DNA of 32,861 bases from a virus, in the IMG/VR virus record IMGVR_UViG_3300025881_000050, positions 1 to 32,861 of that record, one strand, 5' to 3'. The notes under the pieces are model-generated. The model ran no database searches. It was not told the DNA's origin and saw only the letters and a list, made by a program, of their open reading frames with translations. Below are positions 1 to 32,861 of this stretch, one piece after another. Within the stretch, counting starts at the first letter, position 1; each line of letters begins with the position of its first letter. A program made the translations under genes and the position numbers.

Positions 1-1421
1 TGCGTTTGGTCATACGAGTCGACGGCCATTTGCGATATAGGAATATTCATATTTGACCCTTCGACGGGAAATACCCGTTCAAGATACGCCCAAAGTTTTT
101 TCCATGTTTCGGGGTCGTTTGTCATGCCGGGAATAACATCGTAATCAATCGACCAGGTACGCTTACCGCGACCCCATCCGACTATTTCCAATTCGATACG
201 GTCGCGCTGAATATCGACGCCGGCGGTCAGGAACAAAACCCCGCGCGGACATATCCCCGCTTCATAATCTGATTTACGACGATATAGGCGTTCCCAGTCT
301 GGCGCGTCGCCTTTTTCTTTCCATGTTTCGGCTAGAACGGTATTAACGAACGTCTTTAACAAGGCGACGGACTTCGTCTTTCTTAAAGCGCTCATAGCGT
401 CCATAAATTCGGCGGCTATCGTGGACCATGAATACATCCCCAACGGGGAATAAAGCGAATTAAGGAAATAGCCTTTTTTACGTTTACGGTGCGGCTGTTT
501 GGCGCGCCATTCGCCACGTTCCAGCATCCACGTTTTTTTATATTCAGGAATCAAAGACCCGCAATGTTCGCAAGCGTACATAACGTCGGTCGGTTCTTCG
601 CCCTCGATACGCTTGTCGTTTTCTTTTTCAAATATCAGGCGATCAAATTTTAATGTCTGGTATTCTTCGCAGTCAGGGCATGGAACATAATATTCGCGTT
701 GGTCTGTTAATTCATATTCAGACGCTACGCGGCTACTTCCTTCCTCGGTCGGCGTGGACGTAATCAATATTTTTTTATTATTTCCGAATGTTCGGGTACG
801 GGCGCGGGCCAGTGTAACGGGATCCCCTTCGCCTTTAACGTCTTGCGGATAGCGGTCCACTTCATCAAGGAACAAATAACGGACAGGCATAGACGCCAAG
901 CCCGCGGCAGTATTTGCCCCAGTGAATAGCAATATCCCGCCGGGAAATTCTTTTGCATTCATGCTGTTTGCACCGTCACGGCTTTTCTTCGTCGCTACCT
1001 TTTCGGATAATTGGGGCGCGTCGGCGATAGCTGGGTCAAGGCGTTGCGTTACGACTTTGTCGCTCATATCGTCGGTCGGTTGAACCATAAGCATAGGGCC
1101 GGGGGCAATATCAATAATTGACCCTATCCAGTTTAAACCCGTTTCGGTTTTACCTAACTGCGAACCGAATAACATAACCACGGTATCGCATGGGTCAGAC
1201 GGTGAAAGCGAGTCCATAGGTTCGCGCAAATATGGGGTTCGGGACGTCTGCCACCGTCCAGGTTCGGACGACGCTTTGGACGATAAGAATCGGTATTGGT
1301 CGGCCCATTGTGATACGGTCAGGTGTATAGGGTCAGGCGCAAGGCCCCGAAGGAATGGACCGGTAACGGCTTGGCGTATGTCGCATAAATACGACGGGGC
1401 GCTATTTTGGCTTTCCGACAT
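1..1421 (-). CDS. terL: Terminase large subunit, GpA family (N-terminal part; runs off left edge)
   Basis: ATP-driven motor and nuclease that packages phage DNA into the prohead. Reading the minus strand from the ATG at 1421 gives 473 uninterrupted codons to the window edge. The Walker A-like loop is LFGSQLGKTETGLNW, in the GpA style (Q-x-GKTE) rather than the classical P-loop. Walker B is YLFLDEVDRYP, and the coupling motif is ITSTPTEEGSSR. Two CxxC-type pairs follow, then the start of the nuclease domain (TAGVDIQRDRIELEIVGWG). Lambda gpA is about 640 aa, so roughly the last quarter is missing. It overlaps the small subunit by 20 nt, which suggests translational coupling. GpA/Nu1 terminases normally cut at cos sites. 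The family call is secure; exact length is unknown. Confidence 0.95.
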   Translation of the reverse strand, partial: MSESQNSAPSYLCDIRQAVTGPFLRGLAPDPIHLTVSQWADQYRFLSSKASSEPGRWQTSRTPYLREPMDSLSPSDPCDTVVMLFGSQLGKTETGLNWIGSIIDIAPGPMLMVQPTDDMSDKVVTQRLDPAIADAPQLSEKVATKKSRDGANSMNAKEFPGGILLFTGANTAAGLASMPVRYLFLDEVDRYPQDVKGEGDPVTLARARTRTFGNNKKILITSTPTEEGSSRVASEYELTDQREYYVPCPDCEEYQTLKFDRLIFEKENDKRIEGEEPTDVMYACEHCGSLIPEYKKTWMLERGEWRAKQPHRKRKKGYFLNSLYSPLGMYSWSTIAAEFMDAMSALRKTKSVALLKTFVNTVLAETWKEKGDAPDWERLYRRKSDYEAGICPRGVLFLTAGVDIQRDRIELEIVGWGRGKRTWSIDYDVIPGMTNDPETWKKLWAYLERVFPVEGSNMNIPISQMAVDSYDQT

Positions 1422-1956
1422 GATTCATGGACTCCAGGTCTTTAAGCGCTATCGCGATTTGTTCCTTTATATAAATTGATATTTCGCGGGGGTCGTCCAT
1501 ATTTACCAGTTCAGACGCCACGCGGTCAGAAACCGCCAGCATAGAATCACGAACGCGGCGGGATATACGAAAACATTCCGCGCGGACCATGTCCACGGGT
1601 ACCAGCTTCCCCGCCTTTTCTTGATATTGCAATTCCGCCAGCTTCGCGGCGAAAAACTCTTTATGTGCCTTTGCCTTTTGGTAATGGCTCATACCCCCGC
1701 CGTTACTGTCCGCGTTTAATTCGCGGGTTTCATTTTGTTTTTTTGGATCCCGTTGTTTTGCGGGGTCGATATTGTCCTTCCATTCTTGAATGCCTTTTTC
1801 TTCGTCAATTTTATAACGTCCGCCCTTGTCGCCGACCTTCTTTACGGATTGCGTCAATATTCCCGATTTAATAGCCGCGCGAATACGGGCGTCATTTACG
1901 CCGACTTTGTCGCCAAACTCCTTAGTTGATAATAAATTTTCTTTTTTTTTAGGCAT
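1402..1956 (-). CDS. terS: Terminase small subunit, Nu1-like
   Basis: DNA-recognition subunit of the packaging terminase, 184 aa. The N-terminus (LLSTKEFGDKVGVNDARIRAAIKSGIL) is a winged-helix/HTH of the Nu1 type, used to bind cos-proximal sites. The C-terminal half is helical and charged, fitting an oligomerisation and large-subunit-binding region. The frame is open further upstream, but those codons overlap the previous gene by about 80 nt. The ATG at 1956 is preceded by GGAAAA and overlaps the upstream gene by only 8 nt, so I chose it. Position directly before a GpA-type large subunit supports the call. Confidence 0.88.
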   Translation of the reverse strand: MPKKKENLLSTKEFGDKVGVNDARIRAAIKSGILTQSVKKVGDKGGRYKIDEEKGIQEWKDNIDPAKQRDPKKQNETRELNADSNGGGMSHYQKAKAHKEFFAAKLAELQYQEKAGKLVPVDMVRAECFRISRRVRDSMLAVSDRVASELVNMDDPREISIYIKEQIAIALKDLESMNHVGKPK

Positions 1957-3097
1957 TGCGACGTTTTCCGTATATGTGACCGAATGTTTCCCCGGTTTCT
2001 TCCAGTATGGCTTTAAGCCCCGTTTCATTCTGCCAATTAATAACGGCGGCGTCCACCGCGGCGGCGTCTAACTCTATAAAGCGATATGATTTTTTTGTTC
2101 CTTCGGCGGCGATAAGACCGTTACCAATACCGCCGAATAGTTCCAAGGCTGGCGCCTTTTTGGGAAAACGCTTTAAAATCTTTTCGTAAACTTCGGCGGG
2201 TTTTTGGTCTTGAATGTCTGGCCCTTCTTCGTCATGTTCACGGGTGCCGATATATTTCGACACGATCCCCCCTTTAATTGAAGTCCAAGCCAATTCACAA
2301 TCGGAAAAATCCGAACCTTTTCGGGTTTTATCCCATACAATCCATTCGTTTCCGGCGGGTAAATTATTAAATAAATTGCCTTTAAATATGAATAATGCCG
2401 CTTCTTTAAAATCTTTTTCATAATTTTTATAATTAATATTTGCTACTTCGTCCGCCGGCGTGGATATGATAACAAGGTCGGGCGTTTCGCCTTGTAATAT
2501 TGTTTTAACATTTTCCGACTTTGTCGGCGTTCCGCATAAAACTCGGTGGTTTCCACATATCCAAACATTACCCAGCGCGGTAACTGGCGGTTCGTCGATT
2601 TTAGGAACGGCGGGTTCTTGCTCTGGCTGGTCGTCTTCTTCGTCTAATCTGTAATCCTCTAAAAGCTGGTCTAATTCCAGCGCATCAAAACCCGTTAATT
2701 CGGGGTTAAGACCCAAACTTTCAAAATCCAATAATTCCGCGGCAAGAATAGAATCGTCCCAGCCAGCATTAAGCGCCAGTTTATTATCGGCGATTATATA
2801 CATTCGCTTTTGGTTCTCGGTCATGTGGTCGGCGATTAATACCGGCACTTCGTCAAGTTCCAATAACCGCGCCGCCATCAAACGGCCATGACCGGCGATA
2901 ATGTCCCCAGACGATTCCGCCAGAATTGGCATGTTAAAACCAAACTCGGAAATTGACGCCGCTATCTGGGCGATTTGTTCTTTTGAATGGGTGCGGCTAT
3001 TTCGTTCGTATTCCTTCAAATTCTTGACGGGCCACATTTCCAATTTTTGGACGAAATTCGCGGGAAGACTTTTATCGTTTTTCTTATTTTTCGCCAT
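1949..3097 (-). CDS. ParB/Srx-type domain fused to a degenerate DNA methyltransferase fold
   Basis: 382 aa. Residues about 22-110 form a ParB-like nuclease/CTPase-fold domain, with the hallmark GHGR at 69-72 and the NKLALNAGWDD helix after it. Residues about 175-365 follow the layout of the N4/N6 DNA methylases usually fused to this domain in phages (GNVWICGNHRVLCGTPT, then a conserved QKP, then FGGIGNGLIAAE and IELD). The catalytic [DNS]PP[YFW] motif expected after DLVI is replaced by STPA (212-215), and the SAM-binding motif reads LELFGGIGNG rather than DPFxGSGTT. I infer loss of methylation with retention of the fold, perhaps for DNA binding. The ATG at 3097 follows GGAAAGGGA at good spacing; an upstream TTG at 3124 is possible. 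It sits next to the terminase genes, so a packaging or DNA-recognition role is possible but unproven. Confidence 0.85.
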   Translation of the reverse strand: MAKNKKNDKSLPANFVQKLEMWPVKNLKEYERNSRTHSKEQIAQIAASISEFGFNMPILAESSGDIIAGHGRLMAARLLELDEVPVLIADHMTENQKRMYIIADNKLALNAGWDDSILAAELLDFESLGLNPELTGFDALELDQLLEDYRLDEEDDQPEQEPAVPKIDEPPVTALGNVWICGNHRVLCGTPTKSENVKTILQGETPDLVIISTPADEVANINYKNYEKDFKEAALFIFKGNLFNNLPAGNEWIVWDKTRKGSDFSDCELAWTSIKGGIVSKYIGTREHDEEGPDIQDQKPAEVYEKILKRFPKKAPALELFGGIGNGLIAAEGTKKSYRFIELDAAAVDAAVINWQNETGLKAILEETGETFGHIYGKRRNA

Positions 3098-3284
3098 ATA
3101 ATCAATTCCCTTTCCGCTACACAAAAAAAAAGTTACACACTAGACATTAAACGCGCTCGCGCGGCACCCGCATAGCCTAGAGTTTACAAAGAACCTAAAG
3201 GGTGGGGGGTGGGGGTAGCTACCCCCTAGCACCAGTCAGAAGCCCTTGTTATCGTATAAGTGTAATACAGAAGGGAAGCGCTGG
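3098..3284. other. Non-coding, dyad-rich region upstream of the terminase operon (candidate cos/packaging or promoter region)
   Basis: No ORF is visible. It contains a perfect 16-bp palindrome GGGGGTAGCTACCCCC at 3211-3226, a GC-rich dyad CGCGC-TC-GCGCG at 3152-3163, a G-rich stretch at 3200-3215 and a run of nine or more A on the plus strand at 3123-3131. In cos phages the cos site usually lies just upstream of the small terminase gene, and this is the only sizeable gap there. The cos assignment is inference only; no known cos sequence is recognised. Confidence 0.35.
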
Positions 3285-3983
3285 CTAATACTTACTTGAA
3301 CGAATGGCCTTAGCTATCTCGGACGATAGAACGCTGTCATAATTACTTGCAACGTAACGACGAACGTTATCAACCAAGGGCCATGACTTAGGCATATCGG
3401 CATCCTTTTTAAACTCATAAAGGAATTGCAAAGGAAGACGGGACGTACTCGAACGAAGCGCGACAAACTTACGGCCTGACCTTGATTCCATATAGAACGG
3501 CTTAGGCTTTAACGCACGACCGCGGCGGCGTGTCGTAGTGGCCTTGCGTTCCTTGACGATATTCGTCGGCCATTTCGACCGTGGTAACGTCTGGTTACGG
3601 GGGTTAAGGATAGAACGCGCGCTTTGCCCCTGCCCTGCATTGGATAATGGAATAGCCATATCCCCACCGCCGGCGTTCGGACGCTTGCCACCGATAGCCG
3701 CTTGCGCCGCGACGGCATCTTTAACGCCTAATATGGCGTGAATGTCGGGGGCTTGGCGTTTGTTCGACCGTATGACAGGCATAGCCCCGCGCTTTGTTAG
3801 CCAGGGCGTACGAATATTAAAATATTTATCAAGATCCGCTTGTTCGTCGTCGCGAACATCATAGGCCAATTTATTAACGGCGCGGGACATGGCATAGGGT
3901 AACTGCGAACGGTGCAAGCGATTAAAAAAATGCTTTGCGTCCATTGCGTTTGTTTTAATGTCTATGCGAATACCGTCGGCCAT
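3285..3983 (-). CDS. Minor tail protein Z-like phage protein
   Basis: 232 aa, basic. The N-terminal stretch (PYAMSRAVNKLAYDVRDDEQADLDKYF, then RTPWLTKRGAMPVIRS) resembles gpZ-type minor tail proteins of lambda-like phages: a helix ending in AxNR/AVNK, then an RxxWxxKR element. The C-terminal half is rich in R/K (TTRRRGRALKPKPFYM). gpZ acts at the head-tail connection, but in a Mu-type tail the role is less clear, and its position on the far side of the terminase is unusual. There is no Shine-Dalgarno before the ATG at 3983; an extended -10 sits 6 nt upstream instead. The family assignment is moderate. Confidence 0.6.
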   Translation of the reverse strand: MADGIRIDIKTNAMDAKHFFNRLHRSQLPYAMSRAVNKLAYDVRDDEQADLDKYFNIRTPWLTKRGAMPVIRSNKRQAPDIHAILGVKDAVAAQAAIGGKRPNAGGGDMAIPLSNAGQGQSARSILNPRNQTLPRSKWPTNIVKERKATTTRRRGRALKPKPFYMESRSGRKFVALRSSTSRLPLQFLYEFKKDADMPKSWPLVDNVRRYVASNYDSVLSSEIAKAIRSSKY

Positions 3984-3989
3984 GACGAT

Positions 3990-3998
3990 ATTATAGCA
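3990..3998 (-). promoter_or_regulatory. Extended -10 promoter element abutting a start codon
   Basis: The minus strand reads TGCTATAAT followed by ATCGTC and then the ATG at 3983. TGnTATAAT is a perfect extended -10, which needs little -35 contact (the -35 position reads TCGCCC, weak). Transcription would start at or next to the ATG, giving a leaderless message for the downstream gene, which has no Shine-Dalgarno. Prediction only. Confidence 0.4.
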
Positions 3999-4109
3999 TT
4001 ATCGAACCCGTGGGGCGATATGAGTCTTTTTCAATTCGACCGCGGCAATGACACGCGGCTTATGTCCGGCGATAATGACCTTTTCAAAGGCCGATTTAAT
4101 GTTTTTCAT
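3999..4109 (-). CDS. Small hypothetical protein (36 aa)
   Basis: An ORF too short for most gene finders: it starts MKNIKSAFEKVIIAGHKPRV and is rich in K/R/V/I. Its ATG overlaps the stop of the upstream gene as ATGA (4106-4109), the same coupling seen repeatedly along this operon, and it ends 15 nt before the next start. No family recognised; no membrane segment. Support is the coupling and the lack of any better use of this gap. Confidence 0.5.
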   Translation of the reverse strand: MKNIKSAFEKVIIAGHKPRVIAAVELKKTHIAPRVR

Positions 4110-4309
4110 TGATTATCTCTTTCTTTTCTAACTTTAAGGCCCGTTTCTATGTCTTTTAATTTAAATATTTCTTCGCCATAAGGGGCATTTGCTTCGTTAA
4201 TTTTTCGCGCGCAAAATAGACAATATTTTTCTTTTGAATAGTAATGAGGAATCCCGTCATGCAATTCTTTACAGGCTGTTACATTACATTTATTGCCGAA
4301 TCTGCTCAT
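4106..4309 (-). CDS. Small cysteine-containing hypothetical protein (67 aa)
   Basis: Contains two cysteine pairs (CNVTAC near residue 8 and CLFC near residue 32) separated by about 20 residues with an intervening HxG and H, consistent with a small zinc finger. The C-terminal half is charged and probably helical. Its start overlaps the stop of the upstream gene (ATGA) and its stop overlaps the next start (ATGA), so it is the middle of three coupled small genes. Function unknown. Confidence 0.7.
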   Translation of the reverse strand: MSRFGNKCNVTACKELHDGIPHYYSKEKYCLFCARKINEANAPYGEEIFKLKDIETGLKVRKERDNQ

Positions 4310-4476
4310 TTATTAACCTTCTTAAAATTTGGTTTCTTTTGCGTGGTCAGGTGCCAGCATTTACAAGACGGACAAAAATATTCGCGCTGACGCCGACCGC
4401 CCAGTATTTTACCGATTCGTTTTGCCGCCTTCGTCGCTTGTCCTTGGCTTACATATTTGACCTTGTCGCAGTCCAT
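4306..4476 (-). CDS. Small zinc-ribbon-like protein (56 aa)
   Basis: Begins MDCDKVKYVSQGQATKAAKR; a basic N-terminal half is followed by YFCPSCKCWHLTT, a CxxCxC knuckle ending in WHLT that is typical of small phage zinc-ribbon proteins. Its TGA overlaps the ATG of the next gene and it starts 13 nt after the upstream DUF1064 gene. A nucleic-acid-binding role is plausible. The frame is closed by a stop just upstream of this ATG, so the start is well fixed. Confidence 0.65.
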   Translation of the reverse strand: MDCDKVKYVSQGQATKAAKRIGKILGGRRQREYFCPSCKCWHLTTQKKPNFKKVNK

Positions 4477-4489
4477 CCCCGACCATTCG

Positions 4490-4876
4490 TTAATTTACCC
4501 GTAAATCCTCTATATGCTTAATTTCGGTAACGTTCTTTACGATAATGACGTCAAGCCCATAAAAAGCCTTTAACATCTTAACACGAAGCGGAAAGTCACG
4601 CGATACGGCAAAACCGCCCTTAAAATCCTCGACGACTATATGGGCGCCCACCTTAAAGACAAAATCAGGGGAAAATTTACCGATATGGACGCCGTTAAGG
4701 TTAAAAGACCATGTATTTTTAATTTCCAGCCCTTGAATGGTGCCTTTTTTCTCTAAATCCTGCAAAAACAGGAACCGCCGAAATTCATCCTTTGAATCCC
4801 ATTTTCCGAAGGCGTTCGTAAATTGTTTTATTTTGGTACCGTATCGGCCCGCGCCTGGCTTTTTATAATTTGCCAT
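4490..4876 (-). CDS. DUF1064 family nuclease-like phage protein
   Basis: 128 aa. The order RYGTKIKQF - D-S-K-D-E-F-R-R - GTIQGLEIKNTWSF - YSPDFVF-type segment (here FSPDFVFKVGAHIVVEDFKGG) matches DUF1064, a PD-(D/E)xK-related family of small phage proteins. Candidate metal ligands are E/D near residue 33, the D of SPDF, and the E-x-K-like VEDFKGG. Homologues lie in phage replication/recombination clusters and are thought to be resolvases or endonucleases, though few have been tested. It overlaps the stop/start of its upstream neighbour by one base (4876). Confidence 0.8.
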   Translation of the reverse strand: MANYKKPGAGRYGTKIKQFTNAFGKWDSKDEFRRFLFLQDLEKKGTIQGLEIKNTWSFNLNGVHIGKFSPDFVFKVGAHIVVEDFKGGFAVSRDFPLRVKMLKAFYGLDVIIVKNVTEIKHIEDLRVN

Positions 4877-5157
4877 TACATACGGGCGCGCGCTGACGAT
4901 TCAACGGGTCCGCCCGTCGTGGATTTTATAACGGGTTTATCGTTGATCCCGTCGTCCACTTTTTCTAATTGTTGTTCGTCAATCCAATAGGAATCGGGGC
5001 GCTTTTCATTGTCACCAGGCTTTATTTGTGGCTGTAAAGAATATCGAATGCACCCGTTCAAATATTCGGCGCGCATATCTAAAATACCTTCCTGACCTGT
5101 TACACGGTCGCGGGCTTTAATACCAAGGGCAAATTTAAAATTTACTGTTTCAGTCAT
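4876..5157 (-). CDS. Hypothetical phage protein (93 aa)
   Basis: Reads FALGIKARDRVTGQEGILDMRAEYLNGCIRYSLQPQI, then DSYWIDEQQLEKVDDG. This pattern (KDxVTGxEGI, ARAEYLNGC, YWIDExQLE) recurs in many phage hypothetical proteins and looks like a small beta-barrel of KOW/SH3-like character. Probably a cytoplasmic early protein of unknown role. Its start overlaps the upstream stop as TAATG. Confidence 0.7.
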   Translation of the reverse strand: MTETVNFKFALGIKARDRVTGQEGILDMRAEYLNGCIRYSLQPQIKPGDNEKRPDSYWIDEQQLEKVDDGINDKPVIKSTTGGPVESSARARM

Positions 5158-5309
5158 TATTTTTCGCTTTCTTCTTTAAGTTTTTTTGCCATATCGGCAA
5201 GAACAAGTTTAGCCGCATCAATGCGGTTCGCTTCGGATAGCGCTTTGGCGGCGTCAATATCTTTTTGCAATTCATCAAAATTGATAGTCGATTTTAAATA
5301 TCCAGCCAT
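5157..5309 (-). CDS. Small helical hypothetical protein (50 aa)
   Basis: Starts MAGYLKSTINFDELQKDIDA and ends KKLKEESEK; almost entirely amphipathic helix with regularly spaced A/L and K/E, suggesting a short coiled coil. It is coupled on both sides: start at 5309 overlaps the stop of the upstream gene, and its TAA shares a base with the next ATG (TAATG). No family recognised. Confidence 0.6.
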   Translation of the reverse strand: MAGYLKSTINFDELQKDIDAAKALSEANRIDAAKLVLADMAKKLKEESEK

Positions 5310-5518
5310 TATTTAAAATCCCAAAATTTAATAACTGGTTTTTCGGGCGGTTCGGGAAAGTTTTCACCGATAAACGTCGCCATATCCGTTGCCGAATTAA
5401 AAACGAAAGTCTGGGCTTGGCTTTCCATGTGTTCGCCCGGAATTTCTGACCGCATGGTTAATATATATCCGTTTTTAACGGCCTGTATTCTGACGTTTTC
5501 ACCTGAATCATATCGCAT
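5309..5518 (-). CDS. Small hypothetical protein (69 aa)
   Basis: Starts MRYDSGENVRIQAVKNGYIL. The frame is open further upstream, but that part overlaps the J-domain gene by about 100 nt, and the ATG at 5518 is 1 nt from that gene's stop. The sequence alternates short beta strands and ends EPPEKPVIKFWDFK. The VxxxxNGYxLxxR pattern is common among small phage hypotheticals. Function unknown. Confidence 0.65.
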   Translation of the reverse strand: MRYDSGENVRIQAVKNGYILTMRSEIPGEHMESQAQTFVFNSATDMATFIGENFPEPPEKPVIKFWDFK

Positions 5519-5519
5519 T

Positions 5520-6110
5520 TTAAAACCCCTTTTCCATTCTTGCCATTGCATAAGCTTCGTTAATTTGTGCCATTTTATCGGCATCCCCGCCATTATCGGG
5601 GTGGTAACGGCGCGCAAGCGTTCTATATCGCGCTTTTACCGTGTCCGGGTGTTCGCCCCTGTCAATTTCCAAAACCTCCCACCATTGGCGATAGACTGGG
5701 GTCGTCATTGGCGCGGGTAATGCGGTAAAACCTTGGAAGGCGGCGCGCATCATGTCGCCCGAACCCCATCGTTCAATACCGCGAATTGCTTCGATAGTTT
5801 TACCAATGGCATAAATATTATGTTCGATTTTATCCCACTGGTCACATGAAAAGGCCATTTGCTGACCCTCATATTCGAAATAAACCGCGACTCCTTTGTC
5901 GGCGGGTATTGCAAATTTCGCATAAGGGAGTCCGTCTTGACGCAAAGGAATATTGGACGATATGACGACGTTTTTCGCCTTCAATCGGCTTAATTCCAAT
6001 AATAGAAAATCGCGGGCCATACCGAATGACTTCGGCGAAAACGCGGCTGATTTATGGTATTTACTGCGCGGTTTCCCTTCGGGCCACTGTAACGGATATG
6101 CTTCGGTCAT
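5520..6110 (-). CDS. Phage J-domain (DnaJ-like) protein
   Basis: 196 aa. The last 56 residues are a J domain: WWEVLEID, a helix II rich in K/R (KARYRTLARRY), the invariant HPD at 170-172, then NGGDADKMAQINEAY. J domains stimulate the ATPase of DnaK/Hsp70, so the protein could recruit host DnaK to a phage complex. The first 140 residues are not recognised (beta-rich, with IPLRQDGLPYAKFAIP and VAVYFEYEGQQMAFSCDQWD). Here the J domain is C-terminal, unlike DnaJ itself. It lies in an early-type operon between a PAPS-reductase-like gene and small hypotheticals. Confidence 0.85.
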   Translation of the reverse strand: MTEAYPLQWPEGKPRSKYHKSAAFSPKSFGMARDFLLLELSRLKAKNVVISSNIPLRQDGLPYAKFAIPADKGVAVYFEYEGQQMAFSCDQWDKIEHNIYAIGKTIEAIRGIERWGSGDMMRAAFQGFTALPAPMTTPVYRQWWEVLEIDRGEHPDTVKARYRTLARRYHPDNGGDADKMAQINEAYAMARMEKGF

Positions 6111-6113
6111 AAT

Positions 6114-6866
6114 TTATCTTTCCTCGCAAAATATACCGCATTCAAAATCCATATTCTTTAATGGGCTTCCTTTTGCGGACGGATCCAATTCGTCTAAATA
6201 AATCCTTTTGTTTTTTACCCTGACCAGTTTAGCGCCAAGCTGGCGGGATTGTTCGGCACGTTTCCGAAATTCTTCGGGGTGCTGTTCTCTAACGTGATTC
6301 CAATAGGTCGGCGACGTTGCTTTGACGCATCCTATACAATTCGCGTTAGGATAGCCCATATCATAAATTGCGGGTAATTTTAGGCCCGCTTCTTTTATCA
6401 TGCGAAAACAATCGGCTTTTGTAATATTTTCATCAATTAAAACCGATATTAGATTGTCGCGTTCTGTTAATTTAAATCTATCGGAACGAATCTTTTCGTC
6501 CGCGGTGAAGCCTAAAACAATCCAATCACTATGATTGTTTGATTCCCATTCCTGACGGGCGGCTTTTTTTAATTCAACGGTACAAATAGCACCGCGCGGG
6601 CCAGACATAAATTTTCTTTTTTCCCAGACTTCAACACAAGACGCCGCGGGATACTTTGAATTAACCGCTATTTCAATTTCTACGCCCAGCCATTTTTCAG
6701 AGTCTTTTAAAAATCGTCGATTGTCTGGGTGTTCTTCCTGAATAGGATTATTAATAACGCGGACTGTGGCAATGTCGCTATATTTCTCAATGGTCTTTTT
6801 CGCCGCTATCAAAGAAGCCGCGCCACATGAAAACCATACAGCTATTACGTCGCCAGCCTTAACCAT
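6114..6866 (-). CDS. Phosphoadenosine phosphosulfate reductase-like (PP-loop ATPase fold) protein
   Basis: 250 aa. An N-terminal PP-loop variant, WFSCGAASLIAA (usual SGGxDS), opens an adenine-nucleotide alpha-hydrolase fold. Further marks are IQEEHPDNRRFL, GPRGAICTVELKK, LGFTADE, and a C-terminal cluster of cysteines (ANCIGC, then ECGIFCEER) that could bind a metal or Fe-S cluster. Such proteins are frequent in phages, where sulfate assimilation is unlikely; roles in nucleic-acid modification or nucleotide metabolism have been suggested. It lies 4 nt from the J-domain gene and overlaps the upstream stop by one base. Confidence 0.8.
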   Translation of the reverse strand: MVKAGDVIAVWFSCGAASLIAAKKTIEKYSDIATVRVINNPIQEEHPDNRRFLKDSEKWLGVEIEIAVNSKYPAASCVEVWEKRKFMSGPRGAICTVELKKAARQEWESNNHSDWIVLGFTADEKIRSDRFKLTERDNLISVLIDENITKADCFRMIKEAGLKLPAIYDMGYPNANCIGCVKATSPTYWNHVREQHPEEFRKRAEQSRQLGAKLVRVKNKRIYLDELDPSAKGSPLKNMDFECGIFCEER

Positions 6867-7075
6867 TATTCAACCCCCTGTTTTTTTACTTTGGGCGTGA
6901 CTTCAAAGGTAAGGAAAACCCCGCCTTTTCGCTCAAAGGAATCAATTACCCCGCGGGTAAATACATGGCCCACGGCATACGTTAGGGCAAGGACGGCGAC
7001 ACATGCACCCCCTGAAAGCAAAATTAACTTTGCGGTACGCGCAATCTTTCGAATTGTGTTTGATTTTTTATACAT
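6866..7075 (-). CDS. Small single-pass membrane protein (69 aa)
   Basis: A basic N-terminus (KKSNTIRKIARTAK) precedes one hydrophobic segment, about residues 17-40 (LILLSGGACVAVLALTYAVGHVF), then about 30 polar residues. The positive-inside rule predicts N-in/C-out. The ATG follows the AGACAGGAAAG element with 7 nt spacing. Its stop overlaps the next start (TAATG). Function unknown. Confidence 0.75.
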   Translation of the reverse strand: MYKKSNTIRKIARTAKLILLSGGACVAVLALTYAVGHVFTRGVIDSFERKGGVFLTFEVTPKVKKQGVE

Positions 7076-7082
7076 CGTTTTT

Positions 7083-7128
7083 CTTTCCTGTCTGGGTTAA
7101 ATAAAAACCGTTTGTCGATTCCTGTCAA
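7083..7128 (-). promoter_or_regulatory. Candidate sigma70-type promoter plus extended RBS element
   Basis: On the minus strand TTGACA (7123-7128) is followed by a 17-nt spacer and TTTATT (7100-7105), then AGACAGGAAAG (7083-7093) 7 nt before the ATG at 7075. The -35 is perfect, the -10 matches 4 of 6. The -35 hexamer is itself part of a TTGACAGGAAT word that resembles the repeated leader element. Confidence 0.5.
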
Positions 7129-7131
7129 GGG

Positions 7132-7833
7132 TTAAGGTTTATTTCCCTTGGTGAATGATTTACACCATGCCACGAACGCCGCGGCTGGCGACTTAGGGCG
7201 CTCAAACTGGCCCGAATTGACTCTTTCCTCAAATTGCCGTTGAAGGTTATATATATCCCATCCGGGGGCCGCGGCCTTTGCCCTTGCTAACTCCTCATCA
7301 TTCAAGCGAAGCGAAAAACTCTTTAAATTTTGAATCAAAGAGTTAGAGATTTTATTTATTGATTTGAAGGAGTCGGACTCCGTACTGTTGTCTACTGTTG
7401 TGTTTTGTCCTGTTGTGTTTTGTTGTAGGGGTTTGCTATGCTGGTGCTTGGCTGGTTCTTGGCTGGTGCTAGTAACCTCTTGTTTTTCCTTTTGGTTTTC
7501 GGCTTTCTTTTTTCCGCCTTTCCGCCCGTTTTCGGCTTTTGTCTGCGATAACTTTTTTTCTTTTCGAAGATTGTCGTCGCACTCTTTATTTTTTAGTCGG
7601 CCTTTGCCGTTCGACTTAAAGAATTTTCGAATTACCCCCGCGTTATCCCCGAACATATCCACAGTCACGCCGGCAATTCGCGCCAAGGCGTCGTCATTGT
7701 CGGGAAGCGGTTCTTTCGTTTCCATGTAATGGTCGATTAAGCGGCGATATATACCGTCCTGCAAGGCCGTAAGGTGCATTGTCGCGCCTTTATACTTGTT
7801 CGGTTTCCATGGGTACCAATATTCTTTATTCAT
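7132..7833 (-). CDS. DUF1376 family phage protein, probably replication-related
   Basis: 233 aa. The N-terminus (YWYPWKPNKYKGATMHLTALQDGIYRRLIDHY, then EPLPDNDDALARIAGV) is the characteristic DUF1376/YdaU signature, a winged-helix-type domain common in phage replication modules. A lysine/glutamine/serine-rich linker occupies about residues 95-150, followed by a C-terminal helical domain (LNDEELARAKAAAPGWDIYNLQRQFEERVNSG and an AFVAWCKSF tail) resembling the end of DnaT/replication initiator-like phage proteins. TGACAGGAAAG lies 11 nt upstream of the start. Confidence 0.8.
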   Translation of the reverse strand: MNKEYWYPWKPNKYKGATMHLTALQDGIYRRLIDHYMETKEPLPDNDDALARIAGVTVDMFGDNAGVIRKFFKSNGKGRLKNKECDDNLRKEKKLSQTKAENGRKGGKKKAENQKEKQEVTSTSQEPAKHQHSKPLQQNTTGQNTTVDNSTESDSFKSINKISNSLIQNLKSFSLRLNDEELARAKAAAPGWDIYNLQRQFEERVNSGQFERPKSPAAAFVAWCKSFTKGNKP

Positions 7834-7844
7834 CGTTAAACCGT

Positions 7845-7855
7845 CTTTCCTGTCA
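7845..7855 (-). repeat. TGACAGGAAAG leader element (exact copy)
   Basis: Exact 11-mer 11 nt upstream of the DUF1376 gene start. Its AGGA core can pair with 16S rRNA, but conservation extends beyond that. A small hairpin (CCCCGA/TCGGGG arms at 7867-7890) lies just upstream. Confidence 0.65.
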
Positions 7856-7908
7856 TTTTAATAATTCCCCGATTTTTTAACATGTCGGGGACCATGTGTT
7901 AAATTTCT

Positions 7909-8382
7909 TTACGCTTCGCCTATAAGGGCCTTAATTCTCTTGTGCCAGTCGGTACCTGGTCCAATAAAGCGACCGGCGTCCAAGGCGTCGCGAATTTCTT
8001 CTAATAGGCGATTTGCGTCCGAAGGCAATCCCGTAAGCGTATGACTTCGCTTTTTTATGTATCTGGTCGGGTGTAGCACAATATCGCCACGGCTCAAGGC
8101 GGCGGGTTTAAACGTGCTGGCGATAATGACGTTCGCTTTTGTCCCTGACGGGTTATTAACGGTCCGTTCAAGGCGAACGATAAGCCCTCGTTCTTCCAAT
8201 TCCACGACGCGCGCGCCAATGGTCGAATTAGGTATTTTCATTTTATCGGATAACCATCCCGCGGAAATTCCCGTTACGCCGGCGTCGGTAATGGCATCCA
8301 ATACCTTGTCGGCCTGTTTTTTATTGGTCGTTTTGTTAAATGCAAAGGCATTTTTACTTGTGTCACTATGTGATTGATACAT
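7909..8382 (-). CDS. Winged-helix DNA-binding protein
   Basis: 157 aa. Residues about 20-75 read as a winged helix-turn-helix: KQADKVLDAITDAGVTGISAGWLSDKMKIPNSTIGARVVELEERGLIVRLERT. The recognition helix is probably NSTIGARVVELEE, with the wing GLIVRLERTVNNPSGTKANV after it. The C-terminal 60 residues are charged and include a GLPSDANRLLEEIRDAL helix. Likely a transcriptional or replication regulator of the early operon. Preceded by TGACAGGAAAA at 12 nt. Confidence 0.7.
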   Translation of the reverse strand: MYQSHSDTSKNAFAFNKTTNKKQADKVLDAITDAGVTGISAGWLSDKMKIPNSTIGARVVELEERGLIVRLERTVNNPSGTKANVIIASTFKPAALSRGDIVLHPTRYIKKRSHTLTGLPSDANRLLEEIRDALDAGRFIGPGTDWHKRIKALIGEA

Positions 8383-8394
8383 AATTTTAGTTCC

Positions 8395-8405
8395 TTTTCC
8401 TGTCA
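8395..8405 (-). repeat. TGACAGGAAAA leader element fused to a stop codon
   Basis: One mismatch from the 11-mer consensus. The TGA (8403-8405) is the stop codon of the upstream C5-methyltransferase gene, and the AGGAAAA part is the ribosome-binding site of the winged-helix gene starting at 8382. Confidence 0.6.
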
Positions 8406-9455
8406 GTTGTTAAGAAGTTCGTCCATTGTTTTGATCCGCTCACCTATCCACCGCATAACGGGGACCGCCATAGAATTACCCATAGCCTTATAACGAAGCG
8501 AATCGGGCGACGTGAGTTTCCCTTTCCATGGTATGTTTGTCCATTCGTCGGGGAATCCTTGTAAACGTTCGCACTCTATAGGCGTTAGACGCCGGACCTT
8601 GTCCCATTCGACAATTAAATCGGTAGAGTCTTTATGGTCACGGTTTTTTATTGTGCTGGCGGTTTCATCTTCGACATATTCGCCGAAGGCTTGCATTCGA
8701 TATGTCAGTACCGCGCAAGGTCCGCGCGCTACAAGCGCTGGCGCTGTTTCTGTTTCTTCTATCATAGGGTCAAACTGGGCGTTTTCCCCTTGGTTATATG
8801 CCGCGCGGTCTAAGACGATTGGTTTATAACGCTTTCTAGCGCAATCCGTAGGGGCGGGGGTAAATCCTTGGCGCGTTTGGTCGCCCGTCTTAATATTCCC
8901 GCGCAAGCTGTCGCGCTCAAATAATACCGCGGCGGCAGGGCGCCAGTCTGCAATATGTCCGACAACAAACAATCGGCGCCGCCCTTGTGGTACTCCGAAA
9001 TGTTTAGCGTTAAAAATTCGGTAGGCGAACCCATACCCGCATTCGCGAAACCCTGAAAGGATTGCGGCAAAGTCTTGTCCTCCGTTATTTGATAATACCC
9101 CCGGAACGTTTTCCCATACGAACCAACGGGGCCGTTTTTCTTTAAGAATTTGACAATATTTAAAGGCCAAGTTTCCGCGCTCATCATCCAGCCCTTTTCT
9201 AAGTCCTGCGATTGAGAAGGATTGGCAGGGGGTTCCGCCAACAAGAAGGTTAATTGTTCGGTCATTATATTCTGGCCTTTCTTCGATTTTTGTCATGTCG
9301 TCCAAGTTCGGGACGTTTGGGAAATGGTGTTTAAGGACGGCGGACGGGAAAGCGTCAAATTCGCATAGCCACGCTGGGGACCATCCTAACGGATCCCATG
9401 CAACAGTCGCCGCTTCGACGCCGCTACAAACACTTCCATAAGTAAATTTTTCCAT
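8403..9455 (-). CDS. DNA (cytosine-5) methyltransferase
   Basis: 350 aa. Transfers a methyl group from SAM to C5 of cytosine in DNA. Motif I is YGSVCSGVEAA (6-16), the catalytic motif IV is GGTPCQSFSIAG with Cys77, motif VI is WENVPG (ENV 115-117), motif VIII is QGRRR (147-151), and motifs IX-X lie in LTPIECERLQGFPDEW and YKAMGNSMAVPVM. All catalytic elements are present. No restriction endonuclease gene is adjacent, so it is probably an orphan enzyme that protects phage DNA from host restriction or marks it. A TGACAGGAATT element lies 7 nt before the ATG. Confidence 0.95.
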   Translation of the reverse strand: MEKFTYGSVCSGVEAATVAWDPLGWSPAWLCEFDAFPSAVLKHHFPNVPNLDDMTKIEERPEYNDRTINLLVGGTPCQSFSIAGLRKGLDDERGNLAFKYCQILKEKRPRWFVWENVPGVLSNNGGQDFAAILSGFRECGYGFAYRIFNAKHFGVPQGRRRLFVVGHIADWRPAAAVLFERDSLRGNIKTGDQTRQGFTPAPTDCARKRYKPIVLDRAAYNQGENAQFDPMIEETETAPALVARGPCAVLTYRMQAFGEYVEDETASTIKNRDHKDSTDLIVEWDKVRRLTPIECERLQGFPDEWTNIPWKGKLTSPDSLRYKAMGNSMAVPVMRWIGERIKTMDELLNN

Positions 9456-9462
9456 CGTGTTA

Positions 9463-9473
9463 AATTCCTGTCA
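9463..9473 (-). repeat. TGACAGGAATT leader element fused to a stop codon
   Basis: Nine of eleven bases match the consensus. Its TGA (9471-9473) is the stop codon of the upstream N4/N6-methyltransferase; the AGGA core precedes the C5-methyltransferase start at 9455 by 9-10 nt. Confidence 0.55.
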
Positions 9474-10319
9474 GATTAAAATAAATTGGTTTTCTTCTAT
9501 GTCGCCCGTTTCAAAGGCGGCTAAACATCCGCGTAATCGTTTAACGGATATTTCGTAATATTCGGGGTCTTTCTCGATACCGATATATAACCGTCCAAGC
9601 TGTAAGGCCGCGACACCGGTCGAAGACGTTCCCGCGAATGGGTCTATGATAACGTCCCCTTTATTGGATCCGTTTATAATACATTTCCGCATGACCTTTA
9701 AGGGCTTTACGGTCGGGTGGTCGTAATCAGATTTACCGACTGGCGCGTCTATAATCCGCATCTTTTCGGACAATTCCCCGCCGGGGGCAAATTTACCCGC
9801 GCGCCATGCGTGAATCCATGGTTCCGTTTCAGGAACATAATGTTTATTCGCGACCGGCATCGGATTCGTTTTACGCCATTGGCATTTTACGAATCGGTCA
9901 TAAAGCGCTGGACGCGAAATATTAACTAACGGAGTCGCTTCATCATCAATAAAATCTAATTCGCTGTATGGCTGGGTTAATAATCCCGTTATCGCGTAAT
10001 CCTGATCGTTATGGTGAAAGAGAATAACCGAATCGGCGGTTTTGGCAATTTCCCGAATAATATTTTCGTCGAAGCCATCGGCTAAACCCTTAGACCGCAT
10101 GACCTCGAAAGAATTTACCTTATTACCGAATCGGGATTTTCCGCCGGCGGCGTCAAACTCATAAGGCGGGTCAGATATGCAACGGTCAAAATGACACGGG
10201 GTATCTTTAAGAATCGTCGCCGAATCGCCCAAAAGTATTAATGCACGGTCGTTTATAAGCTGATATTCGCTTGCTTTTTGGGTTAAATCCCTATAATTTT
10301 CTAGTGTTAGCTTTTCCAT
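9471..10319 (-). CDS. DNA N4-cytosine/N6-adenine methyltransferase
   Basis: 282 aa from the ATG at 10319. The catalytic motif is SDPPY (DPPY at 50-53) and the SAM-binding motif is IDPFAGTSSTGVAA near residue 225, preceded by HPTVKPLKVM. This IV-before-I order is that of the beta class. The middle region (about 60-190) is the target-recognition part. The frame is open upstream to 10397, but the stretch carries a TGACAGGAAAG element and an AAGGAA just before 10319, so I chose the shorter form. It has no restriction partner and sits directly upstream of a C5-methyltransferase. Confidence 0.92.
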   Translation of the reverse strand: MEKLTLENYRDLTQKASEYQLINDRALILLGDSATILKDTPCHFDRCISDPPYEFDAAGGKSRFGNKVNSFEVMRSKGLADGFDENIIREIAKTADSVILFHHNDQDYAITGLLTQPYSELDFIDDEATPLVNISRPALYDRFVKCQWRKTNPMPVANKHYVPETEPWIHAWRAGKFAPGGELSEKMRIIDAPVGKSDYDHPTVKPLKVMRKCIINGSNKGDVIIDPFAGTSSTGVAALQLGRLYIGIEKDPEYYEISVKRLRGCLAAFETGDIEENQFILI

Positions 10320-10351
10320 CGTTAGGCTAATTCCTTGGGGGCGTTCTGTTT

Positions 10352-10362
10352 CTTTCCTGTCA
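10352..10362 (-). repeat. TGACAGGAAAG leader element (exact copy, distant from start)
   Basis: Exact 11-mer, 32 nt upstream of the chosen methyltransferase start, too far to be its ribosome-binding site. This hints that the word has a function beyond ribosome binding, or that the true start differs. Confidence 0.55.
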
Positions 10363-10404
10363 GATTGTAACGAACGTCCCCATTCATTTCCTGACATATA
10401 CCCA

Positions 10405-10599
10405 TTATAATCCCGCTTCCCGTAAAGCCTTATCGCGGGCGGCTTTATCGGCTTTCATGCCAAGGGTGATTAAATGACGGGCGGCGTCGCTGGTATATTG
10501 AAAGCGCGGGTCAGTTTTGGCGTATGTTTCCAGTTCCGGCCCCAATTCTTTAAGGCTTAAAAAAGACTTCGCCTTATAATTTTTTTGTTTGTTGGTCAT
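10405..10599 (-). CDS. Small ribbon-helix-helix-like protein, candidate regulator
   Basis: 64 aa. A short strand (KSFLSLKEL) followed by a helix, then YTSDAARHLITLGMKAD resembles the RHH (CopG/Arc-like) layout, in which the second helix carries an AARxLIxxGL motif. It is the first gene of the leftward early operon and starts about 40 nt from the divergent promoter/operator at 10636-10682, so it is a candidate repressor of that operator. The RHH call is by pattern only; a non-DNA-binding small protein is possible. Confidence 0.55.
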   Translation of the reverse strand: MTNKQKNYKAKSFLSLKELGPELETYAKTDPRFQYTSDAARHLITLGMKADKAARDKALREAGL

Positions 10600-10635
10600 G
10601 TTTTGTTTTTCCTGATTTGTTAATTGATAAATTTG

Positions 10636-10682
10636 GTTGACTAGGTATAGTTACTATACTAGATTGACTTTATCAAGTGAAA
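10636..10682 (+). promoter_or_regulatory. Rightward early promoter with dyad operator; copy 1 of an inverted 42-bp repeat; possible divergent promoter
   Basis: On the plus strand TTGACT (10638-10643), a 17-bp spacer and TAGATT (10661-10666). The spacer holds the perfect dyad GTATAGT-T-ACTATAC (10646-10660), placed so that a bound repressor would block RNA polymerase. The opposite strand offers TATAGT (10654-10659) with TTCACT (10677-10682) at 17 bp, a possible leftward promoter for the gene starting at 10599. The region 10636-10677 recurs inverted at 15008-15049 with three mismatches. Confidence 0.7.
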
Positions 10683-10694
10683 TAATTTTTTAAA

Positions 10695-10705
10695 TGACAG
10701 GAAAG
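10695..10705 (+). repeat. TGACAGGAAAG leader element (exact copy)
   Basis: Exact 11-mer 3 nt before the ATG at 10709. It shows that the ATG at 10694, which is inside the element, is not the true start. Confidence 0.65.
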
Positions 10706-10708
10706 AAA

Positions 10709-10957
10709 ATGCACAATCAAAACTCTATATTGTTTCAGGTACCGACGAAGCCCAAACGCTGGGCGCTGGCATGGAAAATTTTAAAAATAATAATGGTTTT
10801 CTATGCGCTGGTTTATATCGCCATATATGGGGTTCCCCAGTTTTTCGATACTGTTATGGACAGGGTGGAACGCCAACGCATTGCCGAACATGCTTATTAT
10901 TGCCAGCATTACGGCGCGGAAATGAATAAACACGCCGGGCGGGACGTATGTCCATGA
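10709..10957 (+). CDS. Small single-pass membrane protein (82 aa)
   Basis: Starts MHNQNSILFQVPTKPKRW after a strong AGGAAAG ribosome-binding site. One hydrophobic segment (about 24-48: WKILKIIMVFYALVYIAIYGVPQFF) is followed by a polar tail containing two cysteines (YYCQHYG, RDVCP). First gene of the rightward unit driven by the 10.64-kb promoter. Its stop overlaps the next start as ATGA. No family recognised. Confidence 0.7.
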   Translation: MHNQNSILFQVPTKPKRWALAWKILKIIMVFYALVYIAIYGVPQFFDTVMDRVERQRIAEHAYYCQHYGAEMNKHAGRDVCP

Positions 10958-11115
10958 AATACGGATTTAACATACGGACGGGCAAGCCTATAACGGCGCA
11001 AGAATACGCCGAAAAATTACGCGCCATAAATCACGCGATACGATATAATCGCCGCCGTGTACCCTCACTATTTGACCATTTAAACAAAGGAAAGGATTTA
11101 CCAATATGTCATTAA
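10954..11115 (+). CDS. Small basic hypothetical protein (53 aa)
   Basis: Begins MKYGFNIRTGKPITAQEYAE and is rich in R/K (INHAIRYNRRRVPSLFDHLNKG). It is coupled to the upstream gene by an ATGA overlap and runs 10 nt into the GapR-like gene, which has its own GGAAAGGA site inside this ORF. Too short for automatic calling but well supported by context. Function unknown. Confidence 0.6.
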   Translation: MKYGFNIRTGKPITAQEYAEKLRAINHAIRYNRRRVPSLFDHLNKGKDLPICH

Positions 11116-11507
11116 ACCACGACGATTTTAAGGACGAAAAACATAACGAAACTAACACGGACGGACCCACCGAATCGCCAGGTATTGGACACAATTCCGA
11201 AGCCATGGGAATCGGACCAATAGACGACGAACCCAAAGAAAGCGAAGCGCAAGACGTGGGCGGGGTGGCAGGGGCAAGGCTTAAATCATTCATTGAACGG
11301 GTCGAACGTTTGGAAGAAGAAAAAGCCGCGCTAGGTGAAGACATTAAGGAAGTTTTCGCCGAAGCCAAAGGGACGGGATTTTGCACAAAGACGATCCGCA
11401 AAATTCTTAAATTGCGTAAAATCGACCTCGAAAAACGCCGTGAAGCGGACGAAATGTTAAATTTGTATATGTCCGCCATTGGAATGCAATACACTATGGA
11501 CGTTTAA
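11106..11507 (+). CDS. GapR-family (DUF2312) DNA-binding protein
   Basis: 133 aa. Residues about 57-125 (ARLKSFIERVERLEEEKAALGEDIKEVFAEAKGTGFCTKTIRKILKLRKIDLEKRREADEMLNLYMSAIG) match the GapR/DUF2312 family closely. Caulobacter GapR is an alphaproteobacterial nucleoid-associated protein that encircles overtwisted DNA and stimulates topoisomerases. The N-terminal 55 residues are an acidic, disordered extension with GIGHNSEA, a motif common in alphaproteobacterial phage proteins. A phage copy could manage supercoiling during replication or packaging. Start fixed by GGAAAGGATTTACCAAT before the ATG. Last gene before a strong terminator. Confidence 0.88.
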   Translation: MSLNHDDFKDEKHNETNTDGPTESPGIGHNSEAMGIGPIDDEPKESEAQDVGGVAGARLKSFIERVERLEEEKAALGEDIKEVFAEAKGTGFCTKTIRKILKLRKIDLEKRREADEMLNLYMSAIGMQYTMDV

Positions 11508-11536
11508 ACCGGTCGGATTCGGCCCCTTTAAAATAT

Positions 11537-11562
11537 AAAGCCCCGCTATGGGGCTTTTTTTT
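11537..11562 (+). terminator. Rho-independent terminator between convergent operons
   Basis: Stem AAAGCCCC / GGGGCTTT (11537-11544 with 11550-11557), loop GCTAT, followed by an uninterrupted T run to 11562. It ends the rightward GapR unit. The stem also forms on the minus strand, where the trailing sequence TTTATATTTT gives weaker termination for the converging unit. The stop codon of the converging gene (TAG, 11546-11548) lies in the loop. Confidence 0.92.
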
Positions 11563-11860
11563 CGTCTGGCTTTATCTTTCCCAAGTCGTCACGTTTACAC
11601 GCTTCCAGGTACCGCCAAAAACCCAAACCAGCCAATGACGTAGGGACGCCCAAAAGGGCCGCGACGATAGCGCCGTCAATAGGCGCGCCAATGGCCGCGC
11701 ATACGATTAAAACTATTAAGACTTCCTGAAACCATATAGCGGAATACGCCAGCCCTAAATATGTCAGGATTCGACGATTATAAAGCTGGTCTTCGGGTTT
11801 ATGTGACGGGATTATGACCCATGGATTCCGCTTAATCCTTTTATTTCTCTTTTTTGACAC
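11546..11860 (-). CDS. Small two-helix membrane protein (104 aa; GTG start)
   Basis: A basic N-terminus (VSKKRNKRIKRNPWVIIP) is followed by two hydrophobic segments, about 35-57 (LGLAYSAIWFQEVLIVLIVCA) and 62-82 (IDGAIVAALLGVPTSLAGLGFW), then a charged tail. A longer frame from 11968 would overlap the upstream gene by 128 nt; the GTG at 11860 overlaps it by 20. The topology would suit a class II holin-like protein, but it lies away from the lysis cassette, so this is only a possibility. Last gene of the leftward 11.5-15 kb unit. Confidence 0.6.
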   Translation of the reverse strand: MSKKRNKRIKRNPWVIIPSHKPEDQLYNRRILTYLGLAYSAIWFQEVLIVLIVCAAIGAPIDGAIVAALLGVPTSLAGLGFWRYLEACKRDDLGKIKPDEKKAP

Positions 11861-12188
11861 TGGCCCCGCCCTCCCATTCGTTAATTTCCTCGATAAATTT
11901 CGGCGGTATAGGTGGCATCGGGAAGTTTTGACCGCGTAATTTGTGACTGCAGTCGCCCAGATAATCAATACGGCCTTTCCTAATATAAAAATGGCAAATT
12001 GATTTTTCGGCGTTTTCGCCCTTGCTGGTCGTTACCAATAGCGAAGGCGTGACCGTGGGGGCGGTTGTTTCATCCGTTACGCGCCAAGTGTCATTAAAAT
12101 GGTGCAATTCATCACAAGCGGGGCAATAGACGCATAAACGGCCTTCCATACGCTTTGATTTAAATCTGTAAACGAAAATATCCCCCAT
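11841..12188 (-). CDS. DUF6527-like phage protein (115 aa)
   Basis: CVYCPACDELHHFNDTWRVTDETTAPTVTPSLLVTT, then CHFYIRKGRIDYLGDCSHKLRGQNFPMPPIP. The order CPxCxxxH, PTxxPSLLV, CHxFxxxGxIxxLxDCxHxLxGQ matches a family found widely in phages (DUF6527 as I recall it). Two Cys/His sets suggest a zinc-stabilised beta fold. Function unknown. No clear Shine-Dalgarno before the ATG; 79 nt separate it from the upstream gene. Confidence 0.75.
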   Translation of the reverse strand: MGDIFVYRFKSKRMEGRLCVYCPACDELHHFNDTWRVTDETTAPTVTPSLLVTTSKGENAEKSICHFYIRKGRIDYLGDCSHKLRGQNFPMPPIPPKFIEEINEWEGGASVKKEK

Positions 12189-12267
12189 GGGGTTAATCGT
12201 ACAAGAAAAAGCCAGTTATTTAAATGGGAAAAGCGGGCGGGGGTCGTCGGGTCTGCGTTTCGCTCAC

Positions 12268-12600
12268 CTATCCCCGCCGCGCCGGGTATAATGTCCGATA
12301 ATAAATTGGTATGCAATGTCTTTGATAAAACTTAACCGCGGCTTTCATGCCGGGCGACATTCCTAAATCTGTATAGAAAACCGCATAATCTGCATGACGC
12401 GCCCACAATAACCCCGCTTCTATTCCTAATTTTCGTTCGGCGGGAACCGTGTCGTCCAATATTCCGGGCTGGGTATAGAGTAAATGCGACGCTATGGGCG
12501 CTTCACCGCGAACCAGGCTATCCGCGACGCATTGGCGGGCATATTCCACGTTCTTATCAATATCGCCCGCGTACGGGCTTTCTAGCGCGACAAGTATCAT
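12268..12600 (-). CDS. Nucleotide-binding Rossmann-like (YspA/DUF7768-type) protein
   Basis: 110 aa. ILVALESPYAGDIDKNVEYARQCVADSLVRGEAPIASHLLYTQPGILDD and ERKLGIEAGLLWARHADYAVFYTDLGMSPGMKAAVKFY fit the small SLOG/nucleoside 2-deoxyribosyltransferase-like fold: ESPYAG loop, the EAPIASHLLYT strand, and the DLGMSPGM loop. These are predicted to bind nucleotides or nucleotide sugars; the phage role is not known to me. It is coupled to the upstream gene by ATGA. Confidence 0.75.
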   Translation of the reverse strand: MILVALESPYAGDIDKNVEYARQCVADSLVRGEAPIASHLLYTQPGILDDTVPAERKLGIEAGLLWARHADYAVFYTDLGMSPGMKAAVKFYQRHCIPIYYRTLYPARRG

Positions 12601-12773
12601 AATTCCCGTTTATCCTCTATCTGGTCGGCGTTTCTGGTTATTGTCGAATGATTCCCGCCGCGCTCGATAATCAAAATCTTTTGTCCGGGGCGCATTTTCG
12701 CTATATAGCATTTTAGCGACTGGGCCATGGCTTCGGATTTGCCTTTTCTTTGCCCCATTACTTGAATCTTCAT
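12597..12773 (-). CDS. Small hypothetical protein (58 aa)
   Basis: Starts MKIQVMGQRKGKSEAMAQSL and ends DQIEDKREL; alternates basic patches and a hydrophobic strand (QKILIIERGG). The GQRKGKSEAMAQSL stretch looks loosely like a phosphate-binding turn, but the protein is too short for a P-loop ATPase. ATGA overlaps link it to both neighbours, so it is very likely translated. Confidence 0.6.
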   Translation of the reverse strand: MKIQVMGQRKGKSEAMAQSLKCYIAKMRPGQKILIIERGGNHSTITRNADQIEDKREL

Positions 12774-12949
12774 ATCTCTATTTTCCCATTATAAACGTTT
12801 AAATGTTCCTGACCGGCACCGCATGACGGACATTTTTCGTAACGAATCTTTTTCACAAGCGCCCCGACTTCCATCGGTAACAATGCCGCCACCCATAGGC
12901 AACGGCATTTTTTACACATCAAGCGGAATTGATTGCTTACTTTATCCAT
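12770..12949 (-). CDS. Small zinc-ribbon protein (59 aa)
   Basis: MDKVSNQFRLMCKKCRCLWVA, then YEKCPSCGAGQEHL: two CxxC knuckles about 27 residues apart, a classic four-cysteine zinc ribbon. The ATG at 12949 overlaps the upstream stop by 8 nt and is preferred to one at 12967. Probably nucleic-acid or protein binding. ATGA overlap with the next gene. Confidence 0.65.
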   Translation of the reverse strand: MDKVSNQFRLMCKKCRCLWVAALLPMEVGALVKKIRYEKCPSCGAGQEHLNVYNGKIEI

Positions 12950-13214
12950 TACATTTAGGCCCAGCATTTACAGGAAAACAGGCTATAAAATCAGAAACTT
13001 TATAGTTCCGCTTACAATACGGGCAGTTAATAATAAATTCCTTGCCTACCTTTACGGTGTTTTCAATAAATTTTTGACAAAGAATTTCGCATTCTTTCTC
13101 TGAATCGACTTCGCGGCCATGTTCAACATGAGTCCCTTTTTTGGTTATTATTAAAGGTATCCATAATTTTTTATGTATTTTTATAGATTTTGGCTTTTTC
13201 TTTGTTTCAATCAT
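12942..13214 (-). CDS. Hypothetical basic protein with CxxC motif (90 aa)
   Basis: A lysine-rich N-terminus (MIETKKKPKSIKIHKKLWIP) is followed by a helix (SEKECEILCQKFIENTV) and NCPYCKRNYKVSDFIACF. The CPYC knuckle with later cysteines suggests a zinc site. ATGA overlap with the upstream gene. No family recognised. Confidence 0.6.
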   Translation of the reverse strand: MIETKKKPKSIKIHKKLWIPLIITKKGTHVEHGREVDSEKECEILCQKFIENTVKVGKEFIINCPYCKRNYKVSDFIACFPVNAGPKCNG

Positions 13215-13651
13215 ACGCCGGCGGCTTTCATCATTTCATAGGTCAAGGGCGCGCTATTGCCCTTTTCCCAGTTAATACCGACTTCCTTTTTCATTGATTC
13301 GGTAATCTTGTCCCATACGGGCGCTATTTTGGCCCATGAATCGGATTTTTCCGCCAATGTATCGACGCAAGCGCGAACGGCTGGCGCTACCTCAATTAAT
13401 CGAAGGCATCGACCAAGGTCGGAAGGGTCAGACGGTGGATAGCAATAAAACCGACCCTTTCTTTTGTTATCAACGCCCAGAAATTCGGCGGCTAAAGACT
13501 TGCTGGATATTCCAGTATCACCATTAAAAAGCCATTCTAAAACCTTTTGGCGACTATCGTCTGAATTAGCGGCGGCGGTATTAATGCCCGCCAGCCTTTC
13601 CATTTCGTCGTAATTATCATTTTCAAATTCTAAACCGGCTTCGTTTGTCAT
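13211..13651 (-). CDS. Conserved phage hypothetical protein (146 aa)
   Basis: Contains VLEWLFNGDTGISSKSLAAEFLG, then YPPSDPSDLGRCLRLIEVAPAVRACVDTLAEKS and WEKGNSAPLTYEMMKAAGV. The 'NGDTGISSKSLAA...YPPSDPSDLGRCLRLIE' pattern recurs in many phage hypotheticals of proteobacteria. Mostly helical, acidic N-terminus. Coupled by ATGA on both sides. Function unknown. Confidence 0.7.
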   Translation of the reverse strand: MTNEAGLEFENDNYDEMERLAGINTAAANSDDSRQKVLEWLFNGDTGISSKSLAAEFLGVDNKRKGRFYCYPPSDPSDLGRCLRLIEVAPAVRACVDTLAEKSDSWAKIAPVWDKITESMKKEVGINWEKGNSAPLTYEMMKAAGV

Positions 13652-14226
13652 GGCTTTACACTTTCAAGGGCTGGATTAGCGGCACATAACGCCTTATATG
13701 CGTCTTTCTGGGCTTTTATTGCCGCGGCTTCGTTTGGATATTGTTTATATTCATAGGTTAAGGGGTCGCCTTCTTCGTCTGTTTCGGTGCATATAGCGGC
13801 GATATAGATAGACGTGCCACTGTAAAGCGTTCCGACCTCAAGAACCCCGCTATCGTCGTCTAATTCATCATAAAGCAGGCCTAAATCGGGGTATGTGCAT
13901 TCCCAGTTGTCCGCTTCATAATAAAAATCAGGTTCGCGGTAATATTTTGCTGGCGCGTGTCTTTGACCGGTTATTTCATCAGAACCCAAGCGGCGGACGT
14001 CTTGACTATCAAAAACCAAGTGAAGGCGTTTATCAATTTCGGCGCAATCGTACATTTCCCATTTATTACGATCCTGCGCGACCATTGCTAACGCTTCGGC
14101 TTCGGTAAATCGTTCCGCGCCATTAATATAGGCCGTGTAACCCGCGCCACCAATGGCCCACCATACGAATGAATTACCAAGGTATCCCGCGTCTTTATTT
14201 CTTAAATAATATTCTTTGTTTTCCAT
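13648..14226 (-). CDS. Hypothetical protein (192 aa)
   Basis: Acidic and rich in Y/W/D/E: YYLRNKDAGYLGNSFVWWA, GYTAYINGAERFTEAEALAMV, LHLVFDSQDVRRLGSDEI, and a C-terminal helix (NEAAAIKAQKDAYKALCA). Repeated YxxN/AExA patterns at both ends suggest two small similar alpha/beta modules: a strand ('yYLRNKDAGYLGNS', 'yEYKQYPNEAAA') followed by an AEA helix. No family recognised. It precedes 13211 with an ATGA overlap. Confidence 0.65.
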   Translation of the reverse strand: MENKEYYLRNKDAGYLGNSFVWWAIGGAGYTAYINGAERFTEAEALAMVAQDRNKWEMYDCAEIDKRLHLVFDSQDVRRLGSDEITGQRHAPAKYYREPDFYYEADNWECTYPDLGLLYDELDDDSGVLEVGTLYSGTSIYIAAICTETDEEGDPLTYEYKQYPNEAAAIKAQKDAYKALCAANPALESVKP

Positions 14227-14232
14227 CTTTAA

Positions 14233-14484
14233 CTATTCCTTTTCTATAAAATTATCAAAATCGCCTACCAGAAACGTATAATCCCCGTCTGTAAAATTCG
14301 CGGGGCGGTATGCGGATTCGCGAATAAATGTTTCATCTTTGCCGGCGTACGATAAAGGCAATATATAGCCCGTATCGGCGTCCACTATGACGACTTCGTC
14401 GTTTTGGGGCATGGTTTTAAGAATCTCTATCAATTCTTTAACAACAAAACCGCGACGGCCCAGCTTTTCGGTTGTTTTATCCAT
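14233..14484 (-). CDS. Hypothetical protein (83 aa)
   Basis: VKELIEILKTMPQNDEVVIVDADTGYILPLSYAG resembles the LxxxLxxxPxDxxVxxxDxD(T/G)xYxPI pattern of small phage proteins that form an alpha/beta unit. Acidic C-terminus ending DFDNFIEKE. Overlaps its upstream neighbour by 8 nt. Function unknown. Confidence 0.65.
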   Translation of the reverse strand: MDKTTEKLGRRGFVVKELIEILKTMPQNDEVVIVDADTGYILPLSYAGKDETFIRESAYRPANFTDGDYTFLVGDFDNFIEKE

Positions 14485-14734
14485 CTATAGAATCCTCCTT
14501 AAAGCCGTCTAATAGTTCGACTTCGCCGCCCATTGTAAATTTAGGGCGCATTTCACCGCGGTTATTAACGTAATGGAATGATAAATATGGATTATGTAAG
14601 CCGCGCTGGGCTTCTAAGCGCCTTATCGTCATCATATCGTCAGGGTGGAAAACCATCGTATGGGGTAAATTAACCCCCAATTCGTTAAGGGCTAATTTAA
14701 ATTCCATAAATTTATTAAAAAGATTATCTGACAT
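14477..14734 (-). CDS. Hypothetical protein (85 aa)
   Basis: MSDNLFNKFMEFKLALNELG, then HTMVFHPDDMMTIRRLEAQRG and MGGEVELLDGF. The ATG at 14734 is 8 nt after the upstream stop and follows a GGGGGG run; an upstream in-frame ATG at 14752 would overlap that gene. Unknown function; the short 'HPDDMMTI' and 'MGGEVEL' segments may be active-site-like turns but nothing specific is recognised. Confidence 0.6.
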   Translation of the reverse strand: MSDNLFNKFMEFKLALNELGVNLPHTMVFHPDDMMTIRRLEAQRGLHNPYLSFHYVNNRGEMRPKFTMGGEVELLDGFKEDSIDG

Positions 14735-14742
14735 GATCCCCC

Positions 14743-14979
14743 CTATTCGCAAAAATTGATTGCTTGGGTGATATTATCGTGCCAGGTCTGGGGGAAATAA
14801 TCCGTCATGCTGTCCGATTGCTCATTGGCGCGCATTGTATGGATACAAATTACATCGCCGTCCTGACCGTAAAAATGGACGTTTTCTTTATCCGTAATTT
14901 TACAAGTGTAAAGACCGTTATCGTTTTTTGTAACCGGTGCGATTTTTTCAAGTTTCTTAATTGCGTTTGTAATTTTCAT
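14743..14979 (-). CDS. Hypothetical protein (78 aa), first gene of the leftward unit
   Basis: Starts MKITNAIKKLEKIAPVTKND and continues with an alternating beta pattern (LYTCKITDKENVHFYGQDGDVICIHTMRAN). The ATG at 14979 is 9 nt from TGACAGGAAAG; earlier in-frame ATGs at 15006 and 15000 lie upstream of or inside that element and are rejected. Driven by the promoter at 15019-15047. Unknown function. Confidence 0.65.
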   Translation of the reverse strand: MKITNAIKKLEKIAPVTKNDNGLYTCKITDKENVHFYGQDGDVICIHTMRANEQSDSMTDYFPQTWHDNITQAINFCE

Positions 14980-14988
14980 CGTCGTTTT

Positions 14989-14999
14989 CTTTCCTGTCA
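14989..14999 (-). repeat. TGACAGGAAAG leader element (exact copy)
   Basis: Exact 11-mer 9 nt upstream of the ATG at 14979 and downstream of the operator-bearing promoter, so promoter and leader element are paired here as they are at 10.64-10.71 kb. Confidence 0.65.
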
Positions 15000-15007
15000 T
15001 GGTCAAG

Positions 15008-15049
15008 TTGATAAAGCTAATCTAGTATAGTAACTATACCAAGTCAACC
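15008..15049 (-). promoter_or_regulatory. Leftward early promoter with dyad operator; copy 2 of the inverted 42-bp repeat
   Basis: On the minus strand TTGACT (15042-15047), 17-bp spacer, TAGATT (15019-15024). The spacer contains GTATAGT-A-ACTATAC as read on the plus strand (15025-15039). Compared with copy 1 at 10636-10677 there are three mismatches in 42 positions, none in the dyad arms, the -35 or the -10. The flanking AAATTT is also shared. Confidence 0.7.
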
Positions 15050-15381
15050 GCAAATTTAAATTATTTTTGGCTGGTACTTTGCCCCTTCTTTTTTAGCAAT
15101 CCCCTCTGTTAGACAAACAAAAGGGACACAATCACGGGAAACCATACAGGATAAGGGATTTATAGAGATATGACCATTTTCACCATGCGGGGAATAAGGC
15201 CGGATAAAAACCCAGTCAAGAAACATGGCCAATATGTTTTATGCGGGATTGCGGGGAATAATATCCTTAAAACCATATAATAAAACACTTGCTTATATAT
15301 CGCTTATATAAAATATTTACTTTTTATTTAGATTTATGCTATATCTTACCTACAGTTTAACTCTGACAGGAAAGACGAACC
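15050..15381. promoter_or_regulatory. Non-coding region upstream of the rightward accessory operon
   Basis: No convincing gene. A 36-codon ORF at 15170-15280 has only a weak upstream site. A 12-base direct repeat TGCGGGGAATAA occurs at 15186-15197 and 15250-15261, and GCTTATATA occurs twice at about 15291 and 15302. The last 80 bp are very AT-rich and offer a candidate promoter, TTTACT (15316-15321), 18 bp, TATATC (15340-15345), before the gene at 15382. The direct repeats are possible regulator or recombination sites. Confidence 0.4.
15364..15374 (+). repeat. TGACAGGAAAG leader element (exact copy)
   Basis: Exact 11-mer 7 nt before the ATG at 15382; provides the ribosome-binding site for the first gene of the rightward accessory operon. 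Confidence 0.65.
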
Positions 15382-15648
15382 ATGAAAAATTTAAAAGACA
15401 TTCGGGCGGAAAGATTGCAACACGCCGTCGAAGGCTGGGCCAAACAAAATAATCCCGTTGCCCGATTTACACGATCCGACGTTGCACAAACGACCCTTTT
15501 ATCGTGGACATTTATCGACGGTAATCACATCGGATTAATCGTTAATCATCTGGGCCAATATAAAAAAATAGGCGGGCATGGCTGGCACCAATCCAAGGAA
15601 CCATTATTAAGCATATTCGAATGGTTTAACATTAAGGCGGTGGCGTAA
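15382..15648 (+). CDS. Hypothetical protein (88 aa), first gene of accessory operon
   Basis: MKNLKDIRAERLQHAVEGWA, then FTRSDVAQTTLLSWTFIDGNHIGLIVNHLGQYKKIGGHGW: a short helix followed by a beta-hairpin-rich part with several His and Trp. Strong leader element upstream. Its stop overlaps the next start as TAATG. No family recognised; an early accessory or anti-host protein is possible from position alone. Confidence 0.65.
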   Translation: MKNLKDIRAERLQHAVEGWAKQNNPVARFTRSDVAQTTLLSWTFIDGNHIGLIVNHLGQYKKIGGHGWHQSKEPLLSIFEWFNIKAVA

Positions 15649-15905
15649 TGAAAAGTATTATTCCAATTTACGAAAATTTTGACCGCGAAAAACTTTGCAA
15701 CACGCTATCGGTTGAACCTGTCAGTAATGGCGTATCAATAAAATTTAACGAATCAATGAAGCCAGACACGATTAAATCACTTCTTCCAGGATTTAGCTTC
15801 TTGGCTCAACCTGACGAAGAAGGGTTAATTAATGAAATAACAATAGTTAGCTTTAATGTTACCCCGGAAATGTACGCGCGAATATTGCAAGACGGGGGTA
15901 AATAA
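15648..15905 (+). CDS. Hypothetical protein (85 aa)
   Basis: KSIIPIYENFDREKLCNTLSVEPVSNGVSIKFNES and LLPGFSFLAQPDEEGLINEITIVSFNVTPEMYARIL suggest a compact alpha/beta fold. Translationally coupled on both sides (TAATG). Unknown function. Confidence 0.6.
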   Translation: MKSIIPIYENFDREKLCNTLSVEPVSNGVSIKFNESMKPDTIKSLLPGFSFLAQPDEEGLINEITIVSFNVTPEMYARILQDGGK

Positions 15906-16132
15906 TGCCTGATATTAACAAAAAGATAAAAAAACTTCATAATCGCGTCGAAGAAAAATTAAAGGCCATGAATACAAACGTCATATATAGGGACGACGTT
16001 CTTCGGGCTGTATGGGATTCTTTAATTGAATTACGAACCGAAGGGGTCGACCTTCATTTATGGGACCTTCACGACGAAACGTTTACAATTCCGGCGACGC
16101 CCTGCGAAGTCACAATTCGATTTGAGGTATAA
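15905..16132 (+). CDS. Hypothetical protein (75 aa)
   Basis: An N-terminal basic amphipathic helix (DINKKIKKLHNRVEEKLKAM) is followed by VDLHLWDLHDETFTIPATPCEVTIRFEV. The second half alternates hydrophobic and polar residues as beta strands. Coupled to the upstream gene; 2 nt before the next ATG. Unknown function. Confidence 0.6.
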   Translation: MPDINKKIKKLHNRVEEKLKAMNTNVIYRDDVLRAVWDSLIELRTEGVDLHLWDLHDETFTIPATPCEVTIRFEV

Positions 16133-16134
16133 AA

Positions 16135-16398
16135 ATGACTGAATTTGACAAAACAAAAGTTACCATGCGTCACGTATTGCATTTAAACGGTGGCCGCGCA
16201 TTTAATAAAACGACGTTCGCGGTTGAATATGACGGTCACGAAATAGGAATCGCCCAAAAGGGGCGGGAAGGTGACGAAACCATATTTAACGTTAAAATCG
16301 ACGAAACCGTTTATGATATGAAAACCGAACAAGAAAAAGCCGTTCTAGCGATTAAGGATAAATTCCTTCAATTAAAACAGGCGGGGAAAATAGCATAA
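16135..16398 (+). CDS. Hypothetical protein (87 aa)
   Basis: TMRHVLHLNGGRAFNKTTFAVEYDGHEIGIAQKGREGDETIFNVKIDETVYDM is a run of beta strands, closed by a helix (QEKAVLAIKDKFLQLKQAGK). It preceeds the next gene with a TAATG overlap. Looks like a small beta-sheet-plus-helix domain; no family recognised. Confidence 0.6.
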   Translation: MTEFDKTKVTMRHVLHLNGGRAFNKTTFAVEYDGHEIGIAQKGREGDETIFNVKIDETVYDMKTEQEKAVLAIKDKFLQLKQAGKIA

Positions 16399-16784
16399 TG
16401 TCACATATCCAAAAATATAAAGAATTTCTTTTTCATTATAACGACGCTTGTATGAATCCCAGATATGGCGTTTTAGACGATATTATCGCCATGAATGGCA
16501 TACCGACCCCAGAAAGCTATATTTGTAATCGTCTATATGATTCTGATTTTCGATTAATCGGGGTTGAAGGCGTTATAGCCTTATACGGGGACCTTTGCAT
16601 TATCTATTACGAATCATCGTGCAAGGAAAGCCCCAGCGACGCCGTAAAGCGTGACTGGTTCCAGCGCTATAGCAAAACATTAACCTATGAACAAACACGC
16701 TTTAATATCGCATGGCGCGGGCTTTGTATTGCCCTTATGGACGAATTGAACCGATTTTTCCGACGGTGGAACCCATGGCGATAA
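16398..16784 (+). CDS. Hypothetical protein (128 aa)
   Basis: Rich in aromatic residues and Cys: KYKEFLFHYNDACMNPRYGVLDDIIAMNG, ALYGDLCIIYYESSCKESPSDAVKRDWFQRYSKTLTYEQTRFNIAWRGLC. Mostly helical by eye. Shares a base with its upstream neighbour and overlaps the next gene by 10 nt. No family recognised. Confidence 0.6.
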   Translation: MSHIQKYKEFLFHYNDACMNPRYGVLDDIIAMNGIPTPESYICNRLYDSDFRLIGVEGVIALYGDLCIIYYESSCKESPSDAVKRDWFQRYSKTLTYEQTRFNIAWRGLCIALMDELNRFFRRWNPWR

Positions 16785-16918
16785 AAAGAATCGTTTGTTT
16801 TTTTCTGGGGCATAAATGGAATCCATGGTTTCAGTATTGCGGATATGTCGATTATCGAAGCTGTAAAAAGTGTCGAACAATTCAAAATAGGATAAACCCA
16901 GAATATGAAAAAATTTAA
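16775..16918 (+). CDS. Small Cys/His zinc-site protein (47 aa)
   Basis: MAIKRIVCFFLGHKWNPWFQYCGYVDYRSCKKCRTIQ: GHKW, then YCG, then CKKC, a small treble-clef or zinc-knuckle arrangement often seen in short phage proteins. The ATG at 16775 overlaps the upstream stop by 10 nt; a longer frame from 16712 would overlap by 73 nt and is rejected. Overlaps the next gene by 14 nt. Confidence 0.55.
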   Translation: MAIKRIVCFFLGHKWNPWFQYCGYVDYRSCKKCRTIQNRINPEYEKI

Positions 16919-17300
16919 CCAATCGGAAATTAACCGGGAAAAGGTTAATCATGCGCGGGTAACTGACGAAGGCCGCAAGCTGGGCGAAACAATGGCGCGG
17001 CTGGCGGATATAGGCGAACAAAAACTTATAGCGGACGACGGGGAAGCCCCGCAACGGTGTAAGACTTGCGCCTTTACCCGTGGAACGGTGCCGAATGGTT
17101 GCCCGATAACGCAATGTGACGTTGCAAAGGCCACGTTCGAAGGAAAGCAAGATTTTAAATGTCACGTCAAACGGGACGGGAAACTTCCCACTTGTGCCGG
17201 CTGGGTGTGTGCGCGGGTCGGTATGCGTGAAATGGGCATTCCTGACCGCGAAATAAGCGAATGGGAATACTCACATAAAACGGGATTAACAAAGCCATGA
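16905..17300 (+). CDS. Cysteine-rich phage hypothetical protein (131 aa)
   Basis: Contains RCKTCAFTRGTVPNGCPITQCDVAKATFEGKQDFKCHVKRDGKLPTCAGWVC. The CxxCAFxxGT...N-x-C...C...F-x-CH...C-x-GW pattern recurs in phage hypotheticals and probably binds zinc. An N-terminal helix (ARVTDEGRKLGETMARLADIG) precedes it. The stop lies at an ATGA that could start the downstream frame (17297). Confidence 0.65.
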   Translation: MKKFNQSEINREKVNHARVTDEGRKLGETMARLADIGEQKLIADDGEAPQRCKTCAFTRGTVPNGCPITQCDVAKATFEGKQDFKCHVKRDGKLPTCAGWVCARVGMREMGIPDREISEWEYSHKTGLTKP

Positions 17301-17416
17301 TAAAATTAATCCGCTATCTTTTCAGACCACGCGGGCGAATAATGAAAACTTTTAACATTATTAAAAATAGACTAGGATTCTATCCAAGTTGTTTTATTGG
17401 AAAGGATTTAAATAAT

Positions 17417-18826
17417 ATGCCTCAATATGTATGGTCACAAGCGGCAATAGCCCCAAACATGAACGGTCTTGACGGTATCGCTACGGTATCCCATAACGGA
17501 AAGTTATTTGCTTTAGGCGGCTGGGCCGCTAATGGCGCGCGGTTTAATCATGTAACATATACCGAAGACGGAGAAACTTATACGCCAAGCCTTAAGACCC
17601 CGACATGGGCGGGACGTCATGTTTTCCCCGCTGTATCCCATAACGGGCGGATATGGGTTATCGGTGGCGATAGCAATAGCGGAAATTATCAACCTGACAT
17701 TCATTCGTGGAATGGTGAAGAAGCGGCGGGGCCAGAAAACGACTGGATTGTAGAAGATACAAACGTACCATTTCTTAATCGTGTCGGTCATTATGCCTTT
17801 TCTTATGGTGGTTATATATGGGTCGGGGGCGGTCAGACCATAACACCACAATCCCCAGCGCCTACGACATTCTTTACTGACCTATGGCGTTCGCCAACGG
17901 GCGCGCCTGGTACATGGGAATTATATAGCGACGAAATGCCTATAGGGTTCCGCGGCTTTCTTTCAAATAATCCGGTTGAATTGAATGGGAACATATATTT
18001 TGTTGGCGGTGGCACCTATGAAACGACCGACTTCCCAGGCTGGCAAAACCGAGTCTATAAAAACGATATTCTTGTCATGCTTCCCGATTTTTCTATTCGT
18101 CTGTTAAGTCATGGCAAAGGTTCGATTTTAAACGGTCTAATGTACCATAATGTCGTCGCATGGGACGGTAAAATATGGATTCTTGGCGGTTTCCGTGGGG
18201 CTGACCAAAACACGGTCTTTGTTTTTGACCCAGCGGATAAAAGCGTTATCCAATTACCCGCGCCGCCATGGTCCGCGCGTCATGCCGCTGTCGCTTATGT
18301 TATCAATGATATATTATACTTTGGGACGGGCGCTTACGATTTTGACATGTGGAAACTTACAAAGATTCCCGATCCCGTGGAAATTCCGGGAGTCCATTAT
18401 GGGGCTATCGCGGATTCGACGACCGGCCTATCGACGGTTTTTACTGTCATTGATAAGACTATAACCCTGACCCCAGGCGCTACCGTCGATAAAATCGGAA
18501 TGTCGCGAACGTCTTCGGGTAACATGACTCCGAAAATCGTTAGACAGACGGCGGCAAATACTTTTGATTTTGTTTATTCTGGCGCTAGCGAATTGCATCC
18601 GGGCGGGGGCTATCACGATTTTGATATTCCCGACTTTGTCGTTCCTGACGACGGATATACTTATAGACTTGGCTTTGCGTTCTCTTACCCGTATTCTGAC
18701 ACTTATAGTTTTGCGGGGACTGGGCGCTGGATGTATCAAGGCAACCTTACAGGAAACGCCCAGGGCTTGCCACACTATACCGACGGTTCTATCGCCGCCC
18801 GGTGGATTGAAAAACTTAACCCATGA
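17417..18826 (+). CDS. Kelch-type beta-propeller protein with C-terminal beta domain
   Basis: 469 aa from the ATG at 17417. Six kelch-like repeats, each with a strand ending in GG: HNGKLFALGG (34-35), HNGRIWVIGG (83-84), YGGYIWVGGG (137-139), LNGNIYFVGGG (197-199), WDGKIWILGG (257-258) and INDILYFGTG (303-305), enough for a six-bladed propeller. Residues about 325-469 are a separate beta-rich domain (GATVDKIGMSRTSSGNMTPKI onward) resembling carbohydrate-binding modules. No signal peptide. Start: GGAAAGGATTTAAATAAT precedes this ATG, nearly the same leader as the GapR gene. The frame is open to an ATG at 17297 that overlaps the upstream stop, adding 40 residues. Likely binds a glycan or surface structure: a tail-associated or host-surface-modifying role is inference. 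Confidence 0.75.
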   Translation: MPQYVWSQAAIAPNMNGLDGIATVSHNGKLFALGGWAANGARFNHVTYTEDGETYTPSLKTPTWAGRHVFPAVSHNGRIWVIGGDSNSGNYQPDIHSWNGEEAAGPENDWIVEDTNVPFLNRVGHYAFSYGGYIWVGGGQTITPQSPAPTTFFTDLWRSPTGAPGTWELYSDEMPIGFRGFLSNNPVELNGNIYFVGGGTYETTDFPGWQNRVYKNDILVMLPDFSIRLLSHGKGSILNGLMYHNVVAWDGKIWILGGFRGADQNTVFVFDPADKSVIQLPAPPWSARHAAVAYVINDILYFGTGAYDFDMWKLTKIPDPVEIPGVHYGAIADSTTGLSTVFTVIDKTITLTPGATVDKIGMSRTSSGNMTPKIVRQTAANTFDFVYSGASELHPGGGYHDFDIPDFVVPDDGYTYRLGFAFSYPYSDTYSFAGTGRWMYQGNLTGNAQGLPHYTDGSIAARWIEKLNP

Positions 18827-18841
18827 AAAGGAAAACTAACC

Positions 18842-19483
18842 ATGACAAGAAAAGCCACTAATCCAATGAAGGAAGACAAAAACGGCGTTAATGACGCTAT
18901 CGTATCAATCAATAATGTAAAATACGAATCGCAAGACGCCGCCGATTATGCCACCGCGACGACAAACGAATACGCGGTTCAATTCGAAGAAGGCAAAGGC
19001 ACGGGCAAAGACGGCGTTTACACCGTTGCGGATATTGATTCGGCTATCGAAGGCGTGACCGCCCAGCGTTCGGCCCAAGTCGAAGACGGGGAAAACCAAG
19101 CCATTACAGAAAACCAAGCCAAGACCGATACGGTCGCGTCGGACGTGAATCCGACCGTTACAGAAACAACCGAAGCGCAAGCGGTTAAATTCGCAAGCGA
19201 CGCCGCCGAAAAATTGGCAAAAGATAGCAATGTCGACTTGTCAGGCGTAAAGGCGACGGGTAAATCAGGTTTCACAAAGGCCGATATTGAACAAGCCATA
19301 GCCGCGACGGGAAACGACGACGAAGCGCAAGCGACGGAAAGCCGCGACGACGTGAAAAGTATTATCGAAGACCTTGTTTCGTTCGGTCTGCCCGTTAAAG
19401 GCGCTTTGAAAGATAAACCGAAGGTTCAGGCCACATGGTTAGACCTTCAAAACCGCGCTCAAAAAGCCTTGCAAGCCCTGTAA
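18842..19483 (+). CDS. Acidic protein with E3-binding (PSBD)-like modules
   Basis: 213 aa, rich in D/E/A/T. Residues 118-154 read like the peripheral subunit-binding domain of 2-oxoacid dehydrogenase E2 enzymes: ASDAAEKLAKDSNVDLSGVK, then ATGKSGFTKADIEQAI (A-x-x-LA-x-x-x-x-(I/V)DL-x-x-V-x-GTG-x-x-G-x-x-T-x-x-D(I/V)). A second weaker copy lies at 33-71 (GKGTGKDGVYTVADIDSAI). The two are joined by a disordered linker. Nothing else of an E2 enzyme is present, so a metabolic role is unlikely; related small three-helix folds (Lsr2 C-terminus, SAP/LEM-like) bind nucleic acid or proteins. It follows the kelch gene by 15 nt with a GGAAAA site. Confidence 0.7.
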   Translation: MTRKATNPMKEDKNGVNDAIVSINNVKYESQDAADYATATTNEYAVQFEEGKGTGKDGVYTVADIDSAIEGVTAQRSAQVEDGENQAITENQAKTDTVASDVNPTVTETTEAQAVKFASDAAEKLAKDSNVDLSGVKATGKSGFTKADIEQAIAATGNDDEAQATESRDDVKSIIEDLVSFGLPVKGALKDKPKVQATWLDLQNRAQKALQAL

Positions 19484-19503
19484 TCCGCGCAAATATTAAT
19501 AGT

Positions 19504-19560
19504 AAAAGCGTTCTTTATCCTTTATTATATTTTCAAAGAGGGATATAGGACGCTTTTTTT
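19504..19560 (+). terminator. Long terminator hairpin ending at the integrase start codon
   Basis: Arms of 17 nt (19504-19520 and 19541-19557) pair with one mismatch and one G-T wobble, loop of 20 nt, followed by a T run to 19560. The next base begins the integrase ATG. The only good integrase ribosome-binding sequence (AGGA, 19547-19550) is inside the 3' arm. It ends the accessory operon and may limit integrase translation. Confidence 0.85.
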
Positions 19561-20712
19561 ATGCCTAGATTTACGAATCAATCAATCGACCGGCTGAAAT
19601 GCCCGAAAGGTAAAAATCTGGTTTACCTATGGGATCCCGCGACTCCCGGATTCGGGGTTAGGTGTACCAATAACGGAATAAAATCGTTCGTCCTTCGCTA
19701 TCGTATGGCTGGTCGCCAGCGCATTAAGACCGTGGGGCGTGTCGGTGCTTTGGATATATCGAAGGCCATCAAGAAAGCCCGCGCGCTACTGGGTGACATA
19801 TACGCGGGTAAAGACCCGTTTTCGCGGAAGGGTGGGGCGGTAAAGACAGTCCGCGAATTGTCCGAAGCGTTTCAAGACCAGCGCGCCTATGAATTGAAAC
19901 CTAAAACCCTGCAGTCTTATAATTCATTATGGCGCCATATTAACGACGCTATCGGGAAAGTCGGCATTGAATACATAGACGCCGATTCAATATCCAAACT
20001 ACGTAAACGCCTTAAAGATAGCCCGACGACCTTTAACCGTTGCGTCGCTCTGGTCTTGTGCGCGCTGAAATGGTACGGCATTGGGACCGATAACCATCCA
20101 CTTAAACAGGTGAAGCGATATAAAGAAAAAACCCGTCAAAGGATATTGTCCAAGGGGGAAAATTTGGACTTCTTTAAATTGCTGGCCCGATACAAAGAAT
20201 CAAAGCGCCCAGGGTGGAAATATGCCGACTTGGTTTTATTATTGCTATTAACGGGCCTACGCCGTGACGAATGGCGTTTGGGGCGCTGGGAATGGCTGGA
20301 CTTGAATAACGGCCTTTATATCATGCCTGACAATAAAACAGGCGGACGGACGGTTTACCTATCGACGCCGGTCGTCGATAAATTAAGAGAGATACACGAA
20401 GAAGAAGGTCAGCCGCGGAACGGTTTCATATTCCCCGCCGTACGTAATAAAAGAAAAGCCATGTCGTGGACCTGGCGACAATGGGATAAAATCAGACGCG
20501 AAGCCGGCCTTCCCGATTTTCGTATTCACGATTTACGCCATACGGCGGGGTCCTTCGCCCATTCCCATGCGGGATTAACCCAGCGTCAAGTCGCCGACTT
20601 CCTCGGTCATGCGAAGCTGGAAACATCAAGCCGTTATATTCACGACGCGGAAAAACGCAAGTCCGCCGAAGCCGCGGGGCTGGCAATAGCTGATAGCTGG
20701 AAAGACGATTAA
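19561..20712 (+). CDS. int: Tyrosine-recombinase phage integrase
   Basis: 383 aa. Residues 1-60 form the arm-type DUF4102-like DNA-binding domain (LWDPATPGFGVRCTNNGIKSFVLRYRMAGRQRIKTVGRV). About 95-185 is the SAM-like core-binding domain. The catalytic domain shows Arg234 (TGLRRDEW), Lys259 (DNKTGG), His323-x-x-Arg326 (HDLRH), His350 (LGH) and the nucleophile Tyr359 (SSRYIHD): complete. It catalyses attP x attB recombination. Monocistronic, with the preceding terminator touching its ATG. Integrases of this group often use tRNA genes as attB; no attP core is evident in the flanks. Confidence 0.96.
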   Translation: MPRFTNQSIDRLKCPKGKNLVYLWDPATPGFGVRCTNNGIKSFVLRYRMAGRQRIKTVGRVGALDISKAIKKARALLGDIYAGKDPFSRKGGAVKTVRELSEAFQDQRAYELKPKTLQSYNSLWRHINDAIGKVGIEYIDADSISKLRKRLKDSPTTFNRCVALVLCALKWYGIGTDNHPLKQVKRYKEKTRQRILSKGENLDFFKLLARYKESKRPGWKYADLVLLLLLTGLRRDEWRLGRWEWLDLNNGLYIMPDNKTGGRTVYLSTPVVDKLREIHEEEGQPRNGFIFPAVRNKRKAMSWTWRQWDKIRREAGLPDFRIHDLRHTAGSFAHSHAGLTQRQVADFLGHAKLETSSRYIHDAEKRKSAEAAGLAIADSWKDD

Positions 20713-20790
20713 AACCGTGGTACCCTTTTTAAAAAATAAGTCTATTATCTGGGGGAAATAACATTGACGGGGGATAATCAGGGTCGAACA

Positions 20791-21402
20791 ATGACGAATG
20801 ACGATTTAAAGGCGCTGGCCGTCGAATTACAAAAAGAATCCTTGGACAATTTGCGGGCGAATCAAGGAAGCGTTTCAAAGGCGCTTGAAAATCCTTGGAC
20901 ATGGATAGGGTTTATTACCGTTCTGGGCGGGTTTATTGCCATCCTTGTTTACAATACTTACCGAAGCGACGCCGATAGCCTTAGCGGACGTATTAAAAGC
21001 AATACCCAAGCGATTGCGGAAATACAGGCAATCCAGCGCGAAACCGCGACTCTTGTCCTTAAAATGCAAGGCAATCAAGAAACCATATCAAGGCAAATTG
21101 AAAGCAACGCTAACAAGCTGGACCGTATCGGGCAAAATTATGACGGACTTTTGAATAGCCGCTTTACGACCGACGACGGCGACCGGCTTTATAAAGAAGT
21201 TCAAGACTTCGCCCAGCGCCACGCGGAAAATATACTTCGCGAATTTACCGAAATGAAAAGCGACGTTAAAACACTGGAGTCCAAGGTGGACGAATTAAGA
21301 TTTATGGAATCGCGCGTTAATCAGGTTAATGATACAATGAAGGAATTAAAAACGAAGGTCGATAGCACCGAAAACAGGCTTCGAATGTTAGAAAGTAATT
21401 AA
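20791..21402 (+). CDS. Membrane-anchored coiled-coil protein in holin position
   Basis: 203 aa. One transmembrane segment at about 36-55 (WTWIGFITVLGGFIAILVYN), then a long predicted coiled coil (residues about 60-203, with MESRVNQVNDTMKELKTKVDSTENRLRMLESN at the end). It is the first gene of the lysis cassette, 4 nt before the endolysin, so a holin or holin-accessory role is reasonable; the topology resembles single-TM holin/antiholin-like proteins of alphaproteobacterial phages but is longer. A TTG start at 20764 with GGGGGA upstream is an alternative. Confidence 0.6.
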   Translation: MTNDDLKALAVELQKESLDNLRANQGSVSKALENPWTWIGFITVLGGFIAILVYNTYRSDADSLSGRIKSNTQAIAEIQAIQRETATLVLKMQGNQETISRQIESNANKLDRIGQNYDGLLNSRFTTDDGDRLYKEVQDFAQRHAENILREFTEMKSDVKTLESKVDELRFMESRVNQVNDTMKELKTKVDSTENRLRMLESN

Positions 21403-21406
21403 ACCC

Positions 21407-21997
21407 ATGCAAATAGATAAATTCCGACCCTTGCCCCTTCCTGACGCGTTTTACTGGGTCAAAGACCACGCCGACCGTAAAGGCCCTAATATCATGCGGG
21501 AAGCGCTTAAATGCTATGGACTGAAAGAAACGCCGGGAGTCGGTAATACGCAAGACGTTATCGACATGGCGACGTATTTAGGCGGGGTTATTGAGGATTT
21601 TTATACACAAGATTCGATTCCATGGTGCGGACTTGCTGTTTCCTATTGGATAGCGCGGGCGAATTTTGAACCGCCCCAGAATTTTAGCCAGGTCCGGGCG
21701 CGTGACTTTGCGACGTGGGGGACTGCAGTCGATAAAGCCAGTTTCGGCGATATATTGGTTTTCTGGCGTGGATCCCGCGCGGGTCGTGACGGGCATGTCG
21801 GTTTATATGTTGCCGAAAACGAAAAGTTTTATTTTGTGCTAGGTGGGAATCAGTCTGACCAGGTGAATATCACGAAAATAAGTAAAACCCGCTTACTGAC
21901 CGCGCGCCGTTGCCCGTGGAAAATATCCCAGCCGACCGGCGTTATGCCGTTCGTTATTGCTGGCGACTATGGTCGGGAAAGTGTAAATGAGGCTTAA
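21407..21997 (+). CDS. Endolysin, TIGR02594-type peptidoglycan hydrolase
   Basis: 196 aa. DSIPWCGLAVSYWIARANFEPP carries the catalytic Cys, followed by ARDFATWGTAVDKASFGDILVFWRGSRAGRDGHVGLYVAEN (catalytic His in GHVG) and LGGNQSDQVNI. This WC...GDI-V-F...GHVG...GGNQSD order is the signature of the NlpC/P60/CHAP-like TIGR02594 family used as phage endolysins, particularly in alphaproteobacterial phages. No signal peptide, so it depends on a holin. Degrades cell-wall peptide or amide bonds at lysis. Confidence 0.9.
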   Translation: MQIDKFRPLPLPDAFYWVKDHADRKGPNIMREALKCYGLKETPGVGNTQDVIDMATYLGGVIEDFYTQDSIPWCGLAVSYWIARANFEPPQNFSQVRARDFATWGTAVDKASFGDILVFWRGSRAGRDGHVGLYVAENEKFYFVLGGNQSDQVNITKISKTRLLTARRCPWKISQPTGVMPFVIAGDYGRESVNEA

Positions 21998-21999
21998 CC

Positions 22000-22389
22000 A
22001 TGTGGACGGCAATTAAATTATTCGGGGGTAAGATACTGGGCGCCATACCTTGGAAGGTCGTAATCGCCCTTGCTATTGCCGCGGGGCTATTCTTTGGCGC
22101 TCGATACATCATTAACACGATAAACGACCAGGCGACGACGATAAGCACATTACAGGCCGATAAAACAAAGCTGACGAACGCAAATAACGAATTAGAAAAC
22201 CGTTATACGTCCCATATTGCCGCGCTTGAACAAACAATTAAAGAAAATCAGGAAAGGACTCGCGATTATGATAAAGCGATACGCCGCGTCGAAGGCCAAA
22301 CAAATACGGATTGCGTTATTAATTCCCCTTCTATCATGGAGTCTTTGCGCTTGCGCTACGAACGACGGTACGGCCTTCGTTCCCAGTAA
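22000..22389 (+). CDS. Rz: Inner-membrane spanin (Rz-like)
   Basis: 129 aa. A short cytoplasmic N-terminus, one transmembrane segment (about 17-40, WKVVIALAIAAGLFFGARYIINTI) and a periplasmic coiled coil (STLQADKTKLTNANNELENRYTSHIAALEQTIKENQERTRDYD) with a C-terminal Cys. This is the i-spanin layout. It lies 3 nt after the endolysin, and the o-spanin gene begins within it in another frame, which is the classic overlapped Rz/Rz1 architecture. Together they fuse inner and outer membranes at the end of lysis. Confidence 0.88.
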   Translation: MWTAIKLFGGKILGAIPWKVVIALAIAAGLFFGARYIINTINDQATTISTLQADKTKLTNANNELENRYTSHIAALEQTIKENQERTRDYDKAIRRVEGQTNTDCVINSPSIMESLRLRYERRYGLRSQ

Positions 22390-22555
22390 TGCCCCAGCGA
22401 TACCCGCCACGCTGTTAGAACCCACCCCAGCGCCTTTATTGCCTGATTTAAATACGGTTTCCGATATTGATTTGGGTGTTTTGGGCTTGCATGACGAAAA
22501 GGCCTTAGAGTCCTGCAATGCGGACAAGGCTAAAATACGCGAATTATTAAAATAA
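22268..22555 (+). CDS. Rz1: Outer-membrane lipoprotein spanin (Rz1-like), overlapping the Rz gene
   Basis: 95 aa from the ATG at 22268, which follows GGAAAGGA by 9 nt; an earlier in-frame ATG at 22217 is rejected. The N-terminus is a lipoprotein signal: basic start (MIKRYAASKAKQIRIALLIP) and lipobox LCAC with Cys29 as the acylated residue. A proline/alanine-rich stretch (PAIPATLLEPTPAPLLPD) follows, as in other o-spanins. It overlaps the i-spanin by 122 nt in a different frame and ends base-to-base with the convergent tail-fibre-chaperone stop. Confidence 0.85.
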   Translation: MIKRYAASKAKQIRIALLIPLLSWSLCACATNDGTAFVPSNAPAIPATLLEPTPAPLLPDLNTVSDIDLGVLGLHDEKALESCNADKAKIRELLK

Positions 22556-22927
22556 TTATTTTGGCTGGTCAGGCCATTTAATTGCGTTTGGGTCTTTTTG
22601 GTTGGTAATGTCGCGCAATTCCTGACGGTATTTATTCCATGCGCGGCGTTTTGATTCATCCAACGGTGCATCGTTTAAAGCGGTCCAGTCAGACGCCGAC
22701 AATAAAGATTTTCTTTTTTTCCGAATATCCTCCATGGTCAAATTGACTTGACGGAATTTAGAAATAACTTTGGATCCATCCCATGCGCGGGCGCCCTGAT
22801 TATTAATAAATTCCATCCAGTCTTTATCTGATATTTCGACCGCGGCTTTTGGAATATTTTCCCCGTTTATTTCGGTGTCATAAAAGGCAGTAGGGAACCC
22901 GTCTTTATCAAAACTAGCGTATTTCAT
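22556..22927 (-). CDS. Tail fibre assembly chaperone (phage_tail_APC-like)
   Basis: 123 aa. The C-terminal helix pair RKKRKSLLSASDWTALNDAPLDESKRRAWNKYRQELRDI is the strongly conserved signature of phage tail assembly chaperones (R-x-x-LL-x-x-(S/T)DW-T-x-L-x-D-x-P-(L/I)). The N-terminal part (MKYASFDKDGFPTAFYD) is the usual fibre-chaperone beta unit. It follows the second tail fibre gene and should help fold that fibre's receptor-binding tip. Convergent with the lysis cassette. Confidence 0.85.
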   Translation of the reverse strand: MKYASFDKDGFPTAFYDTEINGENIPKAAVEISDKDWMEFINNQGARAWDGSKVISKFRQVNLTMEDIRKKRKSLLSASDWTALNDAPLDESKRRAWNKYRQELRDITNQKDPNAIKWPDQPK

Positions 22928-22930
22928 TTT

Positions 22931-23755
22931 TTACCATCCTATTGCTATCCACGTCGCGGGATATGATTTTTCGACCTGAGTCGGTGTTATATAATTATTT
23001 TCTATATTCATACCTGATACTGTCAGGCTATTAACGCCATAAGATTCCCCGTGGTCTTCAAACGTTCCAGTTGAAACATAATTAGCAACGGCGACAAATA
23101 TAGCGTTCGGGAAAGTAATCGGGAAGGTTACGGCTTGACGTGTATCCACCGCAATAGACGCGACATATCCCCACTGAATTATAAACCCGTTGGCTTCTTT
23201 TTTATATCCATTTTGAACCAACGAAACGACGTCATTATCAATTTTAGGATTAACAATTTTGAAGCAATCGTTTGCGGCATCAAAAACAAGCTGAATCATA
23301 TTACCAGCGGAAATAACCCCCGCGGTGGGGTTTGTTCCAGCGCCGGCGCCGATTTTAATGTCCTTAGCTGTTAGAGTCCCCACCTTTGCGGTCGAAGCCC
23401 CCGTATTATTATTCCCTGGAAAGAAACGGACGCGCATACCGTCAAAATACGCGGGCGGTTGCGTGTTTGCCGCTTCGCCTGACCCTGTAACTGCCAGCGT
23501 GTACGTATTGGCTGTCCCAGTATCGCTATAAAAGTCTAGACCTGCGACATGAACGGCCAACGCTTTAGCTATCTGATTCTTATCCGCGCTTGTTTGGTCG
23601 GGCGTAATGCCGGCCATTTTGACAATTTTAATCAATTCCGCTTGTAAGACATTAAGCCAGTCCGCGGTTACTTGTGTGGCGGCTTCGGGAGTCGTTGGAT
23701 CCCCTTCGGTAAATGTATTATCTATCGTCGCGGTGGACGAATCTATCTGTTTCAT
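22931..23755 (-). CDS. Tail fibre protein, second copy
   Basis: 274 aa. Residues 1-165 are clearly paralogous to the fibre at 24249-25160 (shared DQTSADKNQIAKAL, GLDFYSD-GTAN-Y-L, GSGEAANTQPPAYFDGMRVRF, PGN-NTGAST-KVGTL). The C-terminal 95 residues differ: NGYKKEANGFIIQWGYVASI, then AVTFPITFPNAIF and ATWIAIGW, the Gp53-like/fibre-tip domain seen in many phages ('NGY-K...GLI-QWG ... WIAIG'). This tip probably binds the host receptor. Overlaps the neighbouring gene by one base. Confidence 0.85.
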   Translation of the reverse strand: MKQIDSSTATIDNTFTEGDPTTPEAATQVTADWLNVLQAELIKIVKMAGITPDQTSADKNQIAKALAVHVAGLDFYSDTGTANTYTLAVTGSGEAANTQPPAYFDGMRVRFFPGNNNTGASTAKVGTLTAKDIKIGAGAGTNPTAGVISAGNMIQLVFDAANDCFKIVNPKIDNDVVSLVQNGYKKEANGFIIQWGYVASIAVDTRQAVTFPITFPNAIFVAVANYVSTGTFEDHGESYGVNSLTVSGMNIENNYITPTQVEKSYPATWIAIGW

Positions 23756-24249
23756 TATTTAAAGTCCTTTAGTTCTTCGGGCCATAAATTCTTTAATTCT
23801 TCGGCTGTTTTGGCGGCTGTTAAATCAAATTTTTTCGGAACGTCACGTAAATGCTGTTTACGACCCGATACGTCCTTTCCTTGTAATTGCTCAATATCAA
23901 GTTTTTGCAAGGCGGCGTTACGGGCTTCACGAATGCGCGACATGTGGATATTGCGCGCTTTCTTCATATCAACCTTTATTCCGTTTCCGTCAATGTCCCA
24001 AGCGTCACGAAACGTTTTATCTTCGGGAATTTGACCAGCATCAATAATTTTATGATCCAGCTTTTTATCAAGGTCTTTGACGCCTAAACGCTCTTTTGCT
24101 TGTTTATCTGTTTCGTTTTGCTGAATTTTTTGGAAAAAACGATAGGAAGGAACCGCCGAATTAATAACGTCTTTTAAATCGATTCTTGGGGCCGGAATAA
24201 CAATATGAATCCCCCCTTCAATAGTTTTATAAATAATTCTTTTTTCCAT
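23755..24249 (-). CDS. Tail fibre chaperone-like protein (164 aa)
   Basis: An N-terminal beta part (IIYKTIEGGIHIVIPAPRIDLKDVINSAVPS) is followed by MSRIREARNAALQKLDIEQLQGKDVSGRKQHLRDVPKKFDLTAAKTAEELKNLWPEELKDF. The 'RxxRxxxLxxLDxExL..(G)...KQxLRDVP..........ELKxLWP' pattern is found in proteins that follow tail fibre genes in proteobacterial phages and is thought to assist fibre assembly. It overlaps the first fibre gene by one base. Likely the dedicated partner of the fibre at 24249-25160. Confidence 0.7.
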   Translation of the reverse strand: MEKRIIYKTIEGGIHIVIPAPRIDLKDVINSAVPSYRFFQKIQQNETDKQAKERLGVKDLDKKLDHKIIDAGQIPEDKTFRDAWDIDGNGIKVDMKKARNIHMSRIREARNAALQKLDIEQLQGKDVSGRKQHLRDVPKKFDLTAAKTAEELKNLWPEELKDFK

Positions 24250-25160
24250 TATGCTAAATCCCCTAAAATTGCAACGTAACCGTTTTGAATATCCGCCACC
24301 GCGCCTGTATATAAAAATCCCTGTACTCGAATAGAAGAAACGGTTTTAGCGGAGTCATGCTTTTCTACGAAGGTTGTCGCACCTCCGCCGACGCTATCTT
24401 TATTTGATATAATCGGACAATAATTAACGGTCGCCATATTTCCCAGAAAATTAACTGTGTAATCACCCGTTCCGTTATCAGTAATTGAAGAAACGCCGTA
24501 ACTATCGTTAATTGCAACCGTTCCGGTGCCTGTCCAGCTTACCCATTTCTTAATTACGCCAGGCAAATATTTAGCATTGTCCGCGGTAATATTAGCGTCC
24601 GCCGTTTCGGCTTCGGCTTCGGCCTGGGTTGCTTTACTAACGCCGCCGGCGACATAAGATTTTTTAAAGCAGTCGTTATCTTCGTCATAATATAGTTCTG
24701 TAATGACTCCCGCTTCGAATGTGTCCGCGCTTGGATTATTACCAGCGCCCGCGCCGATTTTAATATTCTTAATCGCCAGCGTCCCGACCTTAACCGTGGA
24801 CGCGCCTGTATTGTCATTCCCTGGAATAAACCGAACCCTCATACCATCAAAATAGGCGGGTGGCTGTGTGTTGGCGGCTTCGCCTGAACCTATAACGGAT
24901 AAGACATAAGCATTCGCGGTACCGCTGTCGCTATAAAAATCAAGACCCGCACAATGGGCGGCCAACGCTTTAGCTATCTGATTCTTATCCGCGCCCGTCT
25001 GGTCCAGCGCGATACCTGCCATTTCGACAATCTTTACAAGTTCGCCTTGTATAACATTCATGTATTCGGCTGGTAAAACAGTCGGGGGAGTCGGGACGGC
25101 GGGGTTTCCGCCTGTAAATTCGTTTTCATCCGTTGCGGTGCTGTTATCAATCTTTTTCAT
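24249..25160 (-). CDS. Tail fibre protein, first copy
   Basis: 303 aa. Shares the N-terminal 165 residues with the second fibre (MKKIDNSTATDENEFTGGNP at the start, GSGEAANTQPPAYFDGMRVRF in the middle), probably the baseplate-attaching shaft. Residues about 170-205 are a linker, and the C-terminal domain (KKWVSWTGTGTVAINDSYGVSSITDNGTGDYTVNF, then GNMATVNYCPI) is a different fibre-tip fold common in phages of several hosts. Equivalent to Mu gene S by position after gp48. Confidence 0.85.
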   Translation of the reverse strand: MKKIDNSTATDENEFTGGNPAVPTPPTVLPAEYMNVIQGELVKIVEMAGIALDQTGADKNQIAKALAAHCAGLDFYSDSGTANAYVLSVIGSGEAANTQPPAYFDGMRVRFIPGNDNTGASTVKVGTLAIKNIKIGAGAGNNPSADTFEAGVITELYYDEDNDCFKKSYVAGGVSKATQAEAEAETADANITADNAKYLPGVIKKWVSWTGTGTVAINDSYGVSSITDNGTGDYTVNFLGNMATVNYCPIISNKDSVGGGATTFVEKHDSAKTVSSIRVQGFLYTGAVADIQNGYVAILGDLA

Positions 25161-25220
25161 GTCATACCTTTATTCGTGTTTATTGTAATTCCCATCGGCA
25201 TTTTAAACAAGCCATTACAA

Positions 25221-25811
25221 TTATTCCGCCGTTCCATAAGCAAAAATTAAATATGTGTGGGCGGGTTTCACCTGATTTAATGCACATTCTAAAATTTCAT
25301 TTCCCCATGTCCGCAATGCTTCGCCGGCTGATCCCTGACCAGCGCGGAAAACGCGGACGGTTTCGGCGGGGGCGTTCACTTGCCACGCATAAGCCCAGTC
25401 TTCGGACGCCAACGGGTCGCCCATAGCATTTAAACCAACGCGGAAAGGGGTATATTCCGTTATCGTGACCGTGTAACCAGCGCGCGCGGCTACATCAATA
25501 TAATAATTAATACTTTGTCCGCCCGTTGCACCTAATTTTCTATTAACGGCTTCGCGTCTTTTTTGCACCGTGTCAGGCGTTCCGACGCATGGGTCAGGCA
25601 ATCCCGTTACACGTTCCCAGTCGGGTAACAATTCGCCAGACGTTAAAGGATAAGATTCGGTTATCATATCCGCGACCCGTCTATCGACGCGCGTTAATTC
25701 GACCGCTTCGGCTGTGATTAAATTATCTAAATTTGTCCCTCGTTCGCGCGGCCATGCAAGACCCCGCGGCAAAAGGTCGAAAATCATATTTCTATATTTG
25801 CTTAGGTCCAT
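25221..25811 (-). CDS. Mu gp48-like tail protein (DUF2313/YmfQ)
   Basis: 196 aa. LLPRGLAWPRERGTNLDNLI near the N-terminus, SYPLTSGELLPDWERVTGLPDP, then RREAVNRKLGATGGQSINYYIDVAARAGYTVTITEYTPFRVG. These are hallmark segments of the Mu gp48/YmfQ family, which connects baseplate and tail fibres. Overlaps the gp47-like gene by 10 nt. 60 nt separate it from the first fibre gene. Confidence 0.9.
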   Translation of the reverse strand: MDLSKYRNMIFDLLPRGLAWPRERGTNLDNLITAEAVELTRVDRRVADMITESYPLTSGELLPDWERVTGLPDPCVGTPDTVQKRREAVNRKLGATGGQSINYYIDVAARAGYTVTITEYTPFRVGLNAMGDPLASEDWAYAWQVNAPAETVRVFRAGQGSAGEALRTWGNEILECALNQVKPAHTYLIFAYGTAE

Positions 25812-26857
25812 GTAATAGCCCCGAAAATTGCAATTTCCCCGGCGGCATGTGTCACATTCGCGGACGGGCTGGTAACTGTATTATCATTTTCGCCGGCGGC
25901 AACGCTGACCGCTTCGCGAATTTTGGATATTAGAATCGTCGCGCCCGGTTCCGCTTCGCGGCGCAATAAATCGCGAAGGGATTCTTCGACATTGGCGCGG
26001 ACTTCGGCGGAGTCGGGTGATAATTGAATGGTAAAATCAAGTTCCACGGGAGTCGGTGCGAATACTGTTACTTCGGCGGTTACTGGTTTACGAATAGGGT
26101 CGTCGATATAGGCTTGCACCTCGGCAACCTTGGCACTATCGGGAATAATATCGTCTTCGTTATCCAGCACAAAAGTAACGGTTACGGTTCCCGCGCCCAT
26201 TGCAAGCGGATAAGCCCATGCGCGCGTAACGCCGTTTACTTCCTTGGCCCATGTCACATAATCAAACTGGGCGCCGCCGTGTGGCGGTTGCTGAATACGG
26301 TCAAGAACCCGAACACGCAAAGAAGCGTCGCTTTCCGAATCTTCCCCGTTTGTAAGTCCACCCGCCGCGGTCGTCGCGGTGGTATCAATTCCAGCGATTG
26401 AATTAACCAATTCCAGCGATACGCCCGCGTCCATATCCCCCGCCGCGCCAGCGTTTACGGCCTTAACGGCAATAGTTACAACGCCGGCGACTATTGTCCC
26501 GCTTGCTGTCGTTAGATAAAAGGCACCGTCTGACCGTTTAAGGCGGACACCGGTCGGGACGATTGTACCGTTTGACCCTGTAAATGTGACGTTCCCGACG
26601 GAAAACGTCGCGGGGGTTCGTTCAACCCCCCATATTGACGCCCAGCGGTCTAGGTTTTCCGCGTCCGCGGTGTCTGGGAATAATTGACGGGTGGCCCATA
26701 CGATATGACCATGCAATGAATGAACCGCGCCGGCGTATGACGTCGCCATGCCGCCAAGGAATGAAGCCGCCAATAGCTTACCAGTATTAAGGCGGGTTTC
26801 TATGTCCGCTTTTATTCGGCTGTTAATGTCTGATAATTTTGGTCTGTTAAACGCCAT
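25802..26857 (-). CDS. Baseplate J-like protein (Mu gp47)
   Basis: 351 aa. Typical baseplate wedge composition: FNRPKLSDINSRIKADIETRLNT at the start, DTADAENLDRWASIWGVERTPATFSVGNVTFTGSNGTIVPTGVRLKR, LTNGEDSESDASLRVRVLDRIQQPPHGGAQFDYVTWAKEV, and a C-terminal TPVELDFTIQLSPDS segment. This is the PF04865 (baseplate_J) pattern. Length matches Mu gp47 (about 360 aa). Forms the outer wedge that triggers sheath contraction. Confidence 0.95.
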   Translation of the reverse strand: MAFNRPKLSDINSRIKADIETRLNTGKLLAASFLGGMATSYAGAVHSLHGHIVWATRQLFPDTADAENLDRWASIWGVERTPATFSVGNVTFTGSNGTIVPTGVRLKRSDGAFYLTTASGTIVAGVVTIAVKAVNAGAAGDMDAGVSLELVNSIAGIDTTATTAAGGLTNGEDSESDASLRVRVLDRIQQPPHGGAQFDYVTWAKEVNGVTRAWAYPLAMGAGTVTVTFVLDNEDDIIPDSAKVAEVQAYIDDPIRKPVTAEVTVFAPTPVELDFTIQLSPDSAEVRANVEESLRDLLRREAEPGATILISKIREAVSVAAGENDNTVTSPSANVTHAAGEIAIFGAITWT

Positions 26858-26866
26858 TGTCCGCCC

Positions 26867-27346
26867 CTATTCTATAAAATCTATGCTGATACCTGTATTT
26901 TGAACCGTGACGGATTCATAGGTCTTTATCGCATCCCATAAATAAGCATACCTTTTTGAATCCCCTCTATAAATACGAATTTTTATTTCAAGGCCAAAAG
27001 GACGGACTATATCGGCTTCGACTTGAATTTCGGACGCGATACCTTGCGATTTAATCCATGCCAGCGCATCTATACAATATTCCCGCGCCTTGGCGGCGGT
27101 TACTGGTAAAACTTTCTCGCGGGCCATTGTCCACAATAAAGAACCTGTTTTAAACGTGTCCAAGTCGCCCCACCATCCACGAAGCGAGTCTTCACCTTCG
27201 GGCAAAGCATCGGGGCCAGGGGCGCGGGCATCGGTAAACAAACTAATCATAACGGCGGTGGCTAGTCCGTTATCGGGAGATAAATCCCCGTTGCTTATGT
27301 TTATATCTGCCCCAAAAGGGAACCATATTAATGCCGCGTCGCTCAT
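26867..27346 (-). CDS. Mu gp46-like baseplate protein
   Basis: 159 aa. GDLSPDNGLATAVMISLFTDARAPGPDALPEGEDSLRGWWGD is the conserved core of phage GP46 proteins, followed by LLWTMAREKVLPVTAAKAREYCIDALAWIKSQGIASEIQVEAD. The family is a gp25-like baseplate wedge component. Sits in canonical order between gp45 and gp47 homologues, 10 and 2 nt away. Confidence 0.9.
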   Translation of the reverse strand: MSDAALIWFPFGADINISNGDLSPDNGLATAVMISLFTDARAPGPDALPEGEDSLRGWWGDLDTFKTGSLLWTMAREKVLPVTAAKAREYCIDALAWIKSQGIASEIQVEADIVRPFGLEIKIRIYRGDSKRYAYLWDAIKTYESVTVQNTGISIDFIE

Positions 27347-27348
27347 TT

Positions 27349-27924
27349 TTAAGTGTCCATTTGCTGGTTAGGCGGATCCGTCGGCCCGCCGCTATCGTTT
27401 TCGTTATGTGTATGGCTGTTATATGTTACCCGCATCGTGTAATTGCTGTCTGCATTTGTTATAAATCGGTCTACTATATCATTATTCGCGCGAACAATCG
27501 GCGTATAAAATGTCACGTTATCGGACGCGTTTACGGTAAATTCTTCGCAATCGACGACAAACTGATTCGTCGTGATTTTGATTTGATTATTCCGTTTTAA
27601 TTCGATTTTATCGCCTTCGTCGGTATAAATTGCGACTTCGCCGGGCTTTTGCGATTTAATACGATAACGGCGGTCGTCAGTCGCGACGACGATACCATGG
27701 TCACGGGCGCCGCCAATAAATAGAACCGCGGCTTCGGCACCATCAAGGGGGACGGACGAATATCCATATTCTTGCATACGCTCGATATTGCTACGGACTT
27801 CGTTACCCATTAACGATAATTGCATTTTTTGAAGGCCCCCGGCGTCATTAACCAGGCGGACAATGCCACGGCCTAACAAAAGGCGGACTCGCTTTACGAC
27901 GGGTTCTAATAGCTTTTTATTCAT
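27349..27924 (-). CDS. Baseplate spike/assembly protein V (Mu gp45)
   Basis: 191 aa. VKRVRLLLGRGIVRLVNDAGGLQKMQLSLMGNEVRSNIERMQEYGYSSVPLDGAEAAVLFIGGARDHGIVVATDDRRYR is the OB-fold part of Mu gp45/P2 V spikes. The C-terminal repeats form a beta-helix, and the end, SHTHNENDSGGPTDPPN, carries the HxH-type Fe-binding tip (SHTH) seen in phage spikes. It punctures the outer membrane. Overlaps the gp44-like gene by 8 nt. Confidence 0.92.
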   Translation of the reverse strand: MNKKLLEPVVKRVRLLLGRGIVRLVNDAGGLQKMQLSLMGNEVRSNIERMQEYGYSSVPLDGAEAAVLFIGGARDHGIVVATDDRRYRIKSQKPGEVAIYTDEGDKIELKRNNQIKITTNQFVVDCEEFTVNASDNVTFYTPIVRANNDIVDRFITNADSNYTMRVTYNSHTHNENDSGGPTDPPNQQMDT

Positions 27925-28951
27925 AGCCTAGACCCTCTTTATCTTCAATTTCAGGTTTTTTAATATATGCGTCAGGTCGGACCAGCATAAGCGCGGTTTT
28001 TTCCCCGTCTGTATCAGTTAATGAAAATCTTACTTCTTTAATTAACATGTCGCCGACGATACCCGCTTGCGGCATATTACACCGGACCAAACGATTTTCC
28101 CGCCATAATCCGGGCGTGTTCGGGTCAGGGCGCCAGCCTTGAACGGTTACTTCGCTTGTTTCGGCGCGGGCCGCGCGAACCGTCGCTTCCCATTCTGCCC
28201 GTTGCTGGGCGGTGGCTGAATCTATTGAACCTTCGGCAATAATAATTAAAGGACGGTATCGTTTGACGCTTGAATCTTTTGCCGAACCGCTAGGGCTTGC
28301 ACTTGCCGCGGCACTAATATTATCGTCGCCGGCTTGCTGTCCATAAACCAGATATTCCGAAAATCTGTTATTTTCTTCGAATAAAGACCGGACAGATAAC
28401 ACATTTTCCCCCAGTGTAAGGCCGACACTTGTCCGTATGGCCCCGTATTCCTGAATTACGATATTCCCTTGCGCGTCTGACGAAGCGAACACGCCACGAA
28501 GACGACAAGCCCGTTCTATGGCTTCAAAGCCTGACTCTTCTTGAAATGAAAACTTTTTAAAGCGTTCGGGTGGTTCTTGCTCAAACGTCGCCTTAATTCC
28601 GAACGGCTCTATTATGGTTTCTATAATTTCGCGCAAGGTCACGTTTAAAAGTTCCTGACTTTCTACCAGCGCGGACGCGTCAACAAGGTCGCCCGTTTTA
28701 TCGCGGCCCCTTGCTGATATTTTATATTCGTCTTTTGTAATTTCTGGTTCGATAGAATCGGCATAGCCCGTTATGACCAGTTCGTCGTAAAGTCTTAATT
28801 CTACGGATCCACCGCGCTGAATTGGAAAAGGTGTTTTTTGCGTTAATTGTAAATCGAATCGACCCGCCAGCGCTTCAATAGAACGGACGACGTTTACGGT
28901 CTGCCATCCCGTATATGCCGTATTATCAATTTTTAATTTAACTTTGGTCAT
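27917..28951 (-). CDS. Baseplate hub protein (Mu gp44, P2 D-like)
   Basis: 344 aa. FDLQLTQKTPFPIQRGGSVELRLYDELVITGYADSIEPEITKDEYKISARGRDKTGDLVDASAL is the hub signature of Mu gp44 and related gpD/gp27 proteins, followed by EQEPPERFKKFSFQEESGFEAIERACRLRGVFASSDAQGNIVI. The trimeric hub joins tube and spike. Overlaps the gp43-like gene by 14 nt. Length near Mu gp44 (about 380). Confidence 0.92.
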   Translation of the reverse strand: MTKVKLKIDNTAYTGWQTVNVVRSIEALAGRFDLQLTQKTPFPIQRGGSVELRLYDELVITGYADSIEPEITKDEYKISARGRDKTGDLVDASALVESQELLNVTLREIIETIIEPFGIKATFEQEPPERFKKFSFQEESGFEAIERACRLRGVFASSDAQGNIVIQEYGAIRTSVGLTLGENVLSVRSLFEENNRFSEYLVYGQQAGDDNISAAASASPSGSAKDSSVKRYRPLIIIAEGSIDSATAQQRAEWEATVRAARAETSEVTVQGWRPDPNTPGLWRENRLVRCNMPQAGIVGDMLIKEVRFSLTDTDGEKTALMLVRPDAYIKKPEIEDKEGLGYE

Positions 28952-30155
28952 AATCTAAAACATTCAATTCTTGCCCGCCTGGCATAAATCCGGGGTGACG
29001 GATATTATTCCGCGCTATTAAATCGGTTTCCTTGTCCACGTCTTCGTATAAATCGTATGCCAAAACCAGCGACGGCAAGGTTTTTTTTAATTCGACCGCC
29101 CGTATGCGGGGAAGGCTTGTTTCCTCGGACGGGATTGCGGCGGCAACGGACGCCCTAATAGAACGATAACGTTCGTATATGGTATCGTTTGTCGTTTCCC
29201 CTGCCAGCGTGTCAATACGGCCTAAAATAGCCTTACGGCTGTCTATGGCTTCTTCGTATGACCCATAGGACCTATTAACCGCGGCTTTGCTTTCATTGGC
29301 GACGGCTACCGTTTTAATAAAGTTTTCCAGTTCCAGCGCGTTAGCGTCTGCGATTTTAGCTTGCTCGGTTGTGGTGGTCGCCCGGCTAACCGAAAAATCG
29401 GTAAAACGAACAAGGTTATTGCTCGAATCGTCAAACGAAGGGGCAAGGTCTATAATACCTTCAAACGTGGATATAATTTTATCCGCGGTGGCTTGAACGT
29501 CGGCAATAAGCGCAAGGGCGGGATTTTGCAATTCGGTTACATTTGCCACCCAGTCCGCGGCTTGGTTAATAAGGCTGGTCGTCGATTGATTATTGATACC
29601 GCCCACCGTTTTAATGTCATTAAATACATCGGCGACGCTTGAAAGCCCGCCTGAATATGAATTTCGCACCCACTCGGCGACTCCTGTTAAGGTTATGCCC
29701 CCGATAAATTGGGTTCGTATCGCGTCTATAAGGCTATCCGCATCGGATTCCACTTGCGCGGACGGAATAAGATCCCCATTTGGAAAAATTTGTTCGCCGG
29801 CTTCGACAAAGGAAAGGGAAAACGTGACCATGCCGCCGTCATTTTGGGATTCTCTAAATCTGCAGTCGGAACATATAACGCGGTGGGTTCCTAAATATGG
29901 ATGAATTAAAGACCCGGCCCCGCCTTCCTCGATAACTTCCAAAAGGGCATCACGACCGACCATATAGTCGGTTCCAACGATATAGGCTTGTACGTCCCAG
30001 CGCTTCGCACTTCGGCCCATGTCTTCGGTATATGGAACATCCCGAAACGGGTATTCATTAACGACCGTCCGCCGATTATAAGCGGCTTCGTGGCTTTCCA
30101 CCTTAAACGGAACGCCCTTAAAACTTCCTTCGCGTAAATTATCCCGCCATGACAT
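28938..30155 (-). CDS. DNA circularisation protein N-like (Mu gp43)
   Basis: 405 aa. WRDNLREGSFKGVPFKVESHEAAYNRRTVVNEYPFRDVPYTEDMGRSAKRWDVQAYIVGTDYMVGRDALLEVIEEGGAGSLIHPYLGTHRV is the highly conserved N-terminus of Mu protein N/gp43 ('DNA circulation' family PF07157), now regarded as a baseplate/tail-tip protein. The rest is helical. Last base of the tape measure stop overlaps this start. Confidence 0.93.
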   Translation of the reverse strand: MSWRDNLREGSFKGVPFKVESHEAAYNRRTVVNEYPFRDVPYTEDMGRSAKRWDVQAYIVGTDYMVGRDALLEVIEEGGAGSLIHPYLGTHRVICSDCRFRESQNDGGMVTFSLSFVEAGEQIFPNGDLIPSAQVESDADSLIDAIRTQFIGGITLTGVAEWVRNSYSGGLSSVADVFNDIKTVGGINNQSTTSLINQAADWVANVTELQNPALALIADVQATADKIISTFEGIIDLAPSFDDSSNNLVRFTDFSVSRATTTTEQAKIADANALELENFIKTVAVANESKAAVNRSYGSYEEAIDSRKAILGRIDTLAGETTNDTIYERYRSIRASVAAAIPSEETSLPRIRAVELKKTLPSLVLAYDLYEDVDKETDLIARNNIRHPGFMPGGQELNVLDYDQS

Positions 30156-31528
30156 TAATAGACCCCTTCCATAGCTACGCCCTGTTCGACTGATACGTTC
30201 GCGTTACTATCGCTCTTAACCTCCGACCGTGTACCGCGTGGGGCGTTTTCAAACTTGACGTTAATATCGGTCTTTGCGTTTTGATTTACGTTAATTTCCT
30301 TTTGTTCCCGAATAGCGTCACTGGCGGGACTTGACCCCGCCGATTCTTCATTTTGGAATTTTGTCGCCATGTCGCGGGTAATGGATCCCGTCGCGAATTT
30401 TGTTAGCCATGCCGGCGCAAGGTTGAATGACCCTAATATTTTATCCCATAGCAAGGCGACAAGACGCATCGGGGCCAATAACATATCAAGAATCGTTGTC
30501 CCTAAAAGGATAATGGCGTTTTTAAACCCGCCGACATTATCCATCAATTTTTTAAACATGATCCCGATACCGACGACAATAGCCGCCAATAATAGCCATG
30601 GCGCCGCGGCGGTTATCATGGCGAACCCTGTCGCGATTTGCGGGGCAAGGGCGACCATGACGCCAAGCCCGATAATAAGCTGGCCCACGCCCGCCACAAT
30701 AGGCCCCAGCGCGGCGACACCGATAGCGGACCATATCGCTATTTCCTTAATCGGTGCGGGAAGCTGATTAAAAGAATTTGCCAGGCCGTTAATCGTGTCA
30801 GAAAAAAGACGCACCCGCGAATTAAGGTCTAACGTCTTCGCTATATCAGTCCCGACAATATCCAAGGCGGATTTAATCGAATCGGTCATATTTGAAAACG
30901 CGCCGTTAATTGTATTGGCTTGTTTATCCATCCCGCCGGCAAAATCGACCAGTCCAATACTTCTTAAATATTCTTCAATCTCGTCGGCTTCTTTGCGGAC
31001 GGTCTTTTTCACGCCGCGGAATGTGAACGTTACCTTATTCCCTTCGCTTGACGCTTTTATACCAAACTCTTTTAATCGCTCAAATTCACCGGTCGCGGCA
31101 TCGGCGACGGCTTCTATCATTTGTTCAAGCGATTTACCCATGGCGCCGGCGGTGTTACCGTATGCGGTTAAGGCTTCCTGTGACGGGTCAAGACCCATGT
31201 TTTTCAATTTAATAAAGGCGCTTACGACTTCTTCTAATTGGAACGGAGTCGACGCGGCAAATTCTTTAAGACGATTAAATTCTTTTTCCGCTTCGCTAGC
31301 GGATCCCGTCGCGGTTTCTAACGCGGTTCGTAATGTTTCAAAGTCCGCGGCGGTTTTAACGGAAAATACGCCCAGCCCGACGATAGGCGCGGTTAAACCC
31401 ATAGTCATTTTTTTACCGACGGCGGTCGCGGATTTTCCGACACGGTTAAGGCTTCGGGATAAGTTGGCAAAGGTACTTGTAAATTCATCAAGCGCGCCGA
31501 TTTTTATATTTAATGCAAAGCTACTCAT
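30155..31528 (-). CDS. Tail tape measure protein
   Basis: 457 aa, short for the family, which implies a relatively short tail. It starts MSSFALNIKIGALDEFTSTFANLSRSLNRVGKSATAVGKK; TPFQLEEVVSAFIKLKNMGLDPSQEAL is a typical TMP segment. A strongly hydrophobic region at about 255-365 may become the membrane-inserting part. The tail determines tube length and is released during DNA ejection. It lies immediately after the frameshifted chaperone gene, its invariable position. Confidence 0.93.
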   Translation of the reverse strand: MSSFALNIKIGALDEFTSTFANLSRSLNRVGKSATAVGKKMTMGLTAPIVGLGVFSVKTAADFETLRTALETATGSASEAEKEFNRLKEFAASTPFQLEEVVSAFIKLKNMGLDPSQEALTAYGNTAGAMGKSLEQMIEAVADAATGEFERLKEFGIKASSEGNKVTFTFRGVKKTVRKEADEIEEYLRSIGLVDFAGGMDKQANTINGAFSNMTDSIKSALDIVGTDIAKTLDLNSRVRLFSDTINGLANSFNQLPAPIKEIAIWSAIGVAALGPIVAGVGQLIIGLGVMVALAPQIATGFAMITAAAPWLLLAAIVVGIGIMFKKLMDNVGGFKNAIILLGTTILDMLLAPMRLVALLWDKILGSFNLAPAWLTKFATGSITRDMATKFQNEESAGSSPASDAIREQKEINVNQNAKTDINVKFENAPRGTRSEVKSDSNANVSVEQGVAMEGVY

Positions 31529-31532
31529 AAAT

Positions 31533-31996
31533 TTACTTGCCCTTTTCTTTATTTGTCCGACTTATCGCCGTATCCCTCCAAAATATCATATCACTAGAGT
31601 CGAAGTTATCCAATACAGACGGGCATATATAGAACGGCGCCCCCGCCAGTAATTCTATGCTGGCTTTCCAGTCGTCGGGCCATTCGGAAAAAAATCCTGT
31701 AATACCGCGCCGATTGTCTGAATATCCACCATGTCGATATTATCAATATATTTCCGACCTTTTCCTACAAGCGCTTGAATCAGTTTAAGCATTTCTTCTA
31801 TATCGCCATCGTCCAGCTTTTTACCGTTAATCCCGCGCATGTGGTGGGCTTTGATTCGCGGAATTTGAATATCTGTTATTTGTTCGTCGCCATATTGAAA
31901 CGGATAATCCAGCGGGATAATTTTCTGGCCGTCGTCCGTTGTTGATACGTTTTTAAAAACCTTTTTGCCGTCTTCGTCAGTGTCTTGATTTTCCAT
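31533..31996 (-). CDS. Tail assembly chaperone, -1 frameshift fusion product (Gp41/42, E-E'-like)
   Basis: Reading 103 codons from the ATG at 31996 to the T7 run and slipping back one base extends the protein by 51 residues, beginning SEWPDDWKASIELLAGAPFY, to a TAA at 31533-31535; total 154 aa. The extension ends 5 nt before the tape measure ATG. Contractile-tail phages such as P2 and Mu, and lambda, make such a fusion so that the short form coats and the long form docks the tape measure. The extension has the short W/P-rich helical character usual for these. Confidence 0.8.
31655..31996 (-). CDS. Tail assembly chaperone, unshifted product (Mu Gp41-like)
   Basis: 113 aa. KIIPLDYPFQYGDEQITDIQIPRIKAHHMRGINGKKLDDGDIEEMLKLIQALVG matches the phage tail assembly chaperone family (Phage_TAC, Mu Gp41/P2 E type): the motif L-x-x-P(i/f) at the start, RxxxxxD(m)xG in the middle. 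It shields the tape measure until tube polymerisation. Located between tail tube and tape measure genes, separated from the tube gene by a tRNA. Confidence 0.85.
   Translation of the reverse strand: MENQDTDEDGKKVFKNVSTTDDGQKIIPLDYPFQYGDEQITDIQIPRIKAHHMRGINGKKLDDGDIEEMLKLIQALVGKGRKYIDNIDMVDIQTIGAVLQDFFPNGPTTGKPA
31688..31694 (-). promoter_or_regulatory. T_TTT_TTT slippery site for -1 ribosomal frameshifting
   Basis: In the zero frame the bases read GA-T_TTT_TTT-CCG, an ideal heptanucleotide in which both tRNAs re-pair after a -1 slip. The frame it leads into stays open for 51 codons and stops just before the tape measure gene. Confidence 0.8.
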
Positions 31997-32019
31997 GTTT
32001 CTAATTCCTTTTTGTTAAT

Positions 32020-32096
32020 TGGTTGCAGGGGGCGGATTCGAACCGCCGACCTTGAGTTTATGAGACTCACAAGCTACCGGACTGCTCTACCCTACA
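32020..32096 (-). tRNA. tRNA-Met (anticodon CAT), CCA encoded
   Basis: The minus strand folds into a full cloverleaf: acceptor TGTAGGG/CCCTGCA (one G-T pair), D stem GAGC/GCTT, anticodon stem TGAGT/ACTCA with loop CTCATAA (CAT), and T stem GGCGG/CCGCC with loop TTCGAAT. A discriminator and CCA follow. The anticodon stem lacks the three GC pairs of initiators, so it is elongator-type Met, or Ile2 if the C is modified to lysidine. It lies within the tail operon between tube and chaperone genes. Confidence 0.93.
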
Positions 32097-32124
32097 AAAA
32101 ACCGCGGGTTTTACCCCACGGTTT
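32096..32124 (-). terminator. Rho-independent terminator after the tail tube gene
   Basis: On the minus strand a 10-bp stem (AAACCGTGGG with CCCGCGGTTT, one T-G pair), loop GTAAAA, followed by a T run to 32096. The last T of the run is the first base of the tRNA. Terminates or attenuates transcription between the abundant tail tube and the low-copy downstream tail genes. Confidence 0.85.
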
Positions 32125-32159
32125 ATAGTATTTCAATTCGCTTAATTTTTAAAGCGGGA

Positions 32160-32522
32160 TTATTTTATTTCCTTGGCGGTGATACCAGTAAACCGAACGG
32201 TTATATTACCTTCTTCGGTCTGGCCTGTCCCGTCGCCTGAATAAAACGCTTCTTCCAATACGATAACCTTACCGTTTGCAAGTTCTAGCGTAATGGTGGC
32301 GCCTGTCAGGTTCAAAAGGTCGTTTTTAAGGTCCATATCGGCGGAATCTGTAATTTCCCCCGAAATATAGGCTTCCTGTGGCACTTCCTTATAACCGTGG
32401 GTTCCATCATGGCCGATAATCGGGTCACGCTTTGGAACGCCTAAATTATATTCGAATTGACCTTTAACGTCGAATTGATATGAATCCGCTTTAACGTAAA
32501 TTATACCGCCGCGTCTGCTCAT
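32160..32522 (-). CDS. Tail tube protein (Mu M-like)
   Basis: 120 aa. GIIYVKADSYQFDVKGQFEYNLGVPKRDPIIGHDGTHGYKEVPQEAYISGEITDSADMDLKNDLLNLTGATITLELANGK is the PF10618 (phage tail tube, Mu gpM) pattern, and the length matches. Forms the inner tube that the sheath contracts around. It follows the sheath gene by 14 nt, the standard order. Confidence 0.92.
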   Translation of the reverse strand: MSRRGGIIYVKADSYQFDVKGQFEYNLGVPKRDPIIGHDGTHGYKEVPQEAYISGEITDSADMDLKNDLLNLTGATITLELANGKVIVLEEAFYSGDGTGQTEEGNITVRFTGITAKEIK

Positions 32523-32536
32523 TGTAATAGCCCCCT

Positions 32537-32861
32537 TTAGACTCTGAATTGAATTTGAATAGCCATGATCCGAAGCTGATTAACCAGGTCAGGCGGCAAA
32601 AGAATATCTAGGCGGTTACGGTCGTCGGCGTTACGCTCGACGATTAAATCGCTGATAAACTGGTCGGAACCTTCGACAATTCCGCGCGCTTCCCATTGTG
32701 TAAACAGGCTTACAAGTTCGGCTTTCATAATTTTAGGCGTAACGATTGCCTGACCGACGCCGAATTTCGTCCCGTCATTCGCCAGCTTGTGGCGTGGGTA
32801 TTTTAATAATAAACGGTTACGAACGGACCAGCGGATATATGAAAGAGTCGCCAGCGTATTA
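32537..32861 (-). CDS. Tail sheath protein, C-terminal part (Mu L-like; runs off right edge)
   Basis: 108 codons, open at the right edge. Reads NTLATLSYIRWSVRNRLLLKYPRHKLANDG, then GVGQAIVTPKIMKAELVSLFTQWEARGIVEG and ERNADDRNRLDILLPPDLVNQLRIMAIQIQFRV. The RWSVRNRxxLKxPRHKLA and LPPDLVNQLR-IQFRV segments are the conserved C-terminus of Mu gpL-type sheath proteins. Sheath proteins are about 490 aa, so about 380 residues lie outside. Contraction of this sheath drives the tube into the cell. Confidence 0.94.
   Translation of the reverse strand, partial: NTLATLSYIRWSVRNRLLLKYPRHKLANDGTKFGVGQAIVTPKIMKAELVSLFTQWEARGIVEGSDQFISDLIVERNADDRNRLDILLPPDLVNQLRIMAIQIQFRV

Follow-up and report, generated by a model that had tools for sequence, protein, structure and literature searches.

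A ParB-methylase fusion protein with a degenerate methylase half in the packaging locus of a phage

What becomes of a methylase domain that has lost its catalytic motif while the gene around it stays open? The question is raised by a gene on a single virus record of 32,861 bases (the whole of it is called the window below), in which a ParB-like domain is fused to a methylase-like domain directly upstream of the terminase genes. A preliminary description of the window had pointed out that the usual partner of this ParB domain is an active methylase with the motif DPPY, that the window protein reads STPA instead and that retention without catalysis suggests a new use, for example sequence recognition during packaging. 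We have analysed the gene, its neighbours and its relatives in phages, plasmids and bacterial genomes.

Results

The fusion gene is intact and overlaps with the small terminase gene

3-1421, minus strand: large terminase gene of the gpA type (PF05876 and PF20454), cut by the window end
1402-1956, minus strand: small terminase gene (phrog_57 terminase small subunit, E 3e-29), probable true start ATG 1956; the mechanical ORF is 1402-2028
1949-3097, minus strand: ParB - degenerate methylase fusion gene, 382 amino acids, ATG at 3097, TAA at 1949-1951
3285-3983, minus strand: tail-protein-Z-like gene (phrog_1924, E 3e-18), just upstream of the ParB gene and a member of the shared module described below

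The reading frame is intact, as had been described: it occupies exactly positions 1949 to 3097, has no internal stop and is immediately preceded by a likely ribosome-binding site (AGCGGAAAGGGA). Almost the entire protein (residues 10-378 of 382) matches PHROG 498, 'DNA methyltransferase', with an E value of 6e-77. The genes follow each other in the order ParB-methylase, small terminase, gpA-type large terminase. The overlap with a terminase gene noted earlier is real, with the small terminase gene as partner: it measures 8 nt (AATGCCTAA) when the small terminase starts at ATG 1956, and 80 nt if the mechanical ORF start at 2028 is used. Overlaps of the 8-nt type with the next gene are frequent among ParB-methylase relatives. 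The nearest large terminases (47-51%) are those of Pseudomonas phage ZRG1, Wolbachia WO and Rhodobacter phages; this is no more than a hint at an alphaproteobacterial host.

The interval between the tail-Z-like and the ParB gene (3124-3284) contains a perfect 16-bp palindrome (GGGGGTAGCTACCCCC, 3211-3226; chance alone would give about 0.6 such palindromes over the full window). It also has a TGCGGGT motif that recurs in the same interval of two related loci, L258 and L135. This interval may be a cos-like packaging site.

The ParB half retains its P-motif

2627-3046, minus strand: ParB/Srx domain (ParB-CTPase fold), residues 18-157 (Pfam PF02195; structural match to ParB, Noc and KorB)
2882-2893, minus strand: GHGR, residues 69-72, the P-motif with the conserved Arg72, intact

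ParB_N of Pfam (PF02195) is recognised at residues 18-102 (E 2e-7), and the GHGR listed in the preliminary description is indeed present: G69, H70 and R72 are invariant in an alignment of 62 sequences. When an AlphaFold2 model of the protein was aligned to known structures, residues 17-110 matched ParB, Noc and KorB with Z scores of 11-14, and the rmsd of the ParB half to 6sdk, 7bnk and 7ng0 was 1.5-1.9 over about 92 residues. Helices (residues 115-156) come after the ParB core, and KorB and Noc can be aligned up to residue 157 with an rmsd of 3.4-3.9. The cut-off for the canonical ParB/RepB/Spo0J family is not reached (TIGR00180, 33.6 bits versus 58.45). Proteins of the ParB-CTPase fold bind NTPs, with the Arg of the P-motif being required (PMC12704722); from the intact Arg72 and by analogy to these other proteins, the ParB half of the window protein may be expected to bind nucleotides too.

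Three catalytic or cofactor motifs of the methylase half are lost

1952-2572, minus strand: degenerate beta-class N6/N4 methylase domain, residues 176-382 (phrog_498; structural matches)
2453-2464, minus strand: motif IV position, S212-T213-P214-A215 (TCC ACG CCG GCG) for DPPY
2285-2338, minus strand: retained structural blocks VWDK (254-257) and DCELAW (266-271), from the alignment
2198-2221, minus strand: PDIQDQKP at the position of HPTQKP (alignment with relatives)
2117-2137, minus strand: SAM loop (motif I), FGGIGNG for FGGSGST (alignment with relatives)

STPA is found at residues 212-215, in agreement with the preliminary description: the D, the first P and the Y of motif IV are all gone. 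Conversion of any DPPY codons to these four codons takes at least five base changes, which rules out a single sequencing error. At the HPTQKP site, the His and the Thr have been lost and KP is kept. The SAM loop is altered too; it keeps the FxGxG skeleton and lacks S324, S326 and T327 of the family. F321, G323, G325 and E342 are preserved. In addition, 33 columns that are present in most relatives are deleted; these include the helix that follows motif IV and some of the target-recognition region. The indels are in frame. None of the Pfam methylase models is reached by residues 176-382, which fits a degenerate domain.

A displaced motif was also considered. The 382-aa protein has no further match to [DNS]xP[YFW], its only other PP being part of EPPV in the linker, and no motif was found in the other reading frames; active relatives could be aligned to a single frame. 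A displaced motif or a frameshift is therefore rejected at the sequence level. As replacement of just the motif IV Tyr is known to inactivate such an enzyme (Y107G in HP0593; PMC3036652), the combination of three changed motifs and a 33-column deletion very well supports the loss of catalysis: the methylase half almost certainly no longer methylates.

The methylase half is predicted to fold

The AlphaFold2 model of the window protein has a mean pLDDT of 85.9 and a pTM of 0.61, compared to an equal mean pLDDT (85.9) and a pTM of 0.63 for the DPPY control L095, and all eight core strands of this control have counterparts in the window model. Residues 180-359 match M.BceJIV, CcrM and M1.HpyAVI-SAM with Z scores of 14-15 (VIA-align); complexes of the METTL3-14 type are among the fold matches as well (Z of about 10). 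All other sequences of the model's input alignment are active relatives, which biases the model toward the family fold. Judged from the model, the methylase half is probably folded and keeps its Rossmann sheet. Retention without catalysis, as initially described, is supported for this gene: three motifs and 33 columns are lost, and a coding, probably folded protein is kept.

The STPA form is a single lineage among the relatives sampled

To classify motif IV, 335 loci were reduced to about 252 distinct complete ParB-methylase proteins, the window's own excluded. The motif is DPPY in 216 of these and SPPY in 31; two have DPPF, and DLPY, NLPF and DSPY occur once each. The aromatic residue is kept in all of the approximately 252 relatives, and with no relative lacking it the loss of the motif is not what chance would give. 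The 20 alphaproteobacterial prophage loci, a subset of these proteins, all have DPPY, SPPY or DPPF. The nearest relatives all have DPPY; as they are only 42-44% identical to the window protein, the change to STPA is not demonstrably a recent point loss.

We found no second STPA-type protein in viral contigs, among phage and plasmid relatives or in 385 alphaproteobacterial genomes. In the latter, the complete protein and its methylase half on its own served as queries, and the methylase-half query added no STPA form. With the window protein as single query, no confirmed relative was obtained from viral or genome contigs, and DNA patterns for EFGFNMP and SDFSDCELAWT returned no ParB fusions. Apparent motif-less matches turned out to be stand-alone methylases of the DVPY type, other ParB fusions, ParB-only proteins or DSPY forms. 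Some rows of two alignments (A3 and A5) were hand-altered or made up; these alignments shaped search patterns only and no conclusion rests on either. The proposal that STPA may define a clade thus found no second member: in this sampling, and with collections that may omit the records nearest to the window, the STPA form appears as one long-branched lineage.

The two halves evolve at different rates

Branch lengths were fitted separately for each half on one topology of 62 sequences. The tip of the window protein measures 2.21 for the methylase half (median 0.20), the longest of all 62, and 0.83 for the ParB half (median 0.38). The conserved columns tell the same story: 73% are kept in the ParB half and 56% in the methylase half, compared to 88% and 89% in the relatives. 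Constraint on the catalytic half was thus released far more than on ParB.

In simulations of neutral drift, the 207 codons remained free of stops in 9%, 1.8% and 0.75% of the runs with 40, 60 and 90 missense changes, respectively; these values are indicative only, as they depend on how many changes have really accumulated since catalysis was lost. The codon usage of the methylase half resembles that of other phage genes. The absence of a stop, the in-frame indels and the normal codon usage are indicative of some constraint still acting on the methylase half, and neutral decay as the sole explanation is disfavoured.

ParB is the constant element of a module with interchangeable modification parts

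This arrangement is known from phages as the 'ParB-Tls' packaging locus (PMC6536676), an idea that this paper traces to Iyer et al. 2013; 36 ParB-methylases of Paracoccus phages lie upstream of terminase genes (PMC6536676). The module of tail-Z-like gene, ParB, small terminase and gpA terminase recurs with a differing modification part. A ParB-only version is present on the E. coli plasmid pCREC-544_3 (L258, protein WP_001185429.1) and, with this one included, in 72 of 5426 E. coli genomes; these ParB-only genes lie on phage-like plasmids, mostly of about 48 kb, and are more than 95% identical between records. Another version has ParB and a separate Mom gene (L277), and a third has an active DPPY fusion, with the small-terminase-like gene placed before ParB (L135). 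Homologues of the tail-Z-like gene precede the ParB genes of L258, L277, L135, L003 and L069. With the modification part being an active methylase, Mom or absent, ParB is the constant element and modification is optional, which means that a ParB protein devoid of catalysis is less unusual than at first sight. This constancy of ParB is the main new comparative point of this study.

Mom-family genes (PF25680) are found directly 3' of ParB-only genes and before the terminase in L277, L290, L316, L263, L322 and L335; some of these loci (among the last five) have other terminase types. Judged from these sequences, ParB seems to pair with modification enzymes other than methylases too.

Several further variants were seen. 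In the prophage G125, the ParB-methylase copy is split and apparently broken. The ParB frame of L102 (3890-4531) continues as HNH-endonuclease-like sequence (NHIDGNKANNSASNLEYVTSSENKRHA), reminiscent of a ParB gene with a homing endonuclease inserted. In L300 (3950-5677) and L310 (1331-2155), the ParB domain has a different, non-methylase tail (IYEPxxKKPxIEELYDD...), and the L300 protein is further joined to sequence that, by eye, is phosphatase- and nucleotidyltransferase-like. The large terminase gene of L316 (3331-5553) contains an intein splicing domain.

Other genes of the window

A second N6/N4 methylase with the motif DPPY is encoded at 9471-10397, in the early region, and adjoins a C5-cytosine methylase gene (8403-9455). 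The window further has a PAPS-reductase-like gene of the auxiliary metabolic or modification type (6114-6866, phrog_424), a gene for a protein whose end, read by eye, is DnaJ-like and resembles a J-domain (5520-6110, RYRTLARRYHPDNGG; PHROG 9210, function not known) and a tRNA-Met (CAT) gene within the tail gene cluster (32020-32096).

Discussion

Our best explanation, which we put forward with a little less than even confidence, is that the window protein is a ParB-methylase fusion of the ParB-Tls locus in which ParB works and the methylase half is a pseudoenzyme, serving as a non-catalytic DNA-binding or dimerising domain. The work would be done by the ParB half, whose Arg motif is intact, as an NTP-switched domain that binds or clamps DNA; its target may be phage DNA at around the time of packaging, as the position of the gene suggests. 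The methylase half would keep the Rossmann sheet and most structural residues without transferring methyl groups, and would persist most likely as a surface through which the fusion passively binds DNA or dimerises. NTP binding, DNA binding, the action in packaging and whatever role the dead half may have are inferred; for the latter, DNA binding or dimerisation is slightly favoured.

The main rival explanation, tentative but clearly to be reckoned with, is that the methylase half is a relic in the process of being lost, with the ORF kept open by the delivery of ribosomes to the overlapping start of the small terminase. Translational coupling across the 8-nt overlap, of a type frequent in the family, can account for the absence of stops; the methylase half evolves faster than any other of the 62 and lacks 33 family columns, the same module is stably found with ParB-only proteins, and the copy in G125 is apparently broken. 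A useless domain could, however, easily be removed by a small in-frame truncation. Also against the relic, the modelled core is kept, as are VWDK, DCELAW, FxGxG and QKP, and the deletions are in frame.

It is rather unlikely that the fusion has turned into an NTP-gated DNA-recognition protein, with the former methylase reading sequence or methylation state or recruiting another phage methylase during packaging. We find no support for the new use envisaged in the preliminary description, such as sequence recognition during packaging, and a slowly decaying domain whose translation is coupled to the terminase accounts for much of the same data. The idea of a packaging locus for ParB fusions is already published (ParB-Tls locus, PMC6536676).

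There is a small chance that the dead half forms hetero-oligomers with an active methylase and in this way regulates or targets it. The DPPY methylase at 9471-10397 is a candidate partner, a C5 methylase is encoded as well, METTL3-14 type complexes are among the fold matches and there is precedent in METTL14 for METTL3 and DNMT3L for DNMT3A (PMC10908127); but the candidate partner genes lie 6 kb apart and the fold match is common to every N6 methylase. A domain that is still catalytic, by means of an unusual active site or on another substrate, is very improbable: the kept residues F321, G323, G325 and E342 make some SAM binding conceivable, but motif IV lacks its D, its first P and its Y, HPTQKP has lost both His and Thr, the loop no longer has its Ser/Thr residues, and the motif IV change in HP0593 is inactivating by itself. 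An assembly or sequencing artefact is already largely refuted and hardly worth considering, even with a single virus contig and no second copy, given that motif IV alone differs by five or more bases, that two other motifs are changed, that the deletions are in frame, that only one frame aligns and that codon usage is normal.

Comparison with known systems

It has been proposed that the ParB domains of packaging loci guide DNA-modifying enzymes to packaged DNA. By retaining ParB without methylating, the window protein provides a natural separation of these two functions, and if it is still needed, ParB has a packaging role of its own. With active methylase, Mom, nothing or a dead methylase in one gene module, the role of ParB becomes testable by comparison.

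In its domain order and GHGR, the window protein is like the other ParB-N6/N4 methylase fusions (the 36 of Paracoccus phages, PMC6536676; gene 39 of Psychrobacter phage pOW20-A; PHROG 498). It shares the place directly upstream of the terminase genes with the fusions of the ParB-Tls locus, to which it is 36-44% identical overall; those examined have DPPY or SPPY and intact HPTQKP and FGGSGST, while the window protein has none of the three intact. The ParB-only protein of L258 has the same gene order and about 50% identity to the window's ParB part, but entirely lacks the methylase half. Compared to a canonical ParB of a ParABS system, the window protein falls below the family cut-off and its C-terminal half is methylase-like. 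Bce_0392 of Bacillus cereus is likewise described as a fusion of ParB and adenine methylase, and we liken it by this description only; its ParB half is a reported nonspecific nicking nuclease (as cited in PMC5512222). METTL14 and DNMT3L also keep the methylase fold without catalysis, as partner or recognition subunits, and serve as a working analogy only: they are eukaryotic, have no ParB domain and their partners are known. To all appearances, the window protein is a non-catalytic variant, from a single lineage, of a protein that is common in phages, and not a new type of system.
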